DNA from: Candidatus Woesearchaeota archaeon
Lineage (GTDB): Archaea; Nanobdellota; Nanobdellia; Woesearchaeales; JABMPP01
Assembly (NCBI GenBank): GCA_018303405.1
Contig: JAGVYD010000003.1
Coordinates: 1-55,511 of the forward strand
DNA: 55,511 bases
Direction of reading: 5' to 3'
The number at the start of each line of letters is the position of its first letter. Position 1 is the stretch's first letter. The translations under genes were made by a program, and so were the position numbers. Shown here one piece after another: positions 1 to 55,511 of the stretch. Below the pieces are notes generated by a model. It saw nothing but the letters and a program-made list of their open reading frames with translations. It made no database searches and was not told where the DNA came from.

Positions 1-889
1 CGACCCGAAAACAAGGAAGATAAGCAAATCAGATTTTCGTGACAGGGTTGTGCATCATGCTTTATGCAACATTATTGAGCCAATATTTGAAAAAACATTT
101 ATCCATGACTCTTATGCAAACAGGAAAGGCAAGGGAACTTTGAAAGCATTGCAAAGATTTGACTATTTCAAAAGAAAAGTGAGCAGGAACAACACCCTCA
201 AACGCTATATTTTAAAAGCTGACATAAAGAAATATTTTGAAAATATCGACCATAAAATTCTAATGGGGGCAATAAAGAAAAGAATAAAAGACCAAAGGAT
301 TTTGTGGCTTATAAAACAGATTCTCGCAAATCATATATTGCCGAAAGAAGGGAAAAAAGGCATGCCTCTTGGAAATTTGACCTCGCAGTTCTTTGCGAAT
401 GTCTACCTCAACGAGCTTGACTATTTTGTCAAGCATAAACTTAAGGTAAACTATTATATCCGCTATGTTGATGATTTTGTCATCTTGGGCAATAACAAAT
501 GGAACCTAGAAGCATGCAAGTCAGAGATAAATAATTTCCTCAAAGCCAGCCTAAAAATAGAACTGCATCCTGATAAGTCAAAAATCTCTTTAGTCATGCA
601 AGGCACAACATTTTTGGGATTCAAGATATTTTATTACCATAAGCTGCTGAAAAAAAGCAATATAAGGAAGTTTCGCATAAACCTGTCGCAGCTCTGTGCA
701 AAATATTACAGCAAATTGGTTAGCTACGATGCCATTTATGATTTTATTGAGGGCTGGCTGTCTTATAGCAGGTGGGCAAGCACATTCATCATGCGAAAAA
801 ATATTTTATCAATCTTCAGGGGACAATTTACAAATGAAATATCAACAAAAGAATATAACATCCAAATAAGAAAATATTGTCCCGCTTAG
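1..889 (+). CDS. Reverse transcriptase, DGR-like (5' truncated by window edge)
   Basis: RNA-directed DNA polymerase. The frame is open from base 2, so the GTG at 50 is probably internal and the true N-terminus lies outside the window. The fingers segment reads DFRDRVVHHALC...IEPIF...DSYANRKGKGT, followed by LGNLTSQ at 368-388 and the catalytic YVDD box at 464-475. The (L/I)GxxxSQ form of motif 4 is typical of diversity-generating retroelement RTs; group II intron RTs usually have QGxxxSP. The C-terminal thumb contains GWLSYSRWA, and there is no maturase or HNH endonuclease domain. Only 26 bp separate its stop from the convergent PIN-ATPase gene, so an accessory gene, template repeat and target gene, if present, must lie upstream. 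The RT call is secure; assignment to a DGR rather than a related retroelement is inference. Confidence 0.85.
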   Translation, partial: DPKTRKISKSDFRDRVVHHALCNIIEPIFEKTFIHDSYANRKGKGTLKALQRFDYFKRKVSRNNTLKRYILKADIKKYFENIDHKILMGAIKKRIKDQRILWLIKQILANHILPKEGKKGMPLGNLTSQFFANVYLNELDYFVKHKLKVNYYIRYVDDFVILGNNKWNLEACKSEINNFLKASLKIELHPDKSKISLVMQGTTFLGFKIFYYHKLLKKSNIRKFRINLSQLCAKYYSKLVSYDAIYDFIEGWLSYSRWASTFIMRKNILSIFRGQFTNEISTKEYNIQIRKYCPA

Positions 890-915
890 ATTTTTTACAT
901 ATCTTTATGACAATC

Positions 916-3747
916 CTATTTCGCAACAAGCTTTATTTTCTCCCCGAAGTTCACAGCATCAACAAGAATCCTTCCAATCTTGTTGTTCTTGTGCACCTTG
1001 ATTATGCCTGTCTTGCCGACTTTTGCCGTCAGCAGATAATCACCAGCGACAAATACATCAACATCCTTGTTAATAGCTTCATGGCCGAGCTGGAAAACAA
1101 CGCCTTTCTTCATAATTTTAACCTCGTATTCCAGGCCTTCATGCGCTTCCTGGGAATCACTTCCCCTTGGCTTGTCCATGATGTCCCTAATCTCAATTGA
1201 CAGCCCCAATTTTTCCTCAATGCCGTTGATATTCTGTCCCTGTTTGCCTATAATCCTTGCGATATCATTCTCTGCAACATAAACGGCGCACTTGTTGTCT
1301 GAAAGCATCTCCACCTTGGGGTTTGCCGTGTAATTCCTGAATTCCTGCTCAATTGATTTGGCCGCGAGCTTATGCGCTGGCTTGGCCTGCTGCTCGCCCC
1401 TGACAGGCACTACAACAGTCTCCTCGCCGTAGCTGTACAATTCATATTCAAGCTTCTGAGTCTCAAAGTCATTAACAACAACTACCGGCCTGGCAAGGTC
1501 AGCCTCTGTCATGCCTGATGGAACTTTGACTGTCATGTTCAGCGAAAGCACCTTGAACACAGCCCCGTTTTTTATGAAAATCACCGTGTCTATAACCTGC
1601 GGTATCACGCCCAGCTCAATCCTCCCGACAAACCTCTGGATGGCATCAATCGGATTTGTTGCATGGACAACCCCTGCCAATCCTATTCCGGCCAGCCTTA
1701 AGTCGGCAAACAGCTTGAAGTCATCTGTATTCCTCATCTCATCAAATATGGTATAATCGGGCCTGGACAGAAGCAAAATGTCATGAATCTCCTGGGCGTC
1801 ACCATGGCTGATGGCATACTGGGTGACATTGTCAGGCAGCACAAGGTCCCTTGGGGCCTCAACTGTCTTGACGATCTTGTCTTTTCCAGCATAAAATTCT
1901 GCAAGGGCCTGCGCAAAGGTTGAATTATGTGTAACAGTGAAATCGCCTAAACAATATAAACCATCTTTATCTAATTCAAAGCCATAATAGTCGCCATATC
2001 CGATATCTTCAACTTTTATTCCAGTCCTTAAAACATTCTTAACCTGCTCCCTTGCATGCCCTCGCTTTCTTTTTATCCTTGTCGGTATTTTTGAAATATC
2101 GCCTGATATTCTTATTCGATAATATTTTCTATTTTTCACGTATTTGTCATTGCTATATGCCGCAAAACCAACTGACCTTGCGAGGTACAGGATATCATCC
2201 TTTAATTTTTCAAATTTTGTAGCAATTTCAAAACAATTTGCATATAAATAGCCATCTGTATCTATCAGACCAGACAAAATTTCCAATCTGGTTCCATAAT
2301 CATTAATCTTATAAAGATCTGGAATATGTTTGTTCTGCATTATGTTAAGGGCCTTCATTTTATTTAGAAGAGGATTAATTACAACTCCCCCCCGATGGCC
2401 AACAGTTAAACCATAAGTTTGACACGTTGTTCCCATTTTGTATGAATGCTGTTTAAGCATCAACCCATTTTCTTGAGCATAATCATCTAAAAAACTTAGA
2501 ATTTCAATTTCAGAATTGGATATTCTTAAGCTTGCAGAAAGACCGTCCCCTAACCATATTCCTAAAAAATATGGGCTAATTGGGGTTTCTTTTTTCGGAA
2601 ATTCTATTCCAGTTCTATATCCTTTACAACGCTCTTTAATATGTGGTGGTGAATTTAAGAAATCTTTAACAGATATATTGGTAGTTTTTTCAATTTTACT
2701 CGTGCTATATTTCAAAGATAAAATATGGTTTTCATTGACTATGTAAGGGTCCCCCTTTACCGGTTTAACTCTGTACAGTTTACCGTATCCTTTTGTAGTG
2801 CTTAACACCTTCCTTGGCTTAGAGTCAGGACCCATGATTAAATCCCCCGCCCTGATATCTTCAACCATTTTTATTTGACCACGGTACATAAGGATGGGTG
2901 TACCTTTTCCATGACATTTTCCCATCCCCGGCGCGCCTGCAACCAATATCCCCTCTGCCTGCTCCTCAATCCTTTTGCTGAGCTTTTCAGACAGCTTGTA
3001 ATCCCCGAGGCCCAATTTCTTGACAGGCCTCACTGCTGTTATTTCCCAGCCATCAGAAAATGGCGGCTTCGTAATAACAATCCTGAACTTGCCAAGCTGC
3101 ACTATGGTTGAGCCTGGCCTTTCAATCTCAATGAATGCATCTTTCCTGACTCCGGCTTCCTCTATTATTTCCCTGGAAATATCCTGGACTTCCTCCCTTG
3201 CGAGGATTTTTTCCCTGACCTTGATGAATTGCCAATTCCCCGGCATTCCTTTCTTTGCAAAAGGCGGCACATTCTCCCTAAGGTGGGCGCTCATAGTGGT
3301 CTCATCGAAGAAATCCTCAAGCAGGAGTTTCTTATGCAATGCCTCAATTTTCTCATAGATAAGCCTGACACCCTTGGCTTCTGCAATCTGGGCCTGTATC
3401 TTGTCAGCTGTCATAAGCACTGCATCTTCCTCGATAGCAAGCTCCCTGATAATGTAGTCAATCTCACCCAATGATGCATACTTTATTTCAGCTGCAGAAG
3501 GCTTTTTTCCCGCGAATCTAATTTCAAAACCATCCTTGACAGAAAGCTGCTTAATCCTTTTTATCTCGTCAATGCCCAAAAAACCCAGGGCCTTGTTCAG
3601 GTTGGCCTGATGCTCAAGCTCTGCGAGCACTGCCTCATGTATAATGACTGTGTCTGCCCTGATTTTTCCGTCCCTGATCTTTGCAGACAGAAGGCCTTCA
3701 ATTATTACTGATGTGTCGGGCACAATTTTTTCATATTTTTCTTTCAT
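916..3747 (-). CDS. PIN-domain / PilT-type ATPase / KH-domain protein interrupted by an intein
   Basis: Archaeal PINc-ATPase-KH family (PINA/COG1855 type). An N-terminal PIN domain (about 1-140; PDTSVI, D97, TADK) carries the acidic nuclease residues. A secretion-type hexameric ATPase core follows, with P-loop GAPGMGK at 271-277, and after the intein a Walker B-like TIFDE and the ATNP segment. A KH domain with IIGKQGQNI and a small TRAM-like beta domain form the C-terminus. Without the 331-residue intein the host protein is 612 aa, normal for the family. Family members have been linked to helicase/nuclease work at DNA junctions; the role here is inferred. The ATG at 3747 has TGATG just upstream. 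Confidence 0.93.
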   Translation of the reverse strand: MKEKYEKIVPDTSVIIEGLLSAKIRDGKIRADTVIIHEAVLAELEHQANLNKALGFLGIDEIKRIKQLSVKDGFEIRFAGKKPSAAEIKYASLGEIDYIIRELAIEEDAVLMTADKIQAQIAEAKGVRLIYEKIEALHKKLLLEDFFDETTMSAHLRENVPPFAKKGMPGNWQFIKVREKILAREEVQDISREIIEEAGVRKDAFIEIERPGSTIVQLGKFRIVITKPPFSDGWEITAVRPVKKLGLGDYKLSEKLSKRIEEQAEGILVAGAPGMGKCHGKGTPILMYRGQIKMVEDIRAGDLIMGPDSKPRKVLSTTKGYGKLYRVKPVKGDPYIVNENHILSLKYSTSKIEKTTNISVKDFLNSPPHIKERCKGYRTGIEFPKKETPISPYFLGIWLGDGLSASLRISNSEIEILSFLDDYAQENGLMLKQHSYKMGTTCQTYGLTVGHRGGVVINPLLNKMKALNIMQNKHIPDLYKINDYGTRLEILSGLIDTDGYLYANCFEIATKFEKLKDDILYLARSVGFAAYSNDKYVKNRKYYRIRISGDISKIPTRIKRKRGHAREQVKNVLRTGIKVEDIGYGDYYGFELDKDGLYCLGDFTVTHNSTFAQALAEFYAGKDKIVKTVEAPRDLVLPDNVTQYAISHGDAQEIHDILLLSRPDYTIFDEMRNTDDFKLFADLRLAGIGLAGVVHATNPIDAIQRFVGRIELGVIPQVIDTVIFIKNGAVFKVLSLNMTVKVPSGMTEADLARPVVVVNDFETQKLEYELYSYGEETVVVPVRGEQQAKPAHKLAAKSIEQEFRNYTANPKVEMLSDNKCAVYVAENDIARIIGKQGQNINGIEEKLGLSIEIRDIMDKPRGSDSQEAHEGLEYEVKIMKKGVVFQLGHEAINKDVDVFVAGDYLLTAKVGKTGIIKVHKNNKIGRILVDAVNFGEKIKLVAK
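1924..2916 (-). other. Intein with LAGLIDADG homing endonuclease in the P-loop of the PIN-ATPase
   Basis: Protein splicing element, host residues C278 to N608 (331 aa). It begins with Cys directly after GAPGMGK, has the block B-like NENHIL, and ends VTHN before Ser609, the +1 nucleophile. The extein rejoins as GAPGMGK-STFAQ, recreating an intact Walker A motif. The two endonuclease signatures FLGIWLGDG (about 394-402) and LSGLIDTDG (491-499) are intact, so this looks like a full-length, possibly mobile intein and not a mini-intein. Splicing must happen before the ATPase can bind nucleotide. Boundaries are read directly from the conserved terminal residues. Confidence 0.95.
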
Positions 3748-3837
3748 TTTATCATCAGATTCCTTTCATATTATAATGCTTTCTAAAATCCATGCAACAT
3801 GCCTGGCTGAATAACACCCTTTTTAAAACCAAACGGA

Positions 3838-6150
3838 TCAGGCCTTCTTTGGTTGTTTTGGCTTTTTGCCCTGGTCATCCTTGCGCCTGTCACGCAATTC
3901 AGGACTTTTTTCCTCATTTTTTGATTCAGGCACCACCACCTTTTCAATTGTCCGCTGAAACGGCTTTATAAGGGAATCGCCTTTAATTTCCCCGGGCTCA
4001 ATTTCATGGGCAGGTTCCATGGCATCAAGCCCCTTTCCCTCAACTTTCTCCAGATAGTCCTCGGGAACGCCAGCCTTGTGTTTCTTTGGCCTGAAAATGA
4101 ATCCCAATGCAATTCCAAAGGCAAATGCAATCATGACCACCAATTTTATGTCAAGGGATGAGAAATTCCTGGCGAAGCTGTTCATTTTAAGCTGCAGCCT
4201 CTGCAGGAAATTCAGGTTGTCGAACTGCATGGCAAAAGTCTTGCTTCCTGTGAACTTTCTCCCAAGCTTGTCCTCATAGTCCAAGACTATTTCAAAATCA
4301 TTTTGCCCAGGATTGAGCATGCTGGACTCAAAGCTCACATAGAACTTCCTGTCCTGGCTCATGTTTGGAACCTGCCATGTCCGCTCACCCATCGGCCCGG
4401 CCATCCTGACATTGAGATTAACCGGCTCGGAAAAGGAGTCCTTGAGCAGTGTAAATTCCATGGTGTACGATTTTCCAAATTCAAGGGACTCCGGAGTGAT
4501 GATGCCTTCAGCTGAGACCATTGGAGGGTCAAGCATGGTCAGCGACAGGCCAACTGTCTTTGTGATAAACTCATTCTTTGCGACAATGTCGAGGTTCTTC
4601 GCACCCTCGCTTTCAAATTTTATTGCATACGAGACGCTGCCTTTTTCAGCTATTCCCAGATCCAGCATTTTGCAGTCGTTTTCATAGCACATGCTGACAT
4701 CCTTAAGATAGGCATTGCCTTCATTCCTGATGTCACAATCCATCTTTATGATTTCATCAAGATAGTATTCGCTCTTGTCTGTTTTGCATTCAAGCCCTAC
4801 GCTCCTGCTGTATGTTTTTTGCCGTTCCTCAATTTTCTGCGCCAGTATGCCATTGATGTATTCCAGGTCAAAGCTTTGGTCCCTGTCGGAAGAGACAAAT
4901 GTTGCAGTGCCTGTTGCATTTCTTGCACCCTGCACAATTATCCTGAAAGTGTAGATAAATGACTTGTCCAGATTGCTGTCCACTCTCATCACCCAGTAAA
5001 CTTTCTTTCGCTCCCCGGGCAAAAGGAGGACCTGCTTCTTGGAGTCCCCGACCAATTCCAGCCCACTCGACCTTGAAATTATAACTTCTGTTGGATAATA
5101 ATAGCTGTTGGGATTGTAGATTTCAGCCTCAATTAGATTATAGGAGCCAAATTTTACCCTGTCTTTCAGTGGAGCCACATCCAGGATCAGGTCTGGATTC
5201 AATCTGCTGCCCAAGGAAGCAACTTCAGTCTCGATTTTTAGCCTGTGCGTTTGAATGTCCACCAGCCAGCCGTCCCACCGGTAGTTGACAGTTGGCTCGT
5301 TTGAATCAAGGCTTTCCTTTAGCCTGATATGCCCGGCATCCACAAATCCGAACTCACCATATGTTATGTCAAAGGGAATCCACCCATACCCTGGAAAATA
5401 GACTTCTGCCCACGCATGCGGCCCAAAATCATTCAGGCTGTTCCAATTCGTGTAGGCAACGCCGCTTATATATCTTGCAGGAATTCCGAGGCTGCGAAGC
5501 ATGGCCACAAAAAGCGAGGTAAGCTCGTCGCAAACGCCCTCCTTGTTTTCAAGCACCCATGATGCCTTTTGAGAAGCCTCTGCAGTCAGGCTGTCGAGGC
5601 TGTATTCTATATTGTTCTGTATCCACTCAGCAACATTGAAGACAACAACATAAAGGTCGCTTTCCCCTTTTGCAAGCTCGCTTGCCTTTTCGATTATTTC
5701 CCTTTTTTCCGAATCAATATTCTTTTGCGGGATAACATACTTCTGCAGGTCTTCAGGCAGCTCAAGCAAAGGAAAGGAAATTTTCCTGTCAACTGGCATA
5801 AAGCCATACGTGACCTTGACCATGCTGTCCATGGCAAAGCCAACCGAGTCGGTTCCAGGAGGCTCCCAGACATAATTTATTGCAGAATCATTTATGGATG
5901 CTTCAGGATTATTGTCCAATTCCAAGACATCCTGGTTCCAGGCATCTTTTGGGAAAAATGTCTGCTCCACTCTCAGCTTGTCGATTCTCCAGTTATTGCC
6001 GAGAGGCACAATATCCATGTTTGATGAGATTGCCAGGCTTGCAGTCAGGTCGCTGGCAGTGAAAATCTCATCCTGCGCAAATACGGAGCATGATATAGTG
6101 AACAGTAAACAGACTGCTAATGGTATTATAACTGCACCTTTTTTCCCCAT
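3838..6150 (-). CDS. Secreted, membrane-anchored transglutaminase-like domain protein
   Basis: 770 aa. An N-terminal signal peptide (about 4-25) leads to an extracellular transglutaminase-like cysteine-protease fold with a readable catalytic triad: C207 in EGVCDEL, H245 in GPHAWAEV and D261 in PFDITYG. Beta-rich, Ig/CARDB-like repeats fill the middle (about 320-640), with several Cys pairs. One transmembrane helix near 668-690 is followed by a charged cytoplasmic tail ending in KKPKQPKKA. Such proteins may process or crosslink surface proteins, but the substrate is unknown. It lies 90 bp downstream of the PIN-ATPase start in the same direction, which need not mean co-transcription. Confidence 0.88.
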   Translation of the reverse strand: MGKKGAVIIPLAVCLLFTISCSVFAQDEIFTASDLTASLAISSNMDIVPLGNNWRIDKLRVEQTFFPKDAWNQDVLELDNNPEASINDSAINYVWEPPGTDSVGFAMDSMVKVTYGFMPVDRKISFPLLELPEDLQKYVIPQKNIDSEKREIIEKASELAKGESDLYVVVFNVAEWIQNNIEYSLDSLTAEASQKASWVLENKEGVCDELTSLFVAMLRSLGIPARYISGVAYTNWNSLNDFGPHAWAEVYFPGYGWIPFDITYGEFGFVDAGHIRLKESLDSNEPTVNYRWDGWLVDIQTHRLKIETEVASLGSRLNPDLILDVAPLKDRVKFGSYNLIEAEIYNPNSYYYPTEVIISRSSGLELVGDSKKQVLLLPGERKKVYWVMRVDSNLDKSFIYTFRIIVQGARNATGTATFVSSDRDQSFDLEYINGILAQKIEERQKTYSRSVGLECKTDKSEYYLDEIIKMDCDIRNEGNAYLKDVSMCYENDCKMLDLGIAEKGSVSYAIKFESEGAKNLDIVAKNEFITKTVGLSLTMLDPPMVSAEGIITPESLEFGKSYTMEFTLLKDSFSEPVNLNVRMAGPMGERTWQVPNMSQDRKFYVSFESSMLNPGQNDFEIVLDYEDKLGRKFTGSKTFAMQFDNLNFLQRLQLKMNSFARNFSSLDIKLVVMIAFAFGIALGFIFRPKKHKAGVPEDYLEKVEGKGLDAMEPAHEIEPGEIKGDSLIKPFQRTIEKVVVPESKNEEKSPELRDRRKDDQGKKPKQPKKA

Positions 6151-6230
6151 GTTGCTTTACCTGCGGCGTGCTTATTAATATTTTTCCCTTCTGCCAAATA
6201 TCCCCCTCCTTTCAAGAATAAAGCCCGCTG

Positions 6231-7073
6231 CTATGCTGAATCATAAATCCTTTTCATCAACAGGGCATCCTTCTCAATGTTTGGCGATTCGCTTATCACA
6301 ACACCCTTTATCCCAAATTCCTTCCACGCCCTGACAAGCTCTGTGTAGTTTAAATCTGATTCCTTAAGCGGGATATGGCTTTTCTCACCTTTATCGCTGT
6401 AGGCAACGCCCTGGCAATGGAAATGCACATTTTGCATGGCGCGCTTGCCAAGCTTATTTTCCATCAATGAAAGCACGTCCTCAAACTCCTTTTTTGTATT
6501 GTATTTTCCATTGCTTTGCGCATGCAAATGGCTCCAGTCTATGCACGGCAGGACATTGTCAAAATGCGCACACATATCAAGTATTTCCGACAAGTTGCCA
6601 AACTGGGCCACCCTGCCGGCAGTTTCCGGCCTAACCCAGATTTCAACGCCGCTGTTTTTCAGCTCCTCGACTATTATGCTTATTGCCTCCTTTACCTTGC
6701 TGAATACATCTTTGGGATCCTGCTTTAGGTAATATGCAGGATGGAAGCATACTGAATAGCCTCCGCACAATGATGTTATTTTTGCAGACTGGACAATCCT
6801 GGAAATAGAGGCATGCCATTTTGGCTTTTCAACGGCATTCAGATTTATGTAATAAGGCGCATGGCAGGTCAGAACAACGTTGTTTTTTTTTGCTATTTCA
6901 TTGATTTCTGGAGCCTTTTCTTTTGTGATATTTACAGAGTGCACAAATTCAAGCTCCATAGCCCCCAGGCCAAGCTCTTTCACTTTAGAAATCCCATTTG
7001 GAGTTGTCCTTGGATTAGCTGCTATCGGGATTCCGGCAGTCCCAAAAAGCAGGGAGTTTATTTTTAATTTCAT
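6231..7073 (-). CDS. nfo: Endonuclease IV-like (AP endonuclease family 2) TIM-barrel protein
   Basis: About 280 aa. The sequence matches the deoxyribonuclease IV/xylose isomerase-like TIM barrel: LLFGTAGIP at the start, LTCHAPYYINL, VCFHPAYYL, VRPETAG, CIDWSHLHA, VHFHCQG and VVISESPN. The His, Glu and Asp residues in these blocks are the expected zinc ligands of AP endonucleases, which cut DNA 5' to abasic sites during base excision repair. The ATG at 7073 starts the barrel cleanly; an in-frame TTG at 7115 would add 14 non-conserved residues. It is the last gene before glutamate dehydrogenase on the same strand, 57 bp away. Assignment to the family is good; strict Nfo function is likely, not proven. 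Confidence 0.85.
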   Translation of the reverse strand: MKLKINSLLFGTAGIPIAANPRTTPNGISKVKELGLGAMELEFVHSVNITKEKAPEINEIAKKNNVVLTCHAPYYINLNAVEKPKWHASISRIVQSAKITSLCGGYSVCFHPAYYLKQDPKDVFSKVKEAISIIVEELKNSGVEIWVRPETAGRVAQFGNLSEILDMCAHFDNVLPCIDWSHLHAQSNGKYNTKKEFEDVLSLMENKLGKRAMQNVHFHCQGVAYSDKGEKSHIPLKESDLNYTELVRAWKEFGIKGVVISESPNIEKDALLMKRIYDSA

Positions 7074-7129
7074 TTTTAACAATGCTGTCCTTGAACTGGA
7101 ATATTGAGCTGCCAACTGTCAGGGGAGAA

Positions 7130-8416
7130 TCAGTATGTCCCCCTCAGCTTTTCAGCTTCGAGCACTCGCCTTACGGCGACTATGTAAGCCGCATTCCGCA
7201 TGCTGCACTTATGGTGCTTTGACTTGTCATAGACCTCCCTGAATGCAGTTGTCATTATCCTGTCAAGGCGCCTCAGCACTGCCTCCTGCTTCCACTTGTA
7301 GTTATAGTGATTTTGCACAGTTTCAAAATAGCTCACAACCACTCCTCCAGCATTTGCCAGGATGTCCGGCACTACAACAATCCCTTTAGCGTCCAGAATT
7401 TCATCGGCTTCGGTTGTAACAGGCGCATTGGCAAGCTCCATCACAATCTTGGCTTTAATCTTGTCCGCATTTGATTTTGTAATCTGGCTGCTTAAGGCAG
7501 CGGGGATAAGAACATCACAATCCAGCTCCAAAAGCTGCTCATTTGTGACTCTTGCGCTCCCCGGAAATCCAATCACAGTGCCAATTTTTTCCTTGAAAGC
7601 GAGCAATGACTTGATGTCCAGACCATCATTGCTGAAAATGCCGCCTTTGGAATCACTGATACCAATTATTTTATGGCCCCATCCTGATAATATGCTTGCG
7701 AGGTTAGAGCCTGCATTGCCAAATCCCTGTATAACAATTTTTAGCTCCTTGTCGAGGCCCATTTCCTTGACCATCTCCTTGAAAACAGCTGCGCATCCAT
7801 AAGAAGTCGAATAGTCCCTGACTTCGCTTCCGCCCAATGGCTTCGGCTTGCCTGTTATCACACCTGGCCGATGCTCGAAATAAATTTTCTCATATTCATC
7901 CTGCATCCAGGCCATTATTTGCGGCGTAGTGTAAACATCAGGGGCGGGAATGTCAATGTTCGGGCCAATAAACCTGTGGATTCCACGTATGTAGCCCCTG
8001 CTCAGCCGCTCAAGCTCACCTATGGAAAGCTCCTTTGGATTGACAACAACGCCCCCTTTGGCGCCACCGAATGGAATATCAACGCAGGCGCATTTCAATG
8101 TCATGAGAAATGCAAGGGTCTTAACCTCCTCCAAATCAACGTCGGGGTGGAACCTGATTCCCCCTTTTGTCGGGCCGCGCGCATCATTGAACTGGACCCT
8201 GTGCGCCACAAACCTGCTGACAGTGCCCTTGTCCATGCGCACGGGTATTATAAATGTGAAGCTTCTTGTTGGCTGCTTGAGAATATCTATTTCAGCAGGC
8301 GAAAGCTCAATTATGGAGGCCACCTTGTCTAGCTGGGACATGCAGTGTATGCAGACATTCTGCATATCCTTCACCATCCTGATATTTTCGTCAATCTCTC
8401 CCTGTTTTTTCGGCAT
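7130..8416 (-). CDS. gdhA: Glutamate dehydrogenase (Glu/Leu/Phe/Val family)
   Basis: 428 aa, typical of hexameric GDH. It interconverts glutamate and 2-oxoglutarate plus ammonia using NAD(P). Conserved blocks: RVQFNDARGPTKGGIRFHP, CACVDIPFGGAKGGV (with the catalytic Lys region), PAPDVYT, and the dinucleotide-binding VIQGFGNAGSN, followed by ANAPVTTEADEIL and DILANAGGVVVSYFE. A strong GGAGGG ribosome site lies six bases before the ATG at 8416. It is divergent from the GCS2-type ligase at 8778, and the spacer holds hairpins and a TATA-like box. Cofactor preference cannot be read with confidence. Confidence 0.97.
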   Translation of the reverse strand: MPKKQGEIDENIRMVKDMQNVCIHCMSQLDKVASIIELSPAEIDILKQPTRSFTFIIPVRMDKGTVSRFVAHRVQFNDARGPTKGGIRFHPDVDLEEVKTLAFLMTLKCACVDIPFGGAKGGVVVNPKELSIGELERLSRGYIRGIHRFIGPNIDIPAPDVYTTPQIMAWMQDEYEKIYFEHRPGVITGKPKPLGGSEVRDYSTSYGCAAVFKEMVKEMGLDKELKIVIQGFGNAGSNLASILSGWGHKIIGISDSKGGIFSNDGLDIKSLLAFKEKIGTVIGFPGSARVTNEQLLELDCDVLIPAALSSQITKSNADKIKAKIVMELANAPVTTEADEILDAKGIVVVPDILANAGGVVVSYFETVQNHYNYKWKQEAVLRRLDRIMTTAFREVYDKSKHHKCSMRNAAYIVAVRRVLEAEKLRGTY

Positions 8417-8491
8417 GCCAAACCCTCCTCTTTTTTAGTGCATTTCCTTCGGTTTAAATAGGTTTACCTTAACCAATAAAAATTTGACATG

Positions 8492-8580
8492 TCAGAAATC
8501 GACTTCGCACGCTCCGAGCTTTAGCTCGGTGAAAGAATATCGATTTCTGAGCATGATGGAAATCTTCGATTTCCAGCATC
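8492..8580. repeat. Nested inverted repeats (hairpin cluster) in the gdhA-GCS2 spacer
   Basis: A perfect 11-bp inverted repeat, TCAGAAATCGA (8492-8502) and TCGATTTCTGA (8540-8550), encloses a tight hairpin CCGAGCT-TT-AGCTCGG (8514-8529). A second hairpin, TGGAAATC-TTC-GATTTCCA (8557-8575), follows directly. No open reading frame of note covers it. It could be a mobile MITE-like remnant, an RNA structure, or a terminator or regulator for the divergent genes. No second copy was found in this window. Confidence 0.75.
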
Positions 8581-8617
8581 CCTTTAGCAGGCAGTTCTTG
8601 ACATATTAAACACATTA

Positions 8618-8777
8618 GTAACATTTATATAACTTATCGGGCTAAGCATTCCAGCTTCTTTTTTTGCGTTGCACAATAATGTGGGGCATGCAGTATCCCT
8701 CGCATCTGCTTGCAAACCAAGGCAATAGTGAATAGGGGCGAGCAAATTGGCACAAGGGCCTGAATCCAAGAACAAGA
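8618..8777 (+). promoter_or_regulatory. TATA-like promoter and long leader of the GCS2-type gene
   Basis: ACATTTATATAACTTATC near 8620-8637 looks like an archaeal TATA box. Transcription would then start near 8655, leaving an untranslated leader of about 120 bases before the ATG at 8778, long for an archaeon. The leader holds no convincing reading frame, and no known riboswitch was recognised. Confidence 0.4.
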
Positions 8778-10103
8778 ATGAGCAACACCAAAAAAATATG
8801 GAAGGCGAAGGGCAGGTTTACAACAGGGTTTGAAATGGAGATGTTTACCCTGGACAAGGAAGGCCATGTTGTCTATGAGCAGGACTACATTATATCCCGT
8901 GCCAAGAAATATTTCAAGGATGTTTCAGTTGTCAAGGAAGTTGGCAAGCACATGGTAGAAGTTGGCTCCCAGCCGAGCTCTGACCTTAGGACATCCTTTA
9001 ACCACATATTATACACCCTTGAAAAAACATGGGAAGTTGCTGAGAAAAAGAACCTGCTATTATACCCATTTGCCACTTACCCAGGAGAGTTCAATCCCGA
9101 GATAAACTCAAGCTTTTGGTATGACATCAGAAAAAAGATTCTAGGCGAAGAAAAGTTCAAGATGAGCGGCCTATGCCTGGGCTTTCATTTTCATTTTGCA
9201 GTCCCCAAGAATATTTTTAGCAGGAAAAAGAGGGTAATTGTCACACTGCCGGACAAAAAAGAGCAGCAATCCTTTATCAGCGGCTATAATTTTCTCATTG
9301 CAGCTGACCCTGTTGTGACAACCTTTATGCAATCCTCCCCTTATATCCAGGGGACGTACCTTGCCAAGGATTCCAGGATGCTTTTTTACAGAGGCGGGGA
9401 AAACCTCAAATTCAATGGGCTTTACAATGACTTCCAGATATTCGGCGGGCTTCAAAGCTATATCTACACAATAACAGACCTGGCCAAGCTAATACAAAAG
9501 AGATATGATCTCTTAAAAAGCCAGCTCATCCACTGGGGGTTTGACCCACGGCTTATCAAGAAATATGCAAAAAAGCTGGACACTGCATGGAACCCGGTGA
9601 AAGTCAACAAGCACGGCACTTATGAACAGAGGGGGATGGACATGAACCTCCCAAGCTACTGCTTAAGCGTCAGCGCATTATTGCAGCTGGCGCTAAAAAG
9701 AATTGTCGAAGAGCACATTGCTGTTGTGCCTTCGGATGTCGGCATTTACAGGCCATTTAAGCTCGAAGGCAAGAAGCTTCATATCCCCCCAATCAGCATC
9801 GTACAGGAGAATCTCCAGCATCTTTCAGCAACCGAAGGGCTGTCAAACATTAAAATTCTCAGGTATTGCAAAGCCCTGGTGCAATTTGCGCAGGCCGGGG
9901 ACAACCAAGACCAAAAAAGATTCATGACCAGGATTAGCAGCATGCTTTCGGAAAAAAAGACCATTTCCGACAAGATAATTGAGAAAATCAAAAGCCTTGG
10001 CTTTGATGATTCCATAACGGCGGATGCAGCCGCGACCCTGGCAGAGGGGTATGCCTATGAATTTTTGGATGATATCGATTACACCAAAGCTCTTCTTTCC
10101 TGA
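8778..10103 (+). CDS. GCS2-type glutamate-cysteine ligase-like carboxylate-amine ligase
   Basis: 441 aa. The fold of the glutamate-cysteine ligase family 2 is visible: N-terminal TTGFEMEMFTLD with the metal-binding acidic residues, VEVGSQPSSDLRT, the strand GLCLGFHFHFAVP and the later RGMDMNLPSY. The family forms an amide bond between a carboxylate (often glutamate) and an amine using ATP; some members make gamma-glutamylcysteine. Which substrate is used here is unknown. No glutathione synthetase is nearby; glutamate dehydrogenase lies divergently upstream. The C-terminal helical part (about 370-430) is less conserved. The stop is 17 bp from the convergent end of lhr. Confidence 0.8.
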   Translation: MSNTKKIWKAKGRFTTGFEMEMFTLDKEGHVVYEQDYIISRAKKYFKDVSVVKEVGKHMVEVGSQPSSDLRTSFNHILYTLEKTWEVAEKKNLLLYPFATYPGEFNPEINSSFWYDIRKKILGEEKFKMSGLCLGFHFHFAVPKNIFSRKKRVIVTLPDKKEQQSFISGYNFLIAADPVVTTFMQSSPYIQGTYLAKDSRMLFYRGGENLKFNGLYNDFQIFGGLQSYIYTITDLAKLIQKRYDLLKSQLIHWGFDPRLIKKYAKKLDTAWNPVKVNKHGTYEQRGMDMNLPSYCLSVSALLQLALKRIVEEHIAVVPSDVGIYRPFKLEGKKLHIPPISIVQENLQHLSATEGLSNIKILRYCKALVQFAQAGDNQDQKRFMTRISSMLSEKKTISDKIIEKIKSLGFDDSITADAAATLAEGYAYEFLDDIDYTKALLS

Positions 10104-10119
10104 GCCTGGCAATGCCTGC

Positions 10120-13017
10120 TCAATTCTGCGCCTTTAGCTCTTTGGCCTTCAGCATGACAAAGGCCTTCAATTCCTTTGGCCAATTTGCCTCTATCTCATC
10201 TTTGTACTCTTCAATTGATGCAAGGACCCTCTCATCAATATTTTTCTCGCCTTTAATCATCTTCATGATTTCCATCTTGGCAAAGCCAGGCACATTCTTG
10301 GTTTCCCAAAGCTGCTGCTTAAGGAGCTGAGTCTGGCTGTCCTGCCTTGCCTCCTGCTTTTCCACCATTTCTCTCCAGAACTCCTCATAATTGAAATTTT
10401 CAGCGCTGATTCTCTTCGGAGGAGAAACATCCTTGTGATTCTTGGCAATCTTGGCAAGTATCATCTCATGCATTCTCCTAAGGAATTCCACCTTGTCCTC
10501 AATTGTGAGCACATCCATGTGGCCTTCAAGCAGCAGGCCAAATGCAAAGGGAGAAGGTATTGTCACAGTCTTTTCCACGACTTTTATTTTTCCCTCTTCC
10601 ATAAGGCCGATCACCTGCTTTGTGCTTTGGATATCCATCAGGTCTTCCAATACCTCCCTTTTTGCTTCCTTAAGTATGCAGAAATCCTGGCTTACCCTTC
10701 TCACAGCACTTATCAGCAGCTGGCTTGACATCTGTTGCCTTCCAACCTTCTTTGTCCTGCCCATGTAATTTCTCAATATCATCAGGCTCCTTGTAGCGCA
10801 GTGCCTAAACCTCCGTTTCAGGATTTCAGACTTGTCAATGGCAGCATCCATCAGCATCTCGATTTTCTTGCCCCTGAGGATTTCCAGGGCTTTTTTGACA
10901 GGAAGTGCACGGTTGCTCGAAATGTAGAAACCATTGTCATTCACCCCTATCTCAACATCCTTGTGCTCCATCCTGGATATCGCAAACCCGGCCGCCCTGC
11001 TGAGGCAGTCATTGACACGCCTGCCAAACAGGGAATGCACAACAGCATAATGCCTGTCCTTGTCTGAATAGTGCTCAATCAAAATTTTCTTGTCATGCGG
11101 AATTTCGAGATAGTAATACTGCTCCTTGAAATATTCATAAATTGCAGCTGCTGCAAAATCGTCGACATAAAGGTATTCATTGACGAAAGCTATAATCTCC
11201 TCCATGTTTTTTCTTGACTTAAACTTGTCTTCCATGAGCCTCCTGAATCTCTGGATCTCCATTGCAAGGTCAAAGCTCAGTGGCAGCATTTCGCTTACCC
11301 ATGAGGGAATGCTTGGCGGCCTGTAGACAGATGCATTGACATAGGCAGTCATGCCTTTGGCATAAAGGAATTCATATTTTTCACCGCCCAGGACAAATAC
11401 GTCCCCGCGCTTCAGCCTTTCCAGAAAAGCCTCGTCAATTTCGCCTATCACATGCTGGCCAACTTTTACCTGCACATACGCTTCATCGGGGATTGTGCCA
11501 ATATTGGTCATGTAGAGCACCCGCGCCATCTTTCCCCTCTTGCCCACCATGCCTGTTTCCTCATCCTGCCAAATCTTGGCATAGACATTTCTGTCCTCCA
11601 AGGCGACAAATTTCCCGGAAAGATAATCCATGACTTCAGCGAAATCGTCGCGCTTCAGGCTGCTATAGCAGTATGACCTCTTTATGACCCTGAAAATGTC
11701 ATCATTGCTAATCCTGTCTGCAATTGCAATCCCGAAAATATGCTGGGCAAGGACATCAAGGCAATTTTGCGGTATGTGGATTTTGTCTATTTTTTTCTCC
11801 ACAGCACTTTTCAGGAGCACGCTGCATTCCACCAGGTCATCACGGTCCATGACGATTATCCTTCCCTTGGTCACTTCATGGAGGCGATGCCCGGCACGGC
11901 CGCACCTTTGTATCGCCCTGGCCACTGATTTAGGCGAGCCAAGAAGGATTACAAGGTCGATGTACCCTATGTCAATTCCCAGCTCAAGGCTGGTTGATGA
12001 GACCACAACCTTCAGCTTGCCTTCGCGCAAAGAATTCTCAATTTTATGCCGGTGCTGCTTGGACAATGAGCCATGGTGGGCGCCAATATTCTCTGTGTAA
12101 TTCTTTGGAAATTTTTCCTTAAGGTGGTTTACAACCCTCTCTGTGGCAGACCTTGTATTTGTGAAAATCAGCGTTGTCTTGTGCTCCTGGACAAGCCTGT
12201 CAATCATCCTATACATCGCATCATGCACTACTTCATGTGCTGTGTTAATCAGGTCAGGCACAGGGCTCAGGACCTTTAAGTCAAGCTTTTTTATGAATTG
12301 CGTGTCAATGATTGTGCAATCCCTTTCCTTCCCATTTTCAAACCCCACCAAATATTTCGCAATTTCCTCAATAGGCGCAACTGTCGCGGACAACCCGACG
12401 CGTGTCATGTAGCCTGTAAGTTCCTGGAGGCGCTCCAGGCTCAAAGACAGATGCACGCCCCTCTTGTTTTCAGCAAGGGCATGCACTTCATCAACAATGC
12501 ACCATTCAGCTTTTCGCATATGGTCCCTGAACTTGACCGTGGATAGCAGGATTGCCAATGTTTCAGGCGTTGTTATCAGGATATGCGGCGGGGTCTTGCT
12601 CATTTTTGCCCTTTCAGCCGTGGGTGTGTCTCCTGTCCTGACCCCAACCCTAATCCCCAGTTTTTTTCCGGAAATCTTTTCCATTTCTTCCAGGGGAGTT
12701 ATCAAATTAACCTTGATATCCTCATTCAGGGCTTTTAGCGGAGAAATGTAGACACAATAAATCCTGTCTTCAAGAACCCCCTTTTCACTGTTGTCAATAA
12801 GCTCATTGAGGACTGAAAGAAAGCCTGTCAGGGTTTTTGTTGCACCTGTTGGAGCTGTCACCAGGGTGTTTTTCCTGCTGTGGATTTCCATAACCCCAAA
12901 AAGCTGAGGCAGGCTGAATTCCTCAAATTTGGAAAAAAACCACCGTTTCACAACAGGATGCAAAATATTCAGAAGCTCTTCTTTCCTGTTCGGTGTTTCC
13001 TTGAAGGCTATGGCCAT
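10120..13017 (-). CDS. lhr: Lhr-type superfamily 2 DNA helicase
   Basis: 965 aa, the usual size for archaeal Lhr-like helicases (COG1201). Motifs in order: motif I TAPTGATKT (54-62), PLKALNED, TPETLAIL, the DEVH box (VDEVHALAENKRG), LSATV, then the second RecA domain with TLIFTNTRSATE, SSTSLELGIDIG and QRCGRAGHR. The long C-terminal half matches the winged-helix and Lhr core region. Family members are 3'-5' helicases in DNA repair. Motif I has Thr where Gly usually precedes the Lys (GATKT for GSGKT). The ATG at 13017 has AGGTGA eight bases upstream. Confidence 0.93.
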   Translation of the reverse strand: MAIAFKETPNRKEELLNILHPVVKRWFFSKFEEFSLPQLFGVMEIHSRKNTLVTAPTGATKTLTGFLSVLNELIDNSEKGVLEDRIYCVYISPLKALNEDIKVNLITPLEEMEKISGKKLGIRVGVRTGDTPTAERAKMSKTPPHILITTPETLAILLSTVKFRDHMRKAEWCIVDEVHALAENKRGVHLSLSLERLQELTGYMTRVGLSATVAPIEEIAKYLVGFENGKERDCTIIDTQFIKKLDLKVLSPVPDLINTAHEVVHDAMYRMIDRLVQEHKTTLIFTNTRSATERVVNHLKEKFPKNYTENIGAHHGSLSKQHRHKIENSLREGKLKVVVSSTSLELGIDIGYIDLVILLGSPKSVARAIQRCGRAGHRLHEVTKGRIIVMDRDDLVECSVLLKSAVEKKIDKIHIPQNCLDVLAQHIFGIAIADRISNDDIFRVIKRSYCYSSLKRDDFAEVMDYLSGKFVALEDRNVYAKIWQDEETGMVGKRGKMARVLYMTNIGTIPDEAYVQVKVGQHVIGEIDEAFLERLKRGDVFVLGGEKYEFLYAKGMTAYVNASVYRPPSIPSWVSEMLPLSFDLAMEIQRFRRLMEDKFKSRKNMEEIIAFVNEYLYVDDFAAAAIYEYFKEQYYYLEIPHDKKILIEHYSDKDRHYAVVHSLFGRRVNDCLSRAAGFAISRMEHKDVEIGVNDNGFYISSNRALPVKKALEILRGKKIEMLMDAAIDKSEILKRRFRHCATRSLMILRNYMGRTKKVGRQQMSSQLLISAVRRVSQDFCILKEAKREVLEDLMDIQSTKQVIGLMEEGKIKVVEKTVTIPSPFAFGLLLEGHMDVLTIEDKVEFLRRMHEMILAKIAKNHKDVSPPKRISAENFNYEEFWREMVEKQEARQDSQTQLLKQQLWETKNVPGFAKMEIMKMIKGEKNIDERVLASIEEYKDEIEANWPKELKAFVMLKAKELKAQN

Positions 13018-13182
13018 TCCTAATTCACCTTTTGAAAATTCTCCGGCTTTAAATGGCTTATGTTGAAGTGTCCAGTGGAGAGTGGCATTGCCAGATCTAC
13101 AAGGAAATATTTGCTACTTTAAAATAGCGAAGAAATCGGAAATTTTATAAATGATGGAATTATTTTGCAATTGGGGGATAGG

Positions 13183-14385
13183 GTGGAACCTGAGTTTAGA
13201 CTTGACGTTGACAAACCATATGTGATATACCGCCATGATACTCGTGGCAATACAGGCTTCTATAGCATAGTTGATTACTTGAAATTGTTCCCAGGCAGCC
13301 CTGTCAGGCAAGACAGGGATTATGGCAAAGCAGGGTTTGAAGGCGCCTTGGCGGTCCCTTCTTCCAGCGACCCCGAAATTGTCAACTTTCTCACGCTTGA
13401 TGAAAATGTGAATAGGCTTATGCGGACAGCCAAGGTCAAGCTAATCTCTGAGAGGGGAAATGAAAATGAATATGAGCGCCCTGGAGCAAGATTTCGCAGG
13501 CTAAACCCCGGCATTGAAATGGCGGCTGACAGACCACAAATATACCTGGTGCTGGATTTTAACGTATTAAGAGATGCTCATATTGGGGCAATTATCCGAA
13601 ACATCGAGAGCGGGGCACTGCATCTGAAGCAACAAATCTACCTTAGGCCAGGCGTTGGAAGAGATGATAAATTTGTGGAGGGACCAAAAGGGGAACGCGT
13701 CATGACTATAGCCCCGGGTGTTGAAGGCCTCGGGGCGGAGGGGTATGTTACAATAGCGACCCAAAATGTTGACTCATATTTGGCCGGCAAAGTTCCGCCA
13801 CGGGTTCTTGTCTGGGAACCGGAAATCATGGGCCCTGGATTTGAAACAAAAACGCGCGGAGTCAGGAGCCCAATGCGAAATTTCAAGACAGCTGGAAATT
13901 ATGACCTTCCTGGAACAGGGAAGGATGATGCATCAAGGGAAAATTTCCATGAGATACTCATAACGGATAATGAAGGAAATGTTTTGGAAGGGGGAGGGGA
14001 AAATGTTTTTATGGTGAAAAATGGGGTACTTTATACCCCTCCATTGTCAATGGACATCCTGCCAGGAACAAAAAGGAAAAAAGTCTTGGAAATCGCGGAT
14101 GCGCTTGGCATACCTGTAAAGCAGGAGCCATTTCACCTACGGGAATTATTTGAGGGCGACGCAATGGCGTTTTCAGGCACCTGGATGGGGTTTGGGCCTG
14201 TTGAGTACCTGTTCCAATACACAATCGGCAAGACAAGGCAATTCCCATTGGATAATGAATATATAGAAGGGATATCAAATGCTTATCAGGATATCATCAA
14301 TGACAGGGAACTATCAGACCCCAAGTTGAAAGACATCCAGCATAGGATGCTTACCAGAATACAAGTCCCAAAGCAAAAGAAATAA
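13183..14385 (+). CDS. Class IV (branched-chain type) aminotransferase
   Basis: About 400 aa, fold type IV PLP enzyme of the IlvE/D-amino-acid aminotransferase group. The Schiff-base lysine is K235 in RNFKTAGNY. The C-terminal domain has the family blocks DNEGNVLEGGGENVF, VLYTPPLSMDILPGTKR and AMAFSGTWMGFGPVEY. The N-terminal 90 residues are longer than in typical IlvE. A TATA box (TTTATAAA, 13143-13150) predicts a start of transcription near 13172. GGGGGAT just before the GTG at 13183 favours that start over the TTG at 13165. Likely amino-donor transfer to branched-chain 2-oxo acids; the substrate is inferred from the family only. Confidence 0.85.
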   Translation: MEPEFRLDVDKPYVIYRHDTRGNTGFYSIVDYLKLFPGSPVRQDRDYGKAGFEGALAVPSSSDPEIVNFLTLDENVNRLMRTAKVKLISERGNENEYERPGARFRRLNPGIEMAADRPQIYLVLDFNVLRDAHIGAIIRNIESGALHLKQQIYLRPGVGRDDKFVEGPKGERVMTIAPGVEGLGAEGYVTIATQNVDSYLAGKVPPRVLVWEPEIMGPGFETKTRGVRSPMRNFKTAGNYDLPGTGKDDASRENFHEILITDNEGNVLEGGGENVFMVKNGVLYTPPLSMDILPGTKRKKVLEIADALGIPVKQEPFHLRELFEGDAMAFSGTWMGFGPVEYLFQYTIGKTRQFPLDNEYIEGISNAYQDIINDRELSDPKLKDIQHRMLTRIQVPKQKK

Positions 14386-14499
14386 ACCAGGCAGTCGCTT
14401 CAACGATTTGAATTTTATTCCCGGGCATTCCATAAAGTTTATTAAAGATGGCTGTCCGCCAAATATAATAACGTTAAAAAGTCCCTATTAAATCAATCA

Positions 14500-14991
14500 A
14501 TGGCGGTAGAAATGCAAGAAGGCGAAAAACTGAACTTACTGGTAAAGGAAATTATGCGCACAAAGATAGCAAATGATTTCCAGACTGCAACAAAAATTGC
14601 TGAAGCACTGATTGCTTATGACTCCCAGCTTTCTGAAGGGGAGAGGTACTTCAAGCAGGTAATTTTCAACAAAGTCACAGAAGACCTGATAAAATGGTTT
14701 TCCGGGAACAATCTTGAGGGCGAGTTCCAAAGGCTTGAAAATGAGATATCAGGCCTGAAAAAGGAATTGGCAGATATCAGGAAAATAGCCGTGCAGGGAG
14801 CAGAGAGGGCACCGGCCGCAAGCCCCAGGCCAGCAGGCCAGGAAACAACAGCGCATCAGGCGGCAACAGTTGCGCCTCCAAAAGAAGAGCCCAAGAAGGC
14901 AAGTGTTGGCGCAGGGGCTTCTAGGCAGGAAATGAACCCAACTGATTATGACATCAGCAAGGTTTTCTATTTTGGGAATAAGCGGCAATAG
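14500..14991 (+). CDS. Unknown protein with helical N-terminus and Ala/Pro-rich linker
   Basis: 163 aa, not recognised. Residues 5-75 are predicted alpha-helical, about 78-98 form a short coiled coil (FQRLENEISGLKKELADIRK), then an Ala/Pro/Gln-rich disordered linker (about 102-145) leads to a short conserved-looking tail, NPTDYDISKVFYFGNKRQ. The layout of a folded head, flexible linker and terminal peptide suggests an adaptor, but no function can be assigned. A TATA-like AAATATAATAACG lies about 40 bases before the ATG. It precedes the S19e cluster by 200 bp, in the same direction. Confidence 0.75.
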   Translation: MAVEMQEGEKLNLLVKEIMRTKIANDFQTATKIAEALIAYDSQLSEGERYFKQVIFNKVTEDLIKWFSGNNLEGEFQRLENEISGLKKELADIRKIAVQGAERAPAASPRPAGQETTAHQAATVAPPKEEPKKASVGAGASRQEMNPTDYDISKVFYFGNKRQ

Positions 14992-15122
14992 ATAATGGGA
15001 GAATAGCCAGGCCATGCAAACCAAAGCATAGTTATTTAAACAAACACACTGTCCCATATCATGGTTTGGAGGTTCTGTAGTTGTAGGATTAGCTTTACAA
15101 ATGGCCATAAACTAATAGTTAA

Positions 15123-15193
15123 GCTTATAAATAAGGCATAAAGACCAAGAAGAGCTAAAACATATACAAAATTGCAATATCCAAGGTGAGCAA
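15123..15193 (+). promoter_or_regulatory. Promoter and ribosome site of the S19e cluster
   Basis: GCTTATAAATAAGG at about 15124-15137 is a clear archaeal TATA box. GGTGAG six bases before the ATG at 15194 is a good ribosome-binding site. Together they place the start of the S19e-PDCD5-L39e-L31e transcription unit here. The rest of the 200-bp gap after the unknown gene shows no tRNA or reading frame. Confidence 0.6.
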
Positions 15194-15769
15194 ATGACAA
15201 GTGCATATGATGTTCCACAGCAGGAACTTGTTGAAAAAGCAGCCCAGGAGCTGAAAAGTGTCAGCCAGATCAAGCCTCCTGTATGGTCAGCCTTTGCAAA
15301 AACAGGAATGCACAAGGAAAGGCCGCCAATGCAGGCAGACTGGTGGTACTACAGGGCAGCATCTGTTTTGAAATATGTATACAAGCTCGGCCCAGTAGGG
15401 GTTGCAAAGCTCAGGATAAAATATGGCGGGCGAAAGAACAGGGGGCATGCCCCAGAGCACACTTTCAAAGGATCAGGAAATATTGTAAGAAAAATATTGC
15501 AGCAGCTGGATGCCGCTGGCCTGACCAAGCAAACTTCAAAGGGAACCCATAAAGGCAGAATCGTAACGCCCAAGGGCAAGTCGCTGGTGGACAAGGCCGC
15601 AAGCCAGATTCGCCAGTCAAAGCCAAGGGAAATGCCCAAGATGGAAGCCAAGCATGCGGACAAACTGGCTGAGCTAAAGGCAGCTGCACCAGCCCCGACA
15701 GAAGGCAAGCAGAAGCAAAAGAAAAAAGATGCCAAAGAGGCAGTCCCTGAAACACAGGCTGCAGAGTAA
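15194..15769 (+). CDS. rps19e: Small ribosomal subunit protein eS19
   Basis: 191 aa. The core (about 1-145) matches archaeal S19e: IKPPVWSAFAKTGMHKERPP, DWWYYRAASVLKYVYKLGPVG, the basic loop YGGRKNRGHAPEH, and the winged-helix end HKGRIVTPKGKSLVDKAA. The last 45 residues are an added Lys/Ala/Glu-rich tail not normal for the family (usual length about 150). Similar basic-acidic tails are seen here on L31e, S24e and Rpo7, so this seems to be a lineage habit. First gene of the S19e-PDCD5-L39e-L31e cluster, an order widely kept in archaea. Confidence 0.96.
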   Translation: MTSAYDVPQQELVEKAAQELKSVSQIKPPVWSAFAKTGMHKERPPMQADWWYYRAASVLKYVYKLGPVGVAKLRIKYGGRKNRGHAPEHTFKGSGNIVRKILQQLDAAGLTKQTSKGTHKGRIVTPKGKSLVDKAASQIRQSKPREMPKMEAKHADKLAELKAAAPAPTEGKQKQKKKDAKEAVPETQAAE

Positions 15770-15809
15770 AACATTTTTAGGTTATCGCCATAAGCTGATA
15801 TAAAATATC

Positions 15810-16142
15810 ATGAGTGAGATTGAGGATATAAGAAGGAGAAAACTGGCACAACTGCAAGCCAATCAAAATGCACAGGCCAACAGCAAAATAAATGAGGAGG
15901 CCGAGCTGCAAAGGCAGATAGCAGAGCTGGAAGGCATTGTCAAGCAGCTGTTTACCAAAGAGGCCCTGGAAAGATACGGCAACATAAAAGCTGTTGACCA
16001 GGAAAAAGCTATACAGGTAATTGCTGTGATTGGGCAACTGGTCCAGTCAGGCAGGGTCCAAAAAATCAATGACGAAATGCTGAAAAACCTGCTGATGAGG
16101 CTCGCGGGAAACAAGCGTGAGAGCAAAATCAGGCGAGCTTAG
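15810..16142 (+). CDS. PDCD5-family DNA-binding protein
   Basis: 110 aa. It matches the archaeal PDCD5/TFAR19 family: IEDIRRRKLAQLQ at the N-terminus, the three-helix core with LFTKEALERYGNIKAV and KAIQVIAVIGQLVQSGRVQ, and the end RLAGNKRESKIRR. Archaeal members bind nucleic acid weakly; the exact role is unsettled. The AUG follows a TATA-like AAAATATC closely but the gene also sits 40 bp after S19e, so read-through is likely. Its position between S19e and L39e is the classical archaeal order. Confidence 0.95.
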   Translation: MSEIEDIRRRKLAQLQANQNAQANSKINEEAELQRQIAELEGIVKQLFTKEALERYGNIKAVDQEKAIQVIAVIGQLVQSGRVQKINDEMLKNLLMRLAGNKRESKIRRA

Positions 16143-16205
16143 GGCCAGAAAAAGCTAATTATCAAATAAAATTCATTCAATCAACCTGAATATAAAAGTG
16201 AAAAA

Positions 16206-16379
16206 ATGGCAAGAGTCAAGCATCCAAGCAAGAAGAAAAGGCTTACCAAGAAGGGAAAGCAGTCAAGATGGGCTCCATTCTGGACAGTCCCAAAGAAGTA
16301 TGGCATCGGAAGGAAAATCCATCCGGGCAGGCATACAACAGTCAAAAGAAGCTGGAGAAGGACCAAAACAAAGGCATGA
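16206..16379 (+). CDS. rpl39e: Large ribosomal subunit protein eL39
   Basis: 57 aa, found by reading the gap between PDCD5 and L31e. The protein begins MARVKHPSKKKRL, continues SRWAPFWTVPKKYGIG and ends KRSWRRTKTKA, which is the complete L39e pattern of a short, very basic polypeptide that lines the exit tunnel. Its stop is five bases from the L31e start, so the two are translationally linked. Confidence 0.97.
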   Translation: MARVKHPSKKKRLTKKGKQSRWAPFWTVPKKYGIGRKIHPGRHTTVKRSWRRTKTKA

Positions 16380-16384
16380 TTACT

Positions 16385-16843
16385 ATGGCAGTTGAGCGAA
16401 TTTACACAATACCCCTGCGAAAAGAATGGCTAAAAGCCCCAAAGTACAGAAGGGCGAAGAAGGCCGTTGATGCTGCCAGGCAATTCCTGGAAAAGCACAT
16501 GAAAAGCGAGGACGTGAACCTTGGAAAATACCTCAACCTATTCATATGGAAACATGGCATAAAGAATCCCCCCGCATACATCAAGGTCAAAGTTACCAAG
16601 AATGATGCGGGCAGGGTTGATGCAGAGCTGGTAGATGCGCCTGTTGACAAAAAAGAAAGCGTGGATGAAAAGGTCAAGAAGGCCGCCAAGGCTGAAAAAG
16701 CAGACAAGAAAGCCGAGAAGAAAGATGAAGAGCCATCCCCCTCCGAGACAGATGATATAAGGGAAGCAGAAGTTGTTTCTGAAACAACTGAAAAGAAGCC
16801 AAAGAAAGCGCCAGCCAAGAAAAAACCCAAAACTGCAAATTAA
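16385..16843 (+). CDS. rpl31e: Large ribosomal subunit protein eL31
   Basis: 152 aa from the ATG at 16385. Residues 1-85 are the L31e domain (VERIYTIPLRKEW, RAKKAVDAARQFLEKHMK, WKHGIKNPPAYIKVKV). The remaining 65 residues are a Lys/Glu/Ala-rich tail rich in PSPSET and KKAPAKKKP segments, unusual for L31e (about 90 aa in most archaea). The longer frame that opens at 16268 overlaps L39e out of frame and is not the real start. In many archaea eIF6 and LX follow; here a 94-bp repeat and a MoxR gene come next. Confidence 0.95.
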   Translation: MAVERIYTIPLRKEWLKAPKYRRAKKAVDAARQFLEKHMKSEDVNLGKYLNLFIWKHGIKNPPAYIKVKVTKNDAGRVDAELVDAPVDKKESVDEKVKKAAKAEKADKKAEKKDEEPSPSETDDIREAEVVSETTEKKPKKAPAKKKPKTAN

Positions 16844-16885
16844 ACGCATGGCCCGGCCATGTATTATTTCTGAAATTATCTAACC

Positions 16886-16979
16886 TATAGGAAATAACCT
16901 TAATTTTCGTATGTTTTGAAATGAGTGCAAGGTTATTTCCTAATAAGCAAATCACTTATTCGTTAGGAACAAAGTTCCG
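16886..16979. repeat. Repeat family C, copy 1
   Basis: 94-bp element matching 27013-27106 at every base but one. It carries a perfect 14-bp inverted repeat, TAGGAAATAACCTT (16888-16901) and AAGGTTATTTCCTA (16929-16942), then a tail ending in the small palindrome GGAAC-AAA-GTTCC. It lies between L31e and the promoter of the MoxR gene. No protein is encoded. MITE-like or structured regulatory element. Confidence 0.9.
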
Positions 16980-17019
16980 GACATATATTTATAAACGGCC
17001 ACGGTTATCCAATTGTCCT

Positions 17020-18003
17020 ATGGCCATTGATATCACCCGGAGCCTGGAAAAAAGCTTTCTTCAGGAAACTGATTGCTTTTCAGATATAATGGGGCAGGAT
17101 TCTGTAAAGAAGCAGGTCAAATCTGCGCTTTTAATGGGCAGGCACATACTTATTGTGGGTCCGCCCGGAATTGGCAAAACAACGTTGGCCAAGAATGTCG
17201 CAAAGCTTCTGCCTGAAATCGATATTAAATCAGAGCAGGATGGAAAAACAAAAAAAATCAAGGGGTCGGACCGCTTTGTCAGGATACAGGGTTCACCTGA
17301 CCTGACGGTTGAAGACCTCCTCGGGGATATTGACCCAGTGAAGGCTCTTGAATTTGGGCCTATGAGCCTGAAAGCGTTCACTCCTGGCAAAATATTCAAG
17401 GCCGACCAGGGAGTGCTGTTCTTTGATGAAGTCAACCGATGCCCGGAAAAGCTGCAAAACAGCCTGCTCCAGGTCCTGAGCGAAAAAACGGCCACCATTG
17501 GAAGCTATGATGTGGATTTCCCGACCAATTTCATCTTCATAGGAACCATGAATCCAGAGGACAGCTCAACAGAGCGGCTTTCGGAAGTCTTTGTGGACAG
17601 GTTTGACATAATCTACATGTCATATCCAGAAACACCGCAGATAGAAAAAACCATTGTGCTCTCAAATGGGAAAAAAATGGCGGTGAAATTCCCGGAAAGC
17701 CTTCTGGACTTCAGCGTCACCTTTGTCAGGAGCCTGAGAGACCACAAAGACCTTGAGGAAAAGCCAAGCGTAAGGGCAAGCATTGGGCTTTTTGAAAGGG
17801 CGCAGGCAAATGCCTTCCTTGCAAAAAGGAAAATTGTCGAGCTTTCTGATGTCCAGGAAGCCATTATATCAGTTGTGAGCCACAGGATAACACTCAAGCC
17901 ATCTGTCAAATACCTCAAAAGCCCTGCTGACTTCATAGCAGAGGAATTCAAGAAATTCACCGATCATTTCGACTTTAACGCTGAAAAAGGTGATGGCCTT
18001 TGA
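17020..18003 (+). CDS. MoxR-type AAA+ ATPase (Mg-chelatase I subunit-like)
   Basis: 327 aa from the ATG at 17020; the frame upstream runs into repeat C and is not conserved. Walker A GPPGIGKTT, the insert with VRIQGSPDLTVEDLLGDIDP, Walker B LFFDEVNRCPEKLQNSLLQVLSE, sensor 1 FIGTMNPED and the arginine region FVDRFD are all present. Such ATPases remodel partner proteins together with VWA-domain subunits. The next gene is a VWA protein overlapping by 11 bp, so the two form a coupled pair. A TATA-like ATATTTATAAAC lies 28 bases before the ATG. Client and process are unknown. Confidence 0.92.
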   Translation: MAIDITRSLEKSFLQETDCFSDIMGQDSVKKQVKSALLMGRHILIVGPPGIGKTTLAKNVAKLLPEIDIKSEQDGKTKKIKGSDRFVRIQGSPDLTVEDLLGDIDPVKALEFGPMSLKAFTPGKIFKADQGVLFFDEVNRCPEKLQNSLLQVLSEKTATIGSYDVDFPTNFIFIGTMNPEDSSTERLSEVFVDRFDIIYMSYPETPQIEKTIVLSNGKKMAVKFPESLLDFSVTFVRSLRDHKDLEEKPSVRASIGLFERAQANAFLAKRKIVELSDVQEAIISVVSHRITLKPSVKYLKSPADFIAEEFKKFTDHFDFNAEKGDGL

Positions 18004-19174
18004 CATGTACACTGAAGTTGAAGAACAAACACCTTTTGAAGAGGAACGCCAAAAGGGATTTTCCAGGTCTGAGAGCGAACTGACGCACTCAATAACTGAT
18101 GCTGACAAGGAAAGCATCGATGAGGGCAAGCTTGTTTCTGATGCAATCAACCAAAATTTGAGTTCATTCAATCCTGATATCATGATAGAACAGATGGTGA
18201 AGAATTTCAGCCTGGCCAAGAGCATGTATGGAGACAGCATCATCAGGAGGATCAGCGGCTATGATTCCAGCTACATAAACAAAAACATACGGATTCCTGA
18301 GTTTGCCAGGGAGCTTCGCAATAAGCTCAAGGAAAGGCTGCAAAAGCTCAAGGACAACCAGGTTATTGACAGCGATGGCAGCTTCACAGACAAGGGATAT
18401 GACCTCGCTTCATTCGTTCTTTATATGGAAGAGCTGAACAACATCATACCAAAGGGGATGCTGGGAGAAAAAATTCACAAAAAGGCCAATGTTTACGGCG
18501 ATGCCAGCGATACGCGTGGCTACAAGCGGGGAGACAGGTTCAGGGACTTGTCGCTGAAAAAATCCGTGAGGCAGGTCATTCGCAGAAAGCACACTTCCCT
18601 GAAGGAGGAAGACCTGGTTGTTTATGACAGGAAAAGCAGGGGCAAGCTTTCGATTATTTATGCTATTGATGCGTCAGGAAGCATGCGGGGCCAGAAAATA
18701 GAAATCTGCAAAAAGGCAGGCATTGCCCTTGCCTATAAGGCAATAAATGAGAAGGATGAGGTCGGGCTTCTGTCATTTGGAACAGACATCAAGGAGAAAA
18801 TATCCCCTACAACTGACTTTCAGAGGCTGTTGCGGGCCATTACCATGATAAGGGCGAGCATGCAGACCAATATTGCAGACACAATCATGCAAAGCATTGA
18901 CATGTTTCCGCGCGTTCATTCCACAAAACATTTGCTGCTATTGACAGATGCACTCCCCACTTTTGGCGACAGCCCGGAAGAGGAAACGCTTGAAGCAGTT
19001 TCGATGGCAAGAACATCCGGAATAACTTTGTCACTGATAGGGATAAACCTCGATGATAAGGGAGAAAAGTTTGCCAAGAAGATGGCTGAAACAGGCGAAG
19101 GCCGCTTCTATGTTGTCAAAAACCTGAAAGAGCTCGACAAGATTGTGCTGGAGGATTACTATGCATCAATATAA
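17993..19174 (+). CDS. VWA-domain protein, partner of the MoxR ATPase
   Basis: About 393 aa. The N-terminal 200 residues are helical and unrecognised, with a basic patch KRGDRFRDLSLKKSVRQVIRRK. The C-terminal von Willebrand A domain has an intact metal site: DASGSM, Thr in MQTNIADT and the later LLLTDALPTFG. This resembles the ChlD/BchD-like half of MoxR-VWA chaperone systems. There is no signal peptide or membrane helix, so it acts in the cytoplasm. Overlap with the ATPase gene indicates translational coupling. The GTG at 17990 and ATG at 17993 are adjacent; ATG is preferred. Confidence 0.9.
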   Translation: MAFDMYTEVEEQTPFEEERQKGFSRSESELTHSITDADKESIDEGKLVSDAINQNLSSFNPDIMIEQMVKNFSLAKSMYGDSIIRRISGYDSSYINKNIRIPEFARELRNKLKERLQKLKDNQVIDSDGSFTDKGYDLASFVLYMEELNNIIPKGMLGEKIHKKANVYGDASDTRGYKRGDRFRDLSLKKSVRQVIRRKHTSLKEEDLVVYDRKSRGKLSIIYAIDASGSMRGQKIEICKKAGIALAYKAINEKDEVGLLSFGTDIKEKISPTTDFQRLLRAITMIRASMQTNIADTIMQSIDMFPRVHSTKHLLLLTDALPTFGDSPEEETLEAVSMARTSGITLSLIGINLDDKGEKFAKKMAETGEGRFYVVKNLKELDKIVLEDYYASI

Positions 19175-19310
19175 CTTCAATGTGTCCTGTTATGGCGTTC
19201 ATATTGCGTTAATTCCCAAGATGGCAAGTTATTCTGTGCAAATAAGACAAACCAAACCTATATCATAATATTTCATAATATTTAAATAGGATACTCATAT
19301 AATTTGACGC

Positions 19311-20591
19311 ATGGAAAAAGAGGACATCTTTGATGTAATAATTCTAGGTGCAGGTCCCGCAGGACTTTCTGTTGGCTCTGAACTCTCGTCCAAACTCAAT
19401 GTTCTAATTGTTGAGAAAGGCCTGGCCGGGCAGACAATACATGCATGGACCTATTGGAATGACAGGGTTAAGGAGGTAGGCATATCAGATACGGTTACTT
19501 CGAGGATGACAAATGGGGTCGCGAGATCAATGCTTGGGAGTGAGGTCAGGATAAAGCTGGGCAAGATCAATAAATTCATCCCGGCTATAGATGAAAACAA
19601 GCTGCTCAACAAATTCATAGTAAAAATAAAAAAGAATAAGGCTAAAATTTTGTCGAACTGCAGTTTCGAATCCTTGAGAGATGATGGGAACCGCATTCAT
19701 GTTAATACCTCTCTTGGCCAATTCACATGCAGGCTGCTAATAGATGCCATGGGGTATGATTCTGTTCTCGCCAGCCGATTTAGGGTTGTAACACGCGGAT
19801 ATTTCATTCCAGTTGGTGGCTGGGCAATTTCCCGTATTGGACTTCCAAGCAAAGAATACAATTTTATGGAATCCATACTTGACAAGCATCCTATCCCCTA
19901 TTGGTGGTCATTTCCTGTTGACAAGAAAACTGATTTCATAGGCAGTTTTTATGTTACCCGCACGCCCCTGGGAAGGGATTTGCTTGAAAAAGATTTTGCT
20001 GAGATGGTAAAGGCCCATCCCTACACCCAAGGTAAAAAAATCACCATCAAGAAAAAATACTATGGCAATATCCCGATAGCCTCGAATTTCGACCAGAATA
20101 ATGTGGACAGAATAGCGTTTATTGGGGATGCAAGAGCCTGGGGCACTGGCTTTGGATGGGGGTTTAGCCCAATAATTTCCAACTACCGAGATGTGTCGCG
20201 CAGGATTTTGAAATGCTTGGCTGCCAATGAACTTGATGCAAATTCACTCAAGGATGCCACTGAAATTAAATTCAATTCCCCTCTAACCGACCTCAATGCC
20301 AAACTAGAAGAGTTGGTGGGTGTCTTCTTGGTAAATTGCAATCTAAAAGATTTTGACCGTGTATTAAAAGTATTCAAGCCCCACCCAGAGATTCTGGAAA
20401 AATTATGCACTTTTACGCTGACCAACAAGGATATCATTAAGGTCCTAAAAATTATGCACAATGAATTTACACTACTTGAACTATTTGGCATTTTTTCTGA
20501 AAAGGACCACATTTTCATGATAAAGGAATTGCTAGCCGTACTCAAGGACGAGGAATTGAACTTTGTCAGAGCGATATACAAAAATCTCTGA
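19311..20591 (+). CDS. FAD-dependent lycopene-cyclase/geranylgeranyl-reductase-like oxidoreductase
   Basis: 426 aa. N-terminal Rossmann FAD site IILGAGPAGLSVGSEL, an acidic strand end VEKG, the second dinucleotide block LLIDAMGYDS and a C-terminal FAD block RIAFIGDARAWGTGFGWGFSP. The overall layout is that of lycopene beta-cyclase and related flavoproteins acting on isoprenoids. No carotenoid genes are nearby, so substrate is open. The last 120 residues are helical and not typical. It has its own promoter (TATTTAAATAGG near 19279-19290), so the MoxR/VWA pair ends before it. Confidence 0.7.
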   Translation: MEKEDIFDVIILGAGPAGLSVGSELSSKLNVLIVEKGLAGQTIHAWTYWNDRVKEVGISDTVTSRMTNGVARSMLGSEVRIKLGKINKFIPAIDENKLLNKFIVKIKKNKAKILSNCSFESLRDDGNRIHVNTSLGQFTCRLLIDAMGYDSVLASRFRVVTRGYFIPVGGWAISRIGLPSKEYNFMESILDKHPIPYWWSFPVDKKTDFIGSFYVTRTPLGRDLLEKDFAEMVKAHPYTQGKKITIKKKYYGNIPIASNFDQNNVDRIAFIGDARAWGTGFGWGFSPIISNYRDVSRRILKCLAANELDANSLKDATEIKFNSPLTDLNAKLEELVGVFLVNCNLKDFDRVLKVFKPHPEILEKLCTFTLTNKDIIKVLKIMHNEFTLLELFGIFSEKDHIFMIKELLAVLKDEELNFVRAIYKNL

Positions 20592-20634
20592 AGGAATCAA
20601 TTAACTTTTTATGCATCCTATTTTTTACAGGCAA

Positions 20635-21228
20635 ATGAGAATCCTTGCATTCACTGACCTGCATGGCAGGATCAACATCCTGGAAAAACTTCAGGAAAAG
20701 GCTAAAAACTGCGATATCATTGCATGCGCCGGCGATATTACCACTTTTGAGAACGAGATGGGCACGCTGATCAAGAGCATTGCGTCGTTTAGCAAGCCAT
20801 TCCTAATCATCCATGGCAACCATGAGGATGAAGTAAACATGGAGCGAGCGTGCCTGAATTTGAAAAATGTCAATTTTCTGCACAAGGCTGTCTATGAATC
20901 CGGAAAATATGTTTTTATGGGCTTCGGTGGCGGCGGATTCATGACACGCGAGCCTGATTTTGAGATTGTCTCCAAATCATTCAGGAAACACATCAAGCCA
21001 GGCAAGAAGACTGTGCTTATTGTGCACGGCCCGCCGGCCGGAACAAAGCTGGACCTGATTGATGAAGAGCATGTGGGATGCAAATCCTACAGGGAATTCA
21101 TAGACAACAATAAAATCGACCTGGTGATCTGCGGCCACCTGCATGAAAATGCCAAGGCCAGGCAGATATTCAAAAAAAGGACAACAATTATAAATCCCGG
21201 GGCAGACGGAGTTATAGTGGAACTATGA
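20635..21228 (+). CDS. Calcineurin-like metallophosphoesterase
   Basis: 197 aa. Metal-binding motifs in order: FTDLHG (D and H), CAGDIT, GNHEDE, VHGPP and CGHLHENA. This is the compact YfcE/MJ0936-type phosphodiesterase layout, acting on phosphate esters or nucleotides in the cytoplasm. The ATG at 20635 gives the normal MRILAFTD start; the 20611 frame adds eight unconserved residues. Its stop overlaps the next gene's start by four bases (ATGA), so the two are co-translated. The physiological substrate is unknown. Confidence 0.88.
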   Translation: MRILAFTDLHGRINILEKLQEKAKNCDIIACAGDITTFENEMGTLIKSIASFSKPFLIIHGNHEDEVNMERACLNLKNVNFLHKAVYESGKYVFMGFGGGGFMTREPDFEIVSKSFRKHIKPGKKTVLIVHGPPAGTKLDLIDEEHVGCKSYREFIDNNKIDLVICGHLHENAKARQIFKKRTTIINPGADGVIVEL

Positions 21229-21752
21229 CAATCAAGGAAATTTTCCTAAAATTCCAGGGAAACCCGGATTTCAGGGAATGGGAGAAGAAGAACAGCAACG
21301 CTTACCTTGTACACTTCTTCTTCATGGATGAGCCTGGCGCGGCCTGGCAGATGGGCCACTATGACGATGACACAAAGGCAATGACCAGCTTTACGCTTGA
21401 AAATGATTCAGTCAAGATCCAGGAAGAGAAGGATGTTTTCCAGAAGGAGCCTGAGAAAATCAGGCCAATAATCATCGATGATGTCAAAAGGGACTTCGAG
21501 GAAATAAAGAAGGCAGCATTGGCTTTCCAAAAAACTGACTATCCCGGCGAGCTTCCGCTGAAAGCGATGTATGTACTTCAAAATTTAAAGGATTATGGCC
21601 AAATCTGGAATGTCACAATCTTTACACGAACCTTCAAGACATTGAACATGAAATTCGATTCCTCAAGCGGGGAGCTTCTGGAGCATAACCTGGCAAAGTT
21701 ATTTGACATGGAGCCTGGCCAGGGAGGAAAGGAAGCCAATATCCCTCAATAA
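21225..21752 (+). CDS. Unknown protein coupled to the phosphoesterase
   Basis: 175 aa, no recognised family. It looks like a soluble alpha/beta protein: KNSNAYLVHFFFMDEPG, then a beta-hairpin region (WQMGHYDDDTKAMTSFTLEND), a charged helical centre and a second strand-rich block ending TFKTLNMKFDSSSGELLEH, reminiscent of PepSY-like folds. It starts within the stop codon of the metallophosphoesterase (ATGA overlap), so they are likely made together in similar amounts. The tail is Gly/Lys-rich. Confidence 0.8.
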   Translation: MTIKEIFLKFQGNPDFREWEKKNSNAYLVHFFFMDEPGAAWQMGHYDDDTKAMTSFTLENDSVKIQEEKDVFQKEPEKIRPIIIDDVKRDFEEIKKAALAFQKTDYPGELPLKAMYVLQNLKDYGQIWNVTIFTRTFKTLNMKFDSSSGELLEHNLAKLFDMEPGQGGKEANIPQ

Positions 21753-21835
21753 ATCATGTTCCTGAAAATATATTTCTGCAAACTATATTTTCCATTTGCA
21801 TTTAATTTAAATATCACCTAGGCATTGGGAATCCG

Positions 21836-22258
21836 GTGGCAACTTTAAAAATCAAGAATTTGGGGGGAGGAAAGCTGCCCGCATATGCCCACGATGGCGA
21901 TGCCGGCATGGACTTGTATTCAACAGAAGACACAACCTTAAGCCCTGGCCAAAGGCACGCATTCGGGACAAAGATTGCAATTGAAATTCCAATCGGCCAT
22001 GTTGGCCTGATATGGGACAAGTCTGGCCTGAGCAGGAACCATGGAATCAAAAGCATGGGCGGCGTTGTTGACTCGACATACAGGGGCGAAATTGTTGTGA
22101 CCCTGGTCAATCTGGGCGCAGAACCCTACCATATCGGCAAGGGAGACAAAATAGCGCAAATTCTTATCCAGCCTGTAGTGCATGCCAAGCTCGAGGAAAG
22201 CCATGAGCTCGGCAGCAGCATGAGAGGCGAGCGGGGCTTTGGCTCCACTGGAAAATAA
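21836..22258 (+). CDS. dut: dUTP diphosphatase (trimeric type)
   Basis: 140 aa, full length. It hydrolyses dUTP to dUMP and diphosphate, keeping uracil out of DNA. All five trimeric dUTPase motifs are visible: AGMDLYS, DKSGLSRNHG, GVVDSTYRGEI, GDKIAQILI and the C-terminal arm RGERGFGSTG. The start is the GTG at 21836; a TATA-like TTTAATTTAAATATC lies 25-35 bases earlier, giving a nearly leaderless message. It lies near thymidylate kinase and a NrdG-like activase, a loose grouping of deoxynucleotide genes. Confidence 0.96.
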   Translation: MATLKIKNLGGGKLPAYAHDGDAGMDLYSTEDTTLSPGQRHAFGTKIAIEIPIGHVGLIWDKSGLSRNHGIKSMGGVVDSTYRGEIVVTLVNLGAEPYHIGKGDKIAQILIQPVVHAKLEESHELGSSMRGERGFGSTGK

Positions 22259-22303
22259 TCATCATGAGGCTAAATGCAAGAGACGAAAAAAGGAGGGGCA
22301 AAC

Positions 22304-22411
22304 ATGAACAACGGAATAAGCTACAAGACGACACTGAAGAACAAGAAAATGGACGAATGGTTTGCTGAAGAAACAGAGGATGAAACAGAGAGCCCGAAGG
22401 CAAAGGCATAG
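22304..22411 (+). CDS. Putative 35-aa small acidic protein
   Basis: A short frame encoding MNNGISYKTTLKNKKMDEW then a run rich in Glu, Asp and Thr ending SPKAKA. It is preceded by AGGAGGGG, a near-perfect ribosome-binding site at the right distance from the ATG, much stronger than most sites in this window. It lies between dut and the radical SAM gene, all in the same direction. No function can be assigned; the strong site is the main support. Confidence 0.5.
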   Translation: MNNGISYKTTLKNKKMDEWFAEETEDETESPKAKA

Positions 22412-22472
22412 GAATTTATTCACAGGCATAGACTTTTAAATCTCGCTTGCTGCCCCTTATGGGGGTTTAAGC

Positions 22473-23297
22473 ATGCAAGCGCATATCTCAGGAATCATTG
22501 AAAATTCTCAAACACTGTGGCCCGGCAGGAATTGCATGGTGGTATTCTTCTCTGGCTGCAATTACCAATGCCCTTTTTGCTTTACACCGCAAATGCTTGG
22601 ATTTAAGCAGGAAACCCTTATTGACCTCAGGCAGGTCAAGAAATTAATCATGCAGAATAATGTGGCGCAGGCCGTGATGTTTACAGGAGGGGAGCCATGC
22701 CTCCAGAAGCTTGCTCTCCTGGAGCTGGCAATGTTCTGCAAAAGCGCTGGATTCAAAGTCGGGTTGGAAACCAATGGCTCACGGCCGGATGTGCTGGAGG
22801 AAGCCCTTCAGAACGGCCTTGTGGATTTTATCAGGATGGATGTCAAGTCCCCGCTTGATGATGCCGCAATATTTGACAGGGTCACTGTTTCCTCCACTTT
22901 TTTCAGATCGGCACCTGAGCTTGCAGATGATGTGCGTGCCAGCCTGGAAATTTTGCACTCCAATGAAAGCGATATAGAATTGGAGCTCCGGACAACCATT
23001 GTGCCGCATATCCTCTACAAGAAGGAAGACATCCTCAACATCGCGACAATGCTGAAGGGATTCAAGTCAGCATGGGTCTTGCAGAAATTTATGCCAAAGC
23101 CAGCATTGGCAAATCCAAGGTTTTCCAGCATAAAGCCGCCTTCTGACGAGTTCATGGAAACAATCCATAATCTCGTGAAAAAGGAATACCCATTTCTTCG
23201 GGTTGAATTGCGGCTGGATATGGCTGATTTTTCCCAGCTGCCTGATACGGACTTGAAGGAATTCAGGACAAACCCAGAAGAGGCCTTGCCAGAATAA
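22473..23297 (+). CDS. Radical SAM protein, anaerobic RNR-activase (NrdG)-like
   Basis: 274 aa. The N-terminal half has the radical SAM cluster motif CNYQCPFC (CxxxCxxC) after VVFFSGCN, the glycine block FTGGEPCLQ and GLETNGSRP. The layout is that of NrdG/PflA-type activases, which make a glycyl radical on a partner enzyme. It is longer than NrdG (about 150-230 aa), and the C-terminal part, with VLQKFMPKPALANPRF, matches the longer archaeal activase family. No ribonucleotide reductase gene is in the window. GGGGG lies before the ATG at 22473. Confidence 0.85.
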   Translation: MQAHISGIIENSQTLWPGRNCMVVFFSGCNYQCPFCFTPQMLGFKQETLIDLRQVKKLIMQNNVAQAVMFTGGEPCLQKLALLELAMFCKSAGFKVGLETNGSRPDVLEEALQNGLVDFIRMDVKSPLDDAAIFDRVTVSSTFFRSAPELADDVRASLEILHSNESDIELELRTTIVPHILYKKEDILNIATMLKGFKSAWVLQKFMPKPALANPRFSSIKPPSDEFMETIHNLVKKEYPFLRVELRLDMADFSQLPDTDLKEFRTNPEEALPE

Positions 23298-23309
23298 TCT
23301 TAACTAATA

Positions 23310-24137
23310 TTAAATCAGCTGGTTCTTGACAATATTGTACACTTTCCCGTGAATCTCATCTTTGGTTAGGATTTCCTCGCCTTCAACGCAGTCAATCCTG
23401 ATCCAATTCTTGTTCTTGGACATTGCCAAATATATCTGCTCCACTTTTTTCATGTACGATAGCTTTTCATGGATATCAGTTTTTGTCTGTGTTTTGTCAG
23501 CGCGCTGCTGCACAAGGCCAATTGCTATGTCAACGGGCACGTAGAGATAAATTGTGATGTCAGGCCGCGGCAAGGCATTTACCTCATACTCCATTTCGTC
23601 GACCCATTTTACAAAGTCCTGCATTTCAGCAGCTGTCCCAAGCTTGACTGCCTGGTGGGCCTTGTTTGAGGCCACGTACCTGTTGCAGATGACTGTTTTT
23701 CCGGCATTTAGCCATTTCATCATTTTTTCCCTTTTTGTCAGCCTGTCATTTGCATATGCCATGGCAATCAAGTATGGGTTCACTTGCTTGCCAAACTCGC
23801 CTGACAAGTACCTCTTGATAAGCTTGCCATAAAAAGAACCATAATCCGGGAAATCCAGGACCTCAATCTCAAGTTTTTTGCCCAGCCGATCAGCCAGGAG
23901 GTCAATCTGGGTGCGCTTTCCTGATCCATCATTGCCCTCAATCACAATTAATTTTCCCCTGGACGATTCTTCATCATTCTCAGAACCATCACCCGGCCCA
24001 GAGCCCTTTGCAGAAATATCGATATAATCATTTTTTTCAGAGCCGGGAACTTTATCAGATTTGCTATCGGAAGCCTCCGGCTCCTCCTCTTTCCCTTCCA
24101 TTTTTTTCTTCCTGAACAAATTAAAAATGCCAGCCAT
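23310..24137 (-). CDS. tmk: Thymidylate kinase with acidic N-terminal extension
   Basis: About 275 aa. The catalytic domain begins near residue 66: P-loop IEGNDGSGKRTQ, LDFPDYGSFYG, NDRLTKR and ICNRYVASNKAHQ, followed by PDITIYLYV. This phosphorylates dTMP. Oddities: the first 65 residues are a disordered acidic Ser/Glu/Asp-rich tail absent from ordinary Tmk (about 200 aa), and the P-loop has Arg where Ser/Thr normally follows the Lys. The ATG at 24137 is chosen; a weaker start at 24182 adds 15 residues. It is convergent with the radical SAM gene, 12 bp apart. Confidence 0.88.
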   Translation of the reverse strand: MAGIFNLFRKKKMEGKEEEPEASDSKSDKVPGSEKNDYIDISAKGSGPGDGSENDEESSRGKLIVIEGNDGSGKRTQIDLLADRLGKKLEIEVLDFPDYGSFYGKLIKRYLSGEFGKQVNPYLIAMAYANDRLTKREKMMKWLNAGKTVICNRYVASNKAHQAVKLGTAAEMQDFVKWVDEMEYEVNALPRPDITIYLYVPVDIAIGLVQQRADKTQTKTDIHEKLSYMKKVEQIYLAMSKNKNWIRIDCVEGEEILTKDEIHGKVYNIVKNQLI

Positions 24138-24244
24138 GCGGATTTGAATGCAAAGCCCTTTTAAAAGCTTAATCTTTTGCACGCTTGAGACGGAATAAAT
24201 CCAAGCGCGGCATCCAATACGGATACGAAGCGCAAAGGTGGACG

Positions 24245-24973
24245 ATGCATATCGAGAAGGACATCAAAATCGTGGATCTTGGGCTACACATAAAGGCCAA
24301 AAAAATGCTGGTCATCTCAGATGTGCATATTGGCTATGAGGGCGAACTGCACAGAAAAGGGATGCTTATACCAAAATTTCTTTACCGGGATATCGTGGAC
24401 AGGGTGGGGCAGATGATTCTGCAAACCAATCCCGGCACAATCATTATCACCGGCGACCTCAAGCACGAATTCGGCAGGATTTCGGAACAGGAATGGAGGG
24501 ATGTGCTGAGATTCATTGATTTCCTGGCCAAGCAGGCTAAAAAGATTGTCCTAATAAAGGGCAACCATGATGCCATACTGGCGCCAATTGCCCGCAAGAG
24601 GCAGGTAAAAGTTGTAGACCATTATGGTTTCACTTTAAATGGCAAAAAGGTGTATATCTGCCACGGCGACGCAATCCCTGTGAACCAGGCATTCAGAAGT
24701 TCCGATATAATAATCATCGGGCATGAACACCCGGCGGTCTCAATCAAGGATGGTGTAAGGAGTGAAAAATTCAAGTGTTTTCTGAAGGGAAACTGGAAAA
24801 ACAGGTTGCTTCTTGCTTTGCCATCCTTAAACCTTGCTCATGAGGGAACAGACTTGCTGGCCGGCCGGCTTCTCAGCCCATTCCTGCAGGGCAATATAAG
24901 CAATTTTGAAGTCTATGTTGCAAATCTGCCAGAGCCACTGCACTTTGGAAAGCTCAAGAACCTGCATGGCTGA
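24245..24973 (+). CDS. SbcD-like metallophosphoesterase
   Basis: About 242 aa. Phosphoesterase motifs: ISDVHIGYEG, ITGDLKHEFG, LIKGNHDA, CHGDA and IIGHEHPAV. This corresponds to the archaeal COG1407-type ICC-like family, whose phosphodiesterase substrate is unknown. The ATG at 24245 is preceded by AGGTGG; the TTG at 24185 would add 20 residues and is less likely. It ends 13 bp from the convergent CBS-HTH gene. Confidence 0.87.
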   Translation: MHIEKDIKIVDLGLHIKAKKMLVISDVHIGYEGELHRKGMLIPKFLYRDIVDRVGQMILQTNPGTIIITGDLKHEFGRISEQEWRDVLRFIDFLAKQAKKIVLIKGNHDAILAPIARKRQVKVVDHYGFTLNGKKVYICHGDAIPVNQAFRSSDIIIIGHEHPAVSIKDGVRSEKFKCFLKGNWKNRLLLALPSLNLAHEGTDLLAGRLLSPFLQGNISNFEVYVANLPEPLHFGKLKNLHG

Positions 24974-24986
24974 AAAGAGATGGAAG

Positions 24987-25571
24987 TTACTGCATGGGAT
25001 TTTTCCCATACATCTTGGTTATCAGGTCAGACTTTGTTATCAGGCCTATGGGCTTGCCTTTCTCTGCAACCAAAACTATTGAAAAATACCTGAGAAGATT
25101 GGAAACCAGCGATACTGGCGTTTGCCGGGATACAGAAGGCGGGGCTTCTGCCATGACATCCTTGGCCCTGCTGCCAGACTTGCCGTTAAGAAGGCTTTCA
25201 AGGATGGTTGCCTCACTAATTGTTCCCACAACCTCGGTGCCCTCTGTCACGGGCATCTGGCTTATTTCATGCCTCTTCAGGGTCTCAATTACCTTTTTCA
25301 GGTCATCATTTACCTGAACGGATATCATTTTCCTCTGCATTATTTCACCGGCTGTAATTTCCTTCTCCTTGCCCATGTCGCGCAAGGCCTGGAATATCTT
25401 AATTGTCTTGGAATAGGTCGGGTCAATCCTGCCAGCCTCGATTTTTGCAATAAGGCTCTGGCTGACATTTGCCCTCTTGGCAAGCTCCAGCTGTGTCAAT
25501 CCCAGCCTTTTTCTTATGTCCTTGACCTCGTTAATCTCAAATTCCATGAATGGAGAATAATTGGGCGCCAT
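24987..25571 (-). CDS. HTH (Xre-type) regulator with two CBS domains
   Basis: 194 aa. An N-terminal Cro/Xre helix-turn-helix (about 15-70; IRKRLGLTQLELAKRANVSQSLIAKIEAGR) is followed by a CBS pair, AGEIMQRKMISVQVNDD to VGTISEATILESL and AKDVMAEAPPSVS to PIGLITKSDLITKM. CBS pairs bind adenosine ligands such as AMP, ATP or SAM, so this is probably a transcription regulator sensing energy or methyl-donor state. The family is common and conserved in archaea (COG3620). A start at 25547 (MEFEIN) is equally plausible. Targets are unknown. Confidence 0.92.
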   Translation of the reverse strand: MAPNYSPFMEFEINEVKDIRKRLGLTQLELAKRANVSQSLIAKIEAGRIDPTYSKTIKIFQALRDMGKEKEITAGEIMQRKMISVQVNDDLKKVIETLKRHEISQMPVTEGTEVVGTISEATILESLLNGKSGSRAKDVMAEAPPSVSRQTPVSLVSNLLRYFSIVLVAEKGKPIGLITKSDLITKMYGKNPMQ

Positions 25572-25747
25572 TTATATTCTTTTCGGAATTTTATCCCCCT
25601 CTGGCATCTGAATCAGTGAATACCTTTAAAAACTTTGAAATTTTTTGATGCGCAGGACAAAAAAATCGCCATTAAGTTCCCATTCAGCTGCAATTCAGCA
25701 AGTTCCAACTGTTGTCAAATTGATTATTAATCAAGGGGGATGAAATC

Positions 25748-25975
25748 ATGAGATGGTTTTTTGGGTCGGTTGCAGGCGGTGTCGCCACATTGATGATGAC
25801 TCTTCTGGCATCTGTCATGCTTATTTTCCTTGGGCTCATATATTTTTTTATCACTTTATGGATAATCAAGGTCAGCTCAGGCTGGCTTGGCTACTCACTG
25901 GATGGGAATTGGGCCGTGCTTTCAGCCAGTCTCATCTCCTCGGGCACAATGATTGGCTCTTCATTGAAGAAATAG
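25748..25975 (+). CDS. Small membrane protein, two hydrophobic helices
   Basis: 75 aa. A long hydrophobic stretch (about 5-42: WFFGSVAGGVATLMMTLLASVMLIFLG and following) spans the membrane, then YSLDGNW and a second weaker hydrophobic segment (about 53-70). GGGGGAT nine bases before the ATG is a good ribosome site. It directly precedes corA with 39 bp between, so co-transcription is likely. No family recognised. Confidence 0.75.
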   Translation: MRWFFGSVAGGVATLMMTLLASVMLIFLGLIYFFITLWIIKVSSGWLGYSLDGNWAVLSASLISSGTMIGSSLKK

Positions 25976-26014
25976 TGCGGAATTTACTGATAGCGATAAA
26001 GACGGCAATATAAT

Positions 26015-26965
26015 ATGAATACGGTTTGCATATTAAAAAAAGGGGCACTAGAGTTTTCCACAATTGAGAATATAGATAAGGGTTTCTTGCAGGGCGCACG
26101 AATCTGGATAGACATCTCGCAGGCAACACACCACGAGCTTGAGAAGCTCAGGGATATTTTCCATTTGCATCCCCTGACAATTGAAGACATGTCCAAAAAC
26201 TGGACCAGGCCAAAAATCGAGCCATTCAAGAATTATGATTTCATAGTCCTGTACAGCCTGTACCGCGAGGACAAGATAAAATTTGTCGAAATGGATTTTC
26301 TGGTGGGCAGGAATTTTGTGATAAGCAACCATTGGAGAAAGATACCCAGCTTTGAGCATCTGCAGAATGACACACTCAGGCTGGAAACTTTGATGGGCAA
26401 GGGCATGGATTTCCTGCTCCATCACCTCATTGATGTGGAAGTTGACAATTATACGACAATAATCTCATCATATGACAATGAGATTGAGCAGATAGAAAGC
26501 AGGACAATGTACAGGCCATCACCATACAGCCTCAAACGCCTTTTCCAAATCAAAAGGCAGCTGCTTCGGGTGAAAAAGGTTGCCGGGCCTGAGCGGGAGA
26601 TATTGTCCCAGCTTACAAAAGGAAGCTACGACTACATCAGCGACGACTCAATTGCATATTTCAGGGACATTTACGACCATGTTGTCCGAGTTTATGACCA
26701 GATTGACAATTACCGCGAAGTAATCTCCAGCATTCTTGAGGTGCATCTTTCAGTTACTTCGAATAAGCTGAACGAAACCATGAAAGTGCTGACCGTGATT
26801 GCAACCATTATGATGCCCATCACAGCAATTGGGGCAATTTATGGCATGAATTTCAGGAATATGCCAGAGCTTGAGTGGAAATATGGGTATTTCCTTATAC
26901 TCGCCGTTATGCTGGCCGTGACAGTGGCCATGATATGGTACATGAAGAAAAAAGGATGGTATTAG
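26015..26965 (+). CDS. corA: CorA-type magnesium/divalent metal transporter
   Basis: 316 aa, standard length. A cytoplasmic funnel domain with LHPLTIEDM, a long stalk helix (about 130-255) and two C-terminal transmembrane helices. The first helix ends in the signature YGMNFRNMPE (the GMN selectivity motif), and the second, YGYFLILAVMLAVTVAMIWYM, is followed by the basic KKKGWY end. A homopentameric Mg2+ uptake channel. Repeat C copy 2 begins 47 bp after its stop. Confidence 0.97.
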   Translation: MNTVCILKKGALEFSTIENIDKGFLQGARIWIDISQATHHELEKLRDIFHLHPLTIEDMSKNWTRPKIEPFKNYDFIVLYSLYREDKIKFVEMDFLVGRNFVISNHWRKIPSFEHLQNDTLRLETLMGKGMDFLLHHLIDVEVDNYTTIISSYDNEIEQIESRTMYRPSPYSLKRLFQIKRQLLRVKKVAGPEREILSQLTKGSYDYISDDSIAYFRDIYDHVVRVYDQIDNYREVISSILEVHLSVTSNKLNETMKVLTVIATIMMPITAIGAIYGMNFRNMPELEWKYGYFLILAVMLAVTVAMIWYMKKKGWY

Positions 26966-27012
26966 CGGCATAATCAGCAGAACAGGAAGAAAAGAATTCT
27001 TAAAATCGAATT

Positions 27013-27106
27013 TATAGGAAATAACCCTAATTTTCGTATGTTTTGAAATGAGTGCAAGGTTATTTCCTAATAAGCAAATCACTTATTCGTTAGGAACAAA
27101 GTTCCG
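27013..27106. repeat. Repeat family C, copy 2
   Basis: 94 bp, differing from 16886-16979 by one base. The 14-bp inverted repeat is broken by that change (AACCC against AACCT). Beyond the repeat, AAGTGATTTGCT at 27114-27125 is the exact reverse complement of AGCAAATCACTT inside it (27074-27085), which gives this copy an extra hairpin. It lies between corA and repeat A copy 1. Confidence 0.9.
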
Positions 27107-27145
27107 ATTATTAAAGTGATTTGCTATGGAAAATTCTGATCATGC

Positions 27146-27247
27146 TCAAGACCCACGAGGTCTGTGGAACTAAACATGACATTCCACCGGTCGTTTGCTT
27201 TAGCAAACCGGCGAACAAAGTGACTCCGTCTGACCGGTGGTTCTTGA
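27146..27247. repeat. Repeat family A, copy 1
   Basis: 102-bp element with inverted ends TCAAGACCCAC and GTGGTTCTTGA (one mismatch), an inner TGGAA/TTCCA pair and CCGGTC/GACCGG arms. Compared with copy 2 at 37480 it carries about 36 extra bases containing the hairpin TTTGC-TT-TAGCAAA. No coding capacity. It lies between repeat C and the 3' end of the thioredoxin-like gene. Confidence 0.85.
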
Positions 27248-27284
27248 CAAAATGAAAAATAACGCTCTTGGATTTTACATAACA

Positions 27285-27845
27285 TTACACATTCTTCCAC
27301 TTGATTGAGCATCCCATTGAAGGCCTTTCCTTGCCAGGCAATTTTTCCCCTTTGGCAACTTTTTCAATTGCGTTTCTCAGCTCATGCGTTGTCACCGGGG
27401 CATCTGGGCCAACACCGTCATCTATCCTTCCATGATAGACCAGCTTGAAGTCCTTATCGAACAGGAAAGGGTCCGGAGTGCAAACAGCGCCATAGGACTT
27501 GGCCACATCCTGCGTCTCATCATAAAGATAGTCAAAAGCAAAACCCTTTTCTTCAGCCCAGGCCTGCATGCTCTCAAAACTGTCATCAGGATATCTTGAC
27601 ACATCATTTGCGCTTATGCCAACCACTGCAATGCCCTTTTTGGCGAAATCCTTGGCCAGGCTGTTGATTGTGTCGATTTTTGCCTTAACATACGGGCAAT
27701 GATTGCACATGAAAATAACCAAGAGCCCTTTTTTTCCATGGTAATCATGCAGGGAATGCATTTCATTGTCAGTTCCCATCAGCCCAAATTCAGGTGCGGA
27801 ATCTCCATGCTTAAGCTTGTTGTAGTCGGATTCAGTCAGAACCAT
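27285..27845 (-). CDS. Thioredoxin-fold protein (AhpC/TlpA-like)
   Basis: 186 aa. Peroxiredoxin/thioredoxin-like fold: DSAPEFGLMGTDN at the start, the redox site FMCNHCPYVK (CxxC) and the cis-proline region AVCTPDPFLFDKDF, then YHGRIDDG. The type is common in bacteria and archaea (thioredoxin family, DUF-like redoxin with CNHC). Probably a cytoplasmic thiol-disulfide reductant or peroxide scavenger; there is no signal peptide. AGGTGG precedes the ATG at 27845. Confidence 0.88.
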   Translation of the reverse strand: MVLTESDYNKLKHGDSAPEFGLMGTDNEMHSLHDYHGKKGLLVIFMCNHCPYVKAKIDTINSLAKDFAKKGIAVVGISANDVSRYPDDSFESMQAWAEEKGFAFDYLYDETQDVAKSYGAVCTPDPFLFDKDFKLVYHGRIDDGVGPDAPVTTHELRNAIEKVAKGEKLPGKERPSMGCSIKWKNV

Positions 27846-28022
27846 TTTACCACCTCAACTCCTGAAGAATCTGACCTTATTTAAAAACCTGATGCCGCAT
27901 GGGTTGCCGTGCAAGGCTAATGATGCCGATTAATTATTCTTATAGGAATATTTGTGTCAAAAGTCTATTTAAAGAGACTGAATGACCATCACCAGGGAAA
28001 AAAGAGCGTGTGAATATTGAGG

Positions 28023-28571
28023 ATGGTTATCAAAATAAAATTGCCTAATCAGGAGTTTGACCAGGCAGGGAGTGAAAAAATGCCAGCAATTTTGCCAAAC
28101 AGAGAAAAAGCACGAACACCACAGGCCCGGGCTGCATATTCTGTGCCGAATCCAGTCGCTGAGCCAGAGGCATTTTATGCCCATAACTGGGCAACGGAAG
28201 ACGGGGGGCGCATCTACAGCGGCGGAATACCTGTTGTTGAGAAGCTGAAGAAAAGCGAGGATTATCTAATTAAAAAAATGGAAAATCCCGGCAATGCCGC
28301 TTACAGACCCGAGCTATTGATACAGCTTTATGCCATAAAACGGGCCCAGGAAATTTTTGAGTGGGGCGGAAGCAGGCTAGGAGGCAGCACTCAATCGACG
28401 GTATCCGAGCAACAGCAGGATTTCCTTGATGAATTGGTGGAAAGTGCCTTTTCCGGGAAAGAACCATTAAGGAAGAGGATTGAAGGAAGAGTTGACCCGC
28501 TGAGCGTGCCGGGCTATGAAAAAATCGACTATGCCCAGCTGCAAAAACTGCTTAAATCAATGGCCAATTAG
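28023..28571 (+). CDS. Unknown soluble protein
   Basis: 182 aa from the ATG at 28023 (a TTG six bases earlier is possible). A Pro/Ala-rich, probably disordered N-terminus (to about 45) precedes an EAFYAHNWATEDGGRIYSGG segment and helical blocks with ALKRAQ-like character, ending DYAQLQKLLKSMAN. No membrane helix, metal motif or known family was seen. A TATA-like CTATTTAAAG lies at 27964-27973. It stands alone between two genes of other functions. Confidence 0.65.
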   Translation: MVIKIKLPNQEFDQAGSEKMPAILPNREKARTPQARAAYSVPNPVAEPEAFYAHNWATEDGGRIYSGGIPVVEKLKKSEDYLIKKMENPGNAAYRPELLIQLYAIKRAQEIFEWGGSRLGGSTQSTVSEQQQDFLDELVESAFSGKEPLRKRIEGRVDPLSVPGYEKIDYAQLQKLLKSMAN

Positions 28572-28710
28572 CGATTCAGAGGGCGATGGCTGCATTATGC
28601 GGGAATGCCCTGCATCAACGTGATAGAATGGCAAGTTTAATAACCAGATATATGTTTTTTCTTCATTATTTTGAAATTATTGGTGGAATTTCAAGCATGG
28701 GGTGAATTTT

Positions 28711-29874
28711 ATGCAAAACGGCAAGTATACATTAACAAGTGAAAGTGTGACTGAAGGGCATCCTGACAAGATATGCGACCAAATCTCGGATGCGGTTTTG
28801 GACGAGCTCATTAAGCAAGACCCATATTCCCGCGTTGCAGTGGAGGCGCTTACTACCACTGGATTGGTTGTAGTTGCAGGCGAAGTCACAACCAAGGGAT
28901 ATGCAGATGTCCAGTCAATTGTAAGGTCCACACTGAAGGATATTGGATACACTGACCCTGAATTCGGAATAGACTGCTATGATGCCGGAGTCCTTGTTTC
29001 CCTGCACGGCCAATCACCTGATATTGCACAGGGAGTCAATGAAGACAAGAACCACGAGCAGGGCGCCGGCGACCAGGGCATGATGTACGGGTTTGCAATT
29101 GACGAAACTCCGGAACTGATGCCGTTGCCAATAGTCCTTGCGCACAAGCTAACCAAAAAGCTGTCAGAGGTCAGGAGAAAGGGGCTGATAAAGGACCTGG
29201 GCCCGGACGGAAAAAGCCAGGTGAGTGTTGAATACGACGGCAATGTTCCCAAGAGAGTTACAGCAATTGTTATCGCACAGCAACATAAGGAGCATATATC
29301 CGAAGTGGAACTAAAAAAGCAGATCCTTGAACAGGTTGTCAAGCCGGTTTGCGGGAAATACATGGATGCGAACACAAAGGTACACATCAATGCAACTGGC
29401 AAGTTCGTGATTGGCGGTCCTGAAGGGGACACTGGCTTGACAGGCAGAAAAATTATTGTGGACACTTACGGAGGCGTGGGCAGGCATGGCGGAGGCGCGT
29501 TTTCCGGCAAAGACCCGTCCAAAGTTGACAGGAGCGGGGCATATGTTGCAAGATACATAGCCAAAAATATTGTTGCATCCGGAATTGCGTCACAATGCGA
29601 AGTGCAGCTTTCATACGCAATTGGAATTGCGCAGCCAACAAGCGTTTTGGTAAAGTGCAATGGCACAAACAAGATTCCAGAGGAAAAAATTTCAGAGCTT
29701 GTTTTCAAGCATTTTAAGCTGACTCCCCGGGGAATAATTGACAGCCTGAAGCTGAGGAGGCCAATTTACAGGAAGACAGCCGCATTTGGACATTTTGGCA
29801 GAAATGACCCTGATTTCACATGGGAGAGAACAGACAAGGCTGATTTGCTGAGAAAGGACGCTGGCCTAAAGTGA
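28711..29874 (+). CDS. metK: S-adenosylmethionine synthase, bacterial type
   Basis: 387 aa. It makes SAM from methionine and ATP. The motifs are those of the bacterial/eukaryal enzyme: [32 protein letters not shown], the Gly-rich [13 protein letters not shown], and [19 protein letters not shown]. The enzyme typical of archaea (COG1812) is very divergent and lacks these signatures, so this gene was probably acquired from bacteria. The ATG at 28711 has GGGGTG six bases upstream. Its own T-rich downstream stretch (about 29880-29935) probably ends transcription. Confidence 0.97.
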
Positions 29875-29879
29875 GGCCA

Positions 29880-29940
29880 ATTTTTCTTATTTCACTTATT
29901 CATTTTTGTTTCACTAATCCTTTTTCCCCTTTCTTATTGA
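29880..29940 (+). terminator. T-rich terminator region after metK
   Basis: Several T runs (TTTTTCTTATTTC, TTTTTGTTTC, CTTTTTCCCC) follow the metK stop. Archaeal transcription commonly ends at such oligo-T tracts without a hairpin. No other feature is seen between metK and the small gene at 30012. Confidence 0.45.
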
Positions 29941-30011
29941 TGTTAGCATTTGCGAATGCCGCTAAAACTGTAAATTGGCAAACACTATAACCTGACGAAC
30001 ATGGCGCAAGC

Positions 30012-30131
30012 CTATTTTCTTTTGCCAGCGCGCTCGCTTAAATCCAGAGAAATCGTATCCTGCTTCTGCAACATCGCTTCAGCCTCTTCCTTCGTCACTC
30101 CAAGCAATTTAGCCAAGTCGTTGATGCTCAT
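30012..30131 (-). CDS. Putative 39-aa HTH-like small protein
   Basis: Encodes MSINDLAKLLGVTKEEAEAM then LQKQDTISLDLSERAGKRK. The first 20 residues have the spacing of a helix-turn-helix or UBA-like helical pair. A TATA-like TTTATATAATAG lies about 30 bases before the ATG, predicting an almost leaderless message. The same frame is open further upstream without another Met for 17 residues. Evidence is the protein-like sequence plus a well-placed promoter; no homologue is claimed. Confidence 0.5.
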   Translation of the reverse strand: MSINDLAKLLGVTKEEAEAMLQKQDTISLDLSERAGKRK

Positions 30132-30435
30132 TTCCGTGATTCCATGCGATGAACTATTATATAAATATTTTGATATAGGCATTTTTTGGTTATTTTGGAT
30201 AAAGAATCATCTTTCCAACTTTGATGCCGGTTTTACGCAGCAGCATAAGCAACAGGGCATTTTGAAGAATTCATTCGGTGTTTCTTAGATAACCTGAAAT
30301 ATATATCAGAACAATTGTTATAATAAATATATTTTGTTATATCTATAATAGAACATGTAGACAATAATATCTATTTTCTAAATAATATTGCTTCCTTTGC
30401 TGACGATAAATAGTGCCGATGAACTGGCGCGCCAG
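30132..30435. other. AT-rich intergenic region
   Basis: Contains the promoter of the small minus-strand gene at its left end (TATATAATAG near 30155-30170). The rest, especially 30296-30400, is strongly AT-rich with several TATATA and AATAATAT runs. It lies downstream of the ZPR1-type gene, so it may hold that gene's terminator. No RNA gene or reading frame is convincing. Confidence 0.5.
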
Positions 30436-31023
30436 TCAGGCCGGGAGGGGTTGCCTGGCCTTGCCCAATTTGCTTTTAACCGCCTTGTCACTTATAATCG
30501 CAGAATTGCCTGTCGGGTCTTCAATGATAAGCTTGAGCTTGTCCCTGCCCCACATCACGTTGTTCAGCTTTTTTATGAGGTTCTTGGCCTTTCTCTTTGA
30601 GTCGTCATCCTCTTCCATTTCCCTCAGGCTTTCTATCTCATGCCTGACTCTCTTGAGAACACCCTCGATATTTGTAACATATCCCTGCGAGGCCGGGCCT
30701 GGCGTGACTGTAGTCACATGGGGGATTTTCAAGGTCGCGGCACTGCTGCGCACCACCCTGATTTTCATATCCTCCTCTGAGTTTATCTCGATTTCAAACT
30801 TGGCAGGCTCGCGAGTCTCTGCTGATTCGATATCAGCCTTATGGTATTTGCAATTGTCACAGGTCATTGAAAACAAGAACACCTTGCCAAAATATGGCAC
30901 TTCACTCTCGCTTTCTCTCAGCGTCAGGGTTTTTTCCTTGCACATAGGGCATTCCTGGCCGCTCAATAGGGTATTCTTGTCACTGATTTCAGCCCTTATA
31001 TGGGTTGTCTGTTTTTCTTTCAT
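30436..31023 (-). CDS. ZPR1-type zinc finger protein
   Basis: 195 aa. One ZPR1 module: zinc ribbon CPMCKEKTL and CDNCKYHKAD, then the beta-rich domain with ETREPAKFEIEINSEED and SAATLKIPHVTTVTPGPASQGYVTNIEGVLKRV. This matches the single-domain archaeal ZPR1 proteins; the eukaryal ZPR1 has two modules and is known to assist translation elongation factor eEF1A. The archaeal role is inferred from this. The promoter lies just upstream (TTTAAGTATATT near 31030-31041). Confidence 0.93.
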   Translation of the reverse strand: MKEKQTTHIRAEISDKNTLLSGQECPMCKEKTLTLRESESEVPYFGKVFLFSMTCDNCKYHKADIESAETREPAKFEIEINSEEDMKIRVVRSSAATLKIPHVTTVTPGPASQGYVTNIEGVLKRVRHEIESLREMEEDDDSKRKAKNLIKKLNNVMWGRDKLKLIIEDPTGNSAIISDKAVKSKLGKARQPLPA

Positions 31024-31186
31024 GGTTCGAAAATATACTTAAAGTATTTTTATGTTTTGTGGTAGAGAAAAATATAGTTCATGACCTAGATTTTAACTGG
31101 CGCGAAATGGGAAACCTTGGGCACATAAATACGGATTCTGCAAAATAAATATTAATAAATAAAAATATTTAGAAATAAGAAAGGCC

Positions 31187-31594
31187 TTATCCTTCGTCAA
31201 TGGCACCGGCTTCTGTCTGCTTTGTCCTGTAGATCCTGGCAAACGAAGGGGTCACGATGATATAATCATCACCGAATCCGGCGATGTCGCCCCTGATTGC
31301 ATCACATGTCTTCTTGAGCTTGTTGATTGCCCTTTTGAGCTCGACCAGGTCCTTGTCTTTCAGCGGCTTAATGTTCACCAAGGCAATTGTATATCCTTCC
31401 CTAAGCATATCAAGAATCTCCTTTATGTCTGCAAAATCCTCCAGAACAAATGGGCGCACAATGACTCTTGACTTCGAGTCCTCTCCCTGCAGTGTATCCA
31501 GCTCCACATAATCCTCCTGGCCAGATTTGCCATGTTCTTCTGCAGCTGTTTCCACTCGGAAAGTGTCCCTTACCCACGAAAATAATTTCTTCAT
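31187..31594 (-). CDS. sepF: Cell division protein SepF (archaeal type)
   Basis: 135 aa. An N-terminal amphipathic helix MKKLFSWVRDTF for membrane binding, an acidic linker, then the SepF core SRVIVRPFVLEDFADIKEILDMLREGYTIALVNIKPL and IRGDIAGFGDDYIIVTPSFARI. In archaea with FtsZ-based division SepF tethers FtsZ to the membrane, so the organism probably divides with FtsZ. GGAGGG precedes the ATG at 31594. Confidence 0.95.
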   Translation of the reverse strand: MKKLFSWVRDTFRVETAAEEHGKSGQEDYVELDTLQGEDSKSRVIVRPFVLEDFADIKEILDMLREGYTIALVNIKPLKDKDLVELKRAINKLKKTCDAIRGDIAGFGDDYIIVTPSFARIYRTKQTEAGAIDEG

Positions 31595-31799
31595 TCGATT
31601 TCCCTCCGGAGACGATAAATCGTTTAAACAAGCAAAATATTATTCCAAAATGTATATTTCTTGCTTTGGTATCTTAATATATAAACTTTGTGTTTTTCTA
31701 TTTCGACCATATCTACGAGGATGAGAACTGGAGGACCAGGTGCAATACCTTTTCCCAGCCTGAAAATGAAAAATAAAAAAGAAAATCAAATGTCAACCA

Positions 31800-32132
31800 T
31801 TACTTTGTGGCGCTGATGGCATATACAGCTTTAAGGGCAACCACCAATGCTGCCGGGGCCACAAATGCAACCAAATTCTTCAGTATTCCCTCAATCATAC
31901 TGCCAACTGAGGCAAAGGCATTCAGGCCGGCCCCTCCAACTGACATAAGGGCAATTGTTGCCACCAAGAAAGCTGTTGACTCCTTCTCTGTCACATTCAA
32001 AAAGCCCACGATCAGGCCCAAAGCCACCAATATCCACATCAAGATATCCGCAGGCACAAACTTTGTCAATAGGCCTGAAAGAATGGCAATCAAGACGCCA
32101 ATAATAAAGGCCACATGCCCTAGTTTCTCCAT
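31800..32132 (-). CDS. Small membrane protein, four predicted helices
   Basis: 110 aa from the ATG at 32132, which is preceded by GGGGGTG. It is almost entirely hydrophobic: segments at about 5-25 (VAFIIGVLIAILSGLL), 29-46 (ILMWILVALGLIVGFL), 52-72 and 85-106, with a charged loop VTEKES. The frame's earlier Met at 32171 adds 13 unconserved residues. The protein resembles small multi-helix proteins frequent in DPANN genomes; no function is known. Confidence 0.78.
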   Translation of the reverse strand: MEKLGHVAFIIGVLIAILSGLLTKFVPADILMWILVALGLIVGFLNVTEKESTAFLVATIALMSVGGAGLNAFASVGSMIEGILKNLVAFVAPAALVVALKAVYAISATK

Positions 32133-32265
32133 GTTAACACCCCCTTGTTGTTTGACTGTCTTAAATCCCAATTTCTAAAAAATATATCCCTTAATATAAC
32201 CAGTATACATGAAGCCTAATAATGATAGTATAAATGATAGTATATAAAGATTTTGCCTTGCAAGC

Positions 32266-32424
32266 TTAGTAGAAAACTTCGCCTGAAGGCTCAGGTTTTG
32301 CCATCGGCTCGCATGGGCATCTTATTCACGAAGGCAGTTTTCTCTCTGGAACTCCGAAAACTGCTGTCTGCCTTATTTCCAGATGCTCGCAGAATTGATG
32401 GCAAAACGTAAACTTTTCTACTAA
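32266..32424. repeat. Repeat family B, divergent copy (B4)
   Basis: 159 bp bounded by a perfect inverted repeat TTAGTAGAAAA / TTTTCTACTAA. Inside are a small hairpin GCC-TGAA-GGC, a second pair GTTTTGCCATC / GATGGCAAAAC and a central hairpin GCAGTTTTC (32334-32342) / GAAAACTGC (32356-32364) with loop TCTCTGGAACTCC. The layout equals copies B1 and B2 although most paired bases differ. Confidence 0.85.
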
Positions 32425-32438
32425 TCCGCCTTGCAGTG

Positions 32439-32500
32439 CTTTGTCCTAAAACTCGCCTTTCGGCTCGGTTTGTGCATCCGCTCAACATTGCAGCGGCTGT
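32439..32500. repeat. Repeat family B, truncated copy (B3)
   Basis: Left half only: starts GCTTTGTCCTAAAACTCGCC, keeps the small hairpin GCCTTTCGGC and the GCATCCGCTCA stretch of copy B1, and then loses similarity shortly before the nurA stop at 32520. The right arm is missing. It directly follows B4, so two elements are stacked here. Confidence 0.75.
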
Positions 32501-32519
32501 GGCAGTTTAGCATTCCGGT

Positions 32520-33569
32520 TCACATGCTGTCCAAAACATCATGCGCATTCAGGGAATATTGCGCCCGCGATATCTCATCCCAGCCTTTGCCTGACCTGGC
32601 CATAAAAACTGTCTTGAGATATGCAGCTTCGTTTGAAGAGACCCGGGCAAACCTATCAGCAGTAATCAATCCGTATGGATAGCCGGGAAATGCTATGTCT
32701 TTGGAATCCATGGACAAACATGCCGCAATCTCGTTCACCATGCTGTCTTGTGAGCCCGGCAATAGCTTTATTTCAATCCTGAAGATATGCCTGGAGTGTT
32801 CATTGAGCCTGGCAAAGCATACAAGCACAGGATCTGGTTTCTCACTCCGAAGCGCAATTCTCACCAGCCATTTTCCATTATTGTGCAATTTTGACAGCCG
32901 TTCAATTATGGCGTGGCCGTCATCAGAAAGCATGGACGTTGTCTTGGCCAACGCGCAGACTGCCATACCCCTGCCACCCACTGCCTTGTATAATCCTTGA
33001 AATGAGTCCTGTTCAAGTTCATGCTTATGTTCCAAAGTCCCATCCAATACGATAAGTGTATTTTCCGCCAGTTCAGGAACCAGGGAAGCTGCAAACTGGA
33101 TCTCACTGCACCTTCTTGCAATGTCTATGGCTTTTGCCACATTGGTAACATTGCTGCCAGATGCCATGAGCTTGGCAACATCAAAGAGCAAGCCGGAGCT
33201 TTTAGGAGCAAAATTGCCGTCAGAGGAATATACAGTGCACTTCACCTGCTCATTAACCTCGGATTCCTCCACAGATGCCACCATGTAGAATTCGGTTTTT
33301 CTTGTCCACATCCGTTTCCCGTGCGAAAAATATGCTGCACAGCACCTGATAAACTGGACTGAATTGCTTGGCGTGGCCAGTATCTCAGCATTCCCGCCAT
33401 CAACACATAGAACATTTTGGAGCATTGTCGAATTGCCTATTTGGGAGAATGAATTGTTCGTTATCCGGCAAAGCTCATTCCCTTTCTTGGAGAGCCTTGC
33501 ATAAAATTCGTCCCTGTTTTCCATATGGGGCAAATCCCTTACTATTGCTTCGGCAATCGCTTTGTCCAT
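32520..33569 (-). CDS. nurA: NurA-type 5'-3' nuclease
   Basis: 349 aa from the ATG at 33569; the longer frame runs into the promoter and coding region of topA. NurA motifs: VDGGNAEI with the metal-binding Asp, VLDGTLEHKHE with the second Asp, and the C-terminal PGYPYGLITADRFARVSSNE. NurA works with the HerA translocase to resect DNA ends in homologous recombination. HerA, often adjacent in archaea, is not in this window. It is divergent from topA and shares its promoter spacer. Confidence 0.85.
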   Translation of the reverse strand: MDKAIAEAIVRDLPHMENRDEFYARLSKKGNELCRITNNSFSQIGNSTMLQNVLCVDGGNAEILATPSNSVQFIRCCAAYFSHGKRMWTRKTEFYMVASVEESEVNEQVKCTVYSSDGNFAPKSSGLLFDVAKLMASGSNVTNVAKAIDIARRCSEIQFAASLVPELAENTLIVLDGTLEHKHELEQDSFQGLYKAVGGRGMAVCALAKTTSMLSDDGHAIIERLSKLHNNGKWLVRIALRSEKPDPVLVCFARLNEHSRHIFRIEIKLLPGSQDSMVNEIAACLSMDSKDIAFPGYPYGLITADRFARVSSNEAAYLKTVFMARSGKGWDEISRAQYSLNAHDVLDSM

Positions 33570-33657
33570 GCTGATACAGCCTTGCCAGCTCACATATATT
33601 AAGCTTGGCATGGGGCTATTCATAATATTTTTATATTGACGAGGGTTTTTTGAGGGC
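33570..33657. promoter_or_regulatory. Divergent nurA/topA promoter region
   Basis: For topA (plus strand) AATATTTTTATATTGACG at about 33622-33639 provides a TATA box 20-30 bases before the ATG. For nurA (minus strand) TTAATATATG at about 33594-33603 does the same. The 88-bp gap holds nothing else, so both DNA-handling genes start from one small divergent region. Confidence 0.6.
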
Positions 33658-35859
33658 ATGTATGAGCTAATTGTAACGGAGAAGCCTAAAGCCAGCCAGA
33701 AGATAGCAGAGGCATTGTCTGACGGCAAGGCCAAGAAATTGGGTGACAAGGGGGTGCCATATTACCAGTTCACCCGCAAAGGCAAGGAAATAATGGTGGG
33801 CTGTGCTGTAGGCCATCTTTTCACTCTGGCTGAAAAAGGCAAGGGCAGCTGGAAGTACCCGGTTTTTGACATTGAATGGAAGCCCACCTACGAAAGGGAC
33901 AAAAGCGCCAAATTCGCCAAGAAATATTTTGACACGCTCAAGAAGCTTTCCAAGCAAGCAGACAGTGTTACCATTGCATGTGATTATGACATTGAAGGAG
34001 AGGTCATTGGCCTGAACATCATGCGCTTTATTGCAAAAAAGAAAGATGCCAGGCGCATGAAGTTTTCAACTTTGACAAAGCCAGACCTTGTTAAGGCATA
34101 TGACAAATGCTCGCCCTCCATTGACTGGCCTTTGGCTGAGGCGGGGGAAACAAGGCATAAGCTGGATTATTATTATGGCATTAACATATCACGAGCACTG
34201 ACATCGGCTGTCAAGTCTGTTGGGCGGTTTCTTGTTTTGAGCAGCGGAAGAGTGCAGGGCCCAGCACTGAAAATCCTCGTTGACAAAGAAAAGGAAATAA
34301 AGGCCTTTGTATCAGAGCCTTACTGGCAAATCAAGCTTTTGGGCAGCCTTGAGCACGGCCAGATTGAATTCATGCACCAGGAGGACAAGTTCTTTGACAA
34401 GGCCAAAGCTGAAAAAGTCATGTCCAAGATACGTGCAGGAGACAATGGCAGGGTAGCTGATGTTGCCAAGAATGAATTCAGCCAACTTGCCCCAGTCCCA
34501 TTTGACCTGACCACGCTCCAGACCGAGGCATACAGAACGCACAGGATTAGCCCAAAGGAAACACTTAGCATAGCCCAGGAACTTTATGTCTCGGGCTTGA
34601 TCAGCTATCCGAGAACGAGCAGCCAGCAATACCCTGAGAGCATAGATTACAGGAAAATTCTCACAGACCTTTCAAAGCAGGATTTTTACAGGGATTTGTG
34701 CAAAAAACTGCTTGGCCAGGGCAGCCTCAAGCCCAATAACGGCAAAAAGACTGATCCGGCGCACCCTGCAATATACCCGACAGGGCAGGTAACGCACATT
34801 TCCGGCAGCAACGCCAAAATATATGACCTGATTGTGCGCAGGTTTATGGCCACTTTTGGTGACCCTGCCTTGAGGGAAACAATCAATGTGAAAATTGATG
34901 TCAAAGGCGAGATTTTTGTTGCCAAAGGGACAAGGACAGTGAAAAATGGGTGGCATGTCTACTACGCGCAGTATGTGGGCCTTAAAGATGTGGAACTGCC
35001 TAAGGTCTCGGCTGGCGAAACAGTCGAAGTCAAGGAAATCAGCATGCTTGAAGACCAGACAAAGCCTCCGAGAAGATATACACCTTCTTCTATCATAAGG
35101 GAACTCGAAAAAAGAAACCTCGGAACAAAGTCTACCAGGGCGCAGATTGTTGATACCCTGGTGCAAAGGGGCTATGTTTCAGGCCAGGCGCTCGAAGCAA
35201 CTGATTTAGGAATAAAGACAGTTGAAATCCTTGAAAAGTATGTGCCTAAAATACTGGATGAAGAGCTTACAAGGCATTTTGAGATTGAAATGGATGAAAT
35301 CCAGGACAAGAAGAAAAAAGGTGAGGAGGTCCTGGAAGAAGCTAAGGAAATTTTGACAAAGATACTAACTGAATTCAAGAAAAAAGAGAAGCATGTCGGC
35401 GAAGGGCTCCACGGCGCCAATCGCGAAAAGCAAATCAAGGAAAACACCGTTGGGAAATGCCCTGTCTGCAGCGAAGGCACGCTGATGATGAAACGGGGCA
35501 AGTTTGGAAGGTTCATTGCATGCGACAAATACCCTGACTGCAAGACCACTTTCAAGCTTCCAAGCAACGGCCTTGTGAAGAATTCGGATAAGATATGCGA
35601 GCATTGCCAGCACCCCATGATCATGATAATCAAGAAAAGAAAAAGGCCACAGGAAATCTGCATAAACCTTGACTGCCCATCAAAAAAGGTAAGCGACGAG
35701 GCTGTGCTAAAGCAAATGGCCGAGGTCGAGTCAGGCGAAGTTGAGCATAAGTGCCCCAGGTGCGAAGAGGGAAAGCTCGTGCTGAGAAAAAGCGTCTATG
35801 GGCAATTTTACGGATGCTCCACATTTCCCAAGTGCAGGTACATCAAGAAAGTCCAATAA
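33658..35859 (+). CDS. topA: DNA topoisomerase I (type IA)
   Basis: 733 aa. The Toprim domain contains CDYDIEGEVIG; the catalytic Tyr lies in LISYPRTSSQQYP; conserved RALTSAVKSVGRFLVLSSGRVQGPAL and LEKRNLGTKSTRAQIVDTL are also present. The C-terminus has three zinc-ribbon modules: CPVCSEGTL/CDKYPDCK, CEHCQHPM/CINLDCPSKK and CPRCEEGKL/CSTFPKCR. It relaxes negatively supercoiled DNA in the cytoplasm. Length and zinc tail are typical for archaeal TopA. Confidence 0.97.
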   Translation: MYELIVTEKPKASQKIAEALSDGKAKKLGDKGVPYYQFTRKGKEIMVGCAVGHLFTLAEKGKGSWKYPVFDIEWKPTYERDKSAKFAKKYFDTLKKLSKQADSVTIACDYDIEGEVIGLNIMRFIAKKKDARRMKFSTLTKPDLVKAYDKCSPSIDWPLAEAGETRHKLDYYYGINISRALTSAVKSVGRFLVLSSGRVQGPALKILVDKEKEIKAFVSEPYWQIKLLGSLEHGQIEFMHQEDKFFDKAKAEKVMSKIRAGDNGRVADVAKNEFSQLAPVPFDLTTLQTEAYRTHRISPKETLSIAQELYVSGLISYPRTSSQQYPESIDYRKILTDLSKQDFYRDLCKKLLGQGSLKPNNGKKTDPAHPAIYPTGQVTHISGSNAKIYDLIVRRFMATFGDPALRETINVKIDVKGEIFVAKGTRTVKNGWHVYYAQYVGLKDVELPKVSAGETVEVKEISMLEDQTKPPRRYTPSSIIRELEKRNLGTKSTRAQIVDTLVQRGYVSGQALEATDLGIKTVEILEKYVPKILDEELTRHFEIEMDEIQDKKKKGEEVLEEAKEILTKILTEFKKKEKHVGEGLHGANREKQIKENTVGKCPVCSEGTLMMKRGKFGRFIACDKYPDCKTTFKLPSNGLVKNSDKICEHCQHPMIMIIKKRKRPQEICINLDCPSKKVSDEAVLKQMAEVESGEVEHKCPRCEEGKLVLRKSVYGQFYGCSTFPKCRYIKKVQ

Positions 35860-35920
35860 CCTCATTTTAAAATAATCTTAGTGTGTTATCCCAATCACCA
35901 TACATGCCCCTGGATTCACA

Positions 35921-36643
35921 ATGACAAATTTAAGCCATGCCAGAAAGCAAAAACAAATATGGGAGATTGAGCACAGGACATCAGAAACCATTCCATCCCT
36001 GGCATCATCTGTTCCATACAAAGGCGTTGCCCATTTCGCTGATTTCCTGAATGACCGAATTACGGCTTCTGTGCCTCATAGACTCCTTGATATAGGTTGC
36101 GGAAAAGGGAGGAATTCGGTCTATATGGCAAAACAGCGTTTTATAGTTTATGGCATTGATTACGTAAAAGGTGCGCTGGACGCGTTGCGGGCAAAAGCAA
36201 CAAAGCATAAGCTTGGCCCCCGGATTCATTTGTATAATATGGAGCTCGACAGCAAGTGGCCATTCAAAGATGATTTTTTTGGCTCGGCCATAGACTGCTT
36301 CTCTTCCATAGACATCGAAACCAAGAAAGGCCGTATGCTGTGCCGAGACGAGATGTTCCGAACCCTTAAGCCTGGCGGATTTGCATTCGTTTCTGTTGTC
36401 TCTGCTGATGATGAGATGGAGAGAGAATTAATGGCAAAACACCCGGGGCCGGAAAAAAACAGCGTTATTTGGCCAAACGGCAAATTCCAGAAGGATTATT
36501 CAGAGAATGAACTTGCAGAATTTTATTCCGACTTTAAAATCCTTGAAATCAAAAAAGTGCAATCTGCCGAAAAGGCATTCAAGCTTGGCAGAAAATACAG
36601 GGCGACAAATTTTTGGCTCATATTGCAAAAACCGATTAGTTAG
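35921..36643 (+). CDS. Class I SAM-dependent methyltransferase
   Basis: 240 aa. SAM-binding Rossmann motifs: LLDIGCGKGRNSVYMAKQ (motif I), VYGIDYVKGALDAL (motif II), and DCFSSIDIETKKGR with KPGGFAFVSVVSADDE (post motifs). The substrate is unknown; the family is broad. It lies 61 bp after topA but has a weak own spacer and is followed, convergently, by a flavin reductase 12 bp away. Confidence 0.88.
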   Translation: MTNLSHARKQKQIWEIEHRTSETIPSLASSVPYKGVAHFADFLNDRITASVPHRLLDIGCGKGRNSVYMAKQRFIVYGIDYVKGALDALRAKATKHKLGPRIHLYNMELDSKWPFKDDFFGSAIDCFSSIDIETKKGRMLCRDEMFRTLKPGGFAFVSVVSADDEMERELMAKHPGPEKNSVIWPNGKFQKDYSENELAEFYSDFKILEIKKVQSAEKAFKLGRKYRATNFWLILQKPIS

Positions 36644-36655
36644 TGCCCCCTGGTT

Positions 36656-37369
36656 TTAGTTCCATCTTTCTGTCTTTATGTTTTCGGGCTTGACTCCAAG
36701 CTCCTTAAGAATGTCCAGAACGGTGTTGATAAGCCCTTTGGGGCCGCAAGTATAGAAAATCGTGTTTTGGATGTCAGGAATATATTGCAGAAGAACCTGC
36801 TTGTTGATTCTCCCAGTCAGGCTGTCCCACTTATGGCCTTCCTCTCTTGTTATGGTAAGGACATTCCTGATATTTGGATTTTCCGCTGATAATTTTTCCA
36901 ATTCTTCCCTGTAAATTATGTCCACGGGCGTTTTGTTGCTGTAAAACAAGGTCATTTTATGCCCCAGTTTTTTTTGATTCACATGCCTCATGAATGAGCG
37001 AAACGGTGTCACGCCGGAGCCGCCGCAAATCATTGCATGATGCTTGGCATCGTCTTCAATAAGGAAAAAAGCGCCAAATGGCCCGGAAAACCTGAACTTT
37101 GCCCCGATTTCAGCATCGCACATCCTATTGCTCATTTCACCTTCGCGCTTGACAGTAATATCAATCATTTCATCTTCAGGAGATGAAGCTATTGTAAATG
37201 ACCTAATCTTCTTTTCAGGCAGGCCATCCTTCCCAATAAACTGCATGGTCAAAAACTGGCCCGGCTTAAAATCAAGGCCCTGTGGCCTGTGGAATTTCAG
37301 GGTTTTTGTGTCGTGTGTTTCATCCACTACCTCAGCCACGCCACTTACAAATACTGTAAACTTTGCCAT
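36656..37369 (-). CDS. FAD/NAD(P)-binding oxidoreductase (ferredoxin-NADP reductase family)
   Basis: 237 aa from the ATG at 37369. FAD domain with GQFLTMQFIG and RSFTIASSPEDEMIDITVKR (RxxS/T binding the flavin); NAD(P) domain with ICGGSGVTPFRSFMRH, LFYSNKTPVDIIYREEL and FYTCGPKGLINTVL. No iron-sulphur domain is attached. It passes electrons between NAD(P)H and an unknown acceptor such as a ferredoxin or flavodoxin. The longer frame (to 37516) enters repeat A copy 2 and is discarded. Confidence 0.9.
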   Translation of the reverse strand: MAKFTVFVSGVAEVVDETHDTKTLKFHRPQGLDFKPGQFLTMQFIGKDGLPEKKIRSFTIASSPEDEMIDITVKREGEMSNRMCDAEIGAKFRFSGPFGAFFLIEDDAKHHAMICGGSGVTPFRSFMRHVNQKKLGHKMTLFYSNKTPVDIIYREELEKLSAENPNIRNVLTITREEGHKWDSLTGRINKQVLLQYIPDIQNTIFYTCGPKGLINTVLDILKELGVKPENIKTERWN

Positions 37370-37479
37370 GAGAATGTAGCAAATGCAGTCATTATAAAAT
37401 GTTTGGAATTTTCCACTAGTTTCTAACCGGTGGCTGGAAAGCCAATGTCGAACTTTCAAGTGAAAAATTCCTAACATGC

Positions 37480-37545
37480 TCAAGAACCACAAGGTCTGTG
37501 GAACTAAACATGACATTCCAGCGGTCTCTGACCGGTGGTTCTTGA
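37480..37545. repeat. Repeat family A, copy 2
   Basis: 66 bp with perfect 11-bp inverted ends TCAAGAACCAC and GTGGTTCTTGA, an inner TGGAA/TTCCA pair and CGGTC/GACCG arms. The first 45 bp and last 20 bp match copy 1 at 27146-27247, which has an extra internal hairpin. It lies between the flavin reductase and repeat B1. Confidence 0.88.
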
Positions 37546-37581
37546 CAATTTATGCTGGCCCATCATTTTTGCCTCAATACA

Positions 37582-37742
37582 GCTTTGTCCGAAAACTCGC
37601 CTTTCGGCTCGGCTTGGGCATCCGCTCAGCATTGCAGCTTCTCATGCATTGCATTTTTCTCCTCTGCAACCCCGAAAAATGCTTGACCCTCCGGGAATGG
37701 GCTTCGCAAAATTGATGCCCAAACTAACTTTTTGGACAAAGC
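37582..37742. repeat. Repeat family B, copy B1
   Basis: 161 bp with inverted ends GCTTTGTCCGAAAA and, read inward from the other side, GCTTTGTCCAAAAA. Contains the GCCTTTCGGC hairpin, the pair TGGGCATC/GATGCCCA and the central hairpin GCATTTTTC (37651-37659) / GAAAAATGC (37674-37682) with loop TCCTCTGCAACCCC. About 85 percent like B2 at 45300-45461 by eye. It precedes the S16 protease gene by 45 bp. Confidence 0.9.
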
Positions 37743-37787
37743 CCCCTCAATGCAAAGATTTTTTAACACTCATCCACTCGAGGAGCC

Positions 37788-39641
37788 ATGAGCGCAGGCG
37801 ATTTCGGGAATGGCAAAATCTTCATTGAGCACAAAGCAATCAAACTTGTCCTAGTCGTGGCATTTTTCCTGATTCTGAGCATGCCTGGCATGGCAGCCAA
37901 GCAAGGCGCGATCAAGCTTCTCGCCGTAAGCGACGGGGTTTCTGGGGAACTCATCGGCAGTGTGGCTGACATGTACCTTGAAGTCAAGCCGGGCAATGGC
38001 GGAGTATACATTGACACGTTTCCTCTAACAAGGCTTGACACCCAAATAAGCACCAGGTTTGCCGCAGAATATGCGTGCAGGCAGACCGAAACCGATTGTG
38101 ATGAATATGATTTTTTTTACACTATAAAGGCTGGCAGCACAATTGTCGGCGGGCCGAGCGCAGGCTCTGCAACCACCGTGCTGACCATGGCTGTTTTGCT
38201 GGGACTGGACATAGACCCGGATGTGGCAATTACCGGAACAATAAACTCAGGCGGATTGGTGGGGCCTGTTGGCGGAGTGAGGGAAAAAATCGAGGCTGCA
38301 TCTGCCAATGGCATAACAACCGTCTTGATTCCCTCAAGTGAGAAATACCTTGAAGAAGATAACGCAACAAATGAAACTGTTGACATTGAAACCTTTGCAA
38401 CAGAGCATAATATTACTGTAATTGAGATTGACGATGTCCAGGATGCATTATACCGTTTTACAGGAACGAGGCTCGAAGAGCCTGATAATGATGTTGTTGT
38501 TGATACCGAGTATACCAAAATCATGGGCCATTTGGCAGATGAGCTCTGCACCCACACGCTTGAGATGCAAAAAGCGATGGGCGGCACAAACCTGACACTT
38601 TACAATATCAGCAACGATATGATCGATGGCCTCCAAAACACTACTCTCAAGGCATACTCGCATTTGCGTGACGGGAATTATTATTCTGCTGCCAGCCTCT
38701 GTTTTGGGGCTAACACAAAATACTCCTACCTCCAGCTTAAAATCCTGAACCTTACAGATGACGAACTGCGAGGCAAATACAAACAGCAAAAAACCAGGCT
38801 CAGTGAAATGAGCATAAAAATTGAAAATCAAAACTACACAACTGTCAGCCAGATTGAAACATACATTATTGTGAAAGAAAGGCTATTGGAAGCCGAGGAC
38901 CTATTGAAAAGCTATGTGGCAGACATGGAAAATAATCTCACTGATATGGCAATTTTTCACCTTGCATATGCTGAAGAGCGCATCAACAGCGCAGAATCAT
39001 GGTCTAATTTCTTTCATCTGAAAACAAAAGAAGTCACAATCAACAGGGAATCCCTGAAAAACAGCTGCACACAAAAAATTGCAGAGGCTGAAGAAAGATA
39101 CCAATATGTTTCCATGCTTGTCCCGGACCTGCTCGGCGACACGCGGCAGGAGCTGAACAGGGCATATTCTGACATGAATTCCTCAGCTTATGCACTTTGC
39201 CTCTTCAAGGCCAGCAAGGCAAAGGCTGAGGCAGACATGGTCTTGAGCGTTTACGGCGTTGACCCTTCCAAAGTGCAGGAAGTGGTTGAAAAAAAACTGC
39301 CTGCTGTGCGCAAAAACATTGTATCACAGCAATCCAAGGGGTTTTTCCCGATTTTGGGTTACAGTTATTATGAGTACGCAACCACTTTGCTGGAGGCTGA
39401 CCCATTCTCTTCGCTCTTGTATTCGGAATACTCATTGGAACTCAGCAACCTGGACCTGTATTTCAAGGAGCCCAAAAAAACCAGTTTTTTCAATAGGATA
39501 AACTGGCAAGGCCTTACCTATTTTTGGATATTTGTGCTGGGCTTTGGCGCCGGGTCTGTGTTGACCATAAAGCTGCATGAAAAAAAGATACGTTCTGTTT
39601 TGCAAAAGCAAAGCGCAAACCAATACAAGAAGCGGAAATAG
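37788..39641 (+). CDS. Archaeal S16 (Lon-type) serine protease, membrane-anchored
   Basis: 617 aa. A signal/TM helix (about 18-35), then a Lon protease domain without an ATPase: catalytic Ser in VGGPSAGSATT and Lys in GPVGGVREKIEAA. A long helical region with potential N-glycosylation sites follows, and a C-terminal TM helix (YFWIFVLGFGAGSVLTI) with a basic tail. This is the COG1750 type of archaeal extracellular/membrane S16 peptidase. The catalytic part faces outside. The substrate is unknown. Confidence 0.9.
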   Translation: MSAGDFGNGKIFIEHKAIKLVLVVAFFLILSMPGMAAKQGAIKLLAVSDGVSGELIGSVADMYLEVKPGNGGVYIDTFPLTRLDTQISTRFAAEYACRQTETDCDEYDFFYTIKAGSTIVGGPSAGSATTVLTMAVLLGLDIDPDVAITGTINSGGLVGPVGGVREKIEAASANGITTVLIPSSEKYLEEDNATNETVDIETFATEHNITVIEIDDVQDALYRFTGTRLEEPDNDVVVDTEYTKIMGHLADELCTHTLEMQKAMGGTNLTLYNISNDMIDGLQNTTLKAYSHLRDGNYYSAASLCFGANTKYSYLQLKILNLTDDELRGKYKQQKTRLSEMSIKIENQNYTTVSQIETYIIVKERLLEAEDLLKSYVADMENNLTDMAIFHLAYAEERINSAESWSNFFHLKTKEVTINRESLKNSCTQKIAEAEERYQYVSMLVPDLLGDTRQELNRAYSDMNSSAYALCLFKASKAKAEADMVLSVYGVDPSKVQEVVEKKLPAVRKNIVSQQSKGFFPILGYSYYEYATTLLEADPFSSLLYSEYSLELSNLDLYFKEPKKTSFFNRINWQGLTYFWIFVLGFGAGSVLTIKLHEKKIRSVLQKQSANQYKKRK

Positions 39642-39952
39642 GAATTAAATCTTCAAAATCTTAACACTCCGATGCTCATTTTTAATGAATTCTTGACTCC
39701 TATAACAGGTTGTGGTTTTAAACCCTAGCGAGATTTTCCTTGCGGAAAATCCCGCTGGGGAAAAAGAGGTGATAAGGAAAAAGAGACATTTCCCCCTATG
39801 TGAGCAAAGCATGACACAAAGCATGCCTTTTAATACTCTTGAGTGGTATAAAATAAACTACTATTTAAATGTTTCGTTTTTTAAGTATTCTGGAGTAGTA
39901 ACAAAAACAGAAGTTTCAGAAGATTTAAAACTCCCTAACACGTGCCCATATC
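39642..39952 (+). promoter_or_regulatory. Spacer with hairpin and TATA box before the Tat-type transglycosylase
   Basis: AGCGAGATTTTCC (39727-39739) pairs with GGAAAATCCCGCT (39744-39756) around loop TTGC, one mismatch; it may be a terminator of the protease gene or another small repeat. TATAAAATAAAC at about 39848-39859 is a good TATA box and would give a leader near 80 bases for the gene at 39953. A frame at 39712-40122 is not protein-like and overlaps the real gene. Confidence 0.5.
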
Positions 39953-41062
39953 ATGGACAGAAGGAAATTCCTGGAAATGGTGCCTCCTGCTGCAGTGGGC
40001 ATTGTTCTCGGAGGGGTCAGCGCATGGCTAATCACCGAGCCGGGCAGGCGCACAATCAGGGACCAGAATCAGCTTTACAGGGCCAAGATAGACACTTTAT
40101 CCTGGCAAAACCAGAACCTTGAGGACAGGCTTTCAGGCTTAATTTTGCAGCATGAGGCTGAAAAGGCTGAATTTGAAAGGGCCTTGCAGGAACTTGAGGA
40201 AAAATACAGCGGCTTAATGGCGCATATAAGGGAAGATGGCCTTGAAATAGACTATAACAAGCATCCTTTCAGGACCCAGATCAAAAAATATGAGCCATTC
40301 CTTGATGACGCATTAAAAAAATATTCATCAATCTATCCTGTGAGCAAATTACTGATGCTTTGCCTTGTTGAGGCGGAATCAGGATTCGGCAGCCATAATT
40401 TTTCATTGGCAGGCGCTGCATATGACTGGCAACTGATTCCTGAAACAGCGCGGGACATGGGGCTGCATGTTGAAACAACAGACAATTATGAAAAAGGCCT
40501 TGATTACCGTGCCAAAAGAAGAAGCCAGTCAAGTGTCTTAGCATCAACGCGAAACGAGCTTCGGGGGTTCATCCAAAGATTTAGCGACGGGGAGGAATTC
40601 AGGACAGTTGGCGATTTTCTTGAGCACCTTGATGAGAGGTATTCGCAGGCAAATGTGAACCGGGCGAAATACCTATTTGGCGAATTGGACAACCAACAGC
40701 TTTACTATGCCATCCTTCAGGATAAAGAGCGGGGTTACATGTCCTTGTACAAGGCAGATATGATAGAGATTGACAAGCTGCCAGAAGCAGAGGTCCTCAA
40801 AAAGGACGAGAGGAAAAATCTCAAGCTCGCAACTGATGCAGCAGTGCATTACATGGCTTACCTTATGAAAAAGGCCGAAGGCAACCCGTTAAGGGCATTG
40901 AGCATGTACAATGCAGGGCCTGGAAATGTCCAGATTATGCCATACACAGAGACAGTCGGATATATAGACAAAATATTCCACAAATACCACCAATACAAGA
41001 AAATCCTGGCAGGCAAGGGCAGCCTGCCGACTGAACTGGCCCCGCCAAACGCCAACAAATAA
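39953..41062 (+). CDS. Tat-exported lytic-transglycosylase-like (SLT-fold) protein
   Basis: 369 aa. The N-terminus MDRRKFLEM plus a hydrophobic core (about 10-28) is a twin-arginine export or anchor signal. A coiled coil (about 45-95) follows. The SLT/lysozyme-like domain shows the catalytic Glu in LVEAESGFGSHN, the block QLIPETARDMGL and, near the end, ALSMYNAGPGNV. In bacteria such domains cut peptidoglycan. Archaea lack it, so the enzyme may act on neighbouring bacteria, on another glycan, or as a binding module. It is the first of a three-gene plus-strand run. Confidence 0.8.
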   Translation: MDRRKFLEMVPPAAVGIVLGGVSAWLITEPGRRTIRDQNQLYRAKIDTLSWQNQNLEDRLSGLILQHEAEKAEFERALQELEEKYSGLMAHIREDGLEIDYNKHPFRTQIKKYEPFLDDALKKYSSIYPVSKLLMLCLVEAESGFGSHNFSLAGAAYDWQLIPETARDMGLHVETTDNYEKGLDYRAKRRSQSSVLASTRNELRGFIQRFSDGEEFRTVGDFLEHLDERYSQANVNRAKYLFGELDNQQLYYAILQDKERGYMSLYKADMIEIDKLPEAEVLKKDERKNLKLATDAAVHYMAYLMKKAEGNPLRALSMYNAGPGNVQIMPYTETVGYIDKIFHKYHQYKKILAGKGSLPTELAPPNANK

Positions 41063-41087
41063 AAAACCATCACCTTTCTTTGTGTAT

Positions 41088-41723
41088 ATGGGTAACATCA
41101 AAGCTGAAAAATGCCACAGGTGCCAGGCTTTTCCTGCATCTGAAATGACAGGGGTTTACTGCAAGGCCTGTTTTTGCGATATTCTTGAAAAACGCATGAG
41201 AAAAGAACTCAAAGGCAGGATAAACAAAGGCAGCAGGGTCTTGGTGATGGACAAGGCAGCTGCGAAAATCATCAGGAGTCTGCTTAATTATCCTTTTTCA
41301 ATCGATATTCTGAAGTCAAGGAAATTAAGCCCATGCAATTTACCGGCGTTGATATCACATCCGGATTTTATAAAACTCATTCGAGACAAGAACCATGATG
41401 TAGCTGTTCTTCCGTGGACAGCGGATTTGGAAGCTGCCGTGTTCCTTGAGCAATCATTTTTTAACAAGAAATCCCCAAATTCCATAAAAATCCTGAAGCT
41501 TTTCCGCCAAATCACTGAAAAAGAACTTAAATCCTACTGCACAATAAGGGGACTGAACACATGGACCAGCCAAATGCCCGCTTCCATAGGATTTATCAGG
41601 CTTCTGGACAGGGAACATCCTGAAATTGTGCACGGCCTTGTGAGAAGCAGCGAGGAAGTTGAAAATATCAGCTCCCAGGCGCATGCCAAAAAAACGCAAA
41701 AAAGGAAACCAGGGAAAAATTAA
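41088..41723 (+). CDS. CTU2/NCS2-like zinc protein (tentative)
   Basis: 211 aa. The N-terminus has two Cys pairs, CHRCQAFPASEMTGVYCKACF, followed by a basic helix DILEKRMRKELKG. This resembles the start of the CTU2/NCS2 subunit of tRNA 2-thiolation complexes. After that come KGSRVLVMDKAAAKIIRSLL and DVAVLPWTADLEAAVFLEQSFF, which could be the remains of an N-type ATP pyrophosphatase fold without the catalytic SGGKDS. The C-terminus is basic (KKTQKRKPGKN). A CTU1-like partner is not in the window. Assignment is inference from pattern only. An upstream GTG at 41082 is possible. Confidence 0.5.
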   Translation: MGNIKAEKCHRCQAFPASEMTGVYCKACFCDILEKRMRKELKGRINKGSRVLVMDKAAAKIIRSLLNYPFSIDILKSRKLSPCNLPALISHPDFIKLIRDKNHDVAVLPWTADLEAAVFLEQSFFNKKSPNSIKILKLFRQITEKELKSYCTIRGLNTWTSQMPASIGFIRLLDREHPEIVHGLVRSSEEVENISSQAHAKKTQKRKPGKN

Positions 41724-42684
41724 CTTGTCTGTCTTAGTTATATGCATACCCCTTCTCATTCTTCTCCAATCGTGCGCACCGGGCAAGGAATCAACATTGC
41801 CTACAGAGCAAGGAAGGAGGGTCGATGTAACATTTTGCCGAACAGGCAATTGCACACACGCATTGGCAATGTTTCTCGGCCAAACGCGGGAATATGCCTA
41901 CTGCGCATTCTATGACCTGGACCTGCCTGAAATCATCAGCCTGCTTGATGAGCTGTCAGCAACCAAGGATATAAGGCTCTATATGGATGATGAATACCAT
42001 ATCCCCAGGAACTATTCCAGAGAAGACTCTTCTGCCAAACTGATGCACAACAAATATTGCGTTAGTGACGATGCCAGGATTTTCACAGGCTCCTTTAACC
42101 CCACGAGCAATGATGCCTACAAAAATGACAATAATGCCATAGCCATTGAATCAAAGCTCCTTGCTGAAAATTACAGGCGTAATTTCATTGCGATATGGGA
42201 AGGCAGGCCCGGGGAGGGCAATGCTGTTCATCCAAAAATCATATACAACAATATCAGCATAGAAAATTATTTCTGCCCGATAGACGAATGTGAGATGCAG
42301 ATCAAAAGAGAAATTGGCTCTGCTGGCTCCTCAGTCTATTTTATGGCGTTCTCCTTTACCAGCCAAGGGATCGCAAATTCCCTGGCCATGCAGAAATTAA
42401 ACGGGATTGAGATAAAGGGAGTGATGGAGAAAAAAAATGCCGGCAACCAGTCATCTTACCCGTTTCTTGAGTTTCATGGAATAGAAGCCAGAAAAGACGC
42501 GAACAAGTACAACATGCACCACAAGGTGTTCATTATTGACAATAAGACGGTCATTACGGGCAGCATGAACCCGACCAAGAACGGCAACAGCAGGAATGAC
42601 GAAAACATACTAATAATACATGACAAAGAGATCGCTGAGCAGTATTCTACGGAATTTTTTAGGATTTGGCGCATAGCCAGTTAA
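41683..42684 (+). CDS. Phospholipase D-family nuclease-like protein, lipoprotein-type signal
   Basis: About 333 aa. Two HKD motifs are intact: MHNKYCVSDDARIFTGSFNP and MHHKVFIIDNKTVITGSMNP, each followed by Asn- and Asp-containing loops (NDNNAIAI, RNDENILI). The N-terminus is basic, then hydrophobic, ending LLILLQSCAPG, a lipobox-like site, so the enzyme is probably anchored outside the cell. Family members cut phosphodiester bonds in nucleic acid or lipids. The start overlaps the previous gene by about 41 bp, so both are coupled. Confidence 0.88.
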   Translation: MPKKRKKGNQGKINLSVLVICIPLLILLQSCAPGKESTLPTEQGRRVDVTFCRTGNCTHALAMFLGQTREYAYCAFYDLDLPEIISLLDELSATKDIRLYMDDEYHIPRNYSREDSSAKLMHNKYCVSDDARIFTGSFNPTSNDAYKNDNNAIAIESKLLAENYRRNFIAIWEGRPGEGNAVHPKIIYNNISIENYFCPIDECEMQIKREIGSAGSSVYFMAFSFTSQGIANSLAMQKLNGIEIKGVMEKKNAGNQSSYPFLEFHGIEARKDANKYNMHHKVFIIDNKTVITGSMNPTKNGNSRNDENILIIHDKEIAEQYSTEFFRIWRIAS

Positions 42685-42697
42685 TTGGCTTCTGCAA

Positions 42698-43663
42698 TCA
42701 GTCCGGAATATATTTCAAAATATGGAATGTAGAGAAACCAAAGTAATCAACGTCATTCACAACATCAGGAAATTTGGACTTGATGTCATCAATGACCTCC
42801 AGGAGATGGTTCAGGTCCCGGACTATCACCTCTGTCTCAAAATCAGCACCACCGATGCTTTTGTTTATCTGGTAAATATTCCTGTGGTTCTTGCAGTATT
42901 CAAACAGCTCAGCATTTCTCGCTGTTGATAACAGTTGCAGGTCAACCCTATAGGATACATAGCCCAGCTTCTCCAGGTTCAGGCCTATCTTGTAGCCAAC
43001 AATGACTTTCTTCTTTTCCAGCAGCCTTATCCTGCTTCGCACCGTGTCAGGGGATATTTTCAGGCTCTTTGCAATTTCCAGGGAACTCTGGCGGACGTCG
43101 TTGGCGTATTTCTGGATGATTCTCCAGTCCAACTCATCAACATCCTCTCGCTGCCCTCCCCCATAGACCCTTTCTATGGAATGCTCATGCGTGTCCAAAA
43201 AGAATTTCCTGTTAAAGTTATAAATAGGGGCATAAACAGCCACATTGTACAGCTTGATATTTTTCTTGTACTTAAGCATGATATTGTCCCAGATGGTATG
43301 AAATTCCAGGATGTTCTTCACTCCAAGAAACAAGGCAAAATCCCATTTCCCATGCATGGATGTTATTGTCCAAACCTGGCTTAAATTATTCTCGACATGG
43401 CTGACGAATTCATCACCCTGTTTTTTGGCCATCTGCTGGAACTTGAAATAGACCCTGAAAGTGAAGTATCCAAGCCTTGCCATGTCAATGATTGCATGGT
43501 AGCCTGTTATGATATTTTCCTGCTCAAGCTTTTTCATGCGATAAAGAATAAACTGCTTGGACCGCTTGAGCTTGTGGGACAGCTCGGCCAGGCTGATGTT
43601 CGACTTCTTATCCACTTCATACAATATTTTCTTGTCAAACAAGTCAAGCTTGTATTCTGCCAT
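42698..43663 (-). CDS. Tandem Lrp/AsnC-type transcription regulator
   Basis: 321 aa, twice the usual size. Two winged-helix DNA-binding units: DLFDKKILYEVDKKSNISLAEL and DELDWRIIQKYANDVRQSSLEIAKSLKIS. Each is followed by an Lrp ligand-binding-like half (the first YFTFRVYFKFQQM..., the second VSYRVDLQLLSTARNAEL). A fused pair could bind a non-palindromic site or act as a pseudo-dimer. The AT-rich 110-bp spacer towards the Tat-type gene at 43774 is a possible operator. Confidence 0.88.
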   Translation of the reverse strand: MAEYKLDLFDKKILYEVDKKSNISLAELSHKLKRSKQFILYRMKKLEQENIITGYHAIIDMARLGYFTFRVYFKFQQMAKKQGDEFVSHVENNLSQVWTITSMHGKWDFALFLGVKNILEFHTIWDNIMLKYKKNIKLYNVAVYAPIYNFNRKFFLDTHEHSIERVYGGGQREDVDELDWRIIQKYANDVRQSSLEIAKSLKISPDTVRSRIRLLEKKKVIVGYKIGLNLEKLGYVSYRVDLQLLSTARNAELFEYCKNHRNIYQINKSIGGADFETEVIVRDLNHLLEVIDDIKSKFPDVVNDVDYFGFSTFHILKYIPD

Positions 43664-43773
43664 ATTATTTTATAATTGCCAGTTTATATATAAATTTATA
43701 GGTTTTGTTAAAAAAATCAATAGAATAATTAATATAGTTGTTTTAATATTATTAGTACTATAGAGGGGTAAAT

Positions 43774-44589
43774 ATGAGTGACTTCAAATACACAAGGAAA
43801 TATTTCGAAACAGAAATGGAAAAAGGCATGACTGATTATCAGAAGAAAGAATTTCACAGAATTAAAAGGCGGGAATTCTTGAAGCATGCTGGCATGGGTG
43901 CAGTGGGCATGCTTTTGGCAATTAAAACAATCCCATTTGAACATATTGGCAGCTATGCCCTAAAATCATTCACTGGTGAAACTGAGGAGCATGAACAAAG
44001 GGAATTTTATCTCAAGCGGTGGGATATTGAAAAGATCATGGCTGAAGCCAATTATGACCAGTGGAAACAGGCAAGTATCCATGAAGAAGCCCTTCCTTTT
44101 ATGCCTGTTGGATTTACAAGCGGACACCTTTGGGTTGACCAAACCACAAAACAATCATTATTTGGGAAGGACAGTGTCTTGAACAGGTATGTGCTGGAGG
44201 CATATGGCAGAACTGCCGACAATAAACGCACTTCTTTGACAATTGACATAATAGACAATTTTGACCATTTTTCGGAAGATGCTTCTGACACGCGGAGAAC
44301 TGATGGGGTAGTGGATGACATAAGCCTGATTTTGCGAGCGTCTGATCCGGAAACTGGAGCAACAGTGAGGGAACTGAGAAGCTTCTGGTCTCGGGATTCT
44401 TTGGAGAGATTTGCAGCTTGGGAAAAGCATGGACAAAATGAGTATGCTTTCATGGATAGCCCATATTTTGTTCCGGATTACAGGAAGACAAGGGAGATAG
44501 GACAGAATTTGCATACCCTTTTGGCCAAATATTTTTTGAATGACCATGGAGAAAATGGCACAACACTCGCCCCCGTGATTAGCAGATAA
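43774..44589 (+). CDS. Unknown Tat-signal protein
   Basis: 271 aa, no recognised family. After a charged 30-residue lead comes KRREFLKHAGMGAVGMLLAI, a clear twin-arginine signal (RR-x-F-L-K plus hydrophobic core). The exported part (about 65-271) is polar and Asp/Arg-rich with no Cys, so it may bind a cofactor or fold in the cytoplasm before export. Weak features: SGHLWVDQTTKQSLFGKDS and FLNDHGENGTTLAPV. It may form a unit with the next gene, 16 bp away, and may be controlled by the Lrp-type gene divergent from it. Confidence 0.75.
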   Translation: MSDFKYTRKYFETEMEKGMTDYQKKEFHRIKRREFLKHAGMGAVGMLLAIKTIPFEHIGSYALKSFTGETEEHEQREFYLKRWDIEKIMAEANYDQWKQASIHEEALPFMPVGFTSGHLWVDQTTKQSLFGKDSVLNRYVLEAYGRTADNKRTSLTIDIIDNFDHFSEDASDTRRTDGVVDDISLILRASDPETGATVRELRSFWSRDSLERFAAWEKHGQNEYAFMDSPYFVPDYRKTREIGQNLHTLLAKYFLNDHGENGTTLAPVISR

Positions 44590-44604
44590 TAATGAGCAAC
44601 AGTG

Positions 44605-44913
44605 ATGCAAATGACAATAGCCTCTGCGCTCGAAAATTTGATTGGCGAAAAAAGGACCGCAAAAATCAGAAGCACTAAGATTTCGTCTATTGCCAAAGCA
44701 ATAATTGGTGAGGATAAATATCACTCTGTGAAGGCTTCTTTGGCTGCAGAGCATCTTGAGATAATAGTTCCTGGCAAAATTGGCGCAACTTACACTCACG
44801 GCGGTCACCCAATACATTCGCGACCCCTAGGGGAGCTTAAATTTTGGACGCCAAGACAAAAAGAAGAATGCCTGGCACAAATGGAGAGAAATAAAGCTGA
44901 ACGGCTAGAATGA
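44605..44913 (+). CDS. Unknown small soluble protein
   Basis: 102 aa. An N-terminal helical part with SALENLIGEKRTAKIRSTKISSIAKAIIG, then a middle block with EIIVPGKIGATYTHGGHPIHSRPLG and a charged helical end, ECLAQMERNKAERLE. The GGHPIH segment could bind metal. No family is recognised. Three neighbouring start codons (GTG 44602, ATG 44605, ATG 44611) are possible; none has a strong ribosome site, so coupling to the upstream gene is likely. Confidence 0.6.
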   Translation: MQMTIASALENLIGEKRTAKIRSTKISSIAKAIIGEDKYHSVKASLAAEHLEIIVPGKIGATYTHGGHPIHSRPLGELKFWTPRQKEECLAQMERNKAERLE

Positions 44914-44916
44914 GTG

Positions 44917-45246
44917 TCAGTGCATACCATACAACCCTTCAAGGAACAAGATAGCTGCAATTATTATTGTCAAGTCAAAGGCCAAGTCAATAGCAAATAA
45001 TGCCTGGACAATATACAGCAATCCTGGAAAAATTAAGACCAATTTTATAATTCCAGAGCTTGCAGGCGTGCCTTTGTTTTCGAAATGCTGAATAACCCAA
45101 TAATATAGCTGGATACACACCAAATACACTGCGCCAATAAAGGCAATGTCAAAGCCAACGCCGGAGCCAACATCATAAAATCCGAAATATTTCAGCCCAA
45201 GAACAATGCCCAGTACCATGCCAATGACAGACAATATCCTGCTCAT
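44917..45246 (-). CDS. Small membrane protein, four predicted helices
   Basis: 109 aa from the ATG at 45246. Hydrophobic segments at about 3-20 (ILSVIGMVLGIVLGLKYFGF), 31-52, 66-80 (IIKLVLIFPGLLYIV) and 86-104. No charged motif or family was recognised. The same frame continues upstream through repeat B2 to 45489, but that part is a repeat, not coding. A TATA-like TTATATATAAAT near 45267-45278 supports the short start. Confidence 0.78.
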   Translation of the reverse strand: MSRILSVIGMVLGIVLGLKYFGFYDVGSGVGFDIAFIGAVYLVCIQLYYWVIQHFENKGTPASSGIIKLVLIFPGLLYIVQALFAIDLAFDLTIIIAAILFLEGLYGMH

Positions 45247-45299
45247 TGCTAAAATGTGACATGAATTGATATATAAATAATTCCATCCTCTTCCTGTAT

Positions 45300-45461
45300 G
45301 CTTTGCCCGAAAACTCGCCTTCCGGCCCGGTTTGGGCATCTGCTCAGCATGGCAGATTCTCGCGAATTGCATTTTTCTCCTCTGCAACCCCGAAAAATGC
45401 ATAATCCCTCCGGGAACGGGCTTCGCAAAACTGATGCCCAAACTAACTTTTCGGGCAAAGC
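45300..45461. repeat. Repeat family B, copy B2
   Basis: 162 bp with perfect 14-bp inverted ends GCTTTGCCCGAAAA / TTTTCGGGCAAAGC. Inner pair GTTTGGGCATC/GATGCCCAAAC and central hairpin GCATTTTTC (45369-45377) / GAAAAATGC (45392-45400), loop TCCTCTGCAACCCC. The GTCC to GCCC change against B1 appears in both ends, so the arms change together. It sits 57 bp before the PIN-Rpo7 cluster. Confidence 0.9.
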
Positions 45462-45518
45462 CCCCCTGTAGTAAGCTTTTTAAATACACCCTAATCCCAT
45501 TCTCTCACATAAATAAAT

Positions 45519-45899
45519 ATGAAAAAAATACTGCTCGACACAAACATGCTTATGAGCATAGGCGCTCTGAAGGTTGACATTTTCTCAGAGATTGAGAGGA
45601 TATGTGACTTCAGGTATGAATTGGTCACAATTGACAGCGTTGTGGTGGAATTGTCCAAACTGACCGCGCCTAGCAGGGGCAACATTGGCCGCACGGCAAA
45701 GCTTGCTTTGGAGCTCATCAAGCGGAAAAATGTGAAGATTTTAAAATCAGGCATAATGCCCGCTGATGAAGGCATTGTCATGGTCGCCGACACCAATTTC
45801 ATCGTCGCTACCCAAGACTTGGCGCTCAAGCGAAGGCTCAAAGCCAAGGGCGCAGGGATTATCACGATCAGGCAGAAAAAATACCTGAAATTCGGGTGA
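45519..45899 (+). CDS. PIN-domain protein (FCF1/VapC9-like)
   Basis: 126 aa. PIN nuclease fold: N-terminal KKILLDTNMLMS with the first catalytic Asp, TIDSVVVELSKL with the second acidic residue, and MVADTNFIVATQDLALKRRLKAKG with the third and fourth. It belongs to the stand-alone archaeal PIN family that is next to Rpo7 in many archaea, likely acting on RNA (related to rRNA-processing FCF1/UTP24). The usual upstream aIF2-gamma gene is absent; repeat B2 takes its place. Confidence 0.93.
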   Translation: MKKILLDTNMLMSIGALKVDIFSEIERICDFRYELVTIDSVVVELSKLTAPSRGNIGRTAKLALELIKRKNVKILKSGIMPADEGIVMVADTNFIVATQDLALKRRLKAKGAGIITIRQKKYLKFG

Positions 45900-45903
45900 A
45901 AAA

Positions 45904-46503
45904 ATGTTTTACAAGATACAAGTGAAAGACCACATAAGGGTGCCTCCAGGATATTTTAACATGGAGAAGAATGAGGCCATCATTAAACGAATAAAAAAGA
46001 AGTATGACGGCTACATCTCCAAGGAACTGGGGTTTGTGATCGACGTTTCAGATGTCAACGATGTCCATGAGGGAATAATCATCTCCGGGGACGGCGCAGC
46101 ATACTACGAAACGACATTCACACTGCTTACATTCAAGCCAGAGCAGCAGGAAGTCATGCCTGGCAAGATCAAGGACATTGCAGATTTTGGGGCATTCCTC
46201 AATATCGGGCCAACAGACGGCATGATACATATTTCACAAACCATGGACGACTTTGTCTCATTTGGCAAGGAAAAGGTCCTGGTTGGAAAGGACAGCAAGA
46301 GAAGCCTGAAAGTGAATGACATCTGCCGTGCAAGAATCATCGCAGTAAGCTATAAGGATGTCTCCAACCCGAAGATTGGCATGACGATGAGGCAGATTGG
46401 CCTCGGAAAGCTGGACTGGATGGCTGATTCGGCCCCTGAAGAATCCGGAAGCGAAGAAAAGAAAGAGGCAAAGTCTGATAAAAAAGACAGCAAGAAGAAA
46501 TAA
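45904..46503 (+). CDS. rpoE: RNA polymerase subunit Rpo7 (E')
   Basis: 199 aa. N-terminal RNP-like domain (FYKIQVKDHIRVPPGYF, KYDGYISKELGFVIDV), then the S1/OB domain with MPGKIKDIADFGAFLNIGPTDGMIHISQ and a matching C-terminal strand. With Rpo4 it forms the polymerase stalk that binds the exiting RNA and helps open promoters. The last 22 residues are a Lys/Glu/Ser tail. The start is four bases after the PIN stop, and Spt4 follows: the classical order. Confidence 0.97.
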   Translation: MFYKIQVKDHIRVPPGYFNMEKNEAIIKRIKKKYDGYISKELGFVIDVSDVNDVHEGIIISGDGAAYYETTFTLLTFKPEQQEVMPGKIKDIADFGAFLNIGPTDGMIHISQTMDDFVSFGKEKVLVGKDSKRSLKVNDICRARIIAVSYKDVSNPKIGMTMRQIGLGKLDWMADSAPEESGSEEKKEAKSDKKDSKKK

Positions 46504-46512
46504 GGTGCAAAA

Positions 46513-46698
46513 ATGAAAAAGAAAGTATGCAAGAGATGCAAGCTTTTTGTTGAAGGCGCTGAGTGCCCGGTTTGCAAGACTAGCAGCTTTTCAACAAGCT
46601 GGCAGGGCAGGCTTCACATACTCAACACAGCAGAATCCATGATAGCCAACAAAGTCGGCATATCTGAAAAAGGCGAATATGCAATAAAGGTGCGTTAG
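46513..46698 (+). CDS. spt4: Transcription elongation factor Spt4 (RpoE'')
   Basis: 61 aa. Zinc-binding site VCKRCKLF and CPVCKTSSFS, then SWQGRLHILNTAESMIANKVGI and EKGEYAIKVR. It forms a dimer with Spt5 on RNA polymerase and raises processivity. Complete and of normal length; its stop is one base before S24e. Confidence 0.97.
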   Translation: MKKKVCKRCKLFVEGAECPVCKTSSFSTSWQGRLHILNTAESMIANKVGISEKGEYAIKVR

Positions 46699-46699
46699 G

Positions 46700-47041
46700 A
46701 TGCAGCTCAATGTAGTCAAGAAACAGGAGAGGGCAATGCTCGACAGGACTGAGCTGACTTTTGAGATTGGATTTACTGGCGCTGTTCCCTCAAGGGAAGA
46801 GATTAAGAAGAAGATTGCTGGCATGGAAGGCGTTAAGGAAAATGTTGTCATAATCAAGAAAATAAAGGCAGCAGTTGGCTTTGGAAGGGCAGTTGTTGAG
46901 GCTTACATTTACAAGGATGAGGCATCCATGGGGAAAATCGAGTATGAGTATGCGATTAAGAGGGGCTCAAGCAAGAAAGAGGCCGGCAAGGAAGGCGAGG
47001 CCAAGACAGAAGCCAAGCCTGCTGAGGAAAAAAAGGAATAG
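46700..47041 (+). CDS. rps24e: Small ribosomal subunit protein eS24
   Basis: 113 aa. S24e core: LLVVKKQERAM-like start, ELTFEIGFTGAVPSREEIKKKIAGM, VVIIKKIKAAVGFGRAVVEAYIYKDE. The last 25 residues (KKEAGKEGEAKTEAKPAEEKKE) are a charged tail. Third gene of the Rpo7-Spt4-S24e-S27ae cluster. The start lies one base after the Spt4 stop, so translation is coupled. Confidence 0.95.
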   Translation: MQLNVVKKQERAMLDRTELTFEIGFTGAVPSREEIKKKIAGMEGVKENVVIIKKIKAAVGFGRAVVEAYIYKDEASMGKIEYEYAIKRGSSKKEAGKEGEAKTEAKPAEEKKE

Positions 47042-47065
47042 GCACAAGCTATTTGAGTGATAAAC

Positions 47066-47263
47066 ATGGCAGAAAAAGGCGGAAAGGCACCAAGCAAAAA
47101 GGCAGGGAAGGGCATTCATTCATTGTACACAGTTTCAGGAAACAAGCTGGAAAGAAAGAATAAATATTGCCCAAAGTGCGGCCAGGGATTCTTTTTGGCC
47201 AAGCACAAGGACAGGCAAACATGCGGCAACTGCCATTATACTGAATTTTCAGGGAAGAAGTAA
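47066..47263 (+). CDS. rps27ae: Small ribosomal subunit protein eS31 (S27ae)
   Basis: 65 aa from the ATG at 47066. Zinc-ribbon CPKCGQGFFLAKHKDRQTCGNCHYTEF preceded by SLYTVSGNKLERKNKY, as in archaeal S27ae without a ubiquitin part. The frame's earlier start at 47057 adds three residues. Last gene of the cluster; Kae1/Bud32, which follow in many archaea, are not here, and a convergent coiled-coil gene comes next. Confidence 0.97.
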   Translation: MAEKGGKAPSKKAGKGIHSLYTVSGNKLERKNKYCPKCGQGFFLAKHKDRQTCGNCHYTEFSGKK

Positions 47264-47311
47264 ATTCCTTTTTTTGAAATTCAAACTTTTTTAAATATCA
47301 GACCCCCAGAA

Positions 47312-48211
47312 CTACCTATCTTCCAATTCTGCGCCCTGCATTACAAGCAAATCATCTGTTGTCAGCTTTTCCCCGCGCCTTATCTTTTCCTGCACATCCA
47401 TCTCTTTCTGCCTCAGTGTCTTCCGGCGCTGCTGCCTTTTCTCTTCCCTGTGCTCTTCCATCTCCTGGCCGAGCTGCTTATGGACTTCATTTAGCTCAGT
47501 GAGCTTTTCCTTCAGCTTATTGTTGACTTCACCAAACTTCTGCTTAAGCTCGAAAAAACTCTTATAGGCTTCCTCTTCCTGCACTTTCAGCGCGTCAATA
47601 TCCTTGGACTTGGCCAGCACTTCCTCGTGCCTCTGCTGGCTCTGCTCGGCCTTGGTTTGCAGCTCTCCATGGACAGTATTGGCCTCTTTTTTCAGGCTGT
47701 CAATTTCCATGGAAAGGCCATGCTGGCTGCCTGACAATTCGCCTGCCGCAACCATTTGCCCAAGCTGGCGCTTCAGCTCCTTTCTCTTTTTCATGAGCGC
47801 CTGCTCCTTGTCAAAAGAAATAACTTCAGTCTCAACAATCCGGTCTATATCAGCAATCTGCTTCCTAACCTGGCCAGGGTTCAATCCCTTCTCCTTGCCT
47901 TTTCCGGAAACTGCATCCTTTTCCTGCTTGATTTTTCTGATCTCATCAATCTTGGCGACAATCGTCTCATTAAGCTTCTGCCTTTTTGCCTTCTCAATCT
48001 TTACAGAATTAGTGAGCTCATTTCTCCTGGTTTTGGCTTCCTTGACTTCCCCAATAAGCTGCCTAATCCTTTTTCCAATCTCTTCTTTCTTTGAGAACCA
48101 GGATTCCTTCTGGGTGTTAATCTCATTAAGCGAGGATTTCAACGAATTGACTTCCCTCTTCAATGAGTCCGCTCTATCCAAAAGATTTTTTCTTTCTTGA
48201 TCTGTTAGCAT
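47312..48211 (-). CDS. Archaeal coiled-coil protein (COG1340 type)
   Basis: 299 aa, almost fully alpha-helical with heptad-rich charge patterns from about 5 to 270 (for example KREVNSLKSSLNEINTQKESW and KKRKELKRQLGQM). The end, RGEKLTTDDLLVMQG, is a short conserved patch seen in this family. No enzymatic motif. Such proteins are widespread in archaea and may organise or partner cytoplasmic complexes; the exact role is unknown. It lies between the S27ae 3' end and L12. Confidence 0.85.
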   Translation of the reverse strand: MLTDQERKNLLDRADSLKREVNSLKSSLNEINTQKESWFSKKEEIGKRIRQLIGEVKEAKTRRNELTNSVKIEKAKRQKLNETIVAKIDEIRKIKQEKDAVSGKGKEKGLNPGQVRKQIADIDRIVETEVISFDKEQALMKKRKELKRQLGQMVAAGELSGSQHGLSMEIDSLKKEANTVHGELQTKAEQSQQRHEEVLAKSKDIDALKVQEEEAYKSFFELKQKFGEVNNKLKEKLTELNEVHKQLGQEMEEHREEKRQQRRKTLRQKEMDVQEKIRRGEKLTTDDLLVMQGAELEDR

Positions 48212-48306
48212 GTCCGCTCCAAATCACTGCTGTATTAGCCGTCGTCGCAACTGGTCAACAAACTATAATAAACATGTGGGTGAAAACTAAAATCACACCG
48301 AAAAAT

Positions 48307-48621
48307 TTAACCGAACAAGGCGCCGAGTCCTGCTGCTGCAGCCTCTTCGCTCTTCTTCTCTTCTTCTGCCTTTTTCTTTTCGTCTACCTTTGCCTCAGCC
48401 TTGCCTTCTCCAGCCCCTGAAGATGCAACTGCTGCTGGTGCTGCAACTGCGGCTTTTTCGATGGCCTTGTCTATGTCAACGCCGTCCAAAGCGGCCACTA
48501 ACGCCTTGACCCTTGCGGAATCAGGCTTGGCACCTGCAGCTTCAAGCACCTTGGAGACAGAGGATTCTTCAACCTTCTGCCCAGCCTTGTGCAAAAGCAT
48601 CGCTGCATATATGTATTCCAT
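48307..48621 (-). CDS. rpl12: Large ribosomal subunit stalk protein P1 (L12)
   Basis: 104 aa from the ATG at 48621, which GGAGGT precedes. N-terminal dimer domain [16 protein letters not shown] and [20 protein letters not shown]; Ala-rich hinge; the acidic end [18 protein letters not shown] that recruits translation GTPases. It forms the stalk with L10. Last gene of the L1-L10-L12 operon. Confidence 0.97.
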
Positions 48622-48642
48622 TGTCTGTACCTCCATAAAGCA

Positions 48643-49509
48643 TTAATTGATATTGAACTCTGCCTTAATTGACATTGCCTGCATTTGGGCCCTGGCCATG
48701 AGGTCTCCCATCATTCCGGCCGCAGGAATTCCGCCTTCCAGAACAACTGCCCTTGATTCCCTGTAAACTTTCTGAAGCAGCATTTCCACGGTGTCTTTGC
48801 TGGCATATCCAGCCTCAACTGCCAGGTTCATAGCCCATGTTGATGCCTGGGTTATGTTGCTGATATACTGGCTTTCATCAACAGCAAGCAGGTCGCGCGT
48901 GAATATTTCGCCATTCTCATAAACTGCAACAAGGTCAAGCCCGACTTCCATCGGCTGGATCCCCAGCCTGGACAAAACCTCAGATGCCTTTTGGCTGACC
49001 TTTTCTCCCTTTTTGACAATTATGCTGTCCTGCTTAATCACAACCTTGCCTCCTTCAACCCCTGACTTGATTTTCAAAGCACCAAGCTCGCCGATAATAG
49101 GGCCTGGGGCAAAGGGAGTCGGCCCGGCGCTGATCTTAATGTCTGCCGGAGCGGTCTGGCCTGGCTTGGCAGGCGCATTTGATTTGTTTTTCTGCAGGAA
49201 CTTGAACAATTTGAAAGGGCTTTCCTTTGAGAATATCATTGCAGGCATGCCTTCGAGCTTTGCCTCAAGGTGCTCAATGCCCTGTTTTTTTCCCTTGACC
49301 TTTTCAATGGCCATCTTAATGAGCCTTCTTTTGGTCATCTTCAGGACAATGTTCTTTGCCCTGAGCTGCTCCCTCATTTTTTGCAGCTGCGGAGCAGGAA
49401 GATTTTCTATGTTTACAGCGCCGACAATCGGATACTGGTCCATAAGCTGCGCAAAGTCAGTGACATTCCTCTTCTTGGCTTCCGGAATATGCTCTGTTTT
49501 TACCGTCAT
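48643..49509 (-). CDS. rplP0: Large ribosomal subunit protein L10 (P0), without acidic tail
   Basis: 288 aa. L10 core with LMDQYPIVGAVNIENLPAPQLQKMREQLR, NIVLKMTKRRLIKMAIEK and the stalk-binding helices; the archaeal insert around TAPADIKISAGPTPFAPGPIIGELG is present. Archaeal/eukaryal P0 normally ends in an acidic stretch closing with GLGALFG, as L12 does. Here the protein stops at MQAMSIKAEFNIN without it, so the factor-recruiting tail is only on L12. It overlaps the L1 stop by four bases. Confidence 0.96.
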   Translation of the reverse strand: MTVKTEHIPEAKKRNVTDFAQLMDQYPIVGAVNIENLPAPQLQKMREQLRAKNIVLKMTKRRLIKMAIEKVKGKKQGIEHLEAKLEGMPAMIFSKESPFKLFKFLQKNKSNAPAKPGQTAPADIKISAGPTPFAPGPIIGELGALKIKSGVEGGKVVIKQDSIIVKKGEKVSQKASEVLSRLGIQPMEVGLDLVAVYENGEIFTRDLLAVDESQYISNITQASTWAMNLAVEAGYASKDTVEMLLQKVYRESRAVVLEGGIPAAGMMGDLMARAQMQAMSIKAEFNIN

Positions 49510-50249
49510 TGGGCAACCGCCTCGGCTTTCTTGGGCTCGTCATGCTTTTTGTGCAGCAGGCTTTTCTTCTGTTTTTTGACCTCAGCTGATACTTTTTCAA
49601 GCAGCTGGACCGGCCTGCCCATTGTCAATTTTATGAACATTGAATTGATGTTGTTCTTGTCATTCGGAAGGTGATGCACCACCTGATCGTAAATATTCAG
49701 GATGTTATCAGCAATTTCATCGTCGCCCTTGTCTTCTGAGCCCACAACTGTCTGGATTATTGGTGATGTCTTGAGGCTAATTTTGACTGTGTGCTGCAGC
49801 TTGTCGTACAATGGCCGGAGATTGAACTTGGGCGGCACAATGCAGCCAGCCTTTGGGTTTGGCATTTTTCCCCTTGGCCCAAGAACCCTTCCAAAAGCGC
49901 CAGCCACTTTTGGCATGATGTTTGCCTGTGCTATGAAAAAGTCATACTGCTCAGCAAGCTTTTTCATGGCTTTCTTGTCCTGCCCATATTTCTGGAAATC
50001 ATCCTGGACAACGCTGAAATCACAGACTGATTTTGCCTCATCAGAAAGCTCTGCCCCAACCAGCGCGCATACCTTGGCTTTTTTAGACCTGGTGTGCTTT
50101 AATGTCATGAAGAATTCAATTTGGTTTTCAGTCTTCTTGAGGTCAATGCCCCTAACGTTGATAATAAAATCAAAACTCTGCTTAAAATTCCTCTTAGTAG
50201 AACCTTCTCTTACCTGTTTCAAAGCATCCAATACAACTTTCTTGTCCAT
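49506..50249 (-). CDS. rpl1: Large ribosomal subunit protein L1
   Basis: 247 aa. L1 domains: RNFKQSFDFIINVRGIDLKK, FFIAQANIMPKVAGAFGRVLGPRGKMPNPKAGC and SMFIKLTMGRPVQ. It binds the mobile L1 stalk of 23S rRNA. In archaea and bacteria it can repress its own operon by binding a similar mRNA site. The basic tail KKSLLHKKHDEPKKAEAVAQ is longer than usual. L11, normally just upstream, is missing; a 147-bp gap with a leader is there instead. Confidence 0.97.
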   Translation of the reverse strand: MDKKVVLDALKQVREGSTKRNFKQSFDFIINVRGIDLKKTENQIEFFMTLKHTRSKKAKVCALVGAELSDEAKSVCDFSVVQDDFQKYGQDKKAMKKLAEQYDFFIAQANIMPKVAGAFGRVLGPRGKMPNPKAGCIVPPKFNLRPLYDKLQHTVKISLKTSPIIQTVVGSEDKGDDEIADNILNIYDQVVHHLPNDKNNINSMFIKLTMGRPVQLLEKVSAEVKKQKKSLLHKKHDEPKKAEAVAQ

Positions 50250-50345
50250 TCTGACTCCACCCTGCTAAGGCCGCACGCGGCATTAGTACGCGGGATTACT
50301 GGCATTGATATTGCTTCTTGGGAGAAAATGGCCATTTATAAAGAT
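50250..50345 (-). promoter_or_regulatory. Promoter and leader of the L1-L10-L12 operon
   Basis: On the minus strand CTTTATAAATGG at about 50334-50345 is a TATA box. The leader of roughly 60-65 bases carries the hairpin GCCGC-GT-GCGGC (50270-50281) before GGTGGAG, the ribosome site of L1. Leaders of archaeal L1 operons can contain an L1 binding site for feedback control; whether this hairpin is one is inference. Confidence 0.55.
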
Positions 50346-50396
50346 ATCTGAAAGTAAAAAGTAAAGTTGAAAGATCCAGTATTTGCTCCGGCCGGT

Positions 50397-53300
50397 TTAC
50401 CTGCCGACTCCCCTGCCGCCACGAACGACTTTTCCTGAAACGCGGCCCCGTGCCCTTGCCACACCAGACTTTGACCCTTTTCCATATTCCCCTCTGGGTA
50501 TGCCAATCGGCTTCCTGAATCGCACATCGTTCATTGGCTTGATATTCTGGGGAAGTATCTTTTGCTTGCTAAAATATGGTCTCCATGGCTCATTTAGCAC
50601 AGCATCATGGGGAGGCACAAAAGGAATTGGGATTATTGGAATTGGCACTTGCTTCTTGGTCTTAACCTTGATTGTAATATCCACCCTTCTCAAGCCGTCC
50701 ATCATACCCTTAAGCTTTTCAAAGAGATCTTTTTCTGTCAGGTTGATATTCTGGATAATCCTGGCTAATTTTGCTGAGTCCACATTGTAGTCTTTTTCAA
50801 AGGCTTCAAACCTGTCCTTTAACGCCTGCATGTCCCTGAGCTGGATAGCCTGCAGCATCTTGAAAATCCTGTCAAATTTAATCAATTCCTGCCTGTCCGC
50901 GGCCTTGACTTTTTCCCAGTCAAGTTCGAATCCCCTGCTGTTAAGCTCCTGCACAACATTCTTAACTGAAATATCATCGGTAATGGAGCCTTCGCCATTT
51001 ACAAAAATCTGCTCCATGTCCTTATTGGTCATTTTGTATCCCAGCCTGTGAGCCAAGATGCTGTCAATCCTGCCCACTGTCGAATCCCTGGCTTGTTCTG
51101 CGCGCAATTTGCTCAGCTCCTCATTGGCTTCCTTGCCTGTGTTGTTTCTTGCAGACCATCCCATGGCGCAGGCATGGCCTTCATACGAAATCTCGATGTC
51201 ACTGACTGTTATGGATCCTGATTTCAGCAATTTCACCGCTTCAGCATAAGTTTTCTTTCGCGCCTGCAGATCCCTGGCCAGTTCCCTGTCAAGCCTTGCC
51301 ATGGCATGGCTTATTTCCCTATTCAGCCCGGAATCCAATGCAGCGAGTGCGGCCTGCATGTCTTTGGCGCCCTCCTTGTTGTCAAACTGGCCGCTGAACC
51401 AGAATGGCGCCCTGGTGTAGAAGCTGACAGTGTACTGCGAAACTGCCTCGTTCTCCACCACATCAATTTTTGGCACATTTGGGGCGACGATTGCCTGCTC
51501 TTGCGCCTGGCCAGGCACGTTTATTGTATTGATCCAGTCCTGGGCCCTCATTCTTTGCCTTTGCTGCTCCATCATCGCAACATGGGTCTTATCTGACTGG
51601 GAACGTGCCGCGGAAATCATGCCTGGTGTTATAGTTGTTGTCAATGCCTGGACTGAAATTGTGGCGCTTAAGGCAAGGAGCACCAATCCCCTGACAGAAG
51701 TTGACGTGTACTTATTCATCTTCTTACTTAGGGCAGAAAGCCATTTCCTGACGCTACCCTGCTGGTTCCCGCTTTCACCAATCAATTGTTCAAGTGATTT
51801 TAATTTGCGGACCAGTATCTCTGCACGATCAGAAAGGTTCCGTATGTTCTGCGCAATGCTGGAGCTTAATTGCTTTTCCTCAGCCAGCATTTGGTTGTAT
51901 GTTTCAGCATTAATGCGCAATGGCCTTGACAGCAAATCCCGCTGTTTTTGCAGGTTGATTTTCTTTTCCCTTGTATTATCCTCCAATACTCTTAATATTG
52001 CCTTAATCCGTTCGGCCAATTCATGCCCGGCCGCTTCAGCCCCTTTTTTATCCAATGACATGGTTGTGTTCTGCAACTGGGTTTTCAGGACCTGGTCCTG
52101 CTCCAATTCATATAACAGCGTATAAATTTCAGCCTGGCCTGCCTCTGCCTCGAGAATCATTTTCACAACAGCGTCAATTTTTCCAAATGACTTTTGGCCC
52201 TTGGCAATCTCTTTTTCAACTGACCTGAGGTTATCTTCCTGCTTGTCAAGCATCTTAGCCAGCCATTTTTTGACTTTATTCTCATCCCTTAATTCGTCCG
52301 GGATTTTGCCTAATGTTACTTTTTTTGCGAGTTCTGTGAGTTCCCTGACCCCTGGCCATGTCGTTGAAACATTTCTCTGCGCAAAGCCCATGAATGTTGG
52401 AATTAAGAATTCTTTTGTTGCATGGATTTGCATGTCTTCGCTCATTAATGGATTAAGCTCTTTATCATGGCTTTCCATTGATTTTAAGCTGCCTCTTATT
52501 CTAACTACATCAGACTTCAGTTTCCTCATTTTCTCAGGAAAATTTTTCAGGACCTGGTCTGGAGCCGGCGTGGTTGGCTTGCCAGCATTCAACTGTTTTG
52601 GCGATGCCTGCCCTTTGGCTTGCCCGCCTTCCACTTCCTGATAGCTGGCATCATGGGCTTGGCCGCCTGGAGGAGGCTCGGTTCCCGGCGGAGGGGCCGG
52701 TGGGGCAGTTCCAGTCATTACAGGGCCTTGTTGCGGCGGATTGGCCTGGCCAGGCCGTTCTGTTGTTGTCTGGCCTGATCCTGCACGCTCTCTTGCTTCT
52801 TTTTCCATTTGCTCCCTATTTTGAATAATGGCCGCTATAAGCCCTTCCATTTTGGATGTCAAGTCAGCATACTTTTTCTTAAGGCCATCCATTTCTGAAA
52901 TGCTTTCACGCATGTCACGAATTTCTTTTTTGGGAGTTACCCGGTCATCCTCAAAATATGTTTTATGTATAAGGGATATCTTTTCCAAAACTTCCCTTAT
53001 TATGAGAGCATCAACATCCTCTTTCTTGCCTGTAACCAAGGATAGTTTTGATGCTATTGTCCGAAGAACACTCTTAAACTTGTCAAGCTGGGATGCCCAT
53101 TGGCTTAGATTTCCGGTTAGAATTGCTGCGCGTGCTATTGTTTCATTAAGCTCTTTGTTGTTTTTTGCATCTTCAGACAGAAGCTCTTCTATGGCCCTCT
53201 TATAAAATTCTGGCTCCCTCAATCTATTATCTTCTTTCAGTTTGTTCCATAATGATTCAAGATTGCTCAACTGCATATGCTCTTCCTTCAGAATCTGCTT

Positions 53301-54719
53301 TAATCTCTCTTCTATGGGCTTTCTTTCATCAGAAATCCTGCCAAGATTTTGAATCAGGTAATCTTCGATGCGCAGAATGGCCTTTGCAATTTTTATGAGA
53401 GTCTCCTCTGTTTTTTCAATCTTTTGCTCCAGCTCCTGAGCGCCAGAATCTGATTTTTGCAGGGCTTGTACTATATATCCCAAGAAAGCCTCATCAAACT
53501 TGTTGTCATTATCGAACTTTTTAAGTGCACGCCCATGATTAACCGAAATATAAGAAAGCAAGTCCTGGTGATGATGCTCCAAATCAAAATATTTTAAATT
53601 GCTCCTAAGAACATCAACATTGTCTATGACTTTTCTCAGTTCGTCCCGAGCCTTAATCCCTCCTCCCCTTTTTTGTATTTTGAATTCCAGTTCCTCGATT
53701 AGATTGGAATAAATTGCAGCAGCATAAGCGTTCAGGTCCCTCTTATTCTTTTCGAGGAAGGCGCCATATTTGTAAAGCATGTCAATAAGCTTAAGCTTTC
53801 TCCAAACTAATTCAGACAAGTGGTGGCTTTGGTCAAGCGGGGCGGACGGTGGGCTAGTTGGCGGTATGGTGCCCACGGGTGGTTCTGGAGATGGCCCGGC
53901 CCTCCTTGCTTTCCGATTTCTCACAAAATTCCTGCCCATTAATGCAAGAACTATAACAATAGCCACAGAGGCTCCTCCTATTGTCCATCCTCCTCCGGGC
54001 ACATTGCTTGTCCAGCTGCCCGCCACTATGACTTTAATATCAGTATTGACAGAAAATTCGCTGTCATGAATTTTCAAGGTCATGAATGCCTCAAGAGGCT
54101 CAGCTGTGTCAGGCATATCGCCGCCATTATCCCTGTATCTGAGGTAATATTTCCTGTTTGCCTGGTAAATATAGAATGCTGTTGGATTTAGCCCATTTAC
54201 TGAAGGATGCACCTGCACAGAGCCAGGCACAATTTCAATCCTGACTTCATTATAATCCACTTCACCATTAATCAGCAGCGCATCCAGGAATTCACCCGCG
54301 CCAATGCTAATGGCATCTGTGAGGCCAACATTTGCAGTAGGATTGTGCACAACCAAACGGTCCTTTAGTCTTTTTTCGCCTGTTGCAATTTCAGCAGTGT
54401 CTTTCTGTCCAGGCTGAGCCTGCTGGGCAGTCGCGGCCGAATCATCTGTGGCTGTAGTGTCTGAACCACTGCCAGTTGTTGCAAAACTCTTGCTCACATC
54501 ATTGACAACATCTTTCAAATAATTTGGATAAACTAGCCGGACCCATTCGATATTGCCGAATTCCTGCCCAGCTTCCTGCCAGGCAAAGTAGAAATTTGTT
54601 CCAATAAATGCCAATAGCAGGATAAAAAAGATAGTTTTGCCTATCCCTTGTGCAGCAGGGGAGGGAGCCTTTGCCGGAGAGTGGGGGGCCATGCCTGGCA
54701 TTACAGGGGCATCGCTCAT
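50397..54719 (-). CDS. Giant membrane coiled-coil protein of unknown function
   Basis: 1440 aa. TM helix 1 at about 26-47, an extracellular Thr/Ser linker and a beta-rich domain (about 115-235; LVVHNPTANVGLTDAISIG, NRKYYLRYRDNG), TM helix 2 at 244-262, a long coiled-coil body (about 300-1000) split by a Pro/Gly/Thr-rich linker (about 645-720), then at Met1001 a segment MNKYTSTSVRGLVLLALSA that looks like a third TM or internal signal peptide, and a last part (1025-1440) ending in an Arg/Gly-rich tail (RGRVSGKVVRGGRGVGR). No family recognised. It overlaps the 59-aa gene at 54716 by four bases. Confidence 0.85.
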   Translation of the reverse strand: MSDAPVMPGMAPHSPAKAPSPAAQGIGKTIFFILLLAFIGTNFYFAWQEAGQEFGNIEWVRLVYPNYLKDVVNDVSKSFATTGSGSDTTATDDSAATAQQAQPGQKDTAEIATGEKRLKDRLVVHNPTANVGLTDAISIGAGEFLDALLINGEVDYNEVRIEIVPGSVQVHPSVNGLNPTAFYIYQANRKYYLRYRDNGGDMPDTAEPLEAFMTLKIHDSEFSVNTDIKVIVAGSWTSNVPGGGWTIGGASVAIVIVLALMGRNFVRNRKARRAGPSPEPPVGTIPPTSPPSAPLDQSHHLSELVWRKLKLIDMLYKYGAFLEKNKRDLNAYAAAIYSNLIEELEFKIQKRGGGIKARDELRKVIDNVDVLRSNLKYFDLEHHHQDLLSYISVNHGRALKKFDNDNKFDEAFLGYIVQALQKSDSGAQELEQKIEKTEETLIKIAKAILRIEDYLIQNLGRISDERKPIEERLKQILKEEHMQLSNLESLWNKLKEDNRLREPEFYKRAIEELLSEDAKNNKELNETIARAAILTGNLSQWASQLDKFKSVLRTIASKLSLVTGKKEDVDALIIREVLEKISLIHKTYFEDDRVTPKKEIRDMRESISEMDGLKKKYADLTSKMEGLIAAIIQNREQMEKEARERAGSGQTTTERPGQANPPQQGPVMTGTAPPAPPPGTEPPPGGQAHDASYQEVEGGQAKGQASPKQLNAGKPTTPAPDQVLKNFPEKMRKLKSDVVRIRGSLKSMESHDKELNPLMSEDMQIHATKEFLIPTFMGFAQRNVSTTWPGVRELTELAKKVTLGKIPDELRDENKVKKWLAKMLDKQEDNLRSVEKEIAKGQKSFGKIDAVVKMILEAEAGQAEIYTLLYELEQDQVLKTQLQNTTMSLDKKGAEAAGHELAERIKAILRVLEDNTREKKINLQKQRDLLSRPLRINAETYNQMLAEEKQLSSSIAQNIRNLSDRAEILVRKLKSLEQLIGESGNQQGSVRKWLSALSKKMNKYTSTSVRGLVLLALSATISVQALTTTITPGMISAARSQSDKTHVAMMEQQRQRMRAQDWINTINVPGQAQEQAIVAPNVPKIDVVENEAVSQYTVSFYTRAPFWFSGQFDNKEGAKDMQAALAALDSGLNREISHAMARLDRELARDLQARKKTYAEAVKLLKSGSITVSDIEISYEGHACAMGWSARNNTGKEANEELSKLRAEQARDSTVGRIDSILAHRLGYKMTNKDMEQIFVNGEGSITDDISVKNVVQELNSRGFELDWEKVKAADRQELIKFDRIFKMLQAIQLRDMQALKDRFEAFEKDYNVDSAKLARIIQNINLTEKDLFEKLKGMMDGLRRVDITIKVKTKKQVPIPIIPIPFVPPHDAVLNEPWRPYFSKQKILPQNIKPMNDVRFRKPIGIPRGEYGKGSKSGVARARGRVSGKVVRGGRGVGR

Positions 54720-54895
54720 TTTTTCTCACCCTTTTTAATCTCTTCAAACTTTACTTTCCAGAGGTCATTCTGCCGATCATATTCCCAGGTAACATTGTAC
54801 TCCTTGTCCTCATCCAGGGGCATTACGGCAATCTGCGGGATAGTCGTGGCAAAAGAAGTAGGACTTCGCTTCCAAAGCTTGGTTTTGATTTTCAT
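54716..54895 (-). CDS. 59-aa AbrB/SpoVT-like small protein
   Basis: Begins MKIKTKLWKRSPTSFATTIP, continues QIAVMPLDEDKEYNVTWEY and ends with a charged helix, FEEIKKGEKK. The pattern of two strands around TSFATTIPQIAV resembles the swapped-hairpin AbrB/MazE DNA-binding fold, where this loop is usually S-x-x-V-T-I-P-K. Its stop overlaps the start of the 1440-aa gene (ATGA), so both are translated from one message. Frame and coupling are clear; the fold is a suggestion. Confidence 0.75.
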   Translation of the reverse strand: MKIKTKLWKRSPTSFATTIPQIAVMPLDEDKEYNVTWEYDRQNDLWKVKFEEIKKGEKK

Positions 54896-55085
54896 GTTAT
54901 ATCTTTTGTAATATTTAATATTATATGTATTGTTCTATTTTTTGCCTTATGTTCAATAATACTTTATTATATATTTTGTATAATATACTTTGAAATATAA
55001 TACATTATACTTTTTGCTATATCTATATATGGTTTAGAGAATAACTTGTATAAATAAGTTTTGATGAAAAAAGAACCGCCTATGC
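54896..55085. promoter_or_regulatory. AT-rich spacer: promoter of the 59-aa/1440-aa operon and rpoL terminator
   Basis: Nearly all A and T between 54900 and 55025, with many TATATA, AATATA and ATTATA runs, any of which could be the promoter of the minus-strand operon starting at 54895. The rpoL stop is at 55086 on the same strand, so its T-rich terminator also lies here. No reading frame or RNA gene was seen. Confidence 0.5.
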
Positions 55086-55361
55086 CTACCTAATGACCGG
55101 AAATGCCTTGGACATCTTGTCAATCCCAGAACCTATCCTTTTTGCAGCAGACTGAATTGCCTGCTGGGGCGTTTCCTTTGTATTTGTTTCCACTGTAAAC
55201 TTGATCTTGTCAATCAGCGGATGCTCTATCTGGTAGCCAGCTGCCTCAACATTTTCGTCATTCCACAGCTCTGTCTTTAAGGCATTGCAGAAACCCTGGT
55301 CAGTATCACTGAACTCAACAACAATCCTTCTTTTTTCGCTTTCAAGAACATTGAGTTGCAT
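55086..55361 (-). CDS. rpoL: RNA polymerase subunit Rpo11 (L)
   Basis: 91 aa. N-terminal strand NVLESEKRRIVVEFSDTDQGFCNAL, then EAAGYQIEHPLIDKIKFTVET and a helical end with AKRIGSGIDKM. It pairs with Rpo3 to nucleate polymerase assembly. Complete. A TATA-like TTTTTAAACACC lies about 26 bases before the start at 55386-55397, directly beside the end of an IS element. Confidence 0.96.
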   Translation of the reverse strand: MQLNVLESEKRRIVVEFSDTDQGFCNALKTELWNDENVEAAGYQIEHPLIDKIKFTVETNTKETPQQAIQSAAKRIGSGIDKMSKAFPVIR

Positions 55362-55415
55362 AATGGCTATGGAAAAGAAGGGTGTTTAAAAAGGTTGCGG
55401 AGAGAGAATGAGCTC

Positions 55416-55511
55416 TGTTATCCCGAAACTGGTTTACATCACGAAACTGCTTTACATAATTCGTCCCAAACTTCTTTTGGCGTTTTGTAATTCAAGCTCA
55501 TATGGGGCCTT
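55416..55511 (-). mobile_element. Right end of an IS481/IS3-like insertion sequence with transposase C-terminus
   Basis: On the minus strand, 55510-55439 reads RPHMSLNYKTPKEVWDEL and a short end before a stop. RPHxSLNYKTPxE is the typical last block of DDE integrase-core transposases of the IS481/IS3 type. After the stop come two near-identical 16-mers, CGAAACTGSTTTACAT, at 55424-55439 and 55442-55457, and the tip TGTTATCCC at 55416, as expected for a transposase-binding terminal repeat. The rest of the element lies outside the window. Insertion is about 55 bp upstream of rpoL. Confidence 0.82.

Follow-up and report, generated by a model that had tools for sequence, protein, structure and literature searches.

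Promoter-spaced MITEs with a covarying nested palindrome and IS5-type ends in the archaeal order Woesearchaeales

Prokaryotic hairpin MITEs include Correia/NEMIS, ERIC/IRU, RUP, CIR, QMITE and the Sulfolobus MITEs (PMC2229807, PMC10969869). As presented in these two reviews, such elements are 100–200 bp long, intergenic and highly base-paired, with terminal inverted repeats (TIRs) and target duplications, all of which they have in common with the Woesearchaeales family described here, whereas their targets and ends are mostly described as TA-ended or AT-rich, unlike those of the present family. Searches of both reviews brought up neither a target spaced from TATA nor compensatory base changes (PMC2229807, PMC10969869). 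In contrast to those MITEs, the Woesearchaeales family combines one nested layout across many families of the order with sequences that have diverged beyond the reach of BLAST.

The closest described relatives of the partner insertion sequences (IS) reported below belong to the IS5 family, of which IS903, with an end starting in GG and a 9-bp duplication, is a textbook member. The partner elements resemble the IS5 family (NCBIfam transpos_IS5_2 group) in their PF01609 DDE transposase with a Y-R-E-K signature, their short GGC...GCC terminal repeats, their 9-bp duplication and their length of ∼0.9–1.0 kb, but differ from it in inserting at a fixed distance upstream of BRE/TATA and in placing the C-terminal transposase codons within the right terminal repeat (L250, L255). 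To our knowledge, promoter geometry has not been described as the target of any IS5 member. The LTR retrotransposons Ty3, Ty1 and Tf1, which are tethered to Pol III or Pol II factors, likewise integrate at a set position with respect to where transcription initiates, one that is safe for element and host; unlike these, the archaeal case concerns a DDE insertion sequence and its MITE, for which tethering is hypothetical. A search of the open-licence literature found no report that archaeal MITEs or IS insert at a set spacing from the TATA promoter.

The window, meaning the whole stretch of 55,511 nucleotides that was analysed, contains three near-complete copies (B1, B2 and B4) and one truncated copy, all at the positions given in an earlier note on this DNA. 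The true ends of B1, B2 and B4 lie 1–3 bp outside those given there, because the terminal repeat starts with RGC and finishes with GCY. Ordinary chromosomal genes separate the copies, whose parts are as follows.

32241–32248: TATA box (TATATAAA) to the left of B1, 22 bp from its end
32255–32262: left target-site duplication of B1, GCCTTGCA, read from the sequence
32263–32427, plus strand: B1 MITE, subfamily B1, TIR AGCTTAGTAGAAAA / TTTTCTACTAATCC, with 98–93% identical copies elsewhere in the genome
32428–32435: right target-site duplication of B1, GCCTTGCA, read from the sequence
32438–32494, plus strand: truncated copy of a B element (its left 57 bp), 93% identical to positions 1–57 of B2
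37572–37580: left target-site duplication of B2, CCTCAATAC
37581–37743, plus strand: B2 MITE, main subfamily B, TIR AGCTTTGTCCGAAAA / TTTTTGGACAAAGCC
37745–37753: right target-site duplication of B2, CCTCAATGC, 1 mismatch
45293–45298: left target-site duplication of B4, eroded (CCTGTA)
45299–45462, plus strand: B4 MITE, main subfamily B, TIR TGCTTTGCCCGAAAA / TTTTCGGGCAAAGCC
45465–45470: right target-site duplication of B4 (CCTGTA)

On the TATA side of B1, a predicted small ORF (minus strand, within 31800–32171) points away from the element. The right duplication of B2 is followed by the TATA-like TTTTTTAA and by a gene at 37788 (plus strand, Lon-type protease domain) that begins 45 bp from B2, and that of B4 by a TATA sequence (TTTTTAAATA) and a PIN-domain gene at 45519 (plus strand), 57 bp from B4. 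B1 itself lies between its TATA box and the truncated, older B copy, which is separated by 2 bp from the right duplication of B1, suggesting that the same promoter was hit twice (window 32255–32494).

Two other repeats occur nearby. One, also palindromic and intergenic, has the form GGAAATAACC...GGTTATTTCC with the ending GTTAGGAACAAAGTTCC and lies at window positions 16878–16979 and 27005–27106; it is found at six places in the genome, including contigs C14 and C17, and its copy at 16878 also lies near a TATA-like sequence. The other (TGGAAAATTC...CATGACATTCCACCGGTC; 27127–27192 and 37461–37526, 89% identical) is situated directly upstream of B2, and a similar stretch (GACCGGTGGTTCTTGACA) also adjoins copies of the family at two further loci (L001 and L016).

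Approximately 40–50 elements of the family are present in the source genome (1.6 Mb). When the source genome was searched with B2 and B1, the main subfamily yielded ∼27 full or partial copies, a 72%-identical subfamily 5, the B1 subfamily 6, and a 213-bp B1 variant, whose central loop is enlarged by 54 inserted bp, another 5; a further 2 copies were more distant. With a length of ∼162 bp (159–213 bp counting variants), the elements are short, non-coding, dispersed and present in at least 40 copies, as is characteristic of MITEs. A covariance-model search, which the earlier note had proposed, was made with a model built from 35 own-genome copies and recovered relatives, mostly full length, in 57 further genomes of the order Woesearchaeales. 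Carriers, the source genome included, amount to 58 of the 353 order genomes, about one in six. BLAST against 98 relatives returned no family members. All 28 matches in a phylum-wide sample of 371 genomes, own genome included, fall within the same order, and a GTDB-wide scan with a GC-rich pattern gave, among the matches listed, nearly all chance hits, the exception being L177 (JACOZO010000134.1, Candidatus Woesearchaeota archaeon NC_groundwater_207_Ag_S-0.1um_44_9). In another genome of the set, G162, eight equal-score matches to the inner part of the model (contigs C4, C5, C6, C31, C42, C64, C80 and C81), several of them at contig ends, suggest a recent burst of a related repeat.

The elements of the window are MITEs, that is, mobile DNA. 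Their TIRs are 14–15 bp long, perfect or near-perfect and of the GGCTNTGTNNNAAAATC type, and target duplications of 8–9 bp accompany most copies. Of the 43 own copies, 28 are bordered by a 9-bp duplication containing no more than 2 mismatches, compared with ∼3% when flanks are shuffled between copies; among elements from elsewhere in the order, 55 of 99 have a 9-bp duplication exactly flush with the element. The suggestion in the earlier note of a MITE family is thus borne out by the TIRs, the 8–9-bp duplications, the many dispersed copies and the presence in relatives of IS5-family elements with matching ends. One case likely preserves the pre-insertion state: in genome G178 an element adjoins the TATA box of one gene, whereas six congeners have the orthologous promoter (CCTTTTTAAA, ATG) free of the element, and in one of the six (G185) the sequence GGAGCATTAACC at the insertion point resembles the duplication and flank of G178.

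Some copies depart from the standard ends. One element (L012, G000:C21:18639-18783) lacks the right 17 bp although its 9-bp duplication (GTGCGGAAT) is perfect, as might result from a one-ended insertion or a later precise deletion. In three others (L206, L209 and L193:623-781) the same inner fold is bounded by a terminal repeat of unrelated sequence (TGTAAGTAATATGTC type), which looks as though the core had switched transposase.

A search for the TIR pattern in relatives identified G178 contigs ending within a multicopy repeat, which opens with GGCTCTGTCCCAAATCT and runs on into an open reading frame; relatives of this repeat are complete elements of ∼890–1020 bp. The seven complete IS (890–1019 bp) have 9-bp duplications with 0–1 mismatch, and one side of every one of them bears a TATA hexamer at -21 to -23. 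PF01609 scored above cut-off in all four transposases tested; NF033579 gave 145.8 bits for L250 (cut-off 140) and 127 bits, below cut-off, for L255. The transposases keep DDE-type acidic residues and Y-R-E-K, the divergent L365 having a related motif, and in L250 and L255 the last transposase codons lie inside the right terminal repeat. On these sequence features the partner elements are assigned to the IS5 family, with IS5-type DDE transposases. Similarity between MITE and IS is limited to the ends, where the B1 TIR of the source genome (AGCTTAGTAGAAAA) matches that of L253 and L255 (GGCTCAGTAGAAA) and, within G178, the MITE end GGCTCTGTCCCGAAT matches the IS end GGCTCTGTCCCAAAT. An IS1595 partner was considered and rejected, PF12762 being absent from the source genome.

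Judging from these shared ends, the MITEs are most likely mobilised in trans by IS5-type DDE transposases, which would cut and paste them via the common TIRs, duplicating 8–9 bp of target. A family search of the source genome, a 95% complete MAG, found no IS5_2 transposase, and neither the TIR pattern search nor the IS5_2 search identified an autonomous copy there, BLAST matches being partial only. Its mobiliser is absent, lost or unassembled, and the copies may be stranded. Across the 353 order genomes, presence of the MITE and of IS5_2 shows a weak association that is not significant (odds ratio 1.75, p = 0.08).

The most unusual part of the family, which the earlier note, as with the target duplications, did not pick up, is its fixed spot beside TATA boxes. 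A TATA hexamer is found at -25 to -20, its far edge being 20–25 bp from the element, on one flank in 35 of the 43 own copies (81%) and in 75 of 98 elements elsewhere (77%), as against 5–7% in equally wide windows further out, a 14- to 22-fold excess (binomial p ∼1e-20 and ∼1e-50, respectively, with the caveat that related copies are not fully independent). About 20% of copies have no recognisable TATA hexamer. The distance to TATA varies within only ∼6 bp and peaks at two single positions, -23 and -21. In a position profile of 107 one-sided cases, in which TATA at 16–23 follows from how the cases were selected, the 9-bp duplication is followed by AAAA at 10–13, with A reaching 81% and 76% at positions 12 and 13, where the archaeal BRE is expected; ATG stands at 45–47 bp in 56 of the 107. 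The order of duplication, BRE-like AA, TATA and ATG, with this spacing, is the layout expected of leaderless archaeal promoters. The gene on the TATA side is mostly transcribed outward from the element. A placement between TATA and gene, at the transcription start, was rejected, the gene orientation putting the elements upstream of the TATA box. The orientation of the element relative to the TATA side is random (16:16 in the source genome, 30:45 elsewhere).

Since all seven complete IS have the same TATA geometry, promoter targeting is most simply a property of the transposase. We infer that it operates through the BRE/TATA sequence or through bound TFB/TBP. Elements facing either way would be inserted just upstream of the TFB/TBP platform, so that promoter and gene stay intact, and the transposase would set a geometry of element, 9-bp duplication, BRE (AA), TATA box, ∼22 bp and start codon. 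Such a spot upstream of the promoter is a safe, accessible site in a compact genome.

The nested layout of outer arms, GCC-GGC hairpin, second pair and central hairpin is as the earlier note described it, and its claim that the paired bases change together holds in both data sets. Neither outcome that the note named as refuting its reading, a lack of additional copies or of covariation, was borne out. Single-strand folding is far better than that of shuffled sequences (z -4.3 and -5.3). In 35 own copies from four subfamilies, aligned without reference to structure, 94.7% of pair cells are paired, compared with 27–50% when partners are slid by 1–3 columns, and both sides have changed at 17 of 39 pairs. 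The order-wide alignment gives the same picture: among 103 elements from other genomes of the order, 94.1% of pair cells are paired versus 33–41% when slid, and 38 of the 39 pairs change on both sides, with 1016 doubly changed cells, a level reached in 0 of 500 shuffles. Because the model placed these sequences onto the structure, this alignment is biased towards it and the percentage leans upward. The outer arms are the terminal repeats, and in any transposon both of these would be expected to change together; the inner helices (GGTTTTGCCATC / GATGGCAAAAC, plus the central stem) covary too. A TC/TC internal loop is conserved, as is the apical loop (TTCTCTCTGGAACTCCGAA and related forms).

Mismatches in the helices comprise 56 G·T and 48 A·C in 3674 cells, and wobble amounts to <2%. 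This scarcity of wobble and lack of strand asymmetry favour a DNA-level palindrome over a structured RNA. The nested core would be constrained or regenerated as DNA: single-stranded DNA would fold into a hairpin or cruciform, the complementarity of the arms would be kept up by repair of the hairpin or by template switching on the folded strand, and the apical loop of the folded core would be recognised. We consider a core palindrome maintained in this manner, with a recognised apical loop, to be moderately supported. Strict conservation of the apical loop goes beyond what palindrome regeneration alone explains. In larger variants the central loop contains additional nested palindromes (z = -9.2 for a 311-nt stretch), which fits regeneration at the DNA level. 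The central loop is a hot spot for such inserts (L224:1220-1530 in G000:C9; L223, G000:C10:33621-33849; L230:522-1150 in G197:C86, 629 bp; L202; L207), two of which, from different families, have a common motif like CATGTCRGAAATCG.

The earlier note had also entertained a structured RNA, and a non-coding RNA spread by transposition, for example a small RNA or cis-regulatory leader with its fold selected in the transcript, would account for the order-wide covariation of three inner helices, the conserved C-rich apical loop and invariant TC/TC internal loop, and the retention of the inner fold while terminal repeats vary. P3 and P4, both inner helices, even have a slight excess of G·T over A·C (34 versus 17), albeit on the model-fitted alignment that favours G·T, so that a structural role on one strand keeps a low probability. 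Over all helices, however, the near-equality of G·T and A·C and the rarity of wobble fail to show the strand-specific tolerance of G-U expected of an RNA, the orientation to the neighbouring promoter is random, and the elements lie upstream of TATA and therefore outside the transcript of the bordering gene. The Rfam covariance models gave no match to the elements and no promoter of their own was identified, leaving the RNA candidate rather improbable. Covarying arms with a conserved fold are also known from attC sites, but attC-like integron sites or another single-strand recombination system have a negligible likelihood here: the perfect terminal repeats are shared with DDE insertion sequences, the copies are separated by chromosomal genes instead of forming a cassette array, and the 8–9-bp target duplications rule out an attC site.

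The position beside promoters invites two further explanations. A host-domesticated insulator or bidirectional terminator, shielding promoters from read-through and conserved for the host, would agree with elements directly upstream of promoters and with stable hairpins on both strands, which would work either way round. It is nevertheless unlikely in view of the absence of the element from all six congeners at the single site compared across species, the patchy presence in 58 of 353 genomes and the truncation or decay of some copies. Alternatively, an ordinary MITE with no target specificity could have been purged by selection from everywhere except outside promoters, as hits in genes or core promoters would harm a compact genome. 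Such selection would allow any upstream position, yet the TATA distance spans ∼6 bp with its modes at -23 and -21, and the complete IS5 elements show the identical distance. Because purging selection is not expected to yield a window of a few base pairs, we regard this explanation as very unlikely. We therefore prefer the reading that the MITEs are placed by an IS5-type transposase at a fixed promoter geometry and have a core that is a DNA-level palindrome, to which, as a whole, we give a probability of roughly 0.8. The more specific proposal that archaeal DDE transposases find their targets via BRE/TATA or bound TBP/TFB, and that the folded MITE core with its loop is recognised as single-stranded or cruciform DNA, is possible but tentative.

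The apparent promoter-guided transposition described here occurs in archaea, whose TBP/TFB promoters resemble those of eukaryotic Pol II, and it is testable there with simple purified parts. Each insertion is in effect a natural promoter tag, marking the BRE, TATA box and start of an uncultured gene, and these tags support leaderless transcription in the Woesearchaeales. A covarying fold inside a MITE, maintained order-wide, provides a clear case for asking what maintains palindrome complementarity in DNA. If true, a promoter-reading DDE transposase would be the archaeal counterpart of Ty3-type promoter tethering.
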